DNA from: Vreelandella halophila
GTDB taxonomy: Bacteria; Pseudomonadota; Gammaproteobacteria; Pseudomonadales; Oleiphilaceae
Reading direction: 5' to 3'
Assembly: GCF_019903425.1 (NCBI RefSeq)
Contig: NZ_JACHUZ010000012.1
Location: 248,001-312,000 of the forward strand
DNA length: 64,000 bases
Part shown: piece by piece, positions 1 to 64,000 of the stretch
Numbering within the stretch: position 1 is the stretch's first letter
Layout of the letters: each line of letters starts with the position of its first letter
The notes under the pieces: generated by a model
Told to the model about the DNA's origin: nothing
Databases searched by the model: none
What the model saw: only the letters and a program-made list of their open reading frames with translations
Program-made: the position numbers and the translations under genes

Positions 1-155
1 TCCGACCCTTCCTCGGCGTAGACCGTGCCCTCGACGCGCCCGTCGATATGCAACCCGCCGGAAAAATGCACATCGCCGGTGATCGACATTTTGTTCGAGA
101 TCAGTGTGTCGTACTGACCCGACCCCTTATTGCTCGTCCTGGACTTGCGAAACAT
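1..155 (-). CDS. Bactofilin (polymer-forming cytoskeletal protein), N-terminal fragment
   Basis: The gene runs off the left edge; only about 51 codons are visible. The start ATG lies inside the last codons of the upstream DUF6776-type gene, with a G-rich stretch just upstream as ribosome site. The peptide contains LISNKMSITGDVHFSGGLHI followed by DGRVEGTVYAEEGS, the signature opening of the bactofilin right-handed beta-helix (T-x-I-x-G-D-x-x-F-x-G-G-x-x-I-D-G). Bactofilins polymerise without nucleotide at the inner membrane and help shape or localise envelope machinery. Family assignment is by motif; the rest of the protein is outside the window. Confidence 0.78.
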   Translation of the reverse strand, partial: MFRKSRTSNKGSGQYDTLISNKMSITGDVHFSGGLHIDGRVEGTVYAEEGS

Positions 156-894
156 CCGCCTCGCCCCCCGTTTTGTCCTGCCAGAAAAATTCACGCTCGG
201 AGGTTTCACGACCGTTATCCGTAACCGCTGTCACCTGGATGGAATGGGGCTCAAACCCATCGGGAATCGTCATGTCCCCATCCACCGACTGGAAATAGCG
301 GAACCGGAACTCGATGTCGTTGTCCTCACGTGAGTCCGAAATCCGGTGCAGCGGAAGCCGCTGCCGTTCCTCTCCAACATAGCCCACAAGGTGGACTTTC
401 ACATGACCGGAAACAAACCGGTTGTTGTCGCCGATCTGGCTGAGCACAAGATTGTAACGCCACCGGTCCGGATTGCTGGTGGGATCCAGGTCCATACGGA
501 ACACCTGGAGCCCGGTTTCAAGATCGTCAGGCGCCATGATGCTCTTGTAGAAACTGATCTCGGACTTGCGTTCCTGGAGTGCCTGCTCCAGGTCCCGGAT
601 CGTGCCCTGGGCTTCGCGCAGACTGTGGCGGTTCACCTCCTGGTCACGCTTCAGTTTCACCAGCTCCCTGCGGTATTCCGTGACCTTTTCCTGAAGCCGG
701 TTACGCTCCTTGCGCACTGTTTCAAGGCCCTCATCCGCTGCCTGATAGCGTGCCCTGTACTGGGCGCTCCCGAGCATAAACCCCGCAAGCCCGGAGGCCA
801 CAGAAAATACAAGCAGTATCACCAGCCGCCGCAGCCGCTCACCGCGCCGCTGGCGAACCAGCACCAGTTCTTCCGAGGAATCAGAACGCGCCAT
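127..894 (-). CDS. Membrane-anchored coiled-coil protein (DUF6776-like)
   Basis: The 255-residue protein has a short basic cytoplasmic N-terminus (residues 1-25), one transmembrane segment (about 26-45, ending AGFMLGS) and a long heptad-rich coiled coil (about 50-115, many Glu/Arg/Leu). A beta-rich C-terminal half follows, with FRYFQSVDGDMTIP near the end. It resembles the DUF6776 family that precedes bactofilin genes in pseudomonads. It lies downstream of argC and overlaps the bactofilin start by 29 nt, so translational coupling and a joint envelope role are likely. No enzymatic motif is seen and the molecular function is unknown. Confidence 0.7.
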   Translation of the reverse strand: MARSDSSEELVLVRQRRGERLRRLVILLVFSVASGLAGFMLGSAQYRARYQAADEGLETVRKERNRLQEKVTEYRRELVKLKRDQEVNRHSLREAQGTIRDLEQALQERKSEISFYKSIMAPDDLETGLQVFRMDLDPTSNPDRWRYNLVLSQIGDNNRFVSGHVKVHLVGYVGEERQRLPLHRISDSREDNDIEFRFRYFQSVDGDMTIPDGFEPHSIQVTAVTDNGRETSEREFFWQDKTGGEADVSQVQDEQ

Positions 895-905
895 CGGCTT
901 GGTCC

Positions 906-1940
906 TCAGGGCAGAAGCGCGGGCGCTTTAAGCCCTTCGCGTTCATCAAAACCACACATCAGGTTCATATTCTGGATCGCCTGGCCCGCGGCGCCCTTGA
1001 CCAGGTTATCCGTCACCGAACTGACAATGATCCGGTCTTGGCCCGGCTGGCGGTGCAGCGCCATACGGCAGGTATTCTCACCACGGACCGAACGGGTCTC
1101 GGGCAGCGAGCCCCAGGGCATCACGTCCACAAAGGGCTCATCACGGAAGCGGTCCTCGTAGATGGCCTGGAAATCCGCCGTCTCATCCGTGATCTCCGCA
1201 TAGAGCGTGGCCTCAATGCCACGGACCATGGGCACCAGATGGGGCACAAAGGTAACCTGCGGCGCGGAGCGTGCCTGCATCATCCGCAGCCCCTGCTCGA
1301 TCTCCGGCCCGTGACGGTGCCCGGAAGCCGCATAGGCCCGGAAGCTTTCCCCGGCTTCACCCAGCAGCATGCCCATACGGGCCTGCCGGCCGCCGCCACT
1401 GGCACCGGACTTGCCATCCGCGATCAGGCGCGAGGGATCAACCACACCCGCCTCAACCATGGGCAGAAAGCCCAGCTGGATGGTTGTGGCGTAACAACCG
1501 GGGTTTGCTACGAGTCGCGCCCCCCGGATCTGTTCCCGGTTGATCTCCGGCAGCCCATACACCGCCTCGCGGATGAGATCCGGCGCGGTATGGGTGGTGC
1601 CATACCAATGCTCCCAGACCTCGCGGTCCTGCAGCCGGAAATCGGCGGAGAGGTCCACGACTTTCACGCCCTGCTCCAGCAGGTGCGCCACGCTGTCCAT
1701 CGCCACCGCATTGGGCGTGGCGAAGAACACCAGGTCGCATCCAGCCAGACGCTGATCCTCCGGATCCTCGAAGGCCAGATCACAGTGGCCGCGCAGGCTC
1801 GGAAAGAATTCCGCCACGGGGCGCCCGGCCTCCGAGCGCGAGGTGATCAGCGCCACCTCCACACCCGGATGCAGCGCCAGCAGCCTCAGCAGCTCCACGC
1901 CCGTATAGCCGGTCCCCCCGACGATGCCCACTGTGATCAC
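906..1940 (-). CDS. argC: N-acetyl-gamma-glutamyl-phosphate reductase
   Basis: ArgC catalyses the NADPH-dependent reduction of N-acetylglutamyl-5-phosphate to the semialdehyde, the third step of arginine synthesis. The N-terminal Rossmann motif [10 protein letters not shown] begins at residue 5, the catalytic cysteine sits in [10 protein letters not shown], and a GHRHGPEI active-site motif follows. I chose the GTG at 1940 (344 aa, the usual family length) because an AGAGGAGG ribosome site lies six bases upstream. Longer upstream readings add a non-conserved basic extension. It is divergent from the hemJ-thiD group and followed by the DUF6776/bactofilin genes. Confidence 0.96.
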
Positions 1941-2031
1941 GTTCTGCCTCCTCTGTACTCGTTCCGCTCGTTGGCGCCCGTAACAGAGCATTGTACCATG
2001 CCTGAATCATTCAGTCGGTTAAGGAGTTCCT

Positions 2032-2454
2032 GTGCTCTGGATCAAGGCGTTTCATCTCATGGCCATGGTCACCTGGTTCGCCGGCATCTTCTACCTGCCC
2101 AGGCTTTTCGTGTACCACGCCATGACGGAGGATGAACCCGGTCGGGAACGCTTCCGGACCATGGAGCGCAAGCTGTACCGCGGCATCATGAACCCCTCCA
2201 TGATCGCAACCCTGATCTTCGGAACCTGGCTCATTGCGTTCAACCCCGGACACTACCTTGAGCAGGGCTGGCTGCACGTCAAACTGCTGTTGATCGCGGT
2301 GCTTGTGGCCTACCATCTGTGGTGCGGCCACTTCGTGCGCCTGTTCCGGGACGAGCGCAATACCAGGAACCATGTGTTCTTCCGTGTGATCAACGAGGCG
2401 CCGGTACTGCTGCTGGTCGCCATCATTCTGCTCGCCGTTCTGAGGCCCTTCTGA
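2032..2454 (+). CDS. hemJ: HemJ-type protoporphyrinogen IX oxidase (CopD-like membrane protein)
   Basis: The 140-residue integral membrane protein has four predicted helices. The N-terminal KAFHLMAMVTWFAG carries the conserved His, and HVKLLLI in the middle carries the conserved Lys-containing helix of the HemJ family (TIGR00701). HemJ oxidises protoporphyrinogen IX to protoporphyrin IX in bacteria lacking HemG/HemY. The start is GTG with an AAGGAG site about five bases upstream. The stop overlaps the thiD start (TGATG), and hemL lies two genes downstream, so this looks like a heme/thiamine operon. Family is clear; heme activity is inferred from family and context. Confidence 0.82.
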   Translation: MLWIKAFHLMAMVTWFAGIFYLPRLFVYHAMTEDEPGRERFRTMERKLYRGIMNPSMIATLIFGTWLIAFNPGHYLEQGWLHVKLLLIAVLVAYHLWCGHFVRLFRDERNTRNHVFFRVINEAPVLLLVAIILLAVLRPF

Positions 2455-3236
2455 TGCCCAATACACGCCCCCAGGTACTCGTTATTTCGGGTCTGGATCC
2501 GTCCGGCGGCGCCGGCATCCAGGCGGACATCCAGGCCATCACCGCCATGGGCGCTCACCCGCTGCCTGTGCTGAGCTGCCTGACCGTGCAGGACACCTGT
2601 AATGTGCACGGTGCCGAGCCGGTGGACCCTGAGCTGATTGCACGCCAGATTCGCTGCGTGGCCGCCGACTCCCCCATCCACGCCATCAAGACCGGCGCCA
2701 TGGGGGATCACCGCATCGTCGCCATGCTGCGTACGGTACTGGAAGAACTCGGGCCTTTACCGCTGGTGGTCGACCCGGTGATCAAGGCGGCCGGTGGTGG
2801 CGAATTGGCGGATGAGAAGCTGGTGGCGGCCATGCGCTCGGAGCTCTTCCCCATGGCTTCCGTGCTCACACCCAATGGGCCGGAACTGGCGCAGCTGGGT
2901 GGCAGCGACGATGTTACGGCCAGTGCCCAGGCGCTGCTTGATGACGGTGCCGGTGCCGTCCTCGCCACTGGCGGGCACGGCACAGGGCCAACCATCGAGA
3001 ACCGGCTTTTCCGCCGCAACCAGGTAGCGTCCTCATGGCAACTGGAAAGGGTCGGCGGTGAATACCATGGCAGCGGCTGCACTCTTGCCGCGGCCATCAG
3101 CGCCGGCCTTGCCAAGGGGTTGCCGCTACCCGAGGCCACTGAGCATGCCCAAATCTTCACCGAACGTGCCATACAGGGCGCACTGCGTGTCGGACGCGGC
3201 CAGCCGGTCCCGGACAGGAGCCTGACCAATGAATGA
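2454..3236 (+). CDS. thiD: Hydroxymethylpyrimidine / HMP-phosphate kinase
   Basis: The 260-residue ribokinase-fold enzyme phosphorylates HMP and HMP-P for thiamine diphosphate synthesis. The N-terminal ISGLDPSGGAGIQADI binds substrate. VDPVIKAAGG supplies the middle phosphate-site motif, and GSGCTLAAAI near residue 205 is the anion-hole/catalytic motif, with Cys in place of the Asp of other ribokinases, as is normal for ThiD. The ATG overlaps the hemJ stop and the 3' end overlaps thiE by 8 nt, consistent with coupled translation. Confidence 0.94.
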   Translation: MPNTRPQVLVISGLDPSGGAGIQADIQAITAMGAHPLPVLSCLTVQDTCNVHGAEPVDPELIARQIRCVAADSPIHAIKTGAMGDHRIVAMLRTVLEELGPLPLVVDPVIKAAGGGELADEKLVAAMRSELFPMASVLTPNGPELAQLGGSDDVTASAQALLDDGAGAVLATGGHGTGPTIENRLFRRNQVASSWQLERVGGEYHGSGCTLAAAISAGLAKGLPLPEATEHAQIFTERAIQGALRVGRGQPVPDRSLTNE

Positions 3237-3870
3237 ACGGATGCCCGGGCACGGACTCTATGCCATCACCGACAGCCAGCTGCTGCCGGACGACCGCATC
3301 GTGGACGCGGTGGAGCAGGCGCTGGCCGGCGGCGCCGTCATGGTCCAGTACCGGGACAAGCGCCCCGATGATGACCTGCGCCGGAGCATCGCGGAGCAGC
3401 TGCTGGCGGTCTGCCAGCGCTGGGGGCGCCCCCTGATCGTGAATGATGACGTCGCCCTTGCCCGGCAGATCGGCGCCGACGGCGTCCATCTGGGCCTGGA
3501 GGATGCAACGCCAGAGCAGGCCCGCGAACAGCTGGGCCCCGGCGCCATCATCGGCGTCACCTGTCACGATGACCTGGAAAGAGCCCGGGAGCAGGCCTCC
3601 GGAACCGCGGACTACCTTGCCTTCGGGCGCTTCTTCCCGTCCGCAACCAAGGGGTCAGCCCCGTCCGCATCCGCCGATGTGCTTGGCCAGGCCGGTGCCC
3701 TTGGCTTGCCCAGCGTCGCCATCGGCGGCATTACCACTGACAATGCGCCCAGCCTGATCCGGGCGGGCGCGGACCTGATCGCGGTCATCCACGGGCTGTT
3801 CTCGGCACAGGACATCGAAGCAACGGCCCGTGAGTTCACCCAACTTTTTGCAACAGGAGCGTCTTCATGA
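3229..3870 (+). CDS. thiE: Thiamine-phosphate synthase
   Basis: ThiE condenses HMP-PP with thiazole phosphate to give thiamine phosphate. The 213-residue TIM barrel shows the family motifs VQYRDK (pyrophosphate/substrate loop), [25 protein letters not shown] and [11 protein letters not shown]. The phosphate-binding SVAIGGIT and a C-terminal [12 protein letters not shown] follow. It sits between thiD and hemL with overlaps at both ends (8 nt and 4 nt). Length and motifs are complete. Confidence 0.95.
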
Positions 3871-5150
3871 GCCAGTCGGACACCCTCTTCGAACAGGCCA
3901 GCCAGTACATCCCCGGCGGGGTCAATTCCCCGGTGCGAGCCTTCAAGGGCGTGGGCGGCACGCCCATCTTCTTCAAGCAGGCGGAAGGCGCCTACCTCTG
4001 GGATGAGGACGACAAGCGCTACATCGACTATGTCGGCAGCTGGGGCCCGATGATACTGGGCCATGCCGCCCCCGCCGTTATCGAGGCCATCAAGGACCAG
4101 CTGACCCATGGCACCGGTTACGGCGCCCCGAGCTCCACGGAAACCGCCATGGCCCGCAAGATCTGCGAACTTGTGCCTTCCGTGGAGATGGTTCGCATGG
4201 CCAACTCCGGCACCGAGGCCACCATGAGCGCCATCCGCCTGGCGCGCGGCTACACCGGCCGTGACCGCATCCTGAAATTCGAGGGCAACTACCACGGCCA
4301 TGTGGACTCCCTGCTGGTGAAGGCCGGCTCCGGCGCGCTGACCCTGGGGCAGCCCAACTCCCCCGGTATCCCAAGGGCCCTGGCGGAACAGACGCTGACG
4401 GCCACCTTCAACGACCTGGAAAGCGTCGAGACCATCTTTCAGGAGTACGGCAGCGAGATTGCGGGCATCATCGTCGAACCCGTGGCCGGCAACATGAACT
4501 GCGTGCCGCCGGTGGCGGGGTTTCTGGAAGGACTGCGTGAGATCTGTGACCGCCACGGCAGTGTGCTGATCTTCGACGAGGTGATGTCCGGCTTCCGCGT
4601 GGCACCCGGCGGCGCCCAGGAGCGTTATGGCGTAACCCCCGACCTGACCGCCCTGGGCAAGATCATCGGCGGCGGGCTGCCCGTGGGGGCGCTCGGCGGT
4701 CGCCGTGACATCATGAGCCACCTGGCACCGCTGGGGCCGGTCTACCAGGCAGGCACCCTTTCCGGTAACCCGCTGGCCATGCGCGCCGGTCTCGCCACGC
4801 TGGAGGGGCTGTCACAGCCAGGCTTCCATCAGCAGCTCGAGCAGCGGACCCAGAAGCTGATGGACGGCTTCTCGGCGATCGCCGAGAAGCACGGCATTCC
4901 CCTGAAAGTCCAGGGTGCCGGCGGCATGTTCGGACTCTTCTTCACGGATCAGCCGGAAGTCACCCGCTTCGAACACGTGATCAACTGCGATACGGAACGC
5001 TTCGGGCGCTTCTTCCACGCCATGCTGGAGCGCGGCGTCTACCTGGCGCCCGCGGCCTTTGAGGCCGGCTTTGTGTCCGCTGCCCACACGGACGCGGATA
5101 TTGAATCGACGCTTCAGGCGGCAGACGAGGCCATGGCACAGCTCACGTGA
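3867..5150 (+). CDS. hemL: Glutamate-1-semialdehyde 2,1-aminomutase
   Basis: HemL is a PLP enzyme that converts glutamate-1-semialdehyde to 5-aminolevulinate in the C5 heme pathway. The 427-residue protein has the aminotransferase class-III layout: [16 protein letters not shown] at the N-terminus, [33 protein letters not shown] (cofactor Asp) and [12 protein letters not shown] with the PLP-binding Lys. Its ATG overlaps the thiE stop (ATGA). With hemJ three genes upstream, this string links tetrapyrrole and thiamine synthesis. Confidence 0.96.
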
Positions 5151-5158
5151 GCGACGGC

Positions 5159-5189
5159 AGCGGGCCGGACTACATCTGCCCGGCCCGCT
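5159..5189. terminator. Inverted repeat at the convergent hemL / lipoprotein gene ends
   Basis: A perfect 10-bp stem (5159-5168 with 5180-5189) with an 11-nt loop lies over the last codons of the minus-strand lipoprotein gene and just after the hemL stop. It is GC-rich and symmetric for both strands but has no T-run, so termination function is inferred only from position between convergent genes. Confidence 0.45.
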
Positions 5190-5715
5190 CCCTGGCATCC
5201 GCCGCGCCTGCCTGGTCTCCCATGCGGGCGCGGATCTGCGCCAGTTCAGACCAGCCCTCCTGCCGGAGTTCCTGGTTATTGCCCGCCTTGCTGATGCCCT
5301 TGAGCACAAACTGCTCGGCACGGGCCGGATTGCCCTTCTCCCGGTACACTCGCCCCAGCGCGTAATAGACCGCAGCGGCATCGGGTGCGATACGCTGCGC
5401 TCTCTGGATTAGGTCCAGGGCCCGCCCGTCATTACCGTCCTCCAGGGCTGAATCCGCCGATGCCAGAAGCCCGCGCGCGGCATCCGGCACCCTGCCACCG
5501 CTCTCACGCTGGCGTTCAACCGTGGGTTGTTCATCCTCGGAAGGCTCCTCCACCTCGGCAGAATCCTCCGTCCGTTTGCCGATGGGCTCCACTTTGGACA
5601 CTTCGCCCTCGGCTCCGGAATCATCCTCTGGCGACTGGAACCGTACACTGCAGCCCGCCAGCAGCAGGATGGCCAGCGTAATACTGCCCCACCGGATCCA
5701 GGGGTGAATGATCAT
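5170..5715 (-). CDS. TPR-containing lipoprotein
   Basis: The 181-residue protein starts at the ATG at 5715, with a GGAGGTAGACAGG ribosome region. The signal peptide ends in a lipobox LLLAGC (Cys22), followed by an acidic, Ser/Glu-rich linker (about 25-75). Tetratricopeptide-like repeats run from about 85 to 165 (ADSALEDGNDGRALDLIQRA, APDAAAVYYALGRVYREKGN). It begins 14 nt after the mrcB stop on the same strand. A lipoprotein partner or regulator of the peptidoglycan synthase, by analogy with LpoB-like roles, is an attractive inference, but it is not an LpoB homologue that I recognise. Confidence 0.75.
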   Translation of the reverse strand: MIIHPWIRWGSITLAILLLAGCSVRFQSPEDDSGAEGEVSKVEPIGKRTEDSAEVEEPSEDEQPTVERQRESGGRVPDAARGLLASADSALEDGNDGRALDLIQRAQRIAPDAAAVYYALGRVYREKGNPARAEQFVLKGISKAGNNQELRQEGWSELAQIRARMGDQAGAADARERAGQM

Positions 5716-5729
5716 CCTGTCTACCTCCG

Positions 5730-8027
5730 TCAGAAAATCTGCTGGAACCACCTCTGGATGCGGTTGCCCATACCATCGCTGCAGGGCACCTCTTCCTGGG
5801 GTTCCGAGCCCTGTATGAAGGGAATCCGCCTTGCTCCCTCACAGCCCTCCGCTGTAATACCCCCGGTCTTCGCATCCACCCAGTGGTAGTCCACGGACCC
5901 GGGCACCACCGGAGAAAACGCCCTGGTGGAGCTGTCGGCCATGATCCGGCCCCAGATCTGGAGCGCGCCGGAGCTGCCTGTGAGCGTGGTGGCATCATAA
6001 TCGTCACCGCCTACCCAGACCACCCCCAGATGACTCCCCGTGAATCCGGCAAACCAGCTGTCACGGCCTTCATTGGTGGTTCCCGTTTTGCCGGCCGTGT
6101 GCAGCCGTTCCGGGATGAGATTGTACACCGAGCTGCCCGTACCCTCGCGCATCACCTCCTGCATGCCGTAATGCAGGAGATGCATGGGTCCGGGCTCGAC
6201 CACCTGCTCCAGATCAAGATCATAGCGGGACAGCACCTCGCCCTCCGGCGTGGTGACACTGCGGATGCTGCGCAGCGGCATCCGGAACCCCCCGGAGGCA
6301 ATGGTCTGGTACATTCGCGCCACTTCCAGCGGTGTCATCTCGACACTGCCCAGGAGCATGGAGGGGTACTGCGGCGGCTCGCCCTCCATGCCCAGCCGCT
6401 TCAGGGTTTCACCCACAGCGGGCACTCCCAGATCCAGCCCCAGCCGCACACTGGCCTGGTTGTAGGAGTGGGACAGGGCCCTGTGCAGCGGCACCTGACC
6501 GTGGGGTTCACCACCGAAGTTGGCCGGTGACCAGGTATCCCCGTTATCAAACTCCAGGCGGAAGGGCTCATCCTTCAACGGCGATATCAACGTGTAGCGC
6601 GCCGGCTGTTCCAGGGCGGTGAGGTAGGTGGCCGGCTTGACCAGGGACCCGATCGGCCGACTGGCGTTCATGGCCCGGTTAAATCCTGGGAACCGGGTGT
6701 TGCGGCCACCCACCAGTGCTTCCACTTCCCCGCTTTCACGCCCTGTGATCACAACCGCTCCTTCCAGGGCTCCCGTGTCCTGCCCCTGTTCCAGCGCGGC
6801 CATCATGCCGCTGGCCCGGGACTCAGCCGCCGCCTGAAGCCGGGGATTCAGGGTGGTGAAGACCCGCAGTCCAGCGGTCTCCAGGTCCTCGTCCCGGTAA
6901 TCCCGGGAAAGGTGCTCGCGCACCAGGTCCATGAAAGCGGGGTAGCGGTGGGTATCCTCGTCCGGTGCTGCCGCCACATCCAGTGTCCGCCGCTTCAGAG
7001 ATGACGCACGTGACTCGGTGATCACTCCCTGGTCGGCCAGAAGATCCAGGACCAGGTCGCGCCTGGCCCGCGCCTGCTCGGGCCGGGTCCTTGGGTTGTA
7101 ATAGCCGGGACCGCGCACCATCCCCACCAGCAGTGCCGTTTCATGGAGTTCCAGCTCACTGAAGGGTTTGGCGAACCAGAACCGGCTGGCCAGCCCGAAG
7201 CCGTGGATGGCGCGTGTTCCGGACTGCCCCAGATAGGCCTCATTCATGTAGGCCTCCAGGATCGCCTCCTTGGAGTAACGAAGCTCCAGGAGAATTGCCA
7301 TGATGGCTTCGTTGAACTTGCGCCAGTAGGTCTGCTCACTGGAGAGCCAGAAGTTCTTGACCAGCTGCTGGGTCAGGGTACTGCCACCCTGCACCACGCG
7401 CCCAGCCTGAAGGTTGGCGATGAAAGCCCGCGCGATGGCCGTGGGCTCCACCCCGTAATGGGACTGGAAGCCCCGGTCCTCGACTGTCAGCAGCGTCTCG
7501 CGGAACAGTTCCGGCTGGTCATCCAGCTGCACCAGTACACGGTCCTCACCATGGCCGGGGTAGATGCTGGCAATACGGCGGGGCTCCAACCGGGCAAGGG
7601 AGGCCTCTCCAGGAGCCTCGAACCTGGTTATCGTGCCGCCCTCTGCTGTAATCCGCAGATTGCGCGCCGGTTCCCTGCCGTCCGGAAACTGGAAACCACG
7701 CGTACGGATCCGGAAGCGGCCGCCCCGGCGCTGGAACTGTCCGGCAGCCCGGGGGGCACCGGAGACGGCCTGGTACCCCAGGGCATCCAGCTCCTGAGTC
7801 AGCGCCTCAGCCCCAACCGGGGCCCCCGCATAGAGCTCAAGAGGCTGCGCATAGACCCGGGAGGGAATTTCCCAGCGGTGATCCTCGAACCGTGAAGTAA
7901 CCTGAACATCCAGATAGATGGTCCAGGCCACCAGCACCAGTAACCCCACCAGCCCCAATCGCCAGATCAGCCCGATGAATCGTCTGCCGCGGCGCTTTTC
8001 CTGTTTGCTTCCTGCTCTCTTAGTCAT
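5730..8027 (-). CDS. mrcB: Bifunctional penicillin-binding protein 1B
   Basis: Class A PBP of 765 residues. A basic cytoplasmic tail and a single transmembrane helix (about 22-42) are followed by a UB2H-like region (about 60-150). The GT51 glycosyltransferase follows, with EDRGFQSHYG (catalytic Glu) and GGSTLTQQLVKNF. The transpeptidase has SLVK as active-site SxxK, SYN as SxN and KTGT. It polymerises and cross-links peptidoglycan at the inner membrane. A TPR lipoprotein gene follows in the same direction. All catalytic motifs are intact and the length is normal. Confidence 0.96.
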   Translation of the reverse strand: MTKRAGSKQEKRRGRRFIGLIWRLGLVGLLVLVAWTIYLDVQVTSRFEDHRWEIPSRVYAQPLELYAGAPVGAEALTQELDALGYQAVSGAPRAAGQFQRRGGRFRIRTRGFQFPDGREPARNLRITAEGGTITRFEAPGEASLARLEPRRIASIYPGHGEDRVLVQLDDQPELFRETLLTVEDRGFQSHYGVEPTAIARAFIANLQAGRVVQGGSTLTQQLVKNFWLSSEQTYWRKFNEAIMAILLELRYSKEAILEAYMNEAYLGQSGTRAIHGFGLASRFWFAKPFSELELHETALLVGMVRGPGYYNPRTRPEQARARRDLVLDLLADQGVITESRASSLKRRTLDVAAAPDEDTHRYPAFMDLVREHLSRDYRDEDLETAGLRVFTTLNPRLQAAAESRASGMMAALEQGQDTGALEGAVVITGRESGEVEALVGGRNTRFPGFNRAMNASRPIGSLVKPATYLTALEQPARYTLISPLKDEPFRLEFDNGDTWSPANFGGEPHGQVPLHRALSHSYNQASVRLGLDLGVPAVGETLKRLGMEGEPPQYPSMLLGSVEMTPLEVARMYQTIASGGFRMPLRSIRSVTTPEGEVLSRYDLDLEQVVEPGPMHLLHYGMQEVMREGTGSSVYNLIPERLHTAGKTGTTNEGRDSWFAGFTGSHLGVVWVGGDDYDATTLTGSSGALQIWGRIMADSSTRAFSPVVPGSVDYHWVDAKTGGITAEGCEGARRIPFIQGSEPQEEVPCSDGMGNRIQRWFQQIF

Positions 8028-8056
8028 GGCCGCCGATTATAGCGCCCTCACACGCC

Positions 8057-8091
8057 ACGTCATGGGCGGTTTCATGTTCAAAACATGACGT
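8057..8091. promoter_or_regulatory. Nested inverted repeats between mrcB and the divergent kinase/ATPase gene
   Basis: Two perfect inverted repeats overlap here. ACGTCATG (8057-8064) pairs with CATGACGT (8084-8091). Within it, TCATGTT (8072-8078) pairs with AACATGA (8082-8088) around CAA. Position in a 106-bp divergent promoter region suggests an operator; no regulator is identified. Confidence 0.4.
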
Positions 8092-8133
8092 CCCCGTTAT
8101 GATGACTCCGAATCCCCTTTCAGGAGCTGCGGA

Positions 8134-9693
8134 ATGGAATCAGGGCTGATCAGTGCCTTACAGACCCCGGAATGCTACCCGCACCCGGTCAGTGATATCC
8201 GCCTGATCGAAACGCACATCTCCTGGGTGCTGCTGACCGGCGATTATGTGTACAAGATCAAGAAGCCCCTTGATCTGGGATTCCTGGACTTCCGCGAACT
8301 CAGCGCCCGCCAGCATTACTGCAAGGAGGAACTGCGCCTCAACCGGCGGCTGGCGGAACCAGTCTACGAGGCAGTTGTTCCCATCACGGGCAGCCCCGAG
8401 TCGCCGATGGTCAATGGTGATGGCACGCCCATCGAGTACGCGGTACGCATGCGCCAGTTCGACCCCGAGCAGACCCTGGACCGGCTGAGCGAGCGCGACG
8501 AGCTGACACCGGAGCAACTGGACGAGCTCGCAGAACGTGTCGCCAGCTTCCACGATTCAGTCCCGTCGCTGTCACCGGACAGCTCCATGGCCAACCCCGA
8601 TGGCCTCAGGGACGCAATGGTGGACAACGTGACCACCGCCCTGGAGCACCTTCAGGAGCCCAGTGACCGCCAGCAGGCACAGGCCCTGCTGGCGTGGATC
8701 CGCGACACCTTCGAGCAGCAGCGCAAACGCCTGGAGCAGCGGCTGGCCGACGGCCGCGTCCGTGAATGCCATGGCGACCTGCACCTCGGCAACATCGCCC
8801 TCTTTGAAGGCCGGATCACTGTGTTCGACTGCATCGAGTTCAATCCCGAATTCCGCTGGATCGACACCGCCAATGACCTGGCCTTCCTGCTCATGGACCT
8901 GGAAAGCCGCGGCCACCCCGCCTGGTCGGCCCGGGTACTCAATCATTACCTGGAACACAGCAGCGACTACGATGCCCTGCCACTGCTGCGCCTGTTCAGT
9001 GCCTACCGGGCCATGGTCCGCGCGAAGATCGCCCTGCTCAGCCCGGCTGACTCCAGCGAGGCCGAACAGCAGAACCTTGATCGGTACCGGCGTTACGCGG
9101 AGCTGGCCGAGCGCTACTCCCTGATTCCCCAGCCCTGGCTGGCGGCCACCACCGGCTTTTCCGCCAGTGGCAAGTCTTACTTCAGCGCCACGCTGGCGGA
9201 ACAGTTCAGCATGATCCGACTGCGCTCCGATGTGGAACGCAAACGCCTTTTCGGGCTGGGACCAACCGAGTCCAGCAGCTCCGCCCAGGATGCCGGCATC
9301 TACACCCAGGAGGCCACGCGCCAGACCTACCAGCGGCTCCAGACCCTGACCCACAAGGCACTGGCAACGGGCTACCCGGTCATCGTGGATTCCGCGGCGC
9401 TGCGCCAGGAGGAACGGGATGGCATGGCGGAGGTGGCGGAATCGCTGGGTGTTCCCTTCGTACTGATCGCCTGCGAGGCGCCGGAATCCGTCCTGCGTGA
9501 ACGGATCCGGGAGCGGGCCGGCCGCAGTGGCGAGGTCTCCGAGGCGGACGAAGCGGTGCTCGAGCAGCAGCTGGGCAGTGCGGACCCGATTGGTGAAAGT
9601 GAACGCAGCCACACCATCCATGTCCATACCCAGAGCCCAGGTGCCCTGGATGCACTGATCCGGGCCCTGGACCCCGGACCACGCGGCCACTGA
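8134..9693 (+). CDS. Fusion of aminoglycoside-phosphotransferase-like domain and P-loop kinase-like ATPase
   Basis: The 519-residue protein has two halves. Residues about 20-330 form an APH-like kinase fold, with YKIKKPLDLGFLDF, catalytic CHGDLHLGNI and metal-binding VFDCIEFNPEFRWID. Residues about 335-515 carry a Walker A GFSASGKS and an adenylylate/gluconate-kinase-like NTPase core. This architecture is widespread in proteobacteria as an uncharacterised COG2187+COG0645 protein; the substrate is unknown and it should not be read as antibiotic resistance. The start is an ATG preceded by AGGAGCTGCGG. Confidence 0.8.
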   Translation: MESGLISALQTPECYPHPVSDIRLIETHISWVLLTGDYVYKIKKPLDLGFLDFRELSARQHYCKEELRLNRRLAEPVYEAVVPITGSPESPMVNGDGTPIEYAVRMRQFDPEQTLDRLSERDELTPEQLDELAERVASFHDSVPSLSPDSSMANPDGLRDAMVDNVTTALEHLQEPSDRQQAQALLAWIRDTFEQQRKRLEQRLADGRVRECHGDLHLGNIALFEGRITVFDCIEFNPEFRWIDTANDLAFLLMDLESRGHPAWSARVLNHYLEHSSDYDALPLLRLFSAYRAMVRAKIALLSPADSSEAEQQNLDRYRRYAELAERYSLIPQPWLAATTGFSASGKSYFSATLAEQFSMIRLRSDVERKRLFGLGPTESSSSAQDAGIYTQEATRQTYQRLQTLTHKALATGYPVIVDSAALRQEERDGMAEVAESLGVPFVLIACEAPESVLRERIRERAGRSGEVSEADEAVLEQQLGSADPIGESERSHTIHVHTQSPGALDALIRALDPGPRGH

Positions 9694-9766
9694 GCCACAC
9701 ACGTGGCAGCCAGCGGGTAAACAACTATACTGGGACAGAAGCCCGGACAAACCTGGACGGACAGCA

Positions 9767-10123
9767 ATGGAAGAAGATCAGGCTCGCAGTATCGACGACC
9801 CGCTCTATCAGGCACTGCGCGACGAAAACATCCAGGCCTTCAATGAGGCCCGGGAAAAACTGGAAAAGCTCCCGAGCTTTGCCTATGGCGATTTCCGCGG
9901 TCTCGACCTGCGCGGCCTCAACGCCAAGGACCTGGACCTCCGGCACGCCTATTTCCGGGGCGCCGACCTGCGAGGCATTGATTTCAGCGAGACCTCCATG
10001 GAGGGCGCAAGCATTGCTCACACCAAGATCTCAGGCTGTTTCTTCCCCAGGGTGATCGCCGCTGATGAGATCGTGATGTCGCTCAACCACGGCACCCGCA
10101 TGCGCTACAACACCCGGGGCTAG
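9767..10123 (+). CDS. Small pentapeptide-repeat protein
   Basis: The 118-residue protein has a helical N-terminus (1-40) and a run of pentapeptide repeats A(D/N)Lxx between about 42 and 90 ([20 protein letters not shown], then [13 protein letters not shown]). This would form a short right-handed quadrilateral beta-helix. Function is unknown. It is convergent with sfsA, and the two stop codons overlap within the palindrome CTAG at 10120-10123. Confidence 0.72.
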
Positions 10124-10848
10124 CCGCTGGTCGCGGCAGGCACCACCGGCACCTCCACGCCCGGGCCAAGGCCTGCCGGCTCCATGGTCATGCGCCATCC
10201 CCGGCACTCCACCCCCATCGCGACTGCCTCACGCAGCAACCCCGCGTACACCGGGTCGATGCCCTCCGCCGGCCGCACTTCCTGTGCCCCGGAATGGCTG
10301 ACACAGAACAGCAGCATGGCGCGGTCCCCGGCCTCGACACGCGCCATCAGCTCCCGCAGATGTTTCTGCCCGCGTGCGGTCACCGCATCCGGGAAGTAGC
10401 CAACGCCTTCTTCGGCCAGGGTCACGTTCTTCACCTCAATCCAGACCGGCGCCCGTTCACCGCCACTGTCCTCCAGAAGCCAGTCAATGCGGCTCTTCTC
10501 GCTGCCGTAACGGACTTCCGGGCGTACCCGGTCATAGCCGGCCAGCACCCCGGGCCGCGCCCCGTTCAGAAGCTCTCCCACCACTGTATTGGCGCGTGCG
10601 GTATTGATGCAGGCGACCTCACCCCCGGAGTCTGTCTCCACCAGCTCCCAGGTCCAGGCAAGCTTGCGCTTCGGGTTGCTGGAATGGCTCAGCCAGACGC
10701 GACTGCCCGGCGCATCGCAGCCCGTCATCGAGCCCGTGTTCGGGCAGTGCGCCACCACTGTCTCCCCGGAATCGAGCGTGACATCCGCCAGAAAGCGCTT
10801 ATAGCGACGCACCAGGGTTCCCGGCGTAAGTGGTGGATCGAACTCCAT
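10120..10848 (-). CDS. sfsA: SfsA family DNA-binding / sugar-fermentation stimulation protein
   Basis: The 242-residue protein shows the SfsA pattern: the N-terminal [12 protein letters not shown] (OB-like fold) and [12 protein letters not shown] nuclease-like core follows, with [17 protein letters not shown] (E-x-K) and [16 protein letters not shown]. SfsA was described as a maltose-gene activator in E. coli, but its fold suggests DNA binding or nuclease activity. It is divergent from dksA. Confidence 0.93.
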
Positions 10849-10888
10849 GGGTAGCTCCCCCTGATGTTATCTGCTACGTTTCGCAATC

Positions 10889-10918
10889 TTGCCTGCCATG
10901 CCCCGCATCTTCTATAAA
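10889..10918 (+). promoter_or_regulatory. Candidate sigma-70 promoter of dksA
   Basis: TTGCCT (10889-10894) and TATAAA (10913-10918) are separated by 18 nt, about 95 nt upstream of the dksA start. It is a fair match to -35/-10 consensus and the best I see in the 164-bp sfsA-dksA gap. Confidence 0.45.
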
Positions 10919-11012
10919 GAGCGGATGGCGTGGCCAATCCGGAATTGCGGCAATGATGCCGAAGGTCAGTCGCCGGCGCCAGGCCGGCTGCGACTCGAAA
11001 GGGGTAACCATT

Positions 11013-11453
11013 ATGTCGAAAAATGAACCCGCTGTTCAGAACGACTTTGCCGACTTCAAGCCCTACCAGCCGGGCGATGATGAAGAATACATGAACCAGG
11101 AGCAGCTGGAGCATTTCCGGAAGATCCTGCTCGGCTGGAAACAGGAACTGATGGAGGAAGTGGACCGCACGGTGCACCACCTCCAGGAGGACGCCGAGAA
11201 CTACGCGGACCCGAGCGACCGCGCCACCCAGGAGGAGGAATTCAGCCTGGAACTGCGCACCCGTGACCGTGAACGCAAGCTGATCCGCAAGATCGACAAG
11301 ACGATCGACCGGATCGACAAGGACGATTACGGCTTCTGCGATCAGTGCGGTGTGGAGATCGGCATTCGCCGGCTGGAGGCGCGCCCGACCGCAACCCTGT
11401 GCATCGACTGCAAGACCCTGGCCGAGATCCGGGAAAAGCAGACCGGCGTCTGA
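11013..11453 (+). CDS. dksA: RNA polymerase-binding transcription factor DksA
   Basis: DksA binds the RNAP secondary channel and, with ppGpp, resets rRNA and amino-acid promoters. The 146-residue protein has the coiled-coil tip region (DPSDRATQEEE, the D-x-x-D/A tip). The four-cysteine zinc finger is C-x2-C (FCDQCG) with C-x2-C (LCIDC). The internal ATG at 11013 was chosen because family homology begins there. It is followed 18 nt later by gluQ, the usual gammaproteobacterial order. Confidence 0.96.
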   Translation: MSKNEPAVQNDFADFKPYQPGDDEEYMNQEQLEHFRKILLGWKQELMEEVDRTVHHLQEDAENYADPSDRATQEEEFSLELRTRDRERKLIRKIDKTIDRIDKDDYGFCDQCGVEIGIRRLEARPTATLCIDCKTLAEIREKQTGV

Positions 11454-11471
11454 CCCGTTTCTGGCGTCCTG

Positions 11472-12329
11472 ATGGCCTACCGCGGCCGTTTTGCCCCATC
11501 GCCGACAGGGCCCCTCCACTTCGGCTCGCTGGTCGCGGCACTGGCGAGCTGGCTGGATGCCCGTGCGCATGATGGCACCTGGCTGGTCCGTATCGAGGAC
11601 ATTGACCCGCTGCGCGAGGCGCCCGGCGCCACACAGCGCATTCTGGACGCCCTTGCAGCCCACCGGCTGATCCCCGATGAAGCCCCCTGGCTCCAGTCCC
11701 AGCGCAGCGGGGCCTATAACGCCGCCCTGACCCGCCTCCGAGAGGCGGGCAGACTCTACCCATGTCCCTGCTCCCGCAGTGAACTCAAAACCCATGGTGG
11801 CCAGCACCCCAGGCACTGTCGCGAGCAACCGGACTGGCGCCAGCCAGAGCCCTTCGCCCTGCGTTTTCCGGTGGAAGCGTGTAACGGGCACTGGTATGAC
11901 CGTGTGCTCGGCGAACAGCCCATACGACTGGAACGGGAGAAAGACGATGTGGTGCTGCGGCGCAAGGAAGGGTTTTACGCCTATCATCTGGCCGTAGTAG
12001 TGGATGACATAGCCCAGGGCATCAACCAGGTGGTCCGTGGGCAGGACCTGGCCGACCTCACTCCAACCCACCTCTGCCTCTATGAGGCGCTGGAGGAGGC
12101 CCCGCCAGCCTACCTGCACTTCCCGGTGGTCTGCAACGAAAAGGGTCAGAAGCTGAGCAAACAGGCGGGCGCCTCGGCCATCGACGCCGCCACGGCACCA
12201 CGGAACATCAGCCAGGCCCTCACTGCCCTGGCTCACCGCCCGCCCCCCGACCTTAATGGGGCACCCGTGGATAACCAACTGGAGTGGGCCGTCAGCCACT
12301 GGAACCCGGAAAGGCTCCAGAGGGCATAA
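11472..12329 (+). CDS. gluQ: Glutamyl-Q tRNA(Asp) synthetase
   Basis: This truncated GluRS-like enzyme (285 aa) lacks the anticodon-binding domain and glutamylates queuosine in tRNA(Asp). FAPSPTGPLHFGSL is the HIGH-type motif and KLSKQ the KMSKS counterpart. A zinc-ligand cluster CPCSRSEL...HPRHCRE lies in between. It is adjacent to dksA, as in many gammaproteobacteria. Confidence 0.94.
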   Translation: MAYRGRFAPSPTGPLHFGSLVAALASWLDARAHDGTWLVRIEDIDPLREAPGATQRILDALAAHRLIPDEAPWLQSQRSGAYNAALTRLREAGRLYPCPCSRSELKTHGGQHPRHCREQPDWRQPEPFALRFPVEACNGHWYDRVLGEQPIRLEREKDDVVLRRKEGFYAYHLAVVVDDIAQGINQVVRGQDLADLTPTHLCLYEALEEAPPAYLHFPVVCNEKGQKLSKQAGASAIDAATAPRNISQALTALAHRPPPDLNGAPVDNQLEWAVSHWNPERLQRA

Positions 12330-12331
12330 CC

Positions 12332-12508
12332 ATGTACATCTATCGCCTGGTCTTCCTGCTGGTACTGGCTATCTACATCTTCTCGCCCGACATCATGGAC
12401 TGGTGGGTGGCGCCCGGCAGCGCCTGGTACCAGCCGTTCGGCATCTGGCTGGCCCTAATCGCACTCGCCTTCTGGCTCGATCACCGGAGGGACGGCGATG
12501 AGCTTTAG
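12332..12508 (+). CDS. Small membrane protein between gluQ and cbrA
   Basis: The 58-residue protein has two hydrophobic segments (about 5-20 and 35-50) separated by DIMDWWVAPGSAWYQP. Its 3' end overlaps cbrA by 11 nt, so it is probably co-translated with the kinase. A small ORF at the same place exists in Pseudomonas, as I recall. Conserved position suggests it may assist CbrA insertion or sensing, but that is inference. Confidence 0.65.
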   Translation: MYIYRLVFLLVLAIYIFSPDIMDWWVAPGSAWYQPFGIWLALIALAFWLDHRRDGDEL

Positions 12509-15458
12509 CGTGCCCCTGCTGCTGCTGATCAGCGCCCTCTACCTGGCGGTGCTGTTCGCCATTGCCCATGCCACGGACCGTAACTGGCTGCCCCGGCGCT
12601 GGACCCATCACCCGCTGGTATACGTACTGAGCCTGGGCGTCTATGCCGGTGCCTGGGCGGTTTTCGGGGCCGTCGGCATGGCCTACAGCTTCGGCTACGG
12701 GTACCTGGCCTACTACCTGGGGCTGTGCGGCGCCTTTCTGCTTGCCCCCGTGCTGCTGCACCCGATACTCAGGCTGGCGCGTGACTACCAGCTCAGCTCA
12801 CTCGCGGATCTGTTCACCTTCCGGTACCGCTCCCAGTGGGCGGGTACACTGGTAACACTGTGTTCCGGCATCGCCATCCTCTCCCTGCTCAGCCTCCAGA
12901 TGCAGGCCATGGCCGGCGCCATCCAGACCCTGGCGCCCGATGCCAGCCGCTGGTTCAGCGCCACCCTCTTCGCGGTTCTGGCAGCGGTGTTCACGGCGCT
13001 CTTCGGCGCCCGCCGCAGCCAGGGCGTGGAGCGCAACGAGGGGCTGGTGATGGCCATGGCCTTCGAGGCACTGGTCAAGCTGCTCGCCCTGGGCAGCATC
13101 GCCGCCATTCTGCTGTTCAGCGTTTTCAACGGGCCGACAGGCCTGGAAACCTGGCTCCAGGGCCAGACCCACCAAGTCAGCGCCCTCGAACGCCGCCTCA
13201 GTGACGGCAACTGGCGCGCCCTGCTGCTGATCTCCTTTGCCGCGGCCCTGGTCATGCCGCACATGTTCCACATGACCTTCACCCAGAACCCCAGCCCCCG
13301 TGCCCTGGCACGCGCCAGCTGGGGGCTGCCGCTGTACCTGCTGCTCCTGGCCCTGCCCATTCCCATTATCCTCTGGAGCGCACGTGCCCTCGAGGTCCCC
13401 GGCAGCCCGGACCTTTTCGCGGTCAGCCTGGGCCTGGTTCTGGAATCGCCGCTGCTGGCAACACTCGCCTACCTGGCGGGCCTTTCCGCCGCCAGTGCGC
13501 TGACGATCGTGCTGACCCTGGCGCTTTCCGGCATGCTCCTCAATCATCTGGTGCTGCCCCTGCGCTCACCCCCGGAAAACCGCAGTATCTACACCTGGCT
13601 CCAGAGCGTGCGCCGTCTCCTGATCGTGGCGATCATCCTGGCAGCGCTGCTCTTCCACGCCCTGGTTGGCCGCCATCTGGCGCTGGACAGCCTGGGCCTG
13701 ATGGCCCTGACCGGCGTGCTCCAGCTCCTGCCCGGGGTCCTCGCCGTCATCTACTGGCCGGAAGGCAACCGCAAGGGGGTGATCAGCGGCATCATCGCGG
13801 GCATGCTGGTCTGGTTCGCGGGGCTGGTACTGCCGTTCACCACCGGCGTTACCCCCGGGGACTGGCTGGGCATCCATCTGATGCAGCCCTCGAATATCGA
13901 CAGCTGGCACGTGCCCACCTTCCTCGCATTGAGCGTCAACGTCGTGGTGTTCGCGCTGACCTCCATGCTCACCAGCACCAGCAACGGTGAGGCCCGCGCC
14001 GCAGAGTCCTGCAGCATCGGGGCCATGGCACGCCCGCCACGGCGGGAGCTGGAAGCCACCTCCTCGGAGGAGTTCAAGTCCCAGCTCACGGTCCCCCTGG
14101 GCACCGAAGTGGCCACCCGTGAAGTGGAACGGGCCCTGGACCAGCTGGAACTGCCGGCCTCCGAGAACAGGCCCTACCCGCTGCGCCGGCTGCGCGACCA
14201 ACTGGAAGTCAATCTCTCCGGGTTGCTCGGGCCAGCCATTGCCCAGGACATCGTCCAGCGCCATCTCGGCTTCAAGCCCCAGACCGGTTCCCAGGAACCG
14301 CAGCACGACATCCAGTTCGTGGAAGTCGCCCTGGAAGACTACAAGAGCCGGCTGACCGGTCTCGCTGCCGAGCTGGACAGCCTGCGCCGCCATTACCGCC
14401 AGATCCTGCAGAACCTTCCGATCGCTGCCTGCTCGCTGGGCAGCGACCACGAGATCCTGATGTGGAACCACGCCATGGAGGCACTCACCGGCATTGCGGC
14501 GGACCGCACCGTGGGTGCCAGCCTGGAGGCGCTGCAGGAACCCTGGCGGGAGCTGCTTGGCAGCTTTCACCACAGCGAGGCACAGCACCAGCCCCGCCGC
14601 CAGGTGGATCTGGGCGGCCAACCGCACTGGTTCAACCTGCACCAGAGTGACATTGCCGGCCCGGGCCACCCAGAGGGCGGCACCGTCATCCTGGTGGAGG
14701 ACCAGACCGAGACACGGCGGCTGGAGGAAGAACTGATCCACAGCGAACGGCTTGCCTCCGTGGGGCGACTGGCCGCCGGCGTGGCCCACGAAGTGGGTAA
14801 TCCGGTAACAGGAATCGCCTGCCTGGCCCAGAACCTGAAACTGGAAACCGATGCGCCCGGCGTACTGGAGACGGCAGACGAGATCCTGAGCCAGACCAAC
14901 CGGATATCAAGCATCCAGCAGTCACTGATGAACTTCGCACGCGCCGGCCAGGACGGTGTCAGCAATCCCCATGAACCGTTACGGATCCGGCGTTGCGTGG
15001 ACGAAGCCACCCACCTGCTGTCACTGGCGGACCGGGAATCCCCCAGTCCCTACCGCAATCACTGCAGCAGCGAACTGATGATCGCCGGTGATGAACAGCG
15101 ACTGGTCCAGGTCTTCGTCAACCTGCTCTCTAACGCCCGGGACGCCGCGCCCGAAGGCACCGAGATCCCGGTAGAGGCCCGCTGGGTGGACGGTACCGTC
15201 GAGGTACGCGTCACCGATGAGGGCGAGGGCATCGCCAGCAGCGATCTGGATCACATCTTCGATCCCTTCTACACCACCAAGGGGCCGGATCGTGGCACCG
15301 GGCTCGGGCTCTCTCTTGTCTACAGCATCGTGGAGGAACATCATGGCACCATCAGCGTCGAGAGCCCGGCCAGCGCGAAAACGGGGCGCGGAACCCGGTT
15401 CGTGCTGCGTTTTCCCGAAGCCCACCCGACGAACGAGACAACGGATCAGCCATCATGA
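12498..15458 (+). CDS. cbrA: CbrA-type sensor histidine kinase fused to an SLC5-like transporter domain
   Basis: The 986-residue protein has an N-terminal sodium/solute-symporter-like membrane domain (about 1-490, 12-13 helices). A linker follows (about 500-620), probably STAC-like, and then a PAS domain (about 635-740; ILQNLPIAACSLGSDHEILM). The kinase core has His764 in VAHEVGNP, the N box NLLSNARDAA, DEGEGI and GTGLGLSL. CbrA phosphorylates CbrB, controls carbon/nitrogen balance and may sense or transport histidine in Pseudomonas. Its stop overlaps the cbrB start (ATGA). Flanking dksA, gluQ and pcnB match the Pseudomonas cbr locus. Confidence 0.93.
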   Translation: MSFSVPLLLLISALYLAVLFAIAHATDRNWLPRRWTHHPLVYVLSLGVYAGAWAVFGAVGMAYSFGYGYLAYYLGLCGAFLLAPVLLHPILRLARDYQLSSLADLFTFRYRSQWAGTLVTLCSGIAILSLLSLQMQAMAGAIQTLAPDASRWFSATLFAVLAAVFTALFGARRSQGVERNEGLVMAMAFEALVKLLALGSIAAILLFSVFNGPTGLETWLQGQTHQVSALERRLSDGNWRALLLISFAAALVMPHMFHMTFTQNPSPRALARASWGLPLYLLLLALPIPIILWSARALEVPGSPDLFAVSLGLVLESPLLATLAYLAGLSAASALTIVLTLALSGMLLNHLVLPLRSPPENRSIYTWLQSVRRLLIVAIILAALLFHALVGRHLALDSLGLMALTGVLQLLPGVLAVIYWPEGNRKGVISGIIAGMLVWFAGLVLPFTTGVTPGDWLGIHLMQPSNIDSWHVPTFLALSVNVVVFALTSMLTSTSNGEARAAESCSIGAMARPPRRELEATSSEEFKSQLTVPLGTEVATREVERALDQLELPASENRPYPLRRLRDQLEVNLSGLLGPAIAQDIVQRHLGFKPQTGSQEPQHDIQFVEVALEDYKSRLTGLAAELDSLRRHYRQILQNLPIAACSLGSDHEILMWNHAMEALTGIAADRTVGASLEALQEPWRELLGSFHHSEAQHQPRRQVDLGGQPHWFNLHQSDIAGPGHPEGGTVILVEDQTETRRLEEELIHSERLASVGRLAAGVAHEVGNPVTGIACLAQNLKLETDAPGVLETADEILSQTNRISSIQQSLMNFARAGQDGVSNPHEPLRIRRCVDEATHLLSLADRESPSPYRNHCSSELMIAGDEQRLVQVFVNLLSNARDAAPEGTEIPVEARWVDGTVEVRVTDEGEGIASSDLDHIFDPFYTTKGPDRGTGLGLSLVYSIVEEHHGTISVESPASAKTGRGTRFVLRFPEAHPTNETTDQPS

Positions 15459-16870
15459 GTCGCATACTCATTGTTGAGGACGAAGCGGTTATCCGCTCGG
15501 CCCTGGAAAAACTGCTGACCCACAACGGCTATGAGGTTGAGGGGGCGGAATCCATTGCGGACGCAACGGCACGGTTCGACCTCAACCACTTTCACCTGAT
15601 CATCACGGACCTGCGTCTGCCGGGCGAACCGGGCACTGACCTGATCCACCGGGCACCCGATGTACCCGTGCTCATCATGACCAGCTATGCCAGCCTGCGC
15701 TCGGCGGTGGATGCCATGAAACTCGGTGCCGTGGATTACATCGCCAAACCCTTCGATCATGGCGAAATGCTCCAATGCGTGGAGCGGATCCTGGCGCAGC
15801 AGCCCGAACCGGAAAACACGCCGGGTCCGGAGAAGGGCAATGGCTCGAGCACCGATCCCTCGCACTTCATGTACGGCGACTGTCCGGCGATGCAGCGCGT
15901 TTTCCATCTGCTCCGCAAGGTAGCGCCCACCGACACCACAGTGCTGATCATCGGCGAATCCGGCACCGGCAAGGAACTCGCAGCCCAGGCTCTGCACAAC
16001 CTGAACCGCCGGGCGCCCTGGAAGCTCATCTCCGTCAACTGCGCCGCCATTCCCGAAGCCCTGATCGAATCCGAGCTTTTCGGCCACGAGAAGGGTGCCT
16101 TCACCGGCGCCGTCTCGGCCCGTACGGGCCTCATCGAAGCCGCGGACGGCGGCACCCTGTTTCTCGATGAAATCGGTGAACTGCCCGCAGAAGCCCAGGC
16201 CCGGCTTCTGCGTGTGCTTCAGGAGGGCGAGATCCGGCGCGTTGGCTCCACCCAAAGCCGTAAGGTGGACGTCCGGATGGTGGCCGCCACCCACCGCAAC
16301 CTCAAAGCCATGACCCGCACTGGTGAATTCCGGGAGGACCTGTTCTACCGCCTCAATGTCATGCAGGTCCGGCTGCCACCGCTGCGCGACCGGGAAGAGG
16401 ACATACTGGGGCTGGCCAAACGCTTTCTGGAGCAGATCGGCGGCCGCATGGCTCACCGCGGTTACACCTTCTCGCCGGAAGCCATGCAGCTCATCAAGCG
16501 TTACCGCTGGCCCGGCAACGTCCGTGAGATGGAGAACGCCATTGAGCGCGCCGTAATACTGGCGGACGGCGATGTCATCACTCCGGAGCTTCTGGACCTG
16601 GATGCCGAGGACGAGGAACCCACCATCTCCACCGGGCTGGTGGGTGCAGGTCAGCCCGCGGAGCCCCGAGGCCGGGAGGAGGAGGCACCCTCGGATCTAT
16701 CCCTTGAGGACTACTTCCAGCACTTCGTGCTCGAGAACCAGGACCGTATGAGCGAAACCGAGCTGGCCCAGAAACTGGGAATCAGCCGCAAATCCTTGTG
16801 GGAGCGGCGCCAGCGACTGGGGATTCCACGCAAAAAATCCGGCGCGCCGGGTTCCAGTGCCAGCCATTGA
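15455..16870 (+). CDS. cbrB: Sigma-54-dependent response regulator CbrB
   Basis: The 471-residue NtrC-class activator has a receiver domain with acidic pocket (VEDE), phospho-acceptor Asp52 (TDLRLPG) and Lys in YIAKPFD. The AAA+ domain has Walker A GESGTGKE, the sigma-54 contact loop GAFTGA, Walker B LFLDEIGE and an arginine-finger region. The C-terminal Fis-like HTH is [19 protein letters not shown]. It is predicted to be phosphorylated by CbrA and to activate the sRNA gene immediately downstream through the sigma-54 promoter at 17020. Confidence 0.95.
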
Positions 16871-16885
16871 CGCCGTGCACACTAC

Positions 16886-16943
16886 TGTTACCCGCTGTTA
16901 CCGCTCGAAACACTGACCCGCAGAACACAAAATGTGAGTAACA
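16886..16943 (+). promoter_or_regulatory. Probable CbrB upstream activating sites (TGTTAC / GTAACA boxes)
   Basis: TGTTAC occurs at 16886-16891 and 16896-16901, exactly one helical turn apart. The inverted box GTAACA is at 16938-16943. They lie about 80-135 bp upstream of the sigma-54 -24 element, a normal enhancer distance. Pseudomonas CbrB sites are, as I recall, built from the same half-sites. Binding is inferred. Confidence 0.65.
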
Positions 16944-17019
16944 ATTCATATCTTTAAATTACCCCCTTTTCAGACCTTACCCCTTCGTAACTCCCTGTCT
17001 CGTAAAGGGCCAATGATTC

Positions 17020-17035
17020 TGGCACAGCACCTGCT
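17020..17035 (+). promoter_or_regulatory. Sigma-54 -24/-12 promoter of the CrcZ-like RNA
   Basis: TGGCACAGCACCTGCT has GG and GC separated by exactly 10 nt, the invariant spacing of RpoN promoters (consensus TGGCAC-N5-TTGC). It predicts a transcript start near 17046, immediately before the first A-rich motif. Confidence 0.82.
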
Positions 17036-17045
17036 TAATTCACCC

Positions 17046-17336
17046 GAAACAAGAAAAAGCGCCCAACAAAAACAAGAACGCGCACTCACAAGGCAGCGGT
17101 CCAACAACAAAAACAAGCTGCCCCAAGGGCTAAAAAACAATAATGAACGCCCTTCGAACTGAGTGTTTTGGCAGCCGAGCTTTTTAGCGGCCATTCCGCT
17201 CTCTGTTGCAAAAACGTTCCGTTCGTCGAAAACAGTCGAGCGTCGACAACAAAAACAACAATGCACGCCGAATAACAACGAAAACACTTTCTGACTGACC
17301 CCTGTTTCGGGGCCGCCTTCGGGCGGCCCCGTTTTG
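17046..17336 (+). ncRNA. crcZ: CrcZ-like Hfq/Crc-sequestering small RNA
   Basis: The 548-bp cbrB-pcnB gap has no credible protein gene but has every part of a CrcZ locus: a sigma-54 promoter, CbrB-type boxes, a terminator, and at least six A-rich ARN/CA motifs. These lie near 17048-17057, 17065-17078, 17103-17116, 17132-17147, 17247-17261 and 17271-17285. Two are displayed in loops of predicted hairpins: GGCAGC (17092-17097) with GCTGCC (17117-17122), and AAGGGC (17125-17130) with GCCCTT (17149-17154). In Pseudomonas, CrcZ titrates Hfq-Crc and so relieves catabolite repression. The roughly 290-nt length is shorter than the Pseudomonas RNA. The 5' end is estimated. Confidence 0.82.
17309..17335 (+). 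terminator. Rho-independent terminator of the CrcZ-like RNA
   Basis: A perfect 9-bp GC stem (17309-17317 with 17322-17330) is closed by a TTCG tetraloop and followed by GTTTTG. This is the strongest intrinsic terminator in the window and it ends before the pcnB leader. Confidence 0.9.
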
Positions 17337-17418
17337 ATTCAGGCCTCCGGACTCGCGCCAGACCGCTTGAATCGTTACACTCGCGCTTTCGGGTCAGACA
17401 GAATCAGCAAGAGACTCC

Positions 17419-18780
17419 ATGGCGAGACGTTTTCTGGAACGGGTACAGAACTGGCTGAGCCAGCTCGGCGGGCAGAACGGGACCGCTCCCCATGAACCCC
17501 GCATCATTTCGCGCGACGAACACAACATCTCACGCCAGAACATCAGCGAATCCGCCAAGAAGGTGCTGCACCGGCTGAATCGCTCCGGGCACGAAGCCTA
17601 TCTGGTCGGTGGTGGTGTGCGTGACCTGCTCCTGGACGGTCACCCCAAGGATTTCGACATCGCCACCAGCGCCACCCCCGAGGAGGTGCACGAGCTGTTC
17701 CGCAACTCGCGCCTGATCGGCCGGCGCTTCAAGCTGGTCCATGTGCTCTTCGGGCGCGAGGTCATCGAGGTGACCACCTTCCGCGGCTCGCCCAAGGACG
17801 CGGATAACGACCCACACATGGATGTGAACGACCAGGGCCGGCTGCTGCGCGACAACGTCTACGGCACCCGCGAAGAGGACGCGCTCCGGCGCGACTTCAC
17901 GGTCAATGCGCTCTATTACGACATCCGGGATTTCACCGTCCACGATTACGCCGGCGGCGTGAAGGACCTGCACAACCGCCAGCTGCGGCTGATCGGTGAC
18001 CCGGTGACCCGCTACCAGGAAGACCCTGTGCGCATGCTCCGGGCAGTGCGTTTCGCCGCCAAGCTGGATTTCACCATCGCCGAGGATACCGCCCAGCCGA
18101 TCCGGGAGATGAGCCACCTGCTGGAGGACATACCGCCGGCGCGGCTGTTCGAGGAAGTGCTCAAGCTCTTCACCGCCGGCCAGGGCGAGACCACCTACGA
18201 GATGCTGAAGCGCTTTGACCTGTTCGCACCCCTGTTCCCGGAATCCGCCAGGGCCATCGCCGAGGGCGAACCGGACGGCGTAATCCAGGAAGCACTGGCC
18301 AGCACCGACCGCCGGGTCCGCCAGAACAAGCCCATAACCCCCTACTTCCTGTATGCGGCACTGCTGTGGCCGGCACTGCAGCAGGCCTGGCGCCAGGAGG
18401 AGGCGGAAACCGACCAGCCGCCCTACCAGGCCCTGCAGCAGGCGGCCGGTGAGACCATCCAGAACCAGACCCAGGCCACCGCCATTCCCAAGCGCTTCAG
18501 CACCCCGATGCGCGAGATCTGGGAGCTGCAGCTGCGGCTGGACAAGCGCAGTGGCAAGCGTGCGGACAGACTGCTGGAGCATCCCCGTTTCCGGGCTGCC
18601 TATGACTTCCTGCTGGTGCGCGAAGCCGCCGGCGAGGACACTCAGGGCCTGGGCGCCTGGTGGACGGAATACCAGGACGCCGATGCCGACCGGCGCCGCG
18701 AAATGCTCCGCGCCCTGGGCGGCGGCGGCAAGAAACGCAGTGGCCGCAAGCGCCGCAAGCCCGCGCGGAACGACTCATGA
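17419..18780 (+). CDS. pcnB: Poly(A) polymerase I
   Basis: PcnB adds 3' poly(A) tails that promote RNA decay. The 453-residue class II nucleotidyltransferase shows YLVGGGVRDLLLDGHPKDFDIA (catalytic DxD), RRDFTVNALYYD, and RFAAKLDFTI with EDPVRMLRAVRF. The C-terminus is very basic (GGGKKRSGRKRRKPARNDS), as usual for RNA-binding PcnB. It lies just downstream of the sRNA terminator and overlaps folK at its stop (ATGA). Confidence 0.95.
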   Translation: MARRFLERVQNWLSQLGGQNGTAPHEPRIISRDEHNISRQNISESAKKVLHRLNRSGHEAYLVGGGVRDLLLDGHPKDFDIATSATPEEVHELFRNSRLIGRRFKLVHVLFGREVIEVTTFRGSPKDADNDPHMDVNDQGRLLRDNVYGTREEDALRRDFTVNALYYDIRDFTVHDYAGGVKDLHNRQLRLIGDPVTRYQEDPVRMLRAVRFAAKLDFTIAEDTAQPIREMSHLLEDIPPARLFEEVLKLFTAGQGETTYEMLKRFDLFAPLFPESARAIAEGEPDGVIQEALASTDRRVRQNKPITPYFLYAALLWPALQQAWRQEEAETDQPPYQALQQAAGETIQNQTQATAIPKRFSTPMREIWELQLRLDKRSGKRADRLLEHPRFRAAYDFLLVREAAGEDTQGLGAWWTEYQDADADRRREMLRALGGGGKKRSGRKRRKPARNDS

Positions 18781-19265
18781 GCGTAACCGCCTGGATCGGG
18801 CTTGGCAGCAACCTGGAGAGCCCACTGCAGCAGCTGCACCTGGCGCTGGAAGCACTGCACCAGCTGCCGGAAACCACCCTGGCGGACGCCTCGCCCATCT
18901 ACCGCAGCAGCCCGGTCGGTCCCTCCGATCAACCGGATTTCCTCAACATGGCGGCCAGGCTCGAGACCGACCTGGACGCTACAACACTGCTGAAGCAACT
19001 GCTGCGCATCGAGGACGCCCAGGGCCGGGTCCGTACCCGCGCTTGGGGCCCCAGGGTGCTGGACCTCGACCTTCTGCTCTATGGCCGCGAGACCATCGCC
19101 CAGCCGGAGCTCACCGTACCCCACCCCGAGATCCCCAACAGGGATTTCGTCCTGCGCCCGCTGCTGGATCTGGACCCGGATCTCACCCTGCCCGATGATC
19201 GACGCATTGAGGATCTGCTCCGCGAATGCCCGGATAACGGCCTGACCCCCGTCACGCTTGCCTGA
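18777..19265 (+). CDS. folK: HPPK, 2-amino-4-hydroxy-6-hydroxymethyldihydropteridine pyrophosphokinase
   Basis: FolK transfers pyrophosphate from ATP to the pterin alcohol in folate synthesis. The 162-residue protein has WIGLGSNLESP at the N-terminus, VRTRAWGPRVLDLDLLLYG (metal-binding Asp pair in DLD) and LTVPHPEIPNRDFVLRPL. It is coupled to pcnB and followed by panBC, the conserved gammaproteobacterial order. A second, more divergent homologue lies at 22655-23167. Confidence 0.95.
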   Translation: MSVTAWIGLGSNLESPLQQLHLALEALHQLPETTLADASPIYRSSPVGPSDQPDFLNMAARLETDLDATTLLKQLLRIEDAQGRVRTRAWGPRVLDLDLLLYGRETIAQPELTVPHPEIPNRDFVLRPLLDLDPDLTLPDDRRIEDLLRECPDNGLTPVTLA

Positions 19266-19319
19266 ACACAGAGCCGGCTTTACCCTTGGCGGGATCCAAA
19301 ACGGAATCGGGAGCCGCTC

Positions 19320-20114
19320 ATGAGCATCACCATCCAGTCGCTGCGGGACTATCGCGCGAACGGGCAGAAATTCAGCTGCCTGACCGCCTATGACGCCACC
19401 TTTGCAGGCCTGCTCAGCGACTGCGGCATTGATGTTCAGCTGGTGGGCGATTCCCTGGGCATGGTGCTGCAGGGCCGTGAGAGCACGGTACCCGTGAGCA
19501 TGGAAGACATGGTCTACCACACCGAATGCGTGGCGCGTGCGCAGCCCGAATCCCTGGTCATGACCGATCTCCCCTTCATGAGCTACGCCACCACCGAACA
19601 GTGCCTGCACAACGCCGCCCGCCTGATGCAGGCGGGGGCCCAGATGGTGAAGATCGAGGGCACTGACTGGATGGCCGAAAGCGTGCACCAGCTGACCGAG
19701 CGTGGCGTGCCCGTCTGCGCCCACCTGGGCCTGACCCCCCAGTTCATCAACAAGCTGGGCGGTTACCGGGTGCAGGGCAAGGGTGCTGAAGCGGCTGAAC
19801 GCATGGTCGCCCACGCCCGGCGGCTGGTCGAGGCCGGGGCGGACGTGATACTGCTCGAGTGCGTAACGTCCTCACTGGGCACGCGCATCACCCGCGAGGT
19901 GGGCGTACCGGTGATCGGCATTGGCGCCGGGCCCGATACCGACGGCCAGGTGCTGGTCCTGCAGGACATCCTTGGCATCAGCCGTGGCCACAAGCCCCGC
20001 TTCGTGAAGGACTTCCTGAAGGAAGGCGGTTCCGTGGAAGGCGCTGTGCGCGCCTATGATCAGGCCGTCAAGAACGGCGAATTCCCCGACAGCAAACACA
20101 GTTTCAGCGGATGA
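19320..20114 (+). CDS. panB: 3-methyl-2-oxobutanoate hydroxymethyltransferase
   Basis: PanB makes ketopantoate from 2-ketoisovalerate and methylene-THF. The 264-residue TIM barrel has the Mg-binding Asp in LVGDSLGMV, the second Asp in MTDLPFMSY, KIEG, and CVTSSLGTRIT with the general-base region. Its stop overlaps the panC start (ATGA). Confidence 0.96.
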   Translation: MSITIQSLRDYRANGQKFSCLTAYDATFAGLLSDCGIDVQLVGDSLGMVLQGRESTVPVSMEDMVYHTECVARAQPESLVMTDLPFMSYATTEQCLHNAARLMQAGAQMVKIEGTDWMAESVHQLTERGVPVCAHLGLTPQFINKLGGYRVQGKGAEAAERMVAHARRLVEAGADVILLECVTSSLGTRITREVGVPVIGIGAGPDTDGQVLVLQDILGISRGHKPRFVKDFLKEGGSVEGAVRAYDQAVKNGEFPDSKHSFSG

Positions 20115-20968
20115 AGACCGTCCATACCGTCTCCGACCTCAGAGCCGAACTCAAGCCGCACCGTGACGCTGGCGCACGCATCGCGCTGGTACCCACCATG
20201 GGCAACCTGCACCCCGGCCATCTGGCCCTGGTGGAGGAAGCCCGCCAGCAGGCGGACATTGTGGTCACCAGCATCTTCGTGAACCCGCTGCAGTTCGGGC
20301 CCAACGAGGATCTCGACAGCTACCCGCGCACGCTCGCGGAGGACCAGGAAAAGCTTGAATCCCGGGGCAACGACCTGGTGTTCGCGCCCAATGTGCGCGA
20401 GTTCTACCCCAACGGCATCGAGTACCACACCCACATCACCGTGCCGGTGATCACGGAACTGCACTGCGGCGCCAGTCGCCCCGGGCACTTCACCGGCGTC
20501 GCCACCGTGGTCACGCTGCTGTTCAACATGGTCCAGCCGGACCTGGCGGTCTTCGGCGAGAAGGATTTCCAGCAGCTGGCAGTGATCCGCAAGCTCACGC
20601 GCGACCTTTCTCTGCCCATCGAGATCCTGGGCGTACCCACCTTCCGCGAACCGGACGGGCTGGCCATGAGCTCGCGCAACAACTACCTGAGTGAAAGCGA
20701 TCGCACGCGTGCCGTGCGCCTGTACCAGATGCTGTGCTGGGCCCGGGACGCCATCCAGGAGGGCCGTCGCGACTACAGCACGCTCTCCGATGAAGCCATC
20801 CGGACCCTAGACAGCGAAGGCTTTCATCCGGACTATTTCAACATCGTCAACACCGAGACCCTGGAGCCGGCGGACCGCAAGGACTCCCGGATCACCATTC
20901 TCGCCGCCGCCTGGCTGGGGCAGACACGACTGATCGACAACCTCAGCCTGACCCTGGATAACAACTGA
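20111..20968 (+). CDS. panC: Pantothenate synthetase
   Basis: PanC ligates pantoate to beta-alanine using ATP. The 285-residue protein has the HIGH-like motif PTMGNLHPGHLALV, the FVNPLQFGPNEDLDSYPRT ATP/pantoate site, VFGEKDFQQL and the KMSKS-like MSSRNNYLS. In Pseudomonas the next gene is panD, but here pgi follows directly, so beta-alanine must come from an aspartate decarboxylase encoded elsewhere or another route. Confidence 0.96.
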   Translation: MKTVHTVSDLRAELKPHRDAGARIALVPTMGNLHPGHLALVEEARQQADIVVTSIFVNPLQFGPNEDLDSYPRTLAEDQEKLESRGNDLVFAPNVREFYPNGIEYHTHITVPVITELHCGASRPGHFTGVATVVTLLFNMVQPDLAVFGEKDFQQLAVIRKLTRDLSLPIEILGVPTFREPDGLAMSSRNNYLSESDRTRAVRLYQMLCWARDAIQEGRRDYSTLSDEAIRTLDSEGFHPDYFNIVNTETLEPADRKDSRITILAAAWLGQTRLIDNLSLTLDNN

Positions 20969-20989
20969 CACGCTCAGGGAGATGAGCCA

Positions 20990-22669
20990 GTGACCATTCC
21001 ATACCCGCCGCCGCTCACGGACACACCCGAGTGGTCCGCGCTCATGAACCACCGCCCGCAGCTGGACGGCCTGCCGCTGCGGGAACTCTTTGAGCGGGAT
21101 CCCCAGCGCTACCCCCGCATGACGCTCCAGGCCGCCGGCCTCACCTTGGACTATTCCCGTAACCGCGTAACCGACCAGACGCTGGGCCTTCTCACGGCCC
21201 TGGCCCGGGCACGCGGTCTGCCCGAACGGGTGGAGGCCCTGTTCCGCGGTGAACGGCTGAACACCACGGAAGACCGGCCAGCCCTGCACACGGCCCTGCG
21301 CCAGCACACGGATGAGCCCGTGCGTGTCGACGGCGACGACATCATGCCCGCAGTCAGCGACACCCTGGCGCGCATGGAAACCTTCACCAATGCCGTACGC
21401 AGCGGTGAACGGAAGGGCATGGGCGGTGAGCCCATAACGGATGTGGTGAGCATCGGCATTGGCGGTTCCTACCTGGGGCCACTGACGGCCACCGAAGCCC
21501 TGACGCCCTTCCAGTCCGAGCGCCCGCGCTGCCACTACGTGGCCAACGTGGACGGCAGCGACATTTGGGAAACACTCAGGAGCCTGAACCCCGCAACCAC
21601 GCTTTTCCTGGTCCAGTCCAAGTCCTTCACCACACAGGAAACACTGGCCAATGCCCGTGTGGCACGCCAATGGTTCCTGAATGGCGGCGGCACCGAAGCC
21701 ACGGTCCAGCACCATTTCGCCGCCGTTACCGCCAATGCGGACCGTGCCCGGGAATTCGGCATCGCCGGTGACAGCATCTTTCCCATGTGGGATTGGGTCG
21801 GCGGGCGCTATTCCCTGTGGTCAGCCATTGGCCTCCCTTTGGCACTGGCGGTGGGCATGCCGCGATTCCGGGAGCTGCTGGTCGGCGCCCATGCCATGGA
21901 CCAGCACTTCCGGAAGGCGCCCCCCGAACAGAACATGCCCATGCTCATGGGTCTTCTGGGGCTGTGGTACATGCACGGCTTCGGCGCGGAATCCCAGGCC
22001 GTGATTCCCTACGACCACTACCTGCGCCACCTGCCGGAGCATCTGCAGCAGCTGGACATGGAAAGCAACGGCAAGCGCGTGTGCCATGACGGCAGCCCGG
22101 TCAGCCACCATACCGGCCCCGTCATCTGGGGCGGCCCCGGGGTCAACGGCCAGCACGCCTACCACCAGCTGCTCCACCAGGGCACGCGGCTGGTACCGGT
22201 GGACTTCATACTGCCGCTGACCAGCCACAACCCCGTGTATGGCCATCACGCCATGCTCACGGCCAACTGCCTGGCCCAGGCCCGGGCCCTCATGCTTGGG
22301 CGGACGGAACAGGAGGTCTACGCGGCGATGATCGCGGAAGGCATGGCGGACGACGAAGCCCGGCGCCTGGCACCGCACCGGGCCATTCCCGGCAACCGCC
22401 CCAGCAACCTCCTCACCATGGAACAACTTGAGCCGGCCACGCTGGGAGCCCTGATCGCGCTTTACGAGCACCGGACCTTTGTCCAAGCGGCCATCTGGCA
22501 CATCAACCCGTTTGATCAGTGGGGTGTTGAACTGGGGAAGGAAATCGGGGGACAGATCCTGCCCGCCCTGAAGGGTGAGCCGGATGCCGGCATGGCGCTC
22601 GACAGCGCCACCGCCGGCCAGATCGCCCGCTTCCGGGCGGCGCAGGGCAGCGATTCAGGCGCGGGGTGA
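20990..22669 (+). CDS. pgi: Glucose-6-phosphate isomerase
   Basis: Pgi interconverts glucose-6-P and fructose-6-P. The 559-residue protein carries GIGGSYLGPLTATEAL and SKSFTTQET (phosphate loop). GRYSLWSAIGLPLAL and MESNGKRV follow, and the catalytic His/Lys region near the C-terminus contains the signature GVELGKEIG. The GTG start at 20990 follows an AGGGAG site. Its 3' end overlaps the convergent folK paralogue by 15 nt. Confidence 0.96.
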   Translation: MTIPYPPPLTDTPEWSALMNHRPQLDGLPLRELFERDPQRYPRMTLQAAGLTLDYSRNRVTDQTLGLLTALARARGLPERVEALFRGERLNTTEDRPALHTALRQHTDEPVRVDGDDIMPAVSDTLARMETFTNAVRSGERKGMGGEPITDVVSIGIGGSYLGPLTATEALTPFQSERPRCHYVANVDGSDIWETLRSLNPATTLFLVQSKSFTTQETLANARVARQWFLNGGGTEATVQHHFAAVTANADRAREFGIAGDSIFPMWDWVGGRYSLWSAIGLPLALAVGMPRFRELLVGAHAMDQHFRKAPPEQNMPMLMGLLGLWYMHGFGAESQAVIPYDHYLRHLPEHLQQLDMESNGKRVCHDGSPVSHHTGPVIWGGPGVNGQHAYHQLLHQGTRLVPVDFILPLTSHNPVYGHHAMLTANCLAQARALMLGRTEQEVYAAMIAEGMADDEARRLAPHRAIPGNRPSNLLTMEQLEPATLGALIALYEHRTFVQAAIWHINPFDQWGVELGKEIGGQILPALKGEPDAGMALDSATAGQIARFRAAQGSDSGAG

Positions 22670-23167
22670 GATCCGCTGGCCCTGCCAGTGGAATTCGATG
22701 GGCCAGAGACGCTGGTCCCGCTCGTACGCCTGCCACAGGTCCGCGTAGCGCTCACCGCTGACCAGATGCCGTTCATCCGGGGCGATCTCGGCCAGGGGCT
22801 GGAGCACAAAGGCGTTGCTCAGAATTTCGGAACGGGGTAGCTCCACGCCATCGATGGTGCCCACCAGATCCCCGTAGGTAAGCACATCCAGGTCCAGGGT
22901 CCGAGAACTGAAGCGGGGCCGGTTCCGCTCACGGCCATTGTCGTCCTCGACCTGCTTGAGCCATTCCGCCAGCGGCCCAACGGGTTCATCGGTATCCAGG
23001 GCCACCACCAGGTTCAGAAAGTTCTCACCCTCAAAGCCAACCGCTTCACTCTCATAGACGGAAGAGATGACCAGCTCGCCGAAACGGGCTGAAAGCGCAT
23101 CCAGCGCAGCGCGGACGTTCACCACGGTGTTCTGGTTGGAGCCGATACTGATGTAGACCCGATTCAT
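22655..23167 (-). CDS. Second HPPK-like protein (FolK paralogue)
   Basis: The 170-residue protein has the HPPK fold markers YISIGSNQNT, RNRPRFSSRTLDLDVLTYG and LPRSEILSNAFVLQPLAEIAP. It is only loosely similar to the FolK at 18777. Its ATG overlaps the folB stop (ATGA). The DLD metal site is kept, but the loop that is normally RxWGPRxLDLD reads RFSSRTLDLD, and the usual HP of the third motif is replaced (PRSEIL). It may act with FolB in folate or a related pterin pathway. Confidence 0.85.
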   Translation of the reverse strand: MNRVYISIGSNQNTVVNVRAALDALSARFGELVISSVYESEAVGFEGENFLNLVVALDTDEPVGPLAEWLKQVEDDNGRERNRPRFSSRTLDLDVLTYGDLVGTIDGVELPRSEILSNAFVLQPLAEIAPDERHLVSGERYADLWQAYERDQRLWPIEFHWQGQRISPRA

Positions 23168-23520
23168 TGACCTTCTCCACGTTCCACCACCACGCCCACG
23201 GCTTCAGCCCCCAGAACGGCGCCCGGCTTGCGCAGCACAATGCGCCGGTAGCCGACACCGAAATCATCCGCAAGCAGGGCCGCGAGCTGCTCCGCCGCTG
23301 TTTCAAGCAGGCGGAACCGCCCTTCCCTCAGGCACCGCGCCACGGCTTCGGACACCGCCGCGTAATCCAGGGCCAGTGTCAGGTCGTCCCCGGCAGCCGG
23401 CGCGCGATTATCCCAGTGGAGGTCCAGATCCACAAGCAGACGCTGGGTCACCGCCCGCTCCCAGTCCAGGACGCCGATCACAGCCTCAACGGCCAGCCGC
23501 TCAATGAAAACGCTATCCAT
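23164..23520 (-). CDS. folB: Dihydroneopterin aldolase
   Basis: FolB cleaves dihydroneopterin to 6-hydroxymethyldihydropterin and glycolaldehyde. The 118-residue tunnelling-fold protein starts MDSVFIERLAVEAVIGVLDWER, has DYAAVSEAV, LLETAAEQLAALL (pterin-anchoring Glu) and the C-terminal IVLRKPGAV with the catalytic-type Lys. Its product is the FolK substrate and a folK paralogue follows, so the pair forms a two-step cassette. It is divergent from plsY. Confidence 0.94.
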   Translation of the reverse strand: MDSVFIERLAVEAVIGVLDWERAVTQRLLVDLDLHWDNRAPAAGDDLTLALDYAAVSEAVARCLREGRFRLLETAAEQLAALLADDFGVGYRRIVLRKPGAVLGAEAVGVVVERGEGQ

Positions 23521-23577
23521 TCCAACTCCCGGGTTGATCCATTATCCTGAAGGTCCGATTACGGTTCAGGGCCTTCG

Positions 23578-24159
23578 ATGGAACTGCTGTTTGCACTCTT
23601 GCTCTGCGCACTGGGCTATCTCAGTGGCTCGATCCTGTTCGCGCCCCTGGTATGCCAGCTGCTCAATGCACCACCGCCCCACCTCTATGGTTCCCGCAAC
23701 CCCGGCGCCGCCAATGTATACCGCATCGCCGGCCCCGGGCCTGCCGCGCTCACGCTGTTGGGCGACGCCCTCAAAGGGTGGGCACCAGTTGCCCTCGCCC
23801 AGTACCTGGATGCGACCCCCGCCACTCAGGCGGCGGTCGCACTGGCCGCTATCGCCGGGCACATGTTGCCGGCCTTCTCGCGCTTCCGGGGCGGCAAAGG
23901 TGTTGCCACCACCCTGGGCACGGGCCTGGCGCTGGCCGCTAGTACTATTCTCGCCATGGCACTTATCTGGCTGCTTGTCTTCCGGCAGTGGCGCATCGCC
24001 TCCCTGGCATCCATCGTCGCCGCCGGCAGCGGCCCCGTTATCGCGTACCTGCTCAACCCGCCCCATACAGGGCTCTTCCTGATCATTGCCCTGGTTCTGT
24101 TCGTCCGCCACCGTGACAACCTGGTGCGACTGGCACAGGGCAGCGAAAGCCACCTCTGA
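23578..24159 (+). CDS. plsY: Glycerol-3-phosphate acyltransferase PlsY
   Basis: PlsY acylates glycerol-3-P from acyl-phosphate at the inner membrane. The 193-residue, five-helix protein shows the three family motifs: YLSGSILFAPLV, GSRNPGAANVYRIAG and RFRGGKGVATTLG. It is convergent with tsaD, with only 3 nt between the stop codons. Confidence 0.95.
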   Translation: MELLFALLLCALGYLSGSILFAPLVCQLLNAPPPHLYGSRNPGAANVYRIAGPGPAALTLLGDALKGWAPVALAQYLDATPATQAAVALAAIAGHMLPAFSRFRGGKGVATTLGTGLALAASTILAMALIWLLVFRQWRIASLASIVAAGSGPVIAYLLNPPHTGLFLIIALVLFVRHRDNLVRLAQGSESHL

Positions 24160-24162
24160 GGT

Positions 24163-25224
24163 TCATGCCGTCTGGCGCAGCCCCTCGAGGCGGACCTCAT
24201 CCAGCCCGGGCAGCTCGGTCAGGGGCCAGCGTGGCACGGCCAGCATCTCCGTACCGTCCCGCTGTCCGGCGACCAGCCGCTGGTGGCCGGCGTAGGCAAT
24301 CATGGCACCATTGTCCGTGCAGAAGTCCAGGCGCGGGAAGAACAGCTCCGCCTGATGACTCGCCTCAAGCGCCGTCAGCCGCTCACGCAGCGCCCGGTTG
24401 GCACCGACGCCACCTGCCACCACCAGGCGCCGCACCCCGGTCTGCTCCATGGCCCGGCGGCACTTGATCGCCAGCGTATCCACCACGGCCTGCTCAAAGG
24501 CCAGCGCCACATCCGCGCGCAGGGTCTCGTCCGCACCCTCAGGGCCTGCTTCGTCACGCAGGGTGTTGCGGGTGTAGGTCTTGAGGCCACTGAAACTGAA
24601 ATCCAGGCCGGGCTTGCTGGTCATCGGGCGCGGAAAGCGGAAGCGCCCCGGGGTTCCGGAAAGCGCCATCTTCGCCACTGCCGGCCCACCGGGGTAGCCC
24701 AGCCCCAGCATGCGCGCTGCCTTGTCGAACGCCTCCCCGGCCGCGTCATCCACGGATTCACCCAGCAGCTCATAGCGCCCGAGCGCTTCCACCTTTACCA
24801 GCTGGGTATGCCCACCGGAGACCAGAAGGGCTATAAAGGGGAACGCCGGCGCCCGCTCCTCCAGCATGGGGGCCAGCAGATGCCCTTCCATGTGGTGGAC
24901 GCCAAGCACCGGCACATCCAGCCCGCGCGCCAGGCCGTGGGCAAAGGTGCTGCCCACCAGCAGCGCGCCGATCAGTCCGGGGCCGGCGGTGTAGGCAATG
25001 GCGTCGATGCCCTCGCGGCCACAGCCGGCCTCATCCAGGACGCGCTCACACAGCGGCAACAACCGACGGATGTGATCCCGGGAGGCCAGTTCCGGCACCA
25101 CGCCCCCGTAGGCGGCATGCGCCGCCACCTGACTGTGCAGGGCATGGGCCACCAGACCGTCATTGCTGTCGTAGAGGGCAATGCCGGTTTCGTCGCAGGA
25201 GGTTTCTATACCGAGTACGCGCAT
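24163..25224 (-). CDS. tsaD: tRNA N6-threonylcarbamoyladenosine transferase, TsaD subunit
   Basis: TsaD installs t6A at position 37 of ANN-decoding tRNAs together with TsaB/E. The 353-residue ASKHA protein begins [14 protein letters not shown], has the metal-binding [24 protein letters not shown], and [12 protein letters not shown] with [10 protein letters not shown] near the C-terminus. The ATG at 25224 has an AGGAAG site and matches the family N-terminus. It is divergent from rpsU, the classical arrangement. Confidence 0.96.
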
Positions 25225-25282
25225 GATCACCGCTTCCTGAAGAACGCGCACAGTGTACCAGAGCGCAAAGCCACACCCTCTC

Positions 25283-25311
25283 TTTACAGCACCGGATTGA
25301 ATGCGTAGACT
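25283..25311 (+). promoter_or_regulatory. Candidate promoter of the rpsU-dnaG-rpoD macrooperon
   Basis: TTTACA (25283-25288) and TAGACT (25306-25311) are separated by 17 nt, about 70 nt before the rpsU ATG. Both boxes are one or two bases from consensus. It is the best match in the tsaD-rpsU gap. Confidence 0.55.
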
Positions 25312-25323
25312 TGCGGATCCTGA

Positions 25324-25338
25324 AAAGGCAGTGCCTTT
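25324..25338. promoter_or_regulatory. 7-1-7 palindrome in the rpsU leader
   Basis: AAAGGCA (25324-25330) and TGCCTTT (25332-25338) flank one base. It falls just downstream of the predicted transcription start and 43 nt before the rpsU ATG. An operator or a leader structure is possible; it does not resemble a LexA box. Confidence 0.4.
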
Positions 25339-25381
25339 AGAGCATCAATCTGACAACGGATTTTAAGGTAGGTGATTTCGC

Positions 25382-25597
25382 ATGCCCGCTGTGAAAGTGA
25401 GAGATAACGAACCGTTTGACGTGGCGCTTCGCCGCTTCAAGCGCTCCTGTGAGAAAGCGGGGGTTCTTTCCGAAGTGCGTCGTCGTGAGCACTATGAGAA
25501 GCCCACCGAGGTGCGCAAGCGCAAGCGAGCCGCGGCGGTGAAGCGTCATCTCAAAAAGCTGCAGCGTGAACAGAAGCGCTTCGAGCGCTATTACTGA
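25382..25597 (+). CDS. rpsU: 30S ribosomal protein S21
   Basis: The 71-residue basic protein reads [20 protein letters not shown] at the start and ends FERYY, matching S21 throughout ([18 protein letters not shown]). S21 binds near the 3' end of 16S rRNA and assists initiation. An AAGGTAGGTGAT ribosome region precedes the ATG. It heads the rpsU-dnaG-rpoD group. Confidence 0.98.
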
Positions 25598-25605
25598 TCA
25601 CCCGG

Positions 25606-25635
25606 ACGCCCGCCTCGAGCGGGCGTTCCTGCTTT
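25606..25635 (+). terminator. Intercistronic hairpin between rpsU and dnaG
   Basis: An 8-bp stem (25606-25613 with 25619-25626) with a 5-nt loop is followed by TCCTGCTTT. In E. coli a partial terminator sits at this position and lowers dnaG expression relative to rpsU. The weak T-run here fits attenuation rather than full termination. Confidence 0.6.
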
Positions 25636-25648
25636 GGGGACCGGAACC

Positions 25649-27391
25649 ATGGCCGGCATGATCCCCCAGACCTTCATTGAGACCCTGCGCGACCGGGTCG
25701 ATCTGGCCGAGATCATCGGCCAGCGCATCCCCCTGAAGAAATCCGGCGGCAACTACAAAGCCTGCTGCCCGTTCCACGATGAACGCACGCCGTCCTTCAA
25801 TGTCCGCCCTGACAAGGGTTTCTACCACTGTTTCGGCTGCGGCGCGCACGGCGATGCCATTGCGTTCCTGCAGGAATACGAGAACCAGAGCTTTACCGAA
25901 GCCGTCGAGGCGCTGGCCACGCACCTGGGGCTAGAAGTGCCCTACGACCAGGCAACCCGTGAAACCATGAAGCGCAGCCAGAGCCTGACCGGCGCCCTGG
26001 AGGAAGCCACCCGTTTCTACCGCAAGGCCCTGCGGGAGCATCCCTGGAGCAGCCTGGCACGGGATTACCTGGCCAGCCGCGGCGTCAGCGAGGACATGAT
26101 CGAGCGCTTCGCTCTTGGGTTCGCGCCGCCGGAAGGGGACGCCCTCGCCAAACGGGTGAATGGTGAAACCCGCAGCGCCCTTCTTACGGTCAAGGCCCTG
26201 AACGAGCGCAACGGCCAGGTCCGGGATCTCTTCCGCAACCGGCTGATGTTCCCCATCCGCAATACGCGGGGCCGCACCGTGGCCTTTGGCGGGCGCACAC
26301 TGGGTGATGACAAGGCCAAGTACATCAACTCCCCGGAATCCGAGGTCTACCATAAAAGCCGTGAGATCTACGGGCTTTACGAGGCCCGCCAGGCCTCGCG
26401 CCAGCTGGATTCACTTCTGGTGGTGGAAGGCTACATGGACGTCATCGCCCTGGCGCAGATGGGCATCGACAATGCGGTGGCGGCTTCAGGCACGGCCACC
26501 AACGAGGAGAGCCTCCAGACCCTGCTGCGCGCCTCGCACCACCTGATCTTCTGTTTTGACGGGGACACGGCCGGCTATCGCGCCGCGGACAGGGCCATGG
26601 AAAACCTTCTCGCCATGCTCGAGGATGGCATGCACATCCAGTTCCTGATGCTGCCGGAAGGCGAGGATCCGGATTCGCTGGTGCGTACCGAGGGCGGTGA
26701 GGCGTTCAGCCGGCGCATGGAGGCAGCTACACCGCTATCCCGCATGCTGTTCGAACGCCAGGGTGAAGGCCTGGACCTGAGCCTGGCCGAACACCGGGGG
26801 GAACTGCGCAGCCGCGTGGAACCCATGCTCCGCCGCATGCCCCGTTCCGCCATCCGGGATGCGCTCTGGGAAGAGCTCCAGCGCCTGACACGGCGCTCGC
26901 CCGGCGGCCGTGGCGACAGGCGCGGCAAAAGCACCGATCAGCCCCACCATTTGAAAACGCAGCATGCCAGCCAGCCGGCCATGGCCCTGGACCGGGACAC
27001 CCTCCTGGCCCTGGCGCTCTATTACGAGCCGCCGCTGGCCAACGAGGTGACGGCCGTACCGCAAGCTGCCAGCCACTATCCGTCCGCCCATGCATTCGCG
27101 CAATGGATCCTGGAAAGCGGGATTGAGTCGCGCAGTGCCCTGCTGGCGGAAATGGCCTTTTCAGTCACAGCGCGGGAGCGCTTCGCGGGGCTGTTCAACC
27201 GTATTGAGCACTTCCCGGAACACGAACCATTGCTTGCGGATGCGCGGCATATGCTCGGGCGTGCGCGCTCCCGCCAGCAGGCCCGGCAGGCGAGCGAGAT
27301 CCTGGCCGGCCGCAAGCCCAGCGAGCTTACCGAAGAAGAACGCCAGGAGCTCCAGCGCCTGCGCGAGGACCGCCTGCGGGATACACACTGA
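25649..27391 (+). CDS. dnaG: DNA primase
   Basis: DnaG synthesises RNA primers for replication. The 580-residue protein has the CHC2 zinc finger (CCPFHDERTPSF...YHCFGCG, residues about 38-65) and the RNAP-like basic core. The TOPRIM motifs are VVEGYMD (Glu) and CFDGDTAGYRA (DxD). A C-terminal helicase-binding domain follows. I chose the ATG at 25649 rather than a TTG 15 nt upstream, because GGGGACCGG precedes it and the family N-terminus M-A-G-x-I-P-Q-x-F-I fits. Confidence 0.96.
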   Translation: MAGMIPQTFIETLRDRVDLAEIIGQRIPLKKSGGNYKACCPFHDERTPSFNVRPDKGFYHCFGCGAHGDAIAFLQEYENQSFTEAVEALATHLGLEVPYDQATRETMKRSQSLTGALEEATRFYRKALREHPWSSLARDYLASRGVSEDMIERFALGFAPPEGDALAKRVNGETRSALLTVKALNERNGQVRDLFRNRLMFPIRNTRGRTVAFGGRTLGDDKAKYINSPESEVYHKSREIYGLYEARQASRQLDSLLVVEGYMDVIALAQMGIDNAVAASGTATNEESLQTLLRASHHLIFCFDGDTAGYRAADRAMENLLAMLEDGMHIQFLMLPEGEDPDSLVRTEGGEAFSRRMEAATPLSRMLFERQGEGLDLSLAEHRGELRSRVEPMLRRMPRSAIRDALWEELQRLTRRSPGGRGDRRGKSTDQPHHLKTQHASQPAMALDRDTLLALALYYEPPLANEVTAVPQAASHYPSAHAFAQWILESGIESRSALLAEMAFSVTARERFAGLFNRIEHFPEHEPLLADARHMLGRARSRQQARQASEILAGRKPSELTEEERQELQRLREDRLRDTH

Positions 27392-27479
27392 CACCGGACA
27401 TTGAAATCCAGGTGTGTCGTCCCCAGATTAACCGAGCAGCTGGTGGCCGAAGTGACAGCCGATAGCGGAATCCACTGAC

Positions 27480-27508
27480 TGGCAGAACGGATGAGTCGTG
27501 GCTATAAT
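27480..27508 (+). promoter_or_regulatory. Candidate internal promoter upstream of rpoD
   Basis: A perfect TATAAT (27503-27508) is preceded 17 nt upstream by TGGCAG (27480-27485), a weak -35. It lies about 45 nt before the rpoD ATG in the 163-bp dnaG-rpoD gap, where other gammaproteobacteria also have internal rpoD promoters. Confidence 0.5.
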
Positions 27509-27554
27509 GCTCGATTCATCTTGCCCCAGACAATACCGAGCCCAAAGGGTGACT

Positions 27555-29405
<1,851 letters not shown>

Positions 29406-29413
29406 CCCGGGTG

Positions 29414-29449
29414 GCGGGCGCCGGCCGCTCCGGCTAGAATGGCGCCCGC
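29414..29449 (+). terminator. Stem-loop after rpoD
   Basis: A perfect 9-bp GC-rich stem (29414-29422 with 29441-29449) encloses a smaller GCCG/CGGC hairpin. A TAGAAT at 29435-29440, a plausible -10 for the tRNA gene, is also inside it. There is no T-run. It may limit read-through from rpoD into the tRNA. Confidence 0.45.
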
Positions 29450-29462
29450 ACCTCCCCTTTCC

Positions 29463-29539
29463 GGGCCTGTAGCTCAGTTGGTCAGAGCAGAGAACTCATA
29501 ATTCTTTGGTCGCTGGTTCGAGTCCAGCCAGGCCCACCA
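29463..29539 (+). tRNA. ileX: tRNA-Ile2 (anticodon CAU, lysidine type)
   Basis: The 77-nt cloverleaf has acceptor GGGCCTG pairing with CAGGCCC, then ACCA encoded at the 3' end, and T arm CTGGTTCGAGTCCAG. The CAT anticodon is at 29497-29499. A CAT anticodon could be Met or Ile2. The C4-G69 and C5-G68 pairs used by TilS and the TTGGTCGCTGG variable/T region match E. coli ileX rather than elongator Met. E. coli ileX also lies next to rpoD. Confidence 0.85.
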
Positions 29540-29920
29540 TTTGAAAGCCTTGAGTACGGGGGCAACCAGCATGCCTGAAGAATTTGCTCCATACCTGGCC
29601 GGAATTCAAGATGCTGAGCGAGACTGATTGAAATTAAAATCTTACTCGCTAGTGCCCCATTTTATCTCTTAGAGCTTTAGCTCTGCAGGCATAACCGACC
29701 TTAGTGGCTTGAGATCTTCAGCCCCCCTGGGACATTACAGATGGGCCTGTGTCGGGTGCTGAGCGGGAGAAAGAACAGAACACAATTCTGACAAAAACGC
29801 AGGATGTTAAGGGGATTACAAATGACCAAGGTCGGAAGCCGACTCCCGACTCCGACCTATAGACATCCAGTTTCTTAAACAGACTATTGCCCTCAGCCCA
29901 AGTCTCACAGGCCCGTTACA
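29540..29920. other. Non-coding junction between the tRNA and the amide-transport operon
   Basis: The 381-bp segment is visibly more AT-rich than the upstream core. I see no protein gene: the longest ATG frame, near 29571, has only 18 codons. It contains small inverted repeats at 29671-29684 (AGAGC/GCTCT) and 29829-29858 (AGGTCGGA/TCCGACCT). It marks the change to accessory DNA, and I could not find an integrase or an att-like copy of the tRNA end. Confidence 0.6.
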
Positions 29921-30610
29921 CTAAACGGACAGGTACTTGGCCATGGTAGCCTCACTGAGATCCTCTCCCCGCATCTCGTCAACCAGGTTGCCACGGTCCA
30001 TGACAAGCACCCTATCCGACACATCCATTGCAAAGCTAAGAACCTGTTCAGAAAACAGGATGCTGATGTTCCGAACCTGCCGGATTTCGCGCAAAGTTTT
30101 CGCCATATCTTTAATAATCGAGGGCTGAATTCCTTCCGTAGGCTCATCCAACAACAGAACGTCCGGCTCAGCCGCAAGCGCCCGTGCTATCGCTAATTGC
30201 TGCTGTTGCCCACCAGACAGGTTCCCTGCCCGACGTTTACGCATCTCTTGGAGCACAGGGAACAACGAATAGATATCGTCGGGGACCTTCTTCTGCCCAG
30301 TAGCTTCCAACCCCGTCCGAATGTTCTCCTCAACTGTTAACGTTGCGAAGACCTGTCTCCCTTGGGGCACGTACGCAAGTCCGGACGCCACGCGCCGGTA
30401 TGGCTGTTCGCCAGTTAATTTGACACCCCCCATTTGGATATCCCCGGACCATGACGGCAACAACCCAATGAGTGCTTTGAACAGGGTCGTCTTGCCCATC
30501 CCATTACGTCCCATAACGCCAAGGATTTCACCCTTGCCGAGTTCGAGATTGATATCGTGCACCACCTGGCTCAGACCGTAACCGATGGATAGATCATTCA
30601 CTTTCAGCAT
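29921..30610 (-). CDS. urtE: Urea/amide ABC transporter ATP-binding protein, UrtE-like
   Basis: The 229-residue ATPase has Walker A GRNGMGKTT, the signature NLSGGQQQQLAIARAL, Walker B VLLLDEPTEGIQPSII and LFSEQ at the switch. The PTEGIQPS sequence is typical of UrtE among LIV-type ATPases. It is the last gene of the five-gene minus-strand operon urtABCDE and starts 14 nt after urtD ends. In this context the substrate may be formamide or other short amides as well as urea. Confidence 0.88.
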   Translation of the reverse strand: MLKVNDLSIGYGLSQVVHDINLELGKGEILGVMGRNGMGKTTLFKALIGLLPSWSGDIQMGGVKLTGEQPYRRVASGLAYVPQGRQVFATLTVEENIRTGLEATGQKKVPDDIYSLFPVLQEMRKRRAGNLSGGQQQQLAIARALAAEPDVLLLDEPTEGIQPSIIKDMAKTLREIRQVRNISILFSEQVLSFAMDVSDRVLVMDRGNLVDEMRGEDLSEATMAKYLSV

Positions 30611-30624
30611 GAGTATGTCCTCGT

Positions 30625-31371
30625 TCAGTGGCCCAGATACCGCTCGATGACGCGCTCGTCGTTCTTGACCCGATCAATATTCCCTTCGGCCAAAACTTTC
30701 CCCTGATCCAGAACCGTAACCTTGCTGGCAATCTGTTCCACGAATTTCATGTCGTGTTCGATAATGAGCACAGAACGGTCTTGGCTGATGCGGTTCAGAA
30801 GCTCTGCCGTTTGCTGGCGCTCTGCTTGGCTCATACCCGCAACAGGCTCATCAAGCATGAGCAGTTGCGGGTCCTGAATCAGCAGCATCGCGATCTCCAG
30901 CCACTGCTTCTGCCCATGACTGAGCAATCCGGCGAGATCCTCCAAGCGATCCCCCAAGCCGACCATGTCGGCAGTAGCCTGAATGCGTTCTTCCACCTCC
31001 GATGTGCGCCGGAAGAACAACGATCCGATCACATTGCGACCTTTCGGATAGGTCAGTTCCAGGTTCTCAAAAACGCTGAGGCTTTCATAAATTGAAGGTG
31101 CCTGAAACTTTCGTCCCACACCGGCATGCACAATCTGATTCTCTGTCATGCCCCGCAGCTGTTTGTCTCGAAAGAGAATCGACCCTCCCGTAGCGCGAGT
31201 CTTTCCGCAAACGAGGTCCAGCAGGGCCGTCTTGCCCGCCCCATTCGGGCCAATGATCACGCGCAACTCACCTTCATTCAGATAAAGATTGATGCCATCA
31301 ACCGCTCGAAAGCCGTCAAATGAAACGGCAAGGTCTTCTATACTCAGTAAGAGCTGTGCATTGGCAACCAT
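30625..31371 (-). CDS. urtD: Urea/amide ABC transporter ATP-binding protein, UrtD-like
   Basis: The 248-residue ATPase has Walker A GPNGAGKTALLDLVCGKTRA, a UrtD-like VGRKFQAPSIYESLSVFENLEL Q-loop region, the degenerate signature LLSHGQKQWLEIAMLL (typical of UrtD) and LMLDEPVAGMSQAE. Its ATG shares a base with the urtC stop (TAATG), so translation is coupled. It powers the UrtBC permease together with UrtE. Confidence 0.9.
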   Translation of the reverse strand: MVANAQLLLSIEDLAVSFDGFRAVDGINLYLNEGELRVIIGPNGAGKTALLDLVCGKTRATGGSILFRDKQLRGMTENQIVHAGVGRKFQAPSIYESLSVFENLELTYPKGRNVIGSLFFRRTSEVEERIQATADMVGLGDRLEDLAGLLSHGQKQWLEIAMLLIQDPQLLMLDEPVAGMSQAERQQTAELLNRISQDRSVLIIEHDMKFVEQIASKVTVLDQGKVLAEGNIDRVKNDERVIERYLGH

Positions 31372-32564
31372 TACCGGATCCCTCCCAAAATACGTTTAGC
31401 CCGGACAAGGAAACCTTCCTCTCGACCGTGTAAACTCCGCTTGTCTGCATGCTCCTCAACCGCCGCATCGGATTGACTGCTCCCGAAGTGAGCAAGCGCA
31501 TAATCCCTGGTAAGCTCGTAAAGCCCTGCGAGACCTTTAGGGAAAGCTAGAACGACTACGAGCAGTATCAGCCCGAAGAGGATCGTCCACAGCTGCGGAA
31601 ACAGATCAGACAGGTACATCTCCGCTGTCTTGATCAACAACGCCCCAAACGCCGCTCCAAGCAGGGAGAAACGCCCCCCCACCGCGCACAGCACTACCAA
31701 CTCAACAGACAGTCCGATCCCAACCTGGGATGGCGATATGAAGCTTGCCTGTAGGGCATACATGGCACCGCCGATTGCGGAAAAAACAGCCGCCACCATG
31801 AACACGAAGATTTTGAAATCTTCCACGCTGTAGCCGGAAAAACGGACACGGTTTTCCTCATCGCGGACGGCAATCAGCACCCGTCCCGCACGGCTGCTCA
31901 GTATCCATTGCCCCAACAATATGCATCCAAGCAGAAGGAAGACGCAGATGTAGTAGATGACGTAGCGCGCACTGTCGGTGGTGATGTCCCATCCCAACAG
32001 GGTCTGGAAGTCAGTAATACCGTTTGCGCCCCCGGTATACCCCTGCTGGCCCACAATCAGAATACTCATCGCGGCCGCAAGCGAAAGCGTCACAATCGCA
32101 AAGTAGACGCCACTGACCCGCCGTTTGAACAACGCATAGCCAAATACATACGCCACAGCTGCGGGAATGAGCAATAGAGCTGCAAGGGTAAAGCTGAAGC
32201 TGTTGAAGGGCTCCCACCACCAGGGAAGTGCGGTAAGTTGGTTCCAGTCCATAAAGTCGGGAATCCCCGGAGTAGATTGCCTAGCGGTAGCTTCGGGGGT
32301 CGAAGCTTCAAGTTTCAGGAACATCGCCATGGCGTAGCCGCCAAGTCCAAAGAACACCCCTTGCCCAAGGCTCAGCATACCCCCGTACCCCCAGCACATC
32401 ACCAGGCCGATGGCGACAAACGCCAACGCAAGATACCGGCCGAGCAGATTCAGGAAGTACCCATTAAAAGCCAGCGGCAAGACCACCAGCAGGAGCGCCG
32501 CGAATACCCCCAAGCAAATCAACCACTCCAAGCGGCCACCGAGAAGTCGCAGAATTGTCGTCAT
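31371..32564 (-). CDS. urtC: Urea/amide ABC transporter permease, UrtC-like
   Basis: The 397-residue LivM-type permease has about ten membrane segments, GYGGMLSLGQGVFFGLGGYAMAMF near residue 65, and RVLIAVRDEENRVRFSGYSV (the coupling EAA-like region). The ATG at 32564 was chosen because AGAGGAGGT lies just upstream; an earlier in-frame ATG at 32579 overlaps the urtB stop and includes the Shine-Dalgarno itself. The C-terminus is longer and more charged than in most LivM. Confidence 0.88.
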   Translation of the reverse strand: MTTILRLLGGRLEWLICLGVFAALLLVVLPLAFNGYFLNLLGRYLALAFVAIGLVMCWGYGGMLSLGQGVFFGLGGYAMAMFLKLEASTPEATARQSTPGIPDFMDWNQLTALPWWWEPFNSFSFTLAALLLIPAAVAYVFGYALFKRRVSGVYFAIVTLSLAAAMSILIVGQQGYTGGANGITDFQTLLGWDITTDSARYVIYYICVFLLLGCILLGQWILSSRAGRVLIAVRDEENRVRFSGYSVEDFKIFVFMVAAVFSAIGGAMYALQASFISPSQVGIGLSVELVVLCAVGGRFSLLGAAFGALLIKTAEMYLSDLFPQLWTILFGLILLVVVLAFPKGLAGLYELTRDYALAHFGSSQSDAAVEEHADKRSLHGREEGFLVRAKRILGGIR

Positions 32565-32575
32565 GATACCTCCTC

Positions 32576-33499
32576 TCATTGCCGCACTTTCAGGGTGAAC
32601 AGTCCCTGCGGGCGCAGCATGATAATGCCGATCACCACCATCAGAGTAAGCACCTTGGCCATGGACCCGGTTATGAAGAACTCAAGGATCGACTGCGCCT
32701 GAGCTATGGAGAACGCTGATGCCACCGTTCCAAGCAGACTCGCCGCGCCACCAAGAACCACTACAAGAAATGTGTCGACCAGGTACTGCGCACCTGCAGT
32801 CGGCGTGGTTGCACTGATCGTGGTAAACGCGGAACCCGCTATGCCTGCCAGACCGCAACCAAGCGCAAACGTATTGCGATCCACCTTGGCGGTATTGATT
32901 CCAACAGCGTTGGCCATGGCCCGGTTCTGGGTTGTGGAGCGTACTCGCATCCCCCATCGCGCCCTGTAGAGCAGAATCGAAACAATCACTGTCATCGCGA
33001 TCGCGATGCACATCACGAACAGATCCGACCGGGAGAGGAAAAGCATCTGTGACAGTTGAATACTGCCCTGCAGCCAGTCCGGTGCATCAGCACTTACACC
33101 GCGCCCCCCAAAAATGGAACGAAAGATCTGCTGCATGATCAAGCCTACCGCCCAGGTCGCCAGCAATGTATCCAAAGGCCTTTTATAGAGATGGCGGACC
33201 AGTCCGTATTCGAGTAAGTACCCCACTCCAAACGCGACCAGGAACGACAGCACAATGGCCACAGGGAAGTAATACGAAAAAAGCCCGGGTGCATAGGATT
33301 CGAACATTGTGGCGACAACGTAGGTGGCGTACGACCCGAGAGTAAGAAACTCTCCATGCGCCATGTTAATGACTCCCATCTGGCCAAATATGATGGCGAG
33401 CCCAAGTGCCATAAGCAGGAATACACCGAAGAGACTAAGCCCCGCGATCCCCTGCATGGCCATGATGGTGGCAATTTCCGACGTGGTGTAACCGCCCAT
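32576..33499 (-). CDS. urtB: Urea/amide ABC transporter permease, UrtB-like
   Basis: The 307-residue LivH-type permease has about eight helices, GQMGVINMAHGEFLTLGSYATYV near residue 38 and RARWGMRVRSTTQNRAMANAVGI (coupling helix). It lacks the extra N-terminal domain found in some UrtB proteins. It lies between the binding protein and UrtC in the same operon. Confidence 0.88.
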   Translation of the reverse strand: MGGYTTSEIATIMAMQGIAGLSLFGVFLLMALGLAIIFGQMGVINMAHGEFLTLGSYATYVVATMFESYAPGLFSYYFPVAIVLSFLVAFGVGYLLEYGLVRHLYKRPLDTLLATWAVGLIMQQIFRSIFGGRGVSADAPDWLQGSIQLSQMLFLSRSDLFVMCIAIAMTVIVSILLYRARWGMRVRSTTQNRAMANAVGINTAKVDRNTFALGCGLAGIAGSAFTTISATTPTAGAQYLVDTFLVVVLGGAASLLGTVASAFSIAQAQSILEFFITGSMAKVLTLMVVIGIIMLRPQGLFTLKVRQ

Positions 33500-33562
33500 A
33501 ATGCACCTCTTTGATGGTGGGATGGCGGAGGTCGCAAATAACGACCTCCGACGTCGTCACGG

Positions 33563-34822
33563 TTATTCCATTTCGTCCGGATCGATATCGACGTCTTCAG
33601 GGAAGGGGTCGGGTTCGATCAAGTCGGACTCATAAACCACTTCCGCGGTCCCATCCGACTGCCATTGACCAATCCGCAGTTTGCTCCACAGATGTTGGTT
33701 CTCTTCGTGCACCCGGACGTAGCCTTCTGGCACATCATCAAACTCCATGCCACGCGCAGCCTCACGCACCTTGTCCACGTCGAAAGATTCAGCCTTCTCC
33801 ACAGCACGCTTCCAGATCCAGGGCCCCAGGTAGGCCGCCTGGGTAACATCGCCAATGACACTGTCTTCGCCATGCATTTCCTTGAACTCCTCAACGAATT
33901 CCTTGTTGTGAGGGTTATCCAGACTCTGGAAATATTTCATGGCCGAGTAATGGCCCTCGACATTCTCAGCGCCAATCGCCTTGACCTCGTCTTCCGTCAC
34001 AGAGTTCGTCAACACGGTCTGGTTGTCGGCGTTGATCCCGGCACTATTCAGCTGGGACCAGAAAGACACATTGCTGTCGCCAGCGATAATGCTGTAGACC
34101 ACATCGGGGTTCTTCAGCCGGATCTGATTGATAGCGGATCGAAAATTGGTGTGCCCCAGAGGGAAGTACTGCTCGGCAACGACCTTGGCACCGAGCTCAT
34201 TCTCGATGTGATGCCGGGCAATGGCGTGAGATGTACGCGGCCAAATGTAATCCGAGCCAATAAGATAATAGGTGTCGGCATTCTCTTTTTCATGAACCCA
34301 GTTCAGTCCAGCAATGATTTGCTGGGTAGCTTCCTGCCCTTGGTAGAACACATTAGGTGAAGCCTCCAGGCCTTCGTAGAAGGTGGGGTAATACAGCAGC
34401 CCGTTGTTTTCTTCGAAAACTGGTAATACAGCCTTCCGCGAGGCCGAGGTCCAGCATCCGAAAACGGCCGCCACATCATCACTTTCCAAGAGACTGGATG
34501 CCCTTTCAGCGAACGTCGGCCAGTCACTTGCACCGTCTTCGACCTCAGTTTCAATCTGACGACCCAGAACGCCGCCCGACTCGTTGATCTGGCGAATGGC
34601 AAGCTGCTCGGCCTCGACTGAGCCGGTTTCACTGATAGCCATCGTGCCCGTGAGAGAATGTAGGATGCCAACCTCGACAGTGTCGTCGGTGACGGCAAGG
34701 CCAGTCGTGTTGACTTCATCCGTGGGGTACTCTTCGTTGGCACCGACGGATGAAGCACCCGCCCCCGCAAGAGCGGCGATTGTTAGGGCCGCAATACTTT
34801 TGCGCCAATTGGAATGTTGCAT
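33563..34822 (-). CDS. urtA: Urea/short-chain amide substrate-binding protein, UrtA/FmdD-like
   Basis: The 419-residue periplasmic protein begins at the ATG at 34822, which has an AAGGAG site. A signal peptide of about 28 residues (ends ASSVGA) is followed by a type I periplasmic fold: VEVGILHSLTGTMAISE, GRQIETEVEDGASDWPTFAERA, GCWTSASRKAVLPVFEENNG and YYLIGSDYIWPRTSH. The family covers UrtA for urea and FmdD for formamide/acetamide. The divergent formamidase favours an amide role. It leads the operon and has its own sigma-54 promoter. Confidence 0.85.
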   Translation of the reverse strand: MQHSNWRKSIAALTIAALAGAGASSVGANEEYPTDEVNTTGLAVTDDTVEVGILHSLTGTMAISETGSVEAEQLAIRQINESGGVLGRQIETEVEDGASDWPTFAERASSLLESDDVAAVFGCWTSASRKAVLPVFEENNGLLYYPTFYEGLEASPNVFYQGQEATQQIIAGLNWVHEKENADTYYLIGSDYIWPRTSHAIARHHIENELGAKVVAEQYFPLGHTNFRSAINQIRLKNPDVVYSIIAGDSNVSFWSQLNSAGINADNQTVLTNSVTEDEVKAIGAENVEGHYSAMKYFQSLDNPHNKEFVEEFKEMHGEDSVIGDVTQAAYLGPWIWKRAVEKAESFDVDKVREAARGMEFDDVPEGYVRVHEENQHLWSKLRIGQWQSDGTAEVVYESDLIEPDPFPEDVDIDPDEME

Positions 34823-34864
34823 GGAATGCTCCTTATCGTTGGCAAATGATGCGCTACGACAAAG

Positions 34865-34880
34865 AGCAACGGTCATGCCA
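34865..34880 (-). promoter_or_regulatory. Sigma-54 promoter of the urtABCDE-like operon
   Basis: On the minus strand TGGCATGACCGTTGCT has GG and GC exactly 10 nt apart and a TTGCT -12 box, a near-consensus RpoN promoter. The predicted start is near 34853, about 30 nt before the urtA ATG. Confidence 0.8.
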
Positions 34881-35018
34881 CAGGGACCACCGAGATCCGT
34901 TAAAGTTGAACCAAACAAGACCAAAAACACTGCAAGACAGAAGGTTAGCTACAGTCGAGTGCCACTACCGGAGAGCATTCAGCTCCGCTCCCTGTCAATG
35001 GAGCACAGTAGTGGTTTC

Positions 35019-35060
35019 TGACAATGTCACTTTGTCAGCCGTAACAATCCGACATTGTCA
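35019..35060. promoter_or_regulatory. Paired TGACA/TGTCA palindromes, likely enhancer sites of the amide module
   Basis: TGACAATGTCA (35019-35029, perfect 5-1-5) and GACATTGTC (35051-35059, perfect 4-1-4) have centres 31 bp apart, about three helical turns. Further TGTCAG (35033-35038) and CTGACA (35061-35066) half-sites lie alongside. They sit between the two divergent sigma-54 promoters at enhancer distance from both. The activator encoded at 36960 is the obvious candidate ligand. Confidence 0.65.
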
Positions 35061-35137
35061 CTGACATTGCTTGACGCCGAGGGCTTGGCATTGTGAGTAC
35101 GCCCCTTCTTACGGGGGGTTCCTGTCAGCCGCATAGC

Positions 35138-35153
35138 TGGCATAGATCCTGCC
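35138..35153 (+). promoter_or_regulatory. Sigma-54 promoter of fmdA
   Basis: TGGCATAGATCCTGCC has the GG-N10-GC spacing of RpoN promoters. The predicted start is near 35164, giving a leader of about 80 nt before the fmdA ATG. Confidence 0.72.
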
Positions 35154-35244
35154 TCAGTGCGCTATAGGAACGTTAACCGAACCACCCCGGCGACATGGGA
35201 GTCGGTTTTCCCGAAGCGAAGGCGACCCAGAAGGAGCGCACCCA

Positions 35245-36474
35245 ATGAGCGAAACCACTATTAAGATCGACCTGTCCAAGTCTCCTGGAGAGCACGACAA
35301 CATCCATAACCGTTGGCATCCGGATATTCCAATGATCACTACGGTCGAGCCCGGGACCGAACTTACACTGGAGTGCATGGATTGGACGGGGGGCCAAGTC
35401 AGCAATAATGACAGTGCCGAAGACGTCCGAGATGTCGACCTCTCCGAGGTGCACTATCTCACTGGCCCCATTGGCGTTAAGGGTGCCGAACCCGGAGACC
35501 TTCTGGTCGTTGATATCCTCGACCTTGGAGCCTTCGAAAACGAGCAGTGGGGATTCAACGGTATGTTCGCCCAGGAAAATGGCGGCGGTTTCCTCACAGA
35601 CCTTTATCCTGAGGCCCGAAAGTCCATCTGGGACTTTCACGGCATCTACGCTAATTCACGCCACGTCCCTGGCGTCAACTTCGCTGGCATCATGCATCCG
35701 GGACTTATCGGGTGCCTGCCCTCAAAAGAACTTCTGGAGGAGTGGAATCGTCGAGAGCAGGAACTGATCGACACGGATCCACACCGCGTTCCCGAATTGG
35801 CCACTGCCCCATATGCGCCAACTGCGCACATGGGACGCATGACTGGTGCCAAAGCCAAGGAAGCAGCAGCGGAAGCTGCTCGTACCGTACCCCCACGGGA
35901 GCATGGCGGTAACTGCGACATCAAGGATTTGACCAAAGGTTCTCGGGTGTTTTTCCCCGTCTACGTGCCGGAGGCAGGGCTCTCCATGGGGGACTTGCAC
36001 TTCTCTCAAGGGGACGGGGAAATTACTTTCTGCGGCGCGATCGAAATGGCTGGCTGGATTCGTGTGCGAGTCAATCTTATTAAGGATGGTGTTCGCAAGT
36101 ACGCTGTGCGCAACCCCATTTTTCAGCCAAGCACTCTGCAACCTGAGTACAAAAAACATCTGATCTTCGAAGGCATTTCGGTAACAGACTCCGGCAAACA
36201 ACACTACCTCGACGCTCACCTAGCCTACCGACAGGCATGCGTTAATGCCATCGAGTATCTCAAGCAATTTGGTTACAGCGGTGCACAAGGGTACGCCATC
36301 CTTGGCACTGCACCAGTGCAGGGACATATCAGTGGCATCGTCGACATCCCCAACGCCTGTGCAACGTTGTTCCTGCCCACGGAGATCTTTGATTTCGACA
36401 TCAACCCAACCACAGAGGGGCCCATCAAAATGGCACCTGCGGATGACATTCCGACAGCGCCCTGGAAAGGCTAA
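35245..36474 (+). CDS. fmdA: Formamidase
   Basis: The 409-residue protein belongs to the FmdA_AmdA acetamidase/formamidase family, which hydrolyses formamide to formate and ammonia. Motifs include HNRWHPDIPM, ECMDWTGGQVSNNDSAEDVR, HYLTGPI, PGVNFAGIMHPGLIGCLPS, GGNCDIKDLTKGSRVFFPV and LHFSQGDGEITFCGAIEM with metal-type His/Cys/Glu. Length matches Methylophilus FmdA. An AAGGAGCG site precedes the ATG. The adjacent transporter would import the substrate. Formamidase rather than acetamidase is judged from overall similarity and the fmdB neighbour. Confidence 0.93.
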   Translation: MSETTIKIDLSKSPGEHDNIHNRWHPDIPMITTVEPGTELTLECMDWTGGQVSNNDSAEDVRDVDLSEVHYLTGPIGVKGAEPGDLLVVDILDLGAFENEQWGFNGMFAQENGGGFLTDLYPEARKSIWDFHGIYANSRHVPGVNFAGIMHPGLIGCLPSKELLEEWNRREQELIDTDPHRVPELATAPYAPTAHMGRMTGAKAKEAAAEAARTVPPREHGGNCDIKDLTKGSRVFFPVYVPEAGLSMGDLHFSQGDGEITFCGAIEMAGWIRVRVNLIKDGVRKYAVRNPIFQPSTLQPEYKKHLIFEGISVTDSGKQHYLDAHLAYRQACVNAIEYLKQFGYSGAQGYAILGTAPVQGHISGIVDIPNACATLFLPTEIFDFDINPTTEGPIKMAPADDIPTAPWKG

Positions 36475-36478
36475 GGCA

Positions 36479-36506
36479 AAAGCGGTCGGTTCCGACCGAC
36501 CGCTTT
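36479..36506 (+). terminator. 12-bp stem-loop between fmdA and fmdB
   Basis: A perfect 12-bp stem (36479-36490 with 36495-36506) and TCCG tetraloop begin five bases after the fmdA stop. CCTTCCC follows, not a T-run. It may act as a weak terminator or protect the fmdA mRNA so that the enzyme is made in excess of FmdB. Confidence 0.55.
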
Positions 36507-36541
36507 CCTTCCCTAACATCCTGACCACGGAGGAGCAACCC

Positions 36542-36859
36542 ATGCCCATGTATGCCTACAGTTGTCCTGCTTGCGGCGATTTCGAAGCTTTTGTGCCCAT
36601 CAGCGATCGCAACGATGACCAAAACTGCAAAACATGCGGAACATCCAGCCCACGCATCATTAAAGCACCTCGCCTATCCGCCCTCTCACCAACTCATCGC
36701 CGGGCTCATGAGACGAACGAACGAAGCCAACACTCGCCCTCTCACAGTTGTTGTGGCGGTCACCAAAACAGTACAGCTGCCCAAGCCGGTTCTGAGAACA
36801 GGAAAGCCACACCCCCACGTCAACCGCGAACGAAACGACCCTGGATGCTTGGGCACTAG
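36542..36859 (+). CDS. fmdB: FmdB-family zinc-ribbon protein
   Basis: The 105-residue protein starts MPMYAYSCPACG and has a second CxxC (NCKTCG), the FmdB/CxxC_CxxC_SSSS zinc ribbon. A low-complexity basic tail includes SHSCCGGH, as in other FmdB proteins. In Methylophilus, FmdB is a putative regulator of the formamidase operon. GGAGGAG precedes the start. Its presence next to formamidase supports an fmd-type rather than urease-type locus. Confidence 0.85.
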   Translation: MPMYAYSCPACGDFEAFVPISDRNDDQNCKTCGTSSPRIIKAPRLSALSPTHRRAHETNERSQHSPSHSCCGGHQNSTAAQAGSENRKATPPRQPRTKRPWMLGH

Positions 36860-36959
36860 TGCTGATCACCCGAGGCTTGTGATCCTCCTACAACGCCTCT
36901 CTTGGCCTCCAGATTCAAGCCACTTTGGACACTGAAATGCGTATTGCGAGGAGAACAGG

Positions 36960-38591
36960 ATGTCCGACGACGACCTATCCGACGTACCAACAATGCGCGA
37001 GGAACTTGTCACGATCCTTGAGATGTCCAAGCTTCTTGAGAAGCCTCTGGATCCAGGAAATACCATTGAAGGTATCCTGCGGCTTATCGCCCAATTATGC
37101 GGGTTGAACTGCGGTCGTGTGGCCCTCCCGAACCAAACCACAGGGGCGATGGAAATCTATCACCACTATGGTCTCTCAGAAGCCAACGTCGAACATGGCC
37201 GATTTGATCTGAGGAAGGGGGAAGGCGTAACTGGTCACGTCATGCGAACCGGCTCAATCGGCCTAGTTCCGGACGTGGACGACGAGCCGCTCTTTGTCCG
37301 CCGCGTTACGGAAACCAGCGGCGTTACATCGAATGAACGACTTGCATTCATTGCCGTGCCCATCCTGGAAGCGGGCTCGCCAATCGGGGTTCTGTCTGTT
37401 CAGCGGGAAACGGATATGGCCCGGCCATTCCACCTGGACATCAGCCTGTTACGCGTGGCTAGTGCCATGATCGGACAGGTCCTGCGCATCAACGAATTCG
37501 TCGAGGAAAAGACCTCCCATCTTGTCCAGGAAAACCAAACACTGCGTAACACGCTCACCGCGGAGGAAATGGTTAACAATGGCGTAGCGCACGGTGTCAT
37601 CGGCTCCAGCCCTACACTGATGGATGCACTTAAGCAGGCAAATCAGGTGGCAGATACAGAAGCACCGATCCTACTGCTGGGCGAATCGGGAACAGGTAAG
37701 GAAAAGTTTGCCCGAATGATTCACCAGCAAAGTTCGCGCAGCGAGCAACCATTCATCTCGATTAATTGCTCCGCGATCCCAGCAGACCTTCAAGAGGCCG
37801 AACTTTTCGGGCACGTAAAAGGTAGCTTCACTGGAGCTACAAGCGCAAAGTCCGGAAAGCTGACTTTAGCTGATGGTGGCACTCTTTTTTTGGATGAGAT
37901 CGGTGACATGCCACTCAGCCTCCAGGCCAAACTCCTACGTACACTCCAGGAAAAGCAGGTTGATCCGATCGGGGCTACCCACAGCATCCCCGTGGACTTC
38001 CGGCTCATAAGTGCGACCCATGCTCCTCTTATGGATTACGTCAATCAGGGGCACTTCCGGCTCGACCTTTTCTACCGCATCAATGTCGTCCCCATCGAAC
38101 TCCCTGCCTTACGCCATCGAGATGGAGATATTCGACGTATTGCTCTCCATCACTTGAATGAAATAAATCATCAGCACAATCGGAATGCAGTACTTAGCCG
38201 CGGTGCCCTTGCTCTATTGGAAAGCTTCCCATGGCCTGGCAATGTTCGCCAATTGATCAATGTCCTGGAGCGTGCGGTTCTGACTGCTGAGTCCAACCAG
38301 ATCGATGACAGCCTGGTCCAAGTAATCCTTGCGAACGAGGGCGCTATCAATCTTCCCGAACGATCCAATCCAGAGGAGTTCCCTGACACCTTACCCACCA
38401 CAAACACCTACCACGAGCATCATGATATACATGCAGGGCGGCGTTATGAGTGGGTCCGGCATGAGGAAGCTAAAAATATCCGGGAAGCTCTACACGAAGC
38501 GGAAGGTAACAAGACGCAAGCAGCCCAACTCCTCAATCTCACCGTGCGGCAATTGCGCTATCGAATCCAAAAATTAAATCTAGACCCATGA
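36960..38591 (+). CDS. Sigma-54-dependent activator with N-terminal GAF domain (NifA-like architecture)
   Basis: The 543-residue regulator has a GAF domain (about 25-180; RKGEGVTGHVMRTGSIGLVP) and a coiled linker. The AAA+ domain has Walker [32 protein letters not shown] and WPGNVRQL. The C-terminal Fis-type HTH is EGNKTQAAQLLNLTVRQLRY. The sigma-54 contact loop reads GSFTGA instead of GAFTGA. There is no receiver domain, so control is likely by ligand at GAF. It is predicted to drive the fmdA and urtA promoters. Confidence 0.88.
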   Translation: MSDDDLSDVPTMREELVTILEMSKLLEKPLDPGNTIEGILRLIAQLCGLNCGRVALPNQTTGAMEIYHHYGLSEANVEHGRFDLRKGEGVTGHVMRTGSIGLVPDVDDEPLFVRRVTETSGVTSNERLAFIAVPILEAGSPIGVLSVQRETDMARPFHLDISLLRVASAMIGQVLRINEFVEEKTSHLVQENQTLRNTLTAEEMVNNGVAHGVIGSSPTLMDALKQANQVADTEAPILLLGESGTGKEKFARMIHQQSSRSEQPFISINCSAIPADLQEAELFGHVKGSFTGATSAKSGKLTLADGGTLFLDEIGDMPLSLQAKLLRTLQEKQVDPIGATHSIPVDFRLISATHAPLMDYVNQGHFRLDLFYRINVVPIELPALRHRDGDIRRIALHHLNEINHQHNRNAVLSRGALALLESFPWPGNVRQLINVLERAVLTAESNQIDDSLVQVILANEGAINLPERSNPEEFPDTLPTTNTYHEHHDIHAGRRYEWVRHEEAKNIREALHEAEGNKTQAAQLLNLTVRQLRYRIQKLNLDP

Positions 38592-38625
38592 TTTACGGTT
38601 CTTAGCGGGTTAGCCCGAAACCAAG

Positions 38626-38629
38626 CTAG
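38626..38629. repeat. Left target-site duplication of the IS (CTAG)
   Basis: CTAG at 38626-38629 is repeated at 40197-40200 immediately outside the terminal inverted repeats. A 4-bp duplication is within the range for IS1380-family insertions. Because CTAG is itself palindromic it could alternatively be part of the terminal repeat. Confidence 0.6.
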
Positions 38630-40196
38630 CCCGGATTTCTCACGAGAAGGCAGTAAAAGGAAGGAAGAAGCGGCTTAAAGTGGTAGAATTTCAGGACCTT
38701 ACACCAAAAACACACCACCAAAGCCGCTATCCAGAATGGTACCTGAAAAACTCGCCTTCTCGCCACTCGGTCCCGCCTCATTGAAGCCGATTTCTCCGGT
38801 GGCCACATCAGTTCCGACGCCGGATTATTGTTGCTGCGCGAAGTCGATAAATGCCATGGCCTCACCCGCCAGCTTGCTGGCGCATTGAACGATTCACGCA
38901 TGAGCTCGAAGGTTCGCCACTCTCTGCCCTCGATGGTGGCCCAGCGGGTGTAGGGGCTGGCAGCCGGCTACGAGGACTTCAACGATCACCAGCAACTGCG
39001 CTTTGACCAGATCCTGCAAAGCGCCATCGGCCGGGATCAGGCCCTGGCCGGCGAGTCCACGCTGAGCCAGATGGAGCGCGGCGTGGATCGCCAGGCGGTT
39101 GTCGAGGCCCACCGGGTGCTGTGGCAGCAGTTCATTGACCAGCATGAGGCGCCACCCAAAGAGCTGGTGCTGGATTTTGATGGCACCGATATTCCTTTGC
39201 ACGGTGAGCAGCCGGCCAAGCACTTTCACCGGTATTACGATCATCACTGCTATCTGCCGCTGTACGTGTTCTGCGGCCGCCACTTGCTGGTCAGCTACCT
39301 GCGCCCGAGCTATTACAGCGATGCCCGCCACAGCTGGGCCATCCTGGCGCTGCTGGTGCGTTTCATCCGCCAGCACTGGCCGGCTACCCGGATCGTGTTC
39401 CGCGGCGATGCCGGCTTCTATCGCCCGAGGCTGCTCGAATGGTGCGACCGCAACGGCGTGGACTACCTGGTCGGGTTCAGCAAAAACAATAAACTGCTGG
39501 ATGAGGTCAAAATCCCGATGGCGCGGGTGCGCCACTATTACCGGCAAGCCGGGGAGAAAATGAGTGGCGTTTACCGCTTCCAGTATCGGGCTCGAAGCTG
39601 GAAACGTTCGCGCTGGATCGTCTCCCGGCTGGAGCATAGCGAACTCGGTGCTAACCCGCGCTTTATCATCAGCTCACGCTACGACGATGGCGCCAAACTC
39701 TATTACCAGCGGTACTGCGCTCGTGGCGACATGGAGAACCGGATCAAGGACCAGCAGCTGGATCTGTTCGCGGATCGTTCATCAAGTACCGACTGGTGGG
39801 CCAACCAGTGGCGGCTGTTGCTGTCAGGCTTTGCCTACACGCTGTTCGAGCGCCTGCGCCGGTATCTGAAAAACACTGTCTTCGAGCGCATGAGCATCCA
39901 TAACCTGCGACTGAAGCTGATCAAGGTCGCGGCGGTAGTGATCCGCAATACCCGGCGTATCCGGCTGATGATCAGCGAGCACTATCCTTGGAAAGATGAA
40001 CTCAGCCAGCTCGTTGGCCGGCTTGTCCCGACATAAATCCAACGGGCGCCCCCGGCCCGAACCAATGGGGAAGGGGGCAGTGTATCCAGAGCCGGCTCAG
40101 CGGTCAGAATCTGATCTAAGGCGAGCCCTGCGAGTCTTGGCCGGGGCGACTACACTGGCAGAAACACAGCCTCCGGGCATTCGTGAGAAATCCGGG
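38630..40196 (+). mobile_element. IS1380-family insertion sequence, 1567 bp
   Basis: Perfect 16-bp terminal inverted repeats lie at 38630-38645 (CCCGGATTTCTCACGA) and 40181-40196 (its reverse complement), flanked by CTAG on both sides. The internal gene is an IS1380-type DDE transposase. GC content of the element is higher than that of the flanking accessory genes. It sits in the short gap between the convergent sigma-54 activator and madM, so neither gene is broken. Confidence 0.9.
38736..40036 (+). pseudogene. IS1380-family transposase, inactivated
   Basis: The reading frame begins M-V-P-E-K-L-A-F-S-P-L-G, loses one base near 38771-38774, and continues in another frame as RLIEADFSGGHISSDAGLLL. 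It then meets a TAG at 38951-38953 where homologues have Tyr (QRV-stop-GLAAGYEDF). The remaining 3' part is open from 38954 to 40036, with LVLDFDGTDIPLHGEQ (catalytic Asp), FRGDAGFYRP and YCARGDMENRIKDQQLDL (Glu). The last 321 codons could still be translated from an internal ATG at 39071. The two lesions make autonomous transposition unlikely. Confidence 0.82.
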
Positions 40197-40958
40197 CTAG
40201 GCTATGGCTCTAACCATCAAAAAGAGTGCAGTAGGAGCCAGCAATATCCCTAAGCCTGTATAGAACGTTGCAGTCATTGCTCCGTATGGCACTAAGCGTG
40301 CATCGGTGGCAGCAAGACCAGCGGCGACCCCACTGGTGGTGCCGATAAGCCCACCAAAGATCATTGCTGAACGAGGGTTATCAAGACCGATTATGCGTGA
40401 AGTCATCGGTGTAACAATCATGACCAGTATTGACTTAACTAGGCCGGCCGCGATCGATAGCGCAATGATTTCAGAACTAGCGCCCAACGTACTGCCAGTC
40501 ACTGGCCCGACAATGTATGTCACTGTACCAGCCCCTACCGTTGTAATATCAACAGGGTCTGTGTAACCGAACCCAACCGCAATAATCCCTCCTGCGAGGA
40601 AAGAAACAATAACTCCGGCAAACAAAGCGACAACACCATGAACCCCCGCCTTCCGGATCTCGCTAAATCTGACCCCATAAGCCGTGGCGATGATCGCAAG
40701 ATCACGAAGCATGCCTCCGCCCATTAATCCCAGTCCTGAAAAAAGAGTCAGGTCGGCTAAGCCATTTTCGCCGCCCGTAACGACACCTCCAATATAAGCC
40801 AGAAGCAATCCCAGAAGAATGGCTATTGCTGAGCCATGAAACTTACCGTTTGTAAATCGGACACTTAGCCAGTTAGACAGGTACATCGTTAGTCCAATTA
40901 CAGCAAACGCCGCGATCAAATGGTATTCATCAAACAGTTCAATCAGAGATTCAAACAT
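40197..40958 (-). CDS. madM: Malonate transporter subunit MadM
   Basis: The 253-residue membrane protein has about eight helices and matches MadM of the Na+-linked malonate:sodium symporter MadLM (AILLGLLLAYIGGVVTGGENGL, IVGPVTGSTLGASSEIIALS, GLIGTTSGVAAGLAATDARL). It starts 3 nt after madL. Its TAG stop lies within the CTAG target site of the adjacent IS. Both insertion flanks carry CTAG, so the stop codon was probably unchanged by the insertion. Confidence 0.9.
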   Translation of the reverse strand: MFESLIELFDEYHLIAAFAVIGLTMYLSNWLSVRFTNGKFHGSAIAILLGLLLAYIGGVVTGGENGLADLTLFSGLGLMGGGMLRDLAIIATAYGVRFSEIRKAGVHGVVALFAGVIVSFLAGGIIAVGFGYTDPVDITTVGAGTVTYIVGPVTGSTLGASSEIIALSIAAGLVKSILVMIVTPMTSRIIGLDNPRSAMIFGGLIGTTSGVAAGLAATDARLVPYGAMTATFYTGLGILLAPTALFLMVRAIA

Positions 40959-40961
40959 TTC

Positions 40962-41384
40962 TTACCCCCTCCGGGACCCGGCTGTATTACTGGCGACTGC
41001 GGTTGCAGGCTCATCCTGGCAATCCTGCTCCGGCTCCGGCTTCCCCGCAATTACGGGCACCAACGCCAGTCCTAGAACGACCGCCAAGACCCCCGCCAGC
41101 AATGACACCAACCCACCGCTAAATGCAGCTGCAACGTTTTGACTGGCTGCCATCGCCACTACGATGGGAATGTACATGGCATTCCAGAAAGTGATGCCGG
41201 ACGACGTTGAGTCGGGTAGCTTTCCCCATTGATGGATGACATTCGTGACAAAGATGAGTAGAAGCATGGCGATGCCGACTCCTCCAAGATTGGCTTCGAT
41301 TCCCAATACCTGGCCGAGAAGATCGCCTATTATCAATCCAAACATCATGCACCCTGCCAGCAGGGCGACTCCATAAATTGCCAT
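40962..41384 (-). CDS. madL: Malonate transporter subunit MadL
   Basis: The 140-residue protein has four hydrophobic helices and matches MadL (MAIYGVALLAGCMMFGLIIG, TNVIHQWGKLPDSTSSGITFWNAMYIPIVVAMAASQNV). A polar tail follows. Together with MadM it imports malonate. It is 105 nt downstream of matB in the same direction, probably in one operon. Confidence 0.9.
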   Translation of the reverse strand: MAIYGVALLAGCMMFGLIIGDLLGQVLGIEANLGGVGIAMLLLIFVTNVIHQWGKLPDSTSSGITFWNAMYIPIVVAMAASQNVAAAFSGGLVSLLAGVLAVVLGLALVPVIAGKPEPEQDCQDEPATAVASNTAGSRRG

Positions 41385-41489
41385 GGCCGAATCCTCATAT
41401 TGTTTTTGTGTAAATTTCTACCGTGTACTGGCTCTAAAACAACGGTTATTTCAATGCTCCGCCCAGGTCATACCCATGGGCGAAGTATC

Positions 41490-43034
41490 CTAAGATTTAA
41501 TTTTGACATCCTCCTTCTGAAGGTAAGTATCGGCGTATGTATCCCGCATTTCCTTCTTCTGAACCTTTCCCATAACGTTTCGTGGAAGCCTGTCGACGAA
41601 GAACGCGCGCTTGGGCTGTTTATAACGGGCCAACTTATCGCTCAGACTTTCCAAAACCCTGTCCTCGGTAAGGGACGAGTCGGCCTCCGGTACAACCACC
41701 GCAGTAACCCCTTCTCCCAGATCCGGGTGGGCAACCCCGATAACCGCTGACTCCACCACTCCTGGCAGCTCATCAATAAACTGTTCGATCTCCTTGGGAT
41801 AGACGTTGTAACCGCCGGAAATCACCAGATCCTTGTCCCGCCCGACGATCTGCAGATAACCCTGTTCATCAATACGACCCAGATCACCCGTGATGAAGAA
41901 GCCATCTTCACGGAACTCCTCCCGGGTCTTCTCCGGCATGCGCCAATACCCCTGGAAGACGTTGGGGCCCCGTACTTCAACCATACCGGTTTCTCCCTGC
42001 GCAAGTTCAACTCCATTCTCACGCTCGGTGATGCGCAACTCGACTCCTGGCAACGGCATCCCCACTGTCCCCGGTCGACGCTCGCCCTGATAGGGATTAG
42101 AAGTATTCATATTAGTCTCTGTCATACCATAACGTTCCAGAATCGCATGACCGGTGCGCGCCTCAAACTGTTCATGCGCTTCCACCAGAAGCGGCGCCGA
42201 ACCGGACACGAACAGCCGCATATTCGCAACAACTTCACGATCCAGGCGGGGCGATTCAAGTAACCTGGTGTAGAAGGTGGGGACGCCCATCAAGACTGTC
42301 GCACGGGGCATCAAGTCAAGCAGCGTATCCACATCCAGCTTGGGTACAAAAGTCATGGAGGCGCCCGACATCAGCGTTACGTTGCAGGCCACGAACAGGC
42401 CATGGGTATGAAAGATCGGGAGCGCATGCAGTAAGTGATCATCAGACGTAAAACGCCAGGCTTCCACCAGGGAGTGACTGTTGGAGGCCAGGTTTTCATG
42501 GCTGAGCATCGCCCCTTTGGAGCGACCCGTAGTACCCGATGTATAAAGAATGGCTGCCAGATCATCAGCATCAAGCTCGGCAACATCACTTGTCGGCTCA
42601 GCCGCGTCGGCCCGTTCCATCAGAGTTCCGTCGGCGCTGGTTCCCAGGCTTTCAGCGTGAGTCACACTCCCATTTAGAGCGTAGGAACGCGACTGCTCCA
42701 GCCTCTCAGGCGTGCAAACGTAAAGTCGCGGTTCCGCATCTCCCAGAAAGTACTCAACCTCAGCATCGGTATATGCTGTGTTGAGCGGAAGGTAAACAGC
42801 ACCAACCTGCAGGCAGGCCAGATACAGCATAAGCACCTGAGGACTCTTATCTACCTGGACGGCCACACGGTCACCACGCTGGACCCCGAGCTCAAGCAAT
42901 GCCGAAGCAATACGTTGTGACACATCCAGAACATTCTGGTAGCAATAGCGTTCACCTTCCGGCGTAGCTATCAAGACTTTTCCCGGCTTCTGTTGAAAAT
43001 GCGGCAGGAACTGCAGGTAGAGATTATTGTTCAT
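41490..43034 (-). CDS. matB: Malonyl-CoA synthetase
   Basis: The 514-residue ANL-superfamily enzyme forms malonyl-CoA from malonate, ATP and CoA. It has the P-loop AILYTSGTTGRSKGAMLSH, ERYGMTETNMNTSNPYQGER (A5 motif typical of MatB), ITGDLGRIDEQGYLQIVGR and the C-terminal catalytic Lys in PRNVMGKVQKKEMR. Neighbours encode malonate uptake and malonyl-CoA decarboxylase, which supports the assignment. Confidence 0.93.
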   Translation of the reverse strand: MNNNLYLQFLPHFQQKPGKVLIATPEGERYCYQNVLDVSQRIASALLELGVQRGDRVAVQVDKSPQVLMLYLACLQVGAVYLPLNTAYTDAEVEYFLGDAEPRLYVCTPERLEQSRSYALNGSVTHAESLGTSADGTLMERADAAEPTSDVAELDADDLAAILYTSGTTGRSKGAMLSHENLASNSHSLVEAWRFTSDDHLLHALPIFHTHGLFVACNVTLMSGASMTFVPKLDVDTLLDLMPRATVLMGVPTFYTRLLESPRLDREVVANMRLFVSGSAPLLVEAHEQFEARTGHAILERYGMTETNMNTSNPYQGERRPGTVGMPLPGVELRITERENGVELAQGETGMVEVRGPNVFQGYWRMPEKTREEFREDGFFITGDLGRIDEQGYLQIVGRDKDLVISGGYNVYPKEIEQFIDELPGVVESAVIGVAHPDLGEGVTAVVVPEADSSLTEDRVLESLSDKLARYKQPKRAFFVDRLPRNVMGKVQKKEMRDTYADTYLQKEDVKIKS

Positions 43035-43070
43035 TGGGGGCCTCCTTAAGGATTTTGTTGCAAGGGGACG

Positions 43071-44435
43071 TCAAACATCAGCCGATTCGGCCTGTTGCGT
43101 TTTTGCTCGGACTGCCTCACGTCGAATGTCGGGTGTGCAGATAACGGTGCCCTCACGACTGTAGGCTTCGTGGTTCTTTTCAATCTGGTCAAGCTGATAG
43201 CGATAATTGACCATCAGGCCATGCGCCTGGTGAAGTCCCTTGGACGAGGTATCACCGGGCCAGTTGATTTGGTGTAAGCTCGCTCCGTTACCCAGATGAA
43301 ACCGTGCTACCGGGTCAAACGGTTGGCCGGCATGGTTCTTGGTATTGACCAGATAATGAGCAGCTTCGGCTCGTAATTCCGACTCCAACGACTGCTGAGC
43401 ACGTGTGTCTTTGACCCACTCATTCGATTCGAGAGCAGACTCCGCAGCGGGAGAGAGCTGGCAGCGCCCCGTGCGCCGAGCTTTATCCAACCAGTTGGCA
43501 AACCCGGGCACGGGAGAGAGCGTGACGAACTGGGTAAGGCGGGGAAGCTCACGCTTGAGCTCTTGAACCACCTGTTTTATAAGGAAGTTTCCAAAGGAAA
43601 TCCCCTTCAGTCCCCGCTGACAGTTACTGATGCTGTAAAAAACAGCGGTATCCACGTCAGCCAGAGAGAGCTCATTGTCACTTTCAAGAATATCCTTGAT
43701 ATTCTCGGCAACACCTTTGCATAGAGCGACTTCCACGAAGACCAATGGCTCATCACCGATGGCAGGATGGAAAAACGCATAGCACCGTCGATCTTGGGGA
43801 TCGAGACGCCGGCGTAGGTCAGACCAGTCACGTATTTCGTGAACCGCCTCATACCGAATGATTTTCTCCAACACGGTTGCTGGAGTATTCCAGTCGATGC
43901 TTTCCAGCATCAGGAATCCACGGTTAAACCAGGACGTGAACAGGTGAACAAAATCAGCGTCGAGGGGGGCCAGCTCTGGGGAGTCTCGCAACAGGTTAAG
44001 CAAGTCAGAACGCATCTTGACCAGCTCGAAAGTACCACCCGGACAAAGATTGAGACGGCGCAGCAGTTCCTGGCGCCGTGGCTCACAGACATTGAACAGG
44101 CGCTGCAGGTTCGTGCTGCTCTCCTCTTCCCGATAGGCAGCATAGGCCGCGTGAACGTGACTTGGTTCAGCCGTGTACTGCTCCGTGAGCAGGGTAAAAA
44201 AAGCCAGACGTTCCGTAACATCAAGGCTGGCATAGTGTTCCAGTGCTTTCTGGGCCACCAGTATGCGAGACGCCTCACCCCCACCCTGCATCAGGGTATT
44301 GCAAGCAGACTCCAGTTTTTCCAGTGCGGAATCTGTGCGTTGTCTCCCGTCAGGGGGTGCATCGAGGGTATTCTCTCGAGAGCGCGTCACAATGCGTGAA
44401 AGAAGATCCTGCAGAAAACTCATGTTTAAGCTCAT
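43071..44435 (-). CDS. matA: Malonyl-CoA decarboxylase
   Basis: The 454-residue protein belongs to the MCD family and converts malonyl-CoA to acetyl-CoA and CO2. Visible motifs are VHEIRDWSDLRRRLDPQDRRC, CYAFFHPAIGDEPLVFVEVAL, FYSISNCQRGLKGISFGNFL, FVTLSPVPGFANWL, and the C-terminal DPVARFHLGNGASLHQINW with HGLMVNYRY. The start at 44435 or 44423 is uncertain. It is the first gene of the minus-strand operon and is divergent from the GntR regulator. Confidence 0.93.
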   Translation of the reverse strand: MSLNMSFLQDLLSRIVTRSRENTLDAPPDGRQRTDSALEKLESACNTLMQGGGEASRILVAQKALEHYASLDVTERLAFFTLLTEQYTAEPSHVHAAYAAYREEESSTNLQRLFNVCEPRRQELLRRLNLCPGGTFELVKMRSDLLNLLRDSPELAPLDADFVHLFTSWFNRGFLMLESIDWNTPATVLEKIIRYEAVHEIRDWSDLRRRLDPQDRRCYAFFHPAIGDEPLVFVEVALCKGVAENIKDILESDNELSLADVDTAVFYSISNCQRGLKGISFGNFLIKQVVQELKRELPRLTQFVTLSPVPGFANWLDKARRTGRCQLSPAAESALESNEWVKDTRAQQSLESELRAEAAHYLVNTKNHAGQPFDPVARFHLGNGASLHQINWPGDTSSKGLHQAHGLMVNYRYQLDQIEKNHEAYSREGTVICTPDIRREAVRAKTQQAESADV

Positions 44436-44490
44436 AATCGCGGCCTTAATAACCTGTAACGCTGCGTGCCTGCTGCAACACACAACCCCT

Positions 44491-44504
44491 CTGAAATATT
44501 TCAG
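44491..44504. promoter_or_regulatory. 14-bp perfect palindrome in the matA-gntR divergent region
   Basis: CTGAAATATTTCAG is a perfect palindrome in the very AT-rich 139-bp gap between the decarboxylase and gntR genes. An adjacent near-palindromic AT tract, 44511-44526, overlaps the likely promoters. Either could be the GntR operator. Confidence 0.45.
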
Positions 44505-44574
44505 ATTAAGTTGTTATATATAAGTTATAGTGGCAAAATATTTATGAGTCAAGAAAAGGAACCTAAAAGCCGTT

Positions 44575-45246
44575 ATGCCAAAGCCTTCCCAAGCGCAAAG
44601 ACTTTGTAACCTGCTGGAGGACGATATCGTGGAAGGGCGTCTGCCGCCCGGTTCCCGACTAGACCCAGCAGCATTGGAAAAAAAATACAACTGCTCACGA
44701 ACCCCTGTTCGCGAGGCAATTCAACAGCTGGCTGTATCGGGATTGGTGCAGGTATTTCCCAAGCGTGGCACCTTCGTGGCCAAGCTCGGTGTAATCGAGC
44801 TTAGCGAGCGCTTCGAAGTAATGGCGGAGCTCGAGGCATTGTGTGCACGACTGGCGGCACGGCGTATCACTGATGCGGAATTGACCGCCCTTCATCAGGT
44901 CCATGAGAAGTGTCGAGAGAAATCCGAGGAAGGGGACGTCAATGCCTACTATTACGAAAACAGCCTCTTTCACCAGTGTATTTATGAGGCCAGTCACAAC
45001 ACGTATTTAGCGCAGGAAGCGGCTAGGCTACATTCAGCTTTGCAACCCTATCGGCGAATGCAGCTCCAGGCTAAGCACCGTCTCGGACGATCGTTCCAAG
45101 AGCACCAGTCGATCGTTGACGCGATTGCGAATCGTGATGAAGATCTAGCTGCGTCACGCTTGCGTAATCATGTCATGCTTCAAGGCGAGCGATTTAACGA
45201 TCTGGTGGCCACGTTACAGCGCATGAATCAACCCCAGCACGCATGA
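44575..45246 (+). CDS. GntR-family (FCD) regulator of malonate genes
   Basis: The 223-residue protein has an N-terminal winged HTH (LPPGSRLDPAALEKKYNCSR, then TPVREAIQQLAVSGLVQVFP) and a C-terminal all-helical FCD domain. His residues in SLFHQCIYEASHN, QEHQSIVDAI and RLRNHVML fit the FCD metal site. It is divergent from matA, the position held by MatR in rhizobial mat loci. A repressor released by malonate or malonyl-CoA is the expected role. Confidence 0.87.
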   Translation: MPKPSQAQRLCNLLEDDIVEGRLPPGSRLDPAALEKKYNCSRTPVREAIQQLAVSGLVQVFPKRGTFVAKLGVIELSERFEVMAELEALCARLAARRITDAELTALHQVHEKCREKSEEGDVNAYYYENSLFHQCIYEASHNTYLAQEAARLHSALQPYRRMQLQAKHRLGRSFQEHQSIVDAIANRDEDLAASRLRNHVMLQGERFNDLVATLQRMNQPQHA

Positions 45247-45310
45247 GCAGGGCGCGAACTTTGGTTTAACCCAGAAGAGCCCCTGATTGCCCGGTAGACC
45301 ATCTCTGCTT

Positions 45311-45338
45311 GGATCACCCTGACTGTTCAGGGTGATCC
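45311..45338 (+). terminator. 12-bp stem-loop after the GntR gene
   Basis: A perfect 12-bp stem (45311-45322 with 45327-45338) with CTGT loop lies 65 nt after the gntR stop. No T-run follows. The stem strength and position suggest a terminator. Confidence 0.6.
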
Positions 45339-45463
45339 TGCATCAACACTCACTGAACATCTTCGACCGAAGCTCCCGCCGCTCCGCCCTCAGCTTATTC
45401 CCCCGGGATCTCCGGATGCCTCGCTTTCCTCTGATGGGGCATTACGGAAGCAGTAGCGGCAAG

Positions 45464-45757
45464 TCACCGGTAGTTATCCAGCACCTGCTCATCAAGCACG
45501 CTACCCAGGGCCATGCCGGCGGACGCTTCGGTGGTACCACCCAACAGCCCTCCAATGATGGCCCCTGAAAGGCTGCCAACCGTGGCGCCAACGGGCCCAG
45601 CGAATAAGCCCAAGGAGACGCCATAAGCGGCACCGGAAGACGCGGCGCTGATCCCACCGACAGTGCCGGAACCCGCGCTGACCACTCCGGCGCCCTTCTT
45701 CACATAGTTGTTGCTGCCAATCCGGGTGGACTGCCAGCGCGGACATTCAAGTGGCAT
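45464..45757 (-). CDS. Small glycine-zipper protein
   Basis: The 97-residue protein has a polar head (MPLECPRWQSTRIGSNNYVK) and a long Gly/Ala-rich hydrophobic part (about 22-85, with GLFAGPVGATVGSLSGAIIG). Repeated G-x3-G spacing is typical of glycine-zipper membrane-inserting or pore-like peptides. The ATG at 45757 has a GAGGAG site. No lipobox or clear signal peptide is present. Function is unknown; a bacteriocin-like role is possible but unsupported by neighbours. Confidence 0.6.
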   Translation of the reverse strand: MPLECPRWQSTRIGSNNYVKKGAGVVSAGSGTVGGISAASSGAAYGVSLGLFAGPVGATVGSLSGAIIGGLLGGTTEASAGMALGSVLDEQVLDNYR

Positions 45758-45999
45758 GATCAACTCCTCTGTCCGATCGATGGTGGAGGGGCTCCTGACG
45801 AATCGCATATATCAGCCCAAACAGGACTATCGAGGGCTTGCCACAGAGCCATAGCCTCCAAGGTTGCGTCTCAACTACTTCCTGCGAGGATTGACTTCCA
45901 GATGAGCACTACAAATATTCGCGGCAAGCTTTACCAGATGCCAAAAACGAAAGTGAAAAATTTTGAACGGTGAAAAACTCGCTTGAACAGGGATTAAGT

Positions 46000-46356
46000 G
46001 TGAACGACAAACCCCAAGACTCCAAGCTTCTGGTGTGGAGCAACCGTGCCATCATGCTCCTGCTTCTGATGTTGCTTACGGCAATCTCTCAATTCCCTGA
46101 AATGAGAGGGTTTTGGGAGGAGATGAATGTCTGCAACAGTGGTCTGTGCGGATTCACGGCAACCAGCCTCACGCACCCGCTTGTCCGCTATATCGCATAT
46201 GCAATCATCATTGTTGCCATTGCCAAAGAGTGGATGATTACGCCCACAAGGAAGCGCGTGAAGATCAACCTCTGGATGCTGTTGGTGTCGGCCACCCTTT
46301 TCCTGACAATGATGCTGATTTTCAATCTGCCATTGCTTGAGATGGAGCCGATATAA
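46000..46356 (+). CDS. Small three-helix membrane protein, unknown function
   Basis: The 118-residue protein has helices at about 18-35, 62-78 and 92-112, with a conserved-looking segment NVCNSGLCGFTATSLTHPLV between the first two (two Cys). I chose the GTG at 46000 with an AGGGA site; an upstream GTG at 45970 gives a 128-residue form. A decayed duplicate lies at about 49627-49831. I do not recognise the family. Confidence 0.6.
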   Translation: MNDKPQDSKLLVWSNRAIMLLLLMLLTAISQFPEMRGFWEEMNVCNSGLCGFTATSLTHPLVRYIAYAIIIVAIAKEWMITPTRKRVKINLWMLLVSATLFLTMMLIFNLPLLEMEPI

Positions 46357-46432
46357 TCACTTCCGAAAAGCCTGCTATCACTAGCGGGATGGCAGGCGCC
46401 CGTACAGTGCACTCCTGAGAGCGGCTAACTTA

Positions 46433-46741
46433 ATGACCCGAATTGTCTGCCTCTCCCACACCCACGGACTGCACCGCGGAGTGCCCGAGATGCCCGACGA
46501 CGATGTGCTCATCCATGCCGGCGATTTCCTCGGCCTGAGGCGGAACCTGTCGGACTTCAATGATTAGCTGGGAGAACTGCCCCACCGACACAAGATAGTG
46601 ATCGCGGGCAACCATGACTCGTTGCTGCAGGAGAGCCCGGAGCTGGCCCTGCCTGCCCTGTCCGATGCCTTCTATCTCCAGGACAGCGGCGTTGAGGTTG
46701 AAGGTATCGACATCAACCCACCCTTCTTACTGGACCTGTAG
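46433..46741 (+). pseudogene. Metallophosphoesterase (calcineurin-like, UPF0046 type), degraded
   Basis: The frame reads MTRIVCLSHTHGLHRGVPEM, then DVLIHAGDFLG, a TAG at 46565-46567 in place of an expected Trp codon, LGELPHRHKIVIAGNHD, LQDSGVEVEGI, and ends early. The active-site D-x-H is changed to H-x-H (SHTHG), and the part after the GNHD motif that normally contains the GH-x-H ligands is missing. Nonsense change, lost ligand and truncation together mark a dead gene. Confidence 0.8.
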
Positions 46742-46866
46742 GGATCGGGGCAATCCCTACCTGTCGCGGATCCCACACTTGTTCCACCAATCCAAACGGC
46801 GAACAATGGCTCTACGGGGGATCAGGAATGACCCGTCGCATAACAAGGGACCGCAGGGAGAAAACC

Positions 46867-47772
46867 ATGGAAATGACAGGGACCTTCCCCGAACTCTTAG
46901 ACTATGAACGCTTTGCGCGCCAGATACCCAGTGCGCCGGGCTCAAAAGGGCGGTCACTCCGACGGCGAATCGTACAAAGTCTGGAGCACCAGATGTATCT
47001 GATCCAGGCTCTGGAGCCCGGCGTTCACGAGGGGCAGGACCCTGAGTTTCTCCACCAGTTCCGTGTGAACCTGCGGCGCAGTCGCGCCATTGCGGAAGCC
47101 CTGCAACGCGCCCTCGGCGCCCAATCGCTCAGGAAGGGGATCAAGGGGCTGAAACGCCAGGCTCGGGAAACGAGTCATCTGAGGGATCTCGATGTGTTCC
47201 TGGAGACCCTGGCTGTCTGGCGGGAGGATTCACGGATGCGGGCCACCATTACGGCATCTGGTACGGAATCCATCATTCGGGCCAGCCAACGCGCAGAGCA
47301 TCAGCGACTGCGGAAAATCCTCGAGGGCGCGCGCTATCACAAGGGCATCGACCGCTGGCGCTCACTGGTGCGGGATGGCGCCATCGAGGACGCTGCGCGC
47401 CGCCTCAAGCGGAAACACATCACGAAAGCCCTTGAGGAACAGATCGTCGTCCACGACCGTCTGCTTGGTGCGCTGACCGAGGAATCGCCGGACGACGACA
47501 TCCACCGCGTCCGAAAGTCGCTCAAACGGATCCGTTACCTGATCGAGCTGGATCCTGAGCACCTGGCCGGCGGCATCCGTAAACTGAAGTCGCGCCAGAA
47601 ACGCCTGGGTCAATTTCAGGATCGCCACGTTCAGGTGACCTTACTGGAAGACATAGTAGCCCCGGAACTGGAAGCACGCCAGTTGAGCGCACTCGATGAC
47701 CTTATTGCCGAAGTGCGCTCCGAAAAGCTGGCAGCCCGTGAGAGCGTACTGGCACTGAAGCCGCTTGGTTAG
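46867..47772 (+). CDS. CHAD domain protein
   Basis: The 301-residue, strongly basic helical protein has the CHAD signatures FLHQFRVNLRRSRAIAEAL (first helix pair), ETSHLRDLDVFLETL, DDDIHRVRKSLKRIRYLIEL and LKSRQKRLGQFQDRHVQVTL. CHAD domains bind polyphosphate and often occur with polyP granules or CYTH phosphatases. No CYTH or ppk gene is adjacent. The ATG at 46867 has an AGGGAG site. Confidence 0.85.
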   Translation: MEMTGTFPELLDYERFARQIPSAPGSKGRSLRRRIVQSLEHQMYLIQALEPGVHEGQDPEFLHQFRVNLRRSRAIAEALQRALGAQSLRKGIKGLKRQARETSHLRDLDVFLETLAVWREDSRMRATITASGTESIIRASQRAEHQRLRKILEGARYHKGIDRWRSLVRDGAIEDAARRLKRKHITKALEEQIVVHDRLLGALTEESPDDDIHRVRKSLKRIRYLIELDPEHLAGGIRKLKSRQKRLGQFQDRHVQVTLLEDIVAPELEARQLSALDDLIAEVRSEKLAARESVLALKPLG

Positions 47773-47783
47773 CGGATCTGGTG

Positions 47784-49409
47784 TCAGGCGTCCTTAGCCA
47801 TTTCCCGTAACACAAACTTCTGCACCTTCCCGGTGGAGGTCTTGGGCAACTCCTCAAAGATCACTTTCTTCGGGGCCTTGAACCGGGCCAGGTGCTCGCG
47901 GCAGTAGCTGATGATGGCCTCCTCGCTCACTTCCCCGGCCTCAGGCTTGAGGGTGACAAAGGCACAGGGGATTTCACCCCATTTCTCGTCCGGACGAGCC
48001 ACAACCGCTGCTTCCAGGACATCCGGGTGGCTGTAGATAACGCTTTCCACTTCGATGGTGGAGATGTTCTCGCCTCCCGAGATGATGATGTCCTTGAGCC
48101 GGTCCTTGATCTCGATGTAGCCGTCCTCGTGCCATACGGCCAGGTCGCCGGTGTGGTACCAGCCTCCACGGAAGGCTTCTTCCGTTGCTTCCGGGTTCTT
48201 CAGGTAGCCTTTCATCACCGTGTTGCCACGCAGGCAGATCTCCCCGACCGTTTCACCATCCCGCGGAACCGGTTCCATTGTCTGGGTGTCCGCCACCATC
48301 AGCCCCTGCAGCGTCGGGTAGCGGACGCCCTGCCGGGCCTTCAGCGCGGCGCGCTTTTCCAGGGGCAGATCATCCCACTCCGGTTTCCAGGCACAGACTG
48401 TTACCGGGCCATACACCTCCGTGAGGCCATAAACGTGTGTGATCTCAATCCCCATTGCCTCGACTGAACCAATTACACTGGCCGGAGGCGCGGCACCGGC
48501 GGTCATGGCCTGGAGCCGATGATTGATGCCCTCGTGGGCTTCTTCCGGGACACCCAAAAGGGTGTTCAGGATGATCGGCGCCCCGCACATATGGGTAACC
48601 CCGTGATCACGGATCAGCTCGAGGATCTTTTCCGCCTCCACACGCCGCAGGCAAACGTGGGTACCGCCCAGTGCGGTCACTGTCCACGGGAAACACCAGC
48701 CGTTGCAGTGGAACATGGGCAGGGTCCAGAGATAGACCGGGCGCTCGCCCATGGACCAGACCGCCTGGTTGCCCATGGCGTTCTGGAAGGCACCACGATG
48801 GTGATAGACCACGCCCTTGGGGTTGCCCGTGGTACCGGACGTGTAGTTCAGGGATATGGCATCCCACTCATCGTCGGGCAGCGACCATTCAAAGTCCGGC
48901 TCCCCTTCCCCGAGCAACGCCTCATAGTCCAGCTCAGAGATGGGCTCGCCTTCACCAAGTTCCGGGTCATTCACGTCCACCAGGAGGGGCGGTGTTTCAA
49001 GCTTAGTGACAGCCTCCCGGATCACTGGCGTGAACTCCCTGTCCACCAGCAGCACCTTCGCCTCGCCATGCTCCAGCATATAGGCAATGGCATCGGCATC
49101 CAGGCGGATGTTGAGGGTATTCAGAACTGCCCCGATCATGGGCACCCCGAAGTGGGCTTCCAGCATTTCCGGAATATTCGGCAGCATCGCGGCCACGGTG
49201 TCACCGCGACCAATACCGCGGCCCTCGAGAGCAGAGGCCAGGCGCCGGCAGCGGCTGTAGGTCTCCTGCCAGTCACGCCGGATATCACCATGGATGACGG
49301 CGGTGCTCTCGGGATACACATCCGCACTGCGTGCAATGAAATCGATGGGCGAAAGCGGGCTGTGGTTGGCTCCGGTCTGTGGCAGGGATTGATCGAAGAT
49401 CGATGTCAT
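47784..49409 (-). CDS. Acyl-CoA synthetase (medium-chain / AlkK-DmdB-like)
   Basis: The 541-residue AMP-forming ligase has the P-loop YTSGTTGNPKGVVYHHRGAF, LPMFHCNGWCFPW, HVYGLTEVYGPVT, YHTGDLAVWHEDGYIEIKDR and the catalytic Lys in PKTSTGKVQKFVLRE. The HCNGWC-type motif is typical of AlkK/DmdB ligases acting on medium-chain or methylmercaptopropionate-like acids. Precise substrate cannot be read from sequence. It may feed FadE at 50529. Confidence 0.87.
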   Translation of the reverse strand: MTSIFDQSLPQTGANHSPLSPIDFIARSADVYPESTAVIHGDIRRDWQETYSRCRRLASALEGRGIGRGDTVAAMLPNIPEMLEAHFGVPMIGAVLNTLNIRLDADAIAYMLEHGEAKVLLVDREFTPVIREAVTKLETPPLLVDVNDPELGEGEPISELDYEALLGEGEPDFEWSLPDDEWDAISLNYTSGTTGNPKGVVYHHRGAFQNAMGNQAVWSMGERPVYLWTLPMFHCNGWCFPWTVTALGGTHVCLRRVEAEKILELIRDHGVTHMCGAPIILNTLLGVPEEAHEGINHRLQAMTAGAAPPASVIGSVEAMGIEITHVYGLTEVYGPVTVCAWKPEWDDLPLEKRAALKARQGVRYPTLQGLMVADTQTMEPVPRDGETVGEICLRGNTVMKGYLKNPEATEEAFRGGWYHTGDLAVWHEDGYIEIKDRLKDIIISGGENISTIEVESVIYSHPDVLEAAVVARPDEKWGEIPCAFVTLKPEAGEVSEEAIISYCREHLARFKAPKKVIFEELPKTSTGKVQKFVLREMAKDA

Positions 49410-49626
49410 GGTGCGTTCCTCGGGCGTTTCCGGGTGGGCGATACAGTTTGTCGTCAAAAAACTAACGATCCCGCACGCAGGAGAGTATTAGACAATGGTC
49501 GCAGAGCCGCCCCTGGGCGTGGAAGTACTTGCTGCTCTCTTCTTCGAACATTAGAAGCTGCAGACAGGGAGGCGTTCAACGAACTAAAACCGGATAACCT
49601 ACGGCAGAATAACCTTAAGCTGGATT

Positions 49627-49831
49627 TGCAGCTCTCAGGAACACTTCCGGGAGGAGATGAACGTCTGCAACAGTGGTCTGTGCGGATTCACGGCCGCCAG
49701 TCTGACGCACCCCTTGATCCGTTATGTCGCATATACATCAAGTGTTGCTGTCATTGCCAAGGAGTGGATGATTACCGCTGTTGTGAAACGACTCAGGCTC
49801 AACCTTTGGGCCCTATCCGTATCGGCTGCCC
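49627..49831 (+). pseudogene. Degenerate duplicate of the small membrane protein gene at 46000
   Basis: Starting at GAGGAGATGAACGTCTGCAA the sequence is about 80% identical at DNA level to the 46120-46300 part of the first copy. It encodes NVCNSGLCGFTAASLTHPLI, then IAKEWMIT and LNLWALSVSA. The N-terminal helix region is mostly lost and the last helix is missing. The downstream frame runs into antisense of the flavin reductase. The rest of the 49410-49860 gap holds no gene that I can see. Confidence 0.72.
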
Positions 49832-49860
49832 ATATCCGACGGCATCATCCTGCATATAGG

Positions 49861-50418
49861 TCACAGTACTTTGGTGAACAGGGATCGCCGGTCTATGGTT
49901 TCGCCCGCAACCATGAATTCTCCGTCTCCCCTGTAGTGCAGGGTTTCCGGACGTTCCGGTTGCGCAGCAACATGCGCCTTGACCACTTCGAAGATGAAGA
50001 AATTGTAGCTATCCACCAGAACATCATCGTGCAGCCGGCATTCGAAATGGGCGTGGCATTCGCCGATCAGGGGAGCGCCAACCCGGCTCGCGCTCTGCCT
50101 TGTCAGATTGAACTCAGCAAATTTGTCGATCTCCAGACCCGAACTGTTCCCAACCCCCACCACTGTATCGGTCAGGGCCGTAGTGGGCAGATTGATAACG
50201 CACTCGCGGCTCTGGCGGATCATTTCGTGGGTATGGTTGGCGCTGGAAATCATGCACCCGATCAACGAGGGCACGAATTCCATAACGGTATGCCACCCGA
50301 GCGTCATGATGTCGGTTTCGTTCTGCCATTTCGAGGACACCAGAACCACCGGGCCGGGCTCAAGGTATCGCCGTACGTCGGTGACGGGGAAGTCCGGCTT
50401 GTCGCTGTCCGTCGTCAT
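49861..50418 (-). CDS. Flavin reductase-like FMN-binding protein
   Basis: The 185-residue protein has the split-barrel FMN-binding pattern: PVVLVSSKWQNETDIMTLGW at the N-terminus, SLIGCMISSANHTHEMIRQS, ECVINLPTT and GECHAHFECRL. Such proteins reduce or bind FMN, sometimes as the reductase partner of a monooxygenase. No monooxygenase is adjacent, so the partner is unknown. Confidence 0.82.
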   Translation of the reverse strand: MTTDSDKPDFPVTDVRRYLEPGPVVLVSSKWQNETDIMTLGWHTVMEFVPSLIGCMISSANHTHEMIRQSRECVINLPTTALTDTVVGVGNSSGLEIDKFAEFNLTRQSASRVGAPLIGECHAHFECRLHDDVLVDSYNFFIFEVVKAHVAAQPERPETLHYRGDGEFMVAGETIDRRSLFTKVL

Positions 50419-50474
50419 ACAACCAGCTCCTGCGGGTTACCGATGAAACACCGACATGGCTGCTGGCCCCGCCG

Positions 50475-50506
50475 GCGATAGGACCTATCGCGAGCGGGGC
50501 TCGCTC
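50475..50506. repeat. REP-like palindromic element
   Basis: GCGATAGG/CCTATCGC (50475-50482 and 50484-50491) runs into GCGAGC-GGG-GCTCGC (50490-50504) and then TCC. On the minus strand it reads GGAGCGAGCCCCGCTCGC, which resembles the core of pseudomonad REP sequences. It lies in the gap downstream of fadE. I saw no second copy in the window. Confidence 0.5.
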
Positions 50507-50528
50507 CTAAACGGGACCAGAACCGTCA

Positions 50529-53042
50529 TTAATTGGTCGGTTCATCCTCCGCTTTTGGCCGCTCCACCAGCTCCAGCCTCCCGATCGAGTCCCGGGCCAG
50601 CGCTTCGATGCTCTCCTTGGAGAAAGCATCCACACGGATGGTGTCGTACATGGCGGCCATGGCCTCTGAGACCTTCTCGCGCTCGCTGTCGTCCAGCAGA
50701 TCCCGCTCCTGGGCCCAGTCGAGGAGTTCCTCGCGTTGGTGGCCGAGCAGCATCTCGATGTCCTGCAGCTCATCCGGGTCGGACTTGCGTATGGCATCGT
50801 TGATGCGCTTGCGCGCCGGCTCGGTATCACGGGCCAGGCGCAGAGCATGGAGAATGCGGCCTACCGGGTCCTCCGGCTCTTCGGTCTGATAGACGCCACG
50901 TGGGATCCGCTCCTTGGCGCCCCCTTCCTTCACGATGCTCAGTGCCACGCGCTGGCCCAGCTGATCGTCCGGCTGACGCAGACGCACACCCAACGGGAAC
51001 ACCAGCACCTTCAGCGGCCAGCGCAGGGGTTTGACCGGGAAGTTAGTCACGGCCGCGTAGAGCGCTGTCTGGATGTCGTAGAGAGAGCGCTGCAGGCTCC
51101 ACTCAACCACATCCCGCATCTCCTCGTTATAGCCTTCCTCATGCCACTGCTTGATGGAGGCGGAGGCGTAATAGAGTCCTACCAACGCATCCGTCATGCG
51201 CCCTGTGAAGCGCTGGCGCCCCTTGAGGCTGCCCCCGAGGGTCAGCAGGCCCACGTCGGTCAGCACGGAGAAGGCGGAGGCGAACCGCGACAGCTGCTGG
51301 TAGTAACGCCGCAGCCCACCCTCGCTGGGTGTTGGATGCACAAGGCCACCGGTCAGCCCCAGAACCAGGGAGCGCAGTACGTTGCGGCTGGTGTGGGCGA
51401 TGTGGGCGAAGAAGACGCCATCAAACTTCTGCACCGCCTTGCCGGAATCCTCCATGCCGGCGGCCTCGATCTCCTGCACGATATAGGGGTGGCAGCGGAT
51501 CGCGCCCTGGCCGAAGACCATCAGGCTCCGGGTCAGGATGTTCGCCCCCTCAACCGTGATGGCGATGGGGATGGCCTGGTAGATGCGGGCCAGGAAATTA
51601 CGCGGCCCCTTGATGACGCCACGCCCGGCCACGACGTCCATGGCGTTGGTCACGACCTTGCGCATCAGGTCGGTGTTGCGGTATTTGAGCAGCGCCGAGG
51701 GCACGGAGGGCTTCACGCCACGATCCAGCATGCCCGAGGTGAAGACCCGAGCGCTGTCCATCATCCAGGTGTAACCGGCCATGGGTTCCAGTGCTTCCTG
51801 GACCCCCTCGAAGTCGCTGATGGAGCGGCCGAACTGCTCACGCACCGAGGCGTAGGAGCCGGTGGTCAGGCAGGCCATCTTGCCGCCGCTGGTACCCAGT
51901 GCCGGTAGTGAGATGGAACGCCCGATGGACAGGCACTCCAGCAGCATGCGCCAGCCCTGGCCGATCATCTCGCGCCCGCCGATGACCTGATCCAGCGGGA
52001 TGAACACATCCTCGCCCCAGGTCGGCCCATTCATGAAGACGGTGTTCATGGGCAGATGCCGCGGGCCGTGGTTCACGCCCTCGGTGTCCGCTGGAACCAT
52101 CACCGTGGTCACGCCCAGGTCGTGTTCCTCACCCAGCAGGTGCTCCGGGTCATAGACCTTGATCGCCAGCCCGATCAGCGTCGCCACCGGCGCTAGGGTG
52201 ATGTAGCGCTTGTTCCAGGTGACCTTCATGCCCAGCACTTCCTGGCCATTCCAGTAGCCCCGGCAGATCACGCCCCGGTCCGGAATGGCGCCGGCATCCG
52301 AGCCGGCCACGGGCGATGTCAGGGCAAAGCAGGGCACCTCGTCGCCCTTCGCCAGGCGCGGCAGGTAGTACTGTTTCTGCTCATCCGTGCCGTAGTAGGT
52401 AATCAGTTCGCCCGGCCCGAGGGAGTTCGGGACCATCACGGTGACCGCGGCGGAGACGCCCCTGGAAGCGATCTTCATGACCACCTCGGAGTGCGCGGTG
52501 TTCGAGAACCCGAGCCCGCCGTGCTCCTTGTCGATCACCAGGCCAAAGAAGCCCTTCTCCCGGATGAACTTCCAGGCTTCTTCCGGCAGGTCGTAGCGCT
52601 CATTGGTAATGGACCAGTCGTCCAGCATGGCGCAGAGCTCGTCCACGGGGCCGTCAATGAAGGCCCGCTCTTCTTCGGTCAGCTTCGGGTGCGGTAGATC
52701 CAGAAGGTGGTTCCAGTCCGGCCGGCCGGAGAACAGCTGGCCGTCCCAGTCCACGCTGCCGGCGTTGAGCGCCTGCTGTTCCGTGTCGGAGAGCGTGGGC
52801 AGCATGCCCCGGACCATGCCCAGAAGCGGGCTGCTGATGAGACTGCGGCGCAGTGGTGATGGGATGATGACCACCAGCGTACCCAGGAGCAGCACGGTTC
52901 CGATGAAGACACTCAGCCAGTGCCAGCTGTCCAGCCAGAAGCCGATGCCCGTGGCAATGACAAGCCCGATGGTGCCGAGCCACCAGTTCGCCCCGAGATA
53001 GAGCAGAACCAGCCCGGCAAGCAGCAGTAGAAGAACACTCAT
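50529..53042 (-). CDS. fadE: Acyl-CoA dehydrogenase FadE
   Basis: The 837-residue protein has an N-terminal hydrophobic region (about 1-65, two to three helices). The acyl-CoA dehydrogenase core follows (FFGLVIDKEHGGLGFSNTAH, CFALTSPVAGSDAGAIPDRG, NILTRSLMVFGQGAIRCHPY), with the long DUF1974-type C-terminal domain characteristic of FadE. It catalyses the first, FAD-dependent step of fatty-acid beta-oxidation. The start at 53042 has an AAGGAGGT site. A thiolase lies 3 kb further on. Confidence 0.94.
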   Translation of the reverse strand: MSVLLLLLAGLVLLYLGANWWLGTIGLVIATGIGFWLDSWHWLSVFIGTVLLLGTLVVIIPSPLRRSLISSPLLGMVRGMLPTLSDTEQQALNAGSVDWDGQLFSGRPDWNHLLDLPHPKLTEEERAFIDGPVDELCAMLDDWSITNERYDLPEEAWKFIREKGFFGLVIDKEHGGLGFSNTAHSEVVMKIASRGVSAAVTVMVPNSLGPGELITYYGTDEQKQYYLPRLAKGDEVPCFALTSPVAGSDAGAIPDRGVICRGYWNGQEVLGMKVTWNKRYITLAPVATLIGLAIKVYDPEHLLGEEHDLGVTTVMVPADTEGVNHGPRHLPMNTVFMNGPTWGEDVFIPLDQVIGGREMIGQGWRMLLECLSIGRSISLPALGTSGGKMACLTTGSYASVREQFGRSISDFEGVQEALEPMAGYTWMMDSARVFTSGMLDRGVKPSVPSALLKYRNTDLMRKVVTNAMDVVAGRGVIKGPRNFLARIYQAIPIAITVEGANILTRSLMVFGQGAIRCHPYIVQEIEAAGMEDSGKAVQKFDGVFFAHIAHTSRNVLRSLVLGLTGGLVHPTPSEGGLRRYYQQLSRFASAFSVLTDVGLLTLGGSLKGRQRFTGRMTDALVGLYYASASIKQWHEEGYNEEMRDVVEWSLQRSLYDIQTALYAAVTNFPVKPLRWPLKVLVFPLGVRLRQPDDQLGQRVALSIVKEGGAKERIPRGVYQTEEPEDPVGRILHALRLARDTEPARKRINDAIRKSDPDELQDIEMLLGHQREELLDWAQERDLLDDSEREKVSEAMAAMYDTIRVDAFSKESIEALARDSIGRLELVERPKAEDEPTN

Positions 53043-53207
53043 GGTCACCTCCTTTTCATCCGTATACCGCACCCTTGCGGTGGATACGAACCACCATAAG
53101 CCCATCCCGGCACCTGTAAAAGGACTTTTATCAACGTCCTGCTTAACCTCGCCGGGTATTGCGCACTAGAATGGCCTTACAGTTAGTAAGGGAAAGGATT
53201 TCTCCCC

Positions 53208-53690
53208 ATGGCATGGTACGCCCTACAGCACAAACCGGCCCAGGCGGCTCGCGCGCTGGCGAACCTGGAGAACCAGGGGATCGAGTGTTTCTTCCCCGAG
53301 ATTGACGTGGAAACCATCCAGCAGGGAAAACGCCGGATGCGGCGGGAGCCCCTGTTCCGGGGGTACCTGTTCATCAATCTGGAGCTGACCGATCCGGTCT
53401 GGCACAAGCTGCGCTCCACCCGGGGTGTGGTGCGGGTTGTGAGCTTCGGCAACCGGCCGGCGCCCATTGCCGACGAGGTCATCGAGGGGATCCGGGAGGG
53501 GCTGGAATCCGCGGCCGAGGCCGGCGGCATCCACAAGGGGGACAAGCTGGAGATTCTGGAAGGACCCTTCCGGGGCCTGAACGCCGTCTTCCAGGAATAC
53601 GACGGGGAAACCCGGGCGATGGTGCTGATCGATTTCCTGCAGAAACAGCACCGGGTGTCCATGGACCTGGACCAGGTTCGACCGGGCTAG
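53208..53690 (+). CDS. rfaH: RfaH-type NusG paralogue
   Basis: The 160-residue protein has an NGN domain (WYALQHKPAQAARALANLEN, FRGYLFINLELTDPVW, STRGVVRVVSFGNRPAPI) and a short KOW/alpha C-terminal domain (HKGDKLEILEGPFRGLNAVF). The N-terminal Q-H-K-P in place of the NusG consensus fits RfaH, which prevents premature termination in long virulence or LPS operons. I could not assign an ops-containing target operon in the window. Confidence 0.87.
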   Translation: MAWYALQHKPAQAARALANLENQGIECFFPEIDVETIQQGKRRMRREPLFRGYLFINLELTDPVWHKLRSTRGVVRVVSFGNRPAPIADEVIEGIREGLESAAEAGGIHKGDKLEILEGPFRGLNAVFQEYDGETRAMVLIDFLQKQHRVSMDLDQVRPG

Positions 53691-53700
53691 CAACCGTTAT

Positions 53701-54453
53701 CTAGGCGGTCACACTGCGCCCGCCATCCACGTTCAGAACCTGCCCGGTCACATAGGGCGCATCGCAGGCCAGCCAGGCCACGGCACCGGCAATATCATCC
53801 GCCTCACCGGTGCGGTGCAGCGGCACCTGCTGCAGGATCGCCTGCTGCTCTTCCTCCGGCATGGCGCCACCCCCCTCGCCTTCCGGCCACAGGATTGCCC
53901 CGGGGGCTACCCCATTGGCCCGTACCAGCGGCGCCAGATCCCGTGCCCAGGAGCGCGTCAGCGAAGCCAGCGCAGCTTTCGTCGCACAGTAGACCGGATG
54001 GTCCGCCAGCGGGCGCTCGGCATGGACGTCGATCAGGTTGATGATACAGCCGCGCTGCAGCTTCAGTTCCCCGGCAAGGGCCTCAAGCAGAAGCACGGGA
54101 GCGCGCAGGTTGGTATCCATCAGGCGCCCCCATTGCTCCATGCTCAGCTCCCCCACCGGCGTGGGGAAGAACTCGGAGGCATTGTTAACCAGCACATCCA
54201 GCCGGGACCAGTATTCCCGCGCCTGGCGCGCCAGCGCCTGGATCGCCTCCGGGTCCCGCAGGTCCGCCTGCAGTGCCACGGCTGAACCGGCACGCTCGGC
54301 ATTCAGCTCCGCCACCAGCGCTTCCGCATCATGCGCCCGGCTGCGGTAATGCACCACCACCCGGTACCCCCTCCCATTCAGGGCTCTTGCCGTGGCCGCG
54401 CCCAGCCGCCTTGCCGCACCGGTCACCAGGGCCACGCCACCGTGCTCATTCAT
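53701..54453 (-). CDS. Pteridine reductase-like SDR (FolM/PTR1 type)
   Basis: The 250-residue short-chain dehydrogenase has TGAARRLGAATARALNGRG (coenzyme loop with Arg-Arg, NADPH type), NNASEFFPTP, YCATKAALASLTRSWA (catalytic Tyr-x3-Lys) and NVDGGRSV at the end. The TGAARRxG and NNAS-x-F features point to dihydromonapterin/pteridine reductases. Its ATG overlaps the cca stop by 8 nt. Confidence 0.82.
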   Translation of the reverse strand: MNEHGGVALVTGAARRLGAATARALNGRGYRVVVHYRSRAHDAEALVAELNAERAGSAVALQADLRDPEAIQALARQAREYWSRLDVLVNNASEFFPTPVGELSMEQWGRLMDTNLRAPVLLLEALAGELKLQRGCIINLIDVHAERPLADHPVYCATKAALASLTRSWARDLAPLVRANGVAPGAILWPEGEGGGAMPEEEQQAILQQVPLHRTGEADDIAGAVAWLACDAPYVTGQVLNVDGGRSVTA

Positions 54454-55555
54454 GATCCGCTTCTCCCTCAATCACCTGTTCAATCGCCTGTTGCCGGCGG
54501 GCCCCAATAGCCTCACCCAGCGCCTTCCCCTGGTAGCCTTCCTTCATCAGGGCCTGGGGATCCACGGCCGCGGCTCGGGAACGGGCTTCTCGCACCCGGC
54601 CCGCCGCCTGAGCATCCAGTCCACAGGCTTCCATCACCATCAGCAGCTGCTCGAAGCGCTCCGGGCGCCGCCAGGCGTCCGCCTTTTCCAGGAGCTCCTC
54701 CACCCAGTCCGCGCTCAATGGTCTCGGCCAGCGCGGCAGTGCCGCCGAACTCACGGCAATGTCCCGGCAGCTGTTGGGCACCCTCAGCCGTTCACTGAAA
54801 GCCTGTGCGGTGTTCGCGTCCAGCGGCGCGACCAGGGCGCCAAAGCGCACCTCGGTGGCCTCACTGATGCCCACCGCACGCACCAGGGCAGCCAAGCCCT
54901 TTTCCAGCACCTCTTCCGGGGAGGCGATCTCCGGCATCACCACAGCCAGGGCGCCGCAGGCTTCCAGGACCTCAAAGAAGACCCGGGGGCGCGCTTCGTG
55001 AAGGGCCCGCCGTGTTTCCTGCCAGACCCGTTCAGGCACCAGGTGATCCACCTCGCCATCGGCCACCATGGAGCGCATCAGGGTCATGGTCTCCACCGCC
55101 ACCTCGAACCCCATGGGGGCGAGACGCGCAGCGAAACGAGCCGTTCGCAGGATGCGCAGCGGGTCCTCCGCAAATGCGGGAGAGACGTGGCGCAGTACCC
55201 GATCAGCGATATCCCGCTCACCCCCGAAGGGATCCACCAGATGCCCCTCGGCATCCCGGGCCATGGCGTTGACGGTCAGGTCCCGGCGTTTGAGGTCTTC
55301 CTCGAGGGTGACGTCCGGTGCACTGTGCACCTCAAAGCCATGGTAGCCATGGCCGCTCTTGCGCTCGGTGCGGGCCAATGCGTATTCCTCGTGGGTCTCG
55401 GGATGCAGGAAGACGGGAAAGTCCGCCCCCACCTGCCTGTACCCGGCTGCCAGCATCTGTTCGGGCGTGGCGCCCACCACTACCCAGTCTCGGTCCTTCA
55501 CCGTCTGGCCCAGAAGCCAGTCGCGCACCGCGCCGCCCACTTCGTAGACCTGCAT
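54446..55555 (-). CDS. cca: CCA tRNA nucleotidyltransferase with degenerate C-terminal domain
   Basis: Class II CCA-adding enzyme of 369 residues. EVGGAVRDWLLGQTVKDRDWVVVG carries the catalytic D-x-D, and LKRRDLTVNAMA, EDPLRILRTARFAARL and PERVWQETRRAL complete the core. E. coli Cca has a 412-residue form with an HD phosphohydrolase domain. Here the corresponding segment reads LVAPLDANTAQ where an HD motif would be LVHDLGK, so the metal-binding His-Asp is absent. It starts at ATG 55555, overlapping the trmL stop (TGATG). Confidence 0.9.
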   Translation of the reverse strand: MQVYEVGGAVRDWLLGQTVKDRDWVVVGATPEQMLAAGYRQVGADFPVFLHPETHEEYALARTERKSGHGYHGFEVHSAPDVTLEEDLKRRDLTVNAMARDAEGHLVDPFGGERDIADRVLRHVSPAFAEDPLRILRTARFAARLAPMGFEVAVETMTLMRSMVADGEVDHLVPERVWQETRRALHEARPRVFFEVLEACGALAVVMPEIASPEEVLEKGLAALVRAVGISEATEVRFGALVAPLDANTAQAFSERLRVPNSCRDIAVSSAALPRWPRPLSADWVEELLEKADAWRRPERFEQLLMVMEACGLDAQAAGRVREARSRAAAVDPQALMKEGYQGKALGEAIGARRQQAIEQVIEGEADHE

Positions 55556-56025
55556 CAAATGCCTCCCTCAAAACCAAGCTGACGCCAGGCTTCATAGACG
55601 ACTACGGCGGCCGCGTTGGAAAGGTTCAGGCTGCGTCGCTCCGGCATCATCGGCAGGCGCAGCACCTGCCCTTCCGGCAGGCCGGTCAGGACCGTTTCAG
55701 GCAGACCGCGCGTCTCGGGGCCGAACATCAGGGTATCGCCGGGCTGAAAGGCCGCCTGATGATGGCCTGTCATGCCCTTGGTGGAGATACCAAACAGGCG
55801 CCCCGACCGGATGGCATCAGCCTCCAGGAAGGCGTTGTAGTCATTATGAACGGTCACGCTGGCGTACTCCCGGTAGTCCAGACCGGCCCGTTTCATGCGC
55901 CGGTCATCCAGTTGGAACCCCAGGGGCCGGATCAGGTGCAGCCGGCAGCCGGTGCTGGCCGCCAGCCGCATGATGTTGCCCGTGTTGGGCGGGATCTCCG
56001 GCTCATAGAGCGCGATGTTGAGCAT
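55555..56025 (-). CDS. trmL: tRNA (cytidine/uridine-34 2'-O)-methyltransferase
   Basis: TrmL methylates the wobble ribose of tRNA-Leu isoacceptors. The 156-residue SPOUT protein contains LYEPEIPPNTGNIMRLAAST, HLIRPLGF, LMFGPETRGLP and LRLPMMPERRSLNLSNAAAV, the complete knot motifs. Its ATG abuts the thiolase stop (TGAATG), so it is translated with the preceding gene. Confidence 0.94.
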   Translation of the reverse strand: MLNIALYEPEIPPNTGNIMRLAASTGCRLHLIRPLGFQLDDRRMKRAGLDYREYASVTVHNDYNAFLEADAIRSGRLFGISTKGMTGHHQAAFQPGDTLMFGPETRGLPETVLTGLPEGQVLRLPMMPERRSLNLSNAAAVVVYEAWRQLGFEGGI

Positions 56026-57204
56026 TCAGCGCTCAACGGCCAGGGCCACGCCCATGCCGCCGCCGATGCACAGCGTTGCCAGGCCGCGCTGGACCTCGCG
56101 CCGGCGCATCTCGTGCAGCAGGGTCACCAGGATCCGGCAGCCGGAGGCGCCGATGGGGTGCCCGAGGGCAATGGCACCGCCGTTGACGTTCACGTTGTTC
56201 GTGTCCCAGCCGAGATCCCGGTTCACGGCAATAGCCTGGGCGGCGAACGCCTCATTGGCCTCGACCAGTTCCAGCTGATCCATGCCCCAACCAGCGTTGT
56301 CCAGCGCACGGCGGGTGGCGGGGACGGGACCGGTGCCCATGATTTCCGGCGCTACCCCGGCATTGGCGTAACCCCGGATAGTCACCAGTGGCTCAAGGCC
56401 CAGCTCTTTGGCCTTCTCGGCGGAACAAACGACCACGGCCGCTGCCCCATCGTTCAGTGCCGAGGCATTCCCCGCCGTCACACCGCCCTCCTTCTGGAAG
56501 GCCGGCTTCAGGCCGGAGAGCCCTTCCGCCGTTACACCCGGGCGGGGGTTCTCATCGGTATCCACGACCTTGGGATCGCCCTTGCGCTGGGGAATGCTCA
56601 CCGGGACGATCTCATCGCTGAAACGCCCTGCATTGATGGCCGCTTCCGCCTTCTGCTGGGAGGCAGCAGCGAATTCGTCCTGTTCCTGGCGGGTGATGCT
56701 GTACTCGCGGGCGATATTCTCGGCGGTGACGCCCATGTGGTAATCGTTGAAGGCGTCCCAGAGGCCGTCCTGGATCATGGAGTCGATCAGCTGCCAGTGT
56801 CCCATCTTCTGGCCGTTACGGCTGTTGGGCAGGACGTGCGGGGCCTGACTCATGCTTTCCTGGCCGCCGGCGATGACCAGGTCCGCGTCGCCGCAGCGGA
56901 TCGCCTGGGTCGCCAGGTGCAGGGACTTGAGGCCGGAACCGCAGACCTTGTTGATGGTCATGGCCGGCACTGACTCAGTCAGGCCACCCCCGATGGCCGC
57001 CTGGCGCGCGGGATTCTGGCCAACACCGGCGGTCAGCACCTGGCCGAGGATCACTTCGTCGACCTGCTCCGAGGTAATGCCGGTCTCGCTCAGCAGCTGA
57101 CGGATCACGGTGGCCCCGAGCTGGGCCGCGCTCTGGCCGGCCAGGTTGCCCCCGAAAGTGCCCACGGCGGTACGCCGGGCCGCTGCAATGACAACGTCAC
57201 GCAT
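56026..57204 (-). CDS. Acetyl-CoA C-acetyltransferase (thiolase II type)
   Basis: The 392-residue thiolase has the acyl-accepting Cys in [14 protein letters not shown], the NEAFAAQ motif, His in [11 protein letters not shown] and the second Cys in [14 protein letters not shown]. Length and motifs match AtoB/PhaA-type biosynthetic thiolases. The internal ATG at 57204 has a CAGGAG site and matches the family N-terminus [15 protein letters not shown]. The physiological route (PHB, acetoacetate or beta-oxidation) is undecided. Confidence 0.92.
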
Positions 57205-57350
57205 GATTGTGTGCTCCTGTTTCCCCTGTTTTGGTCCAAGTTTACCAGATGGCGGGCCGCTTAGGCCTGATACGGCATTGCACCAGTCATAGTGACTGGA
57301 CGAGAATAAACACCTTTCAGATTCCGGCACCGATTGAGGAAGGATCCAGC

Positions 57351-57962
57351 GTGAGCGAGCACATTGTCTGGCACGACCACAAGATCTCGCGCACCGAGCG
57401 CGCCACCATCAAATGCCAGCATCCCTGCCTGCTGTGGTTCACGGGGCTGTCGGGCTCGGGCAAGTCGACCATCGCCAATGCCCTGGACGTAGCACTCTAC
57501 AAGCAGGGCTACCACACCTTCCTGCTGGATGGAGACAATGTCCGCCATGGCCTTAACCGGGACCTGGGTTTCTCCAACGAGGACCGGGTGGAAAACATCC
57601 GCCGCATCGGCGAGGTGAGCAAGCTGTTCGCGGACTCCGGGCTGATCGTCCTCAGCGCCTTCATCTCGCCCTTCGCCAGCGACCGGCGGCTGGTGCGCAA
57701 CATGTTCCCCGCCGGTGAGTTCATCGAGGTGTTCATGGACACCCCGCTGGCCACCTGCGAGGAACGCGATCCCAAGGGCCTTTACCGCAAGGCACGCAGT
57801 GGCGAGATCCATGACTTCACCGGGATTGACTCCCCCTATGAGGCCCCGGCACACCCGGAGATCACACTGGACACCTCCAACCTGAGCGTCGATGCCTGCG
57901 TGGAGAACCTGCTGTGCTTTCTGAAAGAACGCGCACTGCTCAAGCCCGGGGGTGATGCCTGA
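57351..57962 (+). CDS. cysC: Adenylyl-sulfate kinase
   Basis: The 203-residue P-loop kinase converts APS to PAPS. It has [65 protein letters not shown] and [20 protein letters not shown]. The GTG at 57351 preceded by AGGAAGGA was chosen. The next gene, 5 nt away, is an SLC13-type transporter, probably for sulfate. No cysND is adjacent. Confidence 0.94.
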
Positions 57963-57967
57963 CCGCC

Positions 57968-59740
57968 ATGGACTGGGAAGCGGCGTTCACCCTGGCCACA
58001 CTGGTCACGGTTCTGGGCACCCTGATCTTCACCCGGCTCTCCGCCGACCTGGTGCTGATGACGGCCATGGCCGTCATGCTGATCCTTGGCATCCTGTCCC
58101 CGGCCGAGGCTCTGGCCGGCTTCTCGAACCCCGGCGTGATCACCATCGCCACCCTCTACGTGGTCGCCGCCGGGCTCAAGGAGACCGGCGCTATCCAGTG
58201 GCTGGCCCGCCACCTCCTGGGCCACCCGAAGGGCACGTGGCGAGCCCAGGCACGGTTGGTGGTACCAACCGGCCTGATGAGCGCCTTCATGAACAACACC
58301 GCCGTGGTGGCCATGTTCATCCCGGCGGTCCAGGATTGGGCCCAGCGGCTGGGCATTCCCGCCTCCCGGCTGCTGCTGCCGTTGAGCTATGCCGCCATCC
58401 TGGGCGGCACCTGTACTCTGATCGGCACCAGCACCAACCTGGTGGTGGACGGGCTGCTGCAGTCCCGCCTCGACATCCAGCTGGGCCTTTTTGAACTGGC
58501 CTGGGTGGGGGTGCCACTGCTGCTGATCGGTGGCACCTTCCTGGTCCTGTTCGCCGACCGTATGCTGCCGGACCGCGGCGGCGTCACCGAGGACCTGGAC
58601 GCCGTGCGCGAATACGGCGTGGAAGTGGAAGTGGACGAGAAAGGCCCGCTCACAGGCAAAACCGTTGCCGAGGCTGGCCTGCGCGCCCTGAACTACGGGT
58701 ACCTAACGGAGATTGAGCGCGATGGCCATCTGATCTCACCGGTGGAACCAGACCGGGACCTGCAGGGCGGAGACCGGCTCTATTTCGTGGGGGCTCCGGA
58801 ATGCGCCAGCGAACTGCGCCGCATCCAGGGCCTGAAGCCGGCCAACGCCAATGTGCAGAAGCTGGAGCTGGCCAACCACCAGCGCTGCCTGGTGGAAGTG
58901 GTCCTCGGCCAGGAATTCGCCGGGCTCGGGCAGACCGTGCGCGAAAGCCGCTTCCGCTCCCGGTTCAACGCGGCCATTCTGTCCGTCTCCCGTGAGGGTA
59001 AGCGCGTTTCGGGCAAGCTCGGCGACATCCGATTGCGCATGGGGGATACCCTGCTTCTGGAAGCCAGCCATGAGTTCGTGGAGCAGTACCGCTTCCGCCG
59101 CGACTTCCTGCTGGTCAGCGCCCTCAACGATTCCACACCGCCGGACTTCAGCCGTGCGCCGGCGGCTCTGGGCATCCTTGCCGGCATGGTGGCCTTCAGT
59201 GCCAGCGGCCTGCTCAGCATCATGGAAGCCGCCTTCCTTGCCGGCGGCTCCATGATCCTTTTCGGCTGCACCAGCGCCTCCCGGGCAAGGCGCAGCCTGG
59301 ACCTGCCGGTGCTGGTGATCATCGCCTCGTCCTTTGCCCTGGGCAACGCCATGGACCAGACCGGTGCGGCCCAGTGGGTGGCCGGCAGCCTGCTTGGTAA
59401 CAGTGAGATGTCGCCCTGGTTGGCCCTGGCCATCATCTACCTGCTGACCGCCCTGTTCACCGAGGTCATCACCAACAATGCCGCCGCTGTGCTCATGTTC
59501 CCCATCGCCCTGGCGATCTCCGAGCAGCTCGGGGTCAACTTCCTGCCCTTCGCCATCGCGGTGATGTTCGCCGCCAGTGCCAGCTTCATCACGCCGCTGG
59601 GCTATCAGACCAACCTCATGGTCTATGGACCGGGCCGCTACCGGTTCACGGACTACATGCGCATGGGGGTGCCGCTGAGTCTGCTGGTGGCCGCCACCGT
59701 CATCACACTGATTCCCCAGATCTGGAGCTTCCAAGGGTAA
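57968..59740 (+). CDS. SLC13-type (DASS) anion permease with two RCK_C domains, probable sulfate transporter
   Basis: The 590-residue protein has an N-terminal membrane half (about 1-200; GLMSAFMNNTAVVAMFIPAV, AILGGTCTLIGTSTNLVVDG). Two cytoplasmic RCK_C/TrkA-C domains follow (about 215-285 and 300-385), then a second membrane half (NNAAAVLMFPIALAI, FITPLGYQTNLMVYGPGRYR). This layout is shared with SLC13 sulfate permeases of the SAC/SLT type. Linkage to cysC supports sulfate as substrate. Confidence 0.85.
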   Translation: MDWEAAFTLATLVTVLGTLIFTRLSADLVLMTAMAVMLILGILSPAEALAGFSNPGVITIATLYVVAAGLKETGAIQWLARHLLGHPKGTWRAQARLVVPTGLMSAFMNNTAVVAMFIPAVQDWAQRLGIPASRLLLPLSYAAILGGTCTLIGTSTNLVVDGLLQSRLDIQLGLFELAWVGVPLLLIGGTFLVLFADRMLPDRGGVTEDLDAVREYGVEVEVDEKGPLTGKTVAEAGLRALNYGYLTEIERDGHLISPVEPDRDLQGGDRLYFVGAPECASELRRIQGLKPANANVQKLELANHQRCLVEVVLGQEFAGLGQTVRESRFRSRFNAAILSVSREGKRVSGKLGDIRLRMGDTLLLEASHEFVEQYRFRRDFLLVSALNDSTPPDFSRAPAALGILAGMVAFSASGLLSIMEAAFLAGGSMILFGCTSASRARRSLDLPVLVIIASSFALGNAMDQTGAAQWVAGSLLGNSEMSPWLALAIIYLLTALFTEVITNNAAAVLMFPIALAISEQLGVNFLPFAIAVMFAASASFITPLGYQTNLMVYGPGRYRFTDYMRMGVPLSLLVAATVITLIPQIWSFQG

Positions 59741-59746
59741 CGCCGC

Positions 59747-60934
59747 CTACCCTCGATCCCGGTAGGCGAAGCGCCGCCACAGCCATTCGGCGGGGCCAGT
59801 GCGCCAGCGCCGCAACCACAGTGGCGCGACCACCAGAAGCACCAGCCAGACCGCCAGAATGAACTGCAGCTGTACCAGCCGGGGCGTGGCCTCAAAGCGT
59901 CCTCCGGTGTAGAAGAACGCCGTCCCCAGCACCGAACACAGCAGATAGGCGCTGAGCGCCAGCTTGCCCAGTGACTTCACGCGCTCCAGAAGCCCCTGGA
60001 ACAGACCGCGCTGGAGCGCCAGCATCACCAGGGAGGCCCAGCCCAGTGCCACCAGGGGGCCGCCCCAGATGTTGAACTGACGGCCGGCGTAAAGTGACTC
60101 TGCCATGCGCCATTCATGGGTCATATTGTAGAGTACCCCCCACTGGCACAGCGGAATGCCGATGCCAAACCCGAGCAGCGCCAGCCGCCGGTAGGGCGAC
60201 TCTGGCCATTGCCCGGAAAAGAAACCGCCCCGATAGAGCGCCATGCCCACCAGCATGAGCGCCAGCGCCCGCCAGCCCGATTCGGTCAGCAGCATGCTCG
60301 GCCAGCTTTCGACAAATACCATGAGCCGATGCTCCAACTGGGCAAGCCAGCCGCCCCGGTAAGCCTCAATCTCCTGCTGGACGAGCGAGGAATCCGCAGT
60401 CCAGAACTGCTGCCTGAAGGCCTCATACTCTTCGGCCGGAATCCAGTTGAGCATGCCGGTCATCAGTAGCGCGAACCCGAAAGGCACGAGATAGAACAGC
60501 AGCGCCCAGCCCAGCAGCCGGGTCGGCGGCAGGTTCCGGAAACGCGCGGCGACCAGCCCAACCACGGCGTACAGCAGCAGGATGTCGCCGTACCAGATGA
60601 AGACCAGGTGCCCCAGCCCGATGAGCGCCAGCGCCCCCATACGCCGCCGCAGCACCCGGCCCACCTGGAACCCTTCAGCGCTGAGCCGCTCTCCCTGGAT
60701 CACCAGCCCAGCCCCGAAAAGCGCGGCCAGAAGCGGCATGAAGCTGTATTCGAACAGCAGATGGGAAACGAACCAGACCCAGAACTCCGCCCCCTCGAAG
60801 CCACCCATAACTCCGGGGTTGAGCTGGGCGGTGGAGACTTCGGCAAAGGCCCGAACGTTGATCACGAGGATACCCAGTATGGCGAATCCACGCAGTATAT
60901 CGAGGCTGGCTAGGCGTTCCGGGCGTTGGGACAT
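59747..60934 (-). CDS. DUF418 domain membrane protein
   Basis: The 395-residue protein has about ten transmembrane segments. It starts near MSQRPERLASLDILRGFAIL, a typical DUF418/acyltransferase-like LDxLRGFAxxGI opening. ALFGAGLVIQGERLS and the C-terminal LGTAFFYTGGRFE and QFILAVWLVLLVVAPLWLRR segments complete the family. Function is unknown; such YeiB-like proteins are thought to handle envelope or cofactor substrates. It is convergent with the SLC13 gene. Confidence 0.8.
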   Translation of the reverse strand: MSQRPERLASLDILRGFAILGILVINVRAFAEVSTAQLNPGVMGGFEGAEFWVWFVSHLLFEYSFMPLLAALFGAGLVIQGERLSAEGFQVGRVLRRRMGALALIGLGHLVFIWYGDILLLYAVVGLVAARFRNLPPTRLLGWALLFYLVPFGFALLMTGMLNWIPAEEYEAFRQQFWTADSSLVQQEIEAYRGGWLAQLEHRLMVFVESWPSMLLTESGWRALALMLVGMALYRGGFFSGQWPESPYRRLALLGFGIGIPLCQWGVLYNMTHEWRMAESLYAGRQFNIWGGPLVALGWASLVMLALQRGLFQGLLERVKSLGKLALSAYLLCSVLGTAFFYTGGRFEATPRLVQLQFILAVWLVLLVVAPLWLRRWRTGPAEWLWRRFAYRDRG

Positions 60935-61007
60935 GCCCCAATTCTGATGCGCGCGCACCCGCTGTCAAATATTTCCCGCTCGGGACAGTATCGGGTACCC
61001 TTCCTGC

Positions 61008-61769
61008 ATGCTGCTCACCAAAATCATCGCCGCCCTGCTCAGCCCCCTGCCCCTGGTTGGACTCATCCTGCTGGTGGCATGGGGCCTGCGCCTCCTGAAA
61101 CGGACCCGGCTGGCCGTTACGGCGGCCTGCATGGCCGGCATCCTATTCCTGATATTCTCCGTCGAGCCCCTGGCCCGCTGGCTGATCCTGCCCCTGGAGT
61201 CCCGCTACGAGCCCATCACCCAGCCGCAGGCTTTCAGCAATGTCCGCTGGATACTGGTGCTGGGCTCCAGTGCCTCGGACGACGCGGATGCCCCCCCCAC
61301 CACCCGTCTCAGTGGCATCGCCAGTCTCCGCCTGGCGGAAGGGCTGCGACTGCAGAACGCACTCCCGGAAAGCACCCTAATCCTCTCCGGGGGCAGCGTC
61401 TTCGGGGATGCGCCCAGTGCAACGGTCATGAGCCGGGCGGCGATCGAGATGGGCGCGGACTCGGAGCGCCTGCGCATTCACCCCAATCCAATGAACACTC
61501 GCCAAGAGGCCGAGTTCATGCGGGAGGCGGTCGGTGAGTCGCCTTTCCTGCTGGTCACTTCAGCCTCGCACATGCCCAGGGCCATGATGCTCAACCGCAA
61601 GGCGGGCCTGAACCCCATCCCCGCACCCACCGCCCGCCGCGCCGCGGGCACCGCCCTGAAGTCCGATCCTTCCTTCTGGTTACCCTCCGCGGGCGCCCTC
61701 GAGATGAGCGAACGGGCAATCCACGAGTACCTCGGTATTGCCTGGGCCTGGCTTGGTGGTCATATCTGA
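61008..61769 (+). CDS. ElyC/SanA/YdcF-like envelope protein
   Basis: The 253-residue protein has two N-terminal helices (about 5-25 and 35-55) and a DUF218 Rossmann-type domain: WILVLGSSASDDADAPPTTR, RLAEGLRL, LILSGGS, NTRQEAEFM and LLVTSASHMPRAMMLNRKAG. ElyC affects peptidoglycan precursor or lipid-carrier metabolism in E. coli. Divergent from DUF418; its stop is 1 nt before the start of the next gene. Confidence 0.82.
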   Translation: MLLTKIIAALLSPLPLVGLILLVAWGLRLLKRTRLAVTAACMAGILFLIFSVEPLARWLILPLESRYEPITQPQAFSNVRWILVLGSSASDDADAPPTTRLSGIASLRLAEGLRLQNALPESTLILSGGSVFGDAPSATVMSRAAIEMGADSERLRIHPNPMNTRQEAEFMREAVGESPFLLVTSASHMPRAMMLNRKAGLNPIPAPTARRAAGTALKSDPSFWLPSAGALEMSERAIHEYLGIAWAWLGGHI

Positions 61770-61770
61770 A

Positions 61771-62430
61771 ATGCCCGCCCCTCGTGCCAAGGCGCTGGCT
61801 CTTCTGGGGCTCTGTGTCCTCAGTGCCCACAGTCTGGCCGAGCGCGTTTTCCCGCCCGAAGCCATCGCCGAGTGGGAGCACCACAGCTTCACCGGCGAGA
61901 CAGACTACGAGCTGGTCACCGTTGATGGCCGCAAGGCCGTCCGCGCCACCTGCAGCGGCGACTCCGCATCAGGGCTGTACCTGGAGGAACCCATTGACCT
62001 CAGCGAGACGCGCATCATCGAGTGGCGCTGGCGGGTGGACTCCGTCTACAGCGATATCGACGAGCAAACCCAGGAAGGCGACGATTTCCCAGCCCGCATC
62101 TACGCTGTCCACAAACCCACCTGGCTGCGCTGGAAGACACGGGCCCTCAACTACGTCTGGGCCAGCGGGGAGCCGGAAGGCAGCAGCTGGCAGAACCCCT
62201 TCCAGTCACGGGCCCGGATGGTGGCGGTGAACTCGGGGCCGCCCGAGGACGGTGCCAAATGGCAGACCGTCACCCGGGACCTGCGGGAAGACTTCAGGCG
62301 CCACCACGGCGAGGTACCGGAAGAGCTCACGGCCCTGGCCATCATGACCGACTGCGACAACCACGGAGGCAGCACCCGCGCCTGGTATGGGCGGATCCGC
62401 CTGAGGTCGGGCTCTGCCGCTGACCGATAG
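61771..62430 (+). CDS. Secreted DUF3047 protein
   Basis: The 219-residue protein has a signal peptide (MPAPRAKALALLGLCVLSAH) followed by a beta-rich DUF3047 domain: WRWRVDSVYSD, EGDDFPARIYAV, LNYVWASGEPEG, QNPFQSRARMVAV, and ALAIMTDCDNHGGSTRAWYG near the C-terminus. It is likely periplasmic and of unknown function. An upstream in-frame start would overlap the ElyC-like gene; the ATG at 61771 gives a cleaner signal peptide. Confidence 0.8.
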   Translation: MPAPRAKALALLGLCVLSAHSLAERVFPPEAIAEWEHHSFTGETDYELVTVDGRKAVRATCSGDSASGLYLEEPIDLSETRIIEWRWRVDSVYSDIDEQTQEGDDFPARIYAVHKPTWLRWKTRALNYVWASGEPEGSSWQNPFQSRARMVAVNSGPPEDGAKWQTVTRDLREDFRRHHGEVPEELTALAIMTDCDNHGGSTRAWYGRIRLRSGSAADR

Positions 62431-62943
62431 TCAGTGGTTCTGCTGCTCCGCTTCGCCGGCCTGTTCCTGGCGGCGGCGTTCCAGCGCCTGCTGGTAGATG
62501 GCGTCGAAGTTGACCGGCGCCAGCATCAGGGGCGGGAAGCTGCCCTTGGTCACCAGCGTATCCACGGACTCCCGGGCATAGGGGAAGAGCACGTTGGGGC
62601 AGTAGGCGCCCAGCATCTGGCCCTGGCGGCTTTCGTCGAAATTGCGCACCACGAAGATGCCAGCCTGCTGTACTTCCACGATGTAGGCAGTCTTCTCGCC
62701 GATCTTCGCCGTCAGCGTCAGCTGCAGCACCACTTCATACTGGCCTTCCCCCAGCGCGGTATGGCTGGTATTGAGGTCCATGGTGACCTCTGGCTTCCAT
62801 TGCTCCTGGAAGATGGTCGGCGTGTTGGGTGACTCGAAAGAGCTGTCCTTGATGTAGACGCGCTGAAGCGCGAACTGCGGCTGGTTCTCGTCGCCCTGCT
62901 GGCCGCCCGCGGCGCCAGCCTGTGTATCATTGTTCTCGGCCAT
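62431..62943 (-). CDS. secB: Protein-export chaperone SecB
   Basis: SecB keeps preproteins unfolded and delivers them to SecA. The 170-residue protein has a low-complexity N-terminus, then FALQRVYIKDSSFESPNTP, FQEQWKPEV, VLQLTLTAKI, QAGIFVVRNF and APVNFDAIYQQALERRRQEQ. The ATG at 62943 has an AGGAAT site. It follows a rhodanese-type gene, as commonly seen in gammaproteobacteria. Confidence 0.95.
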   Translation of the reverse strand: MAENNDTQAGAAGGQQGDENQPQFALQRVYIKDSSFESPNTPTIFQEQWKPEVTMDLNTSHTALGEGQYEVVLQLTLTAKIGEKTAYIVEVQQAGIFVVRNFDESRQGQMLGAYCPNVLFPYARESVDTLVTKGSFPPLMLAPVNFDAIYQQALERRRQEQAGEAEQQNH

Positions 62944-63012
62944 TGCGTTATTCCTATCTAGTGTTACTGCTGCACGGGCCGGCAACCCCGGCCCGCCGCG
63001 TCACCGGCGCAT

Positions 63013-63429
63013 TCACTTGGTGACCGGGAGGTTGGCGTTACGCCACTCCATCATGCCGCCGGTCAGCCGTGCCAACTGGAGCTCCTCACGGTTGGGAACC
63101 TCCTTCACGGCCATGCCTGAATGCTGGCCCGCCTTGTCCACGAGGATAATCAGTTTGTCCTTGTGTTTCCGGAGCTGGTTCCCACTTTCCTTAAGCTTCG
63201 CCATGGGAATATGCTCCGCGCCACGGATATGGCCCTCGGAAAACTCTTTCTTCTCACGGACATCGACCACCACGGCCTCGTCACGGTTAAGCATGAGAAC
63301 CGCCTCCTGCGGCCCTACCTTGCGCCCGGCCCGGCTGCTTTCCACCCAGAAAAGCGCCAGCAGCAGCGCAAAGAAGGCACTGACCAGCATCCAGTGATTG
63401 ACGACAAACTCAAATAGCTGTTGGATCAT
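63013..63429 (-). CDS. Membrane-anchored rhodanese-fold protein lacking the catalytic Cys
   Basis: The 138-residue protein has one N-terminal helix (about 10-30) and a rhodanese domain ([26 protein letters not shown]). The active-site loop, normally C-x-x-G-x-x-S, reads VDKAGQHSG, with Asp where the sulfur-carrying Cys should be. Sulfurtransferase activity is therefore unlikely. It lies in the gpmI-rhodanese-secB neighbourhood. An upstream ATG at 63456 is possible; the one at 63429 has GGCGGAG just ahead of it. Confidence 0.85.
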
Positions 63430-63583
63430 TCTCCGCCACACCTGTGTCCGGGCCATAACGGCCCTGTTCGTTCAGCGGCGATTATACACAGGGCCCGGCA
63501 GCGACGACAGGTGCGCCAATGGCCGGGGCACCCGTAATCAGGTTAGAATCAGACCCTTTCGAGGCAACCCGGAACCCGAACAC

Positions 63584-64000
63584 ATGAGTGACAGACCTCA
63601 GACAACCGCGCTCATCATCATGGACGGCTGGGGCCAGCGTGAGCCCACCGATGACAACGCCGTCAGCCTTGCCCATACCCCGGTCTGGGATCGGCTCTGG
63701 GCGGAATGCCCGCGCACGCTGCTCAATACCAGCGGCCTGGCGGTGGGCCTGCCCGAAGGCCAGATGGGCAACTCCGAGGTCGGCCATATGAACCTGGGCG
63801 CCGGCCGCGTTGTCTACCAGAGTCTCACCCGCATCAGCCGTGACATCGAGAACGGTACCCTGGCGGAGAACCCGGTGCTCGGCGGCGCCATCCGCAGCGC
63901 CATCGCGGCCGACGGGGCTGTTCACGTGATCGGCCTGCTCTCGCCCGGCGGCGTTCACAGCCACGAAGAGCACCTGTTCGCCGCCTGCCGCATGGCCATG
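63584..64000 (+). CDS. gpmI: 2,3-bisphosphoglycerate-independent phosphoglycerate mutase, N-terminal part
   Basis: The gene continues past the right edge; 139 codons are visible. [12 protein letters not shown] supplies the first metal-binding Asp and [14 protein letters not shown] the phosphoserine nucleophile. [19 protein letters not shown] and [17 protein letters not shown] follow the family closely. GpmI interconverts 3- and 2-phosphoglycerate using Mn. It is divergent from the rhodanese gene. Confidence 0.95.

Follow-up and report, generated by a model that had tools for sequence, protein, structure and literature searches.

A putative CrcZ-type RNA gene between cbrB and pcnB of Vreelandella halophila, a host outside the Pseudomonadaceae

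The 548-nt gap (16871-17418) that separates cbrB, with its last base at 16870, from pcnB, with its first base at 17419, in a 64,000-nucleotide stretch of the Vreelandella halophila genome (hereafter the window) most likely encodes a CrcZ homologue from outside the Pseudomonadaceae, of compact form in this genus, that would act as a decoy for Hfq under the control of CbrB and RpoN. We put the probability that the gap holds a CrcZ orthologue, transcribed under CbrB/RpoN on poor carbon sources and titrating Hfq together with Crc, at about 0.88. A preliminary description of this DNA had called the locus CrcZ-like, an identity supported by the gene order, the promoter and the A-rich runs, together with a single Rfam match and a covarying core hairpin.

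According to the mechanism proposed here, CbrA would phosphorylate CbrB when the carbon supply is poor, and CbrB would bind TGTTAC/GTAACA half-sites and act with sigma-54 RNA polymerase. The resulting RNA of about 291 nt would start near 17046 and stop at the terminator at 17308-17335. Hfq would be loaded by its distal face onto the six A-A-N runs, which lie in loops or close to the 5' end. Catabolic mRNAs, their start regions cleared of Hfq and Crc in this way, would become free for translation. We infer from sequence the transcription of this RNA, its control by CbrB and RpoN, its binding of Hfq and Crc and its physiological effect.

Locus, promoter and A-rich runs

The predicted RNA lies on the same strand as the flanking cbrB and pcnB genes (Table 1), as expected from the earlier claim of synteny with Pseudomonas crcZ. 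The cbrA product is 51% identical across 976 aa to the CbrA-position protein of P. fildesensis (L032), and a Pfam search at 1e-3 finds no transporter domain in it. Identity to the cbrB product is 58-61% in the eight best loci and at most 47% in the other 72 kept, with values of 59-61% for the CbrB-position proteins of P. fildesensis, Serpens gallinarum and Halomonas maura. Among the 29 loci from the family of the window (26 from a CrcZ-model search of 58 genomes and three from a search of 391 genomes; one of them, L019, is only 2.2 kb long), pcnB is found downstream in all 29 and cbrB upstream within the locus in 28.

Table 1. Predicted features of the locus, in window coordinates
Feature	Position	Strand	Basis or remark
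cbrA, transporter-histidine kinase, 986 aa	12498-15458	+	Pfam PAS, HisKA, HATPase_c
cbrB, sigma-54-activating response regulator, 471 aa	15455-16870	+	Response_reg and Sigma54_activat
CbrB half-site F, TGTTAC	16886-16891	+	Perfect; invariant in four congeners
CbrB half-site F, TGTTAC	16896-16901	+	Perfect match; invariant in congeners
CbrB half-site R, GTAACA	16938-16943	+	Begins 82 nt before sigma-54 site
Longest ORF of the gap, 105 aa	16970-17287	-	No NCBIfam family match
Sigma-54 promoter, TGGCACAGCACCTGCT	17020-17035	+	GG-N10-GC; consensus at 10/12 positions
Putative CrcZ-type RNA, about 291 nt	17046-17336	+	Start inferred from promoter, end from terminator
A-rich (AAN) run 1	17048-17059	+	Pattern count
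A-rich run 2, predicted hairpin loop	17065-17079	+	Pattern count, MFE fold
A-rich run 3, predicted hairpin loop	17103-17117	+	Pattern count, MFE fold
A-rich run 4, predicted hairpin loop	17133-17144	+	Pattern count, MFE fold
Core hairpin, not A-rich, compact in this genus	17154-17226	+	Covariance model, pairing, covariation
A-rich run 5, predicted mostly in loop	17248-17262	+	Pattern count, MFE fold
A-rich run 6	17271-17279	+	Pattern count
Intrinsic terminator	17308-17335	+	10 G-C pairs, then TTTT; 93% invariant in four congeners
pcnB, poly(A) polymerase, 453 aa	17419-18780	+	TIGR01942, 556.6 bits

The CbrB-type boxes reported earlier are present as three perfect half-sites, all invariant in four congeners, and at least three perfect boxes arise in 4 of 5,000 dinucleotide shuffles. 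Their order is F-F-R, with N36 between the second F and R, and the published operator spacing (F-N12-14-R-N15-19-R) is not found among these three half-sites. The published consensus, TGTTAC-N12-14-GTAACA-N15-19-GTAACA (PMC8871633), derives from P. putida and P. aeruginosa promoters, and at least one CbrB-bound target there, PP3420, deviates from it (PMC8871633, PMC6296734). Because the consensus comes from two species and PP3420 departs from it, spacing is not counted here as defining CrcZ. A further GTAACT at 16987-16992, one letter off a half-site, is invariant in the four congeners and stands just 33 nt upstream of the sigma-54 site.

Of 126 distances below 200 nt between GTAACA and promoter, 103 fall at 78-83, 88-91, 100-105 or 111-114 nt, clusters that step by about one helical turn. 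The vector strength of this spacing is 0.49, 0.56, 0.63 and 0.58 at periods of 10, 10.5, 11 and 11.5, and 0.29 and 0.23 at periods of 7 and 13, the best period tried being 11. Several boxes per locus entered these counts, and the periodicity is given no probability because the loci are related.

The sigma-54 promoter that had been claimed is confirmed as a GG-N10-GC site at 17020 agreeing with the consensus at 10 of 12 positions. A sigma-54 site followed by an AAN run at 26-32 nt occurs in none of 5,000 dinucleotide shuffles, and the promoter-plus-run pattern has a single match in the genome, beside cbrB, while its T-rich control has none.

Counting as an AAN run at least three successive A-A-N triplets, the RNA stretch contains six against a shuffle mean of 1.42, a number reached in 0 of 5,000 dinucleotide shuffles, and in a scan of both strands of the 64-kb window in steps of 30, no second stretch of 291 nt holds four or more. 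All 29 family loci carry between 3 and 8 runs. When four species of the genus are compared, invariance is 65% for the runs taken together and 62% for the whole gap, and triplet positions 1, 2 and 3 within them are invariant at 77%, 85% and 35%; their conservation signal resides in the triplet phase and hardly in the overall level. The preliminary description had named loss of the A-rich loops in related cbrB-pcnB gaps as one of the results that would speak against it, and the runs proved to be kept, phased as AAN in the four species and present in 29/29 family loci. Its count of at least six A-rich motifs also stands. It placed two of them in hairpin loops; in the minimum-free-energy fold more are so placed, namely runs 2, 3 and 4 together with most of run 5. 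The predicted fold is stabler than that of shuffled sequences (z = -3.65).

The terminator described earlier is likewise recovered at 17308-17335, where ten G-C pairs precede TTTT, although a bare terminator scan is not significant (2 found, 1.5 expected). Within the genus (four species), invariance is 100% for the half-sites, 93% for the terminator, 89% for the core hairpin and 75% for the sigma-54 site, against 63% for the stretch after the terminator, 62% for the whole gap and 51% for the rest of the upstream part.

The core hairpin and competing explanations

The Rfam CrcZ model RF01675 has one match at E <=0.001 in the 3.5-Mb genome, and it is this gap (E 7.8e-7). The earlier statement that ordinary searches would miss the sequence is therefore mistaken, since the Rfam model finds it, albeit weakly. 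The score of 32.7 bits compares with a gathering cut-off of 95 bits; the predicted RNA is homologous to RF01675 but outside its membership by the Rfam threshold, and it is not filed under that family because it falls below the gathering score. In the bacterial family of the window the model matches 28 of 37 genomes, elsewhere in the order it matches 4 of 21, and 2 of these 58 genomes pass the cut-off.

Between the A-rich runs lies the core hairpin. In the families labelled f1 (that of the window), f2, f34 and f20, it begins 23-28 nt downstream of the point where the final A-rich run of the 5' cluster starts. It spans 66-68 nt in the genus of the window, compared with 145-152 nt in the remaining family loci that were measured, and the Rfam consensus already includes five of its stem pairs. 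The 5' strand of the core pairs with the conserved 3' strand in 283 of 324 cells (18 sequences, one per genus), compared with 32-54% paired in shifted registers. Strands swapped between genera pair almost equally well (14.85/18, against 15.72/18 for true partners) because both strands are conserved. This test used 44 of the 45 loci with a core, leaving out L008, which has no 3' strand.

Within the family, 92.1% of cells are paired (19 sequences, 28 pairs). Eight pairs have changed on both sides, a number reached by 1 of 500 shuffles; further pair types number 29, against a shuffle mean of 22.6; and the covariation score is matched by none of the 500. The set comprises 19 of the 29 family sequences, near-duplicates and three whose 3' strand was missed by the first pattern being excluded, and the result is read as support and not as a probability, because the sequences are related and the structure was drawn after reading them.

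The preliminary description had proposed a covariance search built from related gaps. A core model made from 15 sequences of f20, f2, f34 and P. fildesensis, with none from the family of the window, recovers 29 of the 29 family loci searched, the weakest at E 0.016. The match in the window itself (17154-17225) is modest, with E 0.016 over 344 kb and 7e-5 over 1.5 kb. Other matches are L036 (Serpens, both strands), L008 (f8, E 0.014) and L241 (f37, E 0.14), the last of which lies on the gene strand of its cbrB-pcnB gap, 27 nt downstream of where the third run begins, and is insecure. L241 is the one match among the 45 sources searched outside f1, Serpens and L008, and the model has no match in Halomonas maura, either Gilvimarinus or the Cellvibrionaceae MAG.

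A hairpin kept in this way could also be the working part of an Hfq-dependent base-pairing sRNA, in which the A-rich runs would merely load Hfq. The greater invariance of the core within the genus (89%, against 65% for the runs) and its retention across f1, f2, f20, f34 and, more weakly, f8 suit such an sRNA. We nevertheless consider it improbable: the core is a closed, covarying stem with no open seed, many of the sources in which the core model finds no match (all but one of 45 beyond f1, Serpens and L008) retain promoter and runs, and six runs seemingly exceed what a loading site would need.

The position of the element, directly upstream of pcnB on the same strand, raises the question of whether it is a 5' leader or attenuator of pcnB and not a separate RNA. 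However, 83 nt separate the end of the terminator from the pcnB start, the promoter and boxes are of the CbrB/sigma-54 type, and in the loci L249-L251 similar units repeat 410-657 nt apart, too close for each to have its own pcnB; a leader is thus a very improbable reading.

The earlier view that no protein gene fits the gap agrees with its longest ORF, of 105 aa and antisense, matching no NCBIfam family. This frame is open, at 80-105 aa, in all four congeners compared. Its substitutions by codon position (6/10/7, 6/11/8 and 35/29/34) have no bias and the most distant congener has indels inside it, so that the ORF does not look coding. An artefact of low-complexity sequence or of this small ORF, with no RNA function, might be suspected from the weak matches that A-rich repeats draw and from the frame being open in four congeners, but is just as hard to credit as a leader, given the 0 of 5,000 shuffles, the triplet-phased conservation of the runs, the covariation and the unbiased substitutions of the ORF.

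Hfq, Crc and distribution across the order

The preliminary description had left the presence of Crc to be checked, and the genome encodes it along with Hfq (84 aa, 101.9 bits, flanked by miaA and hflX). Crc has 258 aa and is flanked by pyrE and rph, an order that we take to be the Pseudomonas arrangement. It scores 216 bits against P. aeruginosa Crc 4jg3 and 27 against E. coli exonuclease III 1ako, and it is 42% identical to the Crc-like protein of P. fildesensis. An absence of Crc, suggested by a weak catalytic-domain score, was discarded when the reading frame gave the 258-aa protein. In an alignment with the exonuclease III of the same genome, N7, E34, D151 and N153 correspond to Ser, Asp, Asn and Gln in Crc, and D229, D258 and H259 are retained. 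In the P. aeruginosa Hfq/Crc/RNA complex, R140, K155 and R196 of Crc contact RNA (PMC6422490); here R140 is retained, K155 is replaced by Asp and R196 by Ala.

Evidence for a regulon from A-rich start regions is weak. In a census of 464 kb of the genome with crude gene calls, three successive AAN triplets occur in 7 of 279 start regions. Control regions have them in 1 of 279 cases within genes and in 0 of 279 cases upstream, and shuffles average 3.2. Runs of at least four ARN triplets in start regions are not above shuffles (6, against a mean of 3.7 and a maximum of 9), and the target pattern AAYAAYAAGAG is not enriched, with 5 matches and 5 for its reversed control. Some of the strongest AAN matches in start regions look catabolic, which is an after-the-fact impression.

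Among 391 genomes of the order, CbrB is found at E <=1e-135 in 270 (108 of 138 genera) and RF01675 matches 79, above its cut-off in 21; partial RF01675 matches of about 80-110 nt were not relied on by themselves. A Crc-grade match at <=1e-30 is present in 304, which is not a clean count because this threshold may include NApe-like ExoIII paralogues and miss divergent Crc. The highest CrcZ-model scores belong to f20, taken to be the Pseudomonadaceae; the family of the window is a different one, f1, in keeping with the earlier remark that the host does not look like Pseudomonas.

A strict sigma-54 site is present in 82 of 90 cbrB/pcnB loci examined, and in 73 of the 90 a run starts 20-36 nt after its first base, a rule that holds for 25 of the 39 regions among them that were chosen downstream of CbrB (L213-L251). 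Each of the 88 sigma-54 sites has a run no more than 70 nt away, the distance being 28-31 nt for 66 sites. The 73 loci span 19 labelled families and six named loci, those of P. fildesensis, Serpens, two Gilvimarinus, Halomonas maura and a Cellvibrionaceae MAG. The arrangement is absent from the sampled loci of f6, f7, f33 and f38 and from three loci (genus g4) of the family of the window. The 90 loci, made up of 50 earlier ones and 40 regions (the 39 downstream of CbrB and one surrounding an RF01675 match), were not drawn at random, because most of the 50 came via the CrcZ model and the 40 were hand-picked for family spread, some of them known beforehand to have an adjacent CrcZ match. The count excludes L030, L031, L033, L145 and L146 for want of pcnB, ten f20 loci (L147-L150, L153, L154, L156, L158-L160), 30 CbrB-survey loci and the loci from a promoter-plus-run pattern search. 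That search matched 196 of 293 genomes and its T-rich control 94 of 293, and single distant matches can therefore be due to chance.

The spread of CbrB and of promoter-plus-run loci through the order supports the earlier suggestion that Hfq/Crc-type control is wider than annotated. As what looks like a CrcZ-type gene lies here, the carbon-control circuit described as belonging to the Pseudomonas family alone is probably older and wider. A more far-reaching scheme, which we regard as tentative and somewhat less than evenly probable, is that CbrAB-CrcZ-Hfq is ancestral across the order, with Crc as an optional part, copy number set through tandem duplication of the RNA unit and a second activity, besides the titration of Hfq, residing in the core. 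If the circuit were order-wide, many further lineages of the order would share an Hfq-based carbon hierarchy as a general trait, a phylogeny could date its origin, and species that lack Crc or possess at least two RNA units would be natural experiments on Crc and on CrcZ dosage.

Several observations concern individual families. In f28, 11 of 12 genomes tested have no Crc-grade match (G102, G129, G152, G195, G214, G233, G252, G271, G175, G289 and G306; seven with none and four at 6e-8 to 2e-6), while G069 has one at 1.4e-58. A CbrB match is present in ten of the 11, none being listed for G306. The f28 loci L229-L231 carry boxes and a sigma-54 site along with numerous A-rich runs, of which the first starts 41-56 nt after the first base of the site; they are candidate CrcZ-Hfq systems without Crc. 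The reverse, a Crc-grade match without a CbrB match, is seen in the f26 genomes G067 and G101.

At least two tandem units of promoter and A-rich runs, that is, putative tandem CrcZ-like genes, stand between cbrB and pcnB in L249, L250 and L251 (f46), L222 (f14) and L239 (f37). They also occur in L242 and L243 (f38), where the promoters are mostly relaxed matches, and, going by the pattern alone, at C52 of G070 (f29). In f8, the CrcZ-like unit of L008 (G043) adjoins pcnB with the CbrB gene on a different contig, and in G207 (L218 and L219 being of the same family) about 187 kb separates the CrcZ match from the CbrB gene. The f20 loci L145 and L146 contain the best CrcZ matches of their genomes with neither cbrB nor pcnB in the locus, as expected of CrcY/CrcX-type second copies.

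Comparison with known systems

Decoy RNAs of the RsmY/RsmZ type likewise titrate an RNA-binding protein, but they differ in the protein (CsrA/RsmA), in their GGA motifs and in answering to another regulator. Closer in motif is sRNA99 of Acinetobacter baumannii, which has three AAN motifs, was likened to CrcZ by its authors and has a pattern in Hfq RIL-seq similar to that of CrcZ (PMC12802169). It shares with the RNA of the window the AAN motifs and a host outside the Pseudomonadaceae, a likeness by description only, and the passage on sRNA99 mentions no cbrB-pcnB setting (PMC12802169). In the sources as available, this is the nearest prior statement found outside the Pseudomonadaceae. CbrAB and sRNAs in an Acinetobacter are named merely as future work in the relevant part of PMC8312277, and cbrAB transcripts occur in sea-water metatranscriptomes, in a paper whose accessible portion does not mention CrcZ (PMC5073097). 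Among the matches listed, over open-access titles and the openings of abstracts, no paper reports a CrcZ orthologue outside the Pseudomonadaceae.

Second CrcZ-type RNAs of Pseudomonas, CrcY and CrcX, have the same promoter type and A-rich runs as the predicted RNA, and several f20 genomes have two RF01675 matches above the cut-off. The promoter-plus-run pattern occurs once in the genome of the window, which therefore has no CrcY/CrcX-like second copy by that test.

The closest known system is CrcZ of Pseudomonas and Azotobacter (RF01675), which the putative RNA resembles in its cbrB-pcnB position, half-sites, sigma-54 promoter, six A-rich runs, core stem and terminator. CrcZ of P. aeruginosa is 407 nt long, has six A-rich stretches and titrates Hfq (PMC4063720), whereas the RNA predicted here would have about 291 nt. 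Unlike Pseudomonas CrcZ, the version in this genus has no inner domain in the core, its half-sites are arranged F-F-R at a wider spacing than published, and its host lies outside the family in which CbrAB is described, a system called unique to or exclusive of the Pseudomonadaceae or pseudomonads (PMC8871633, PMC6296734).
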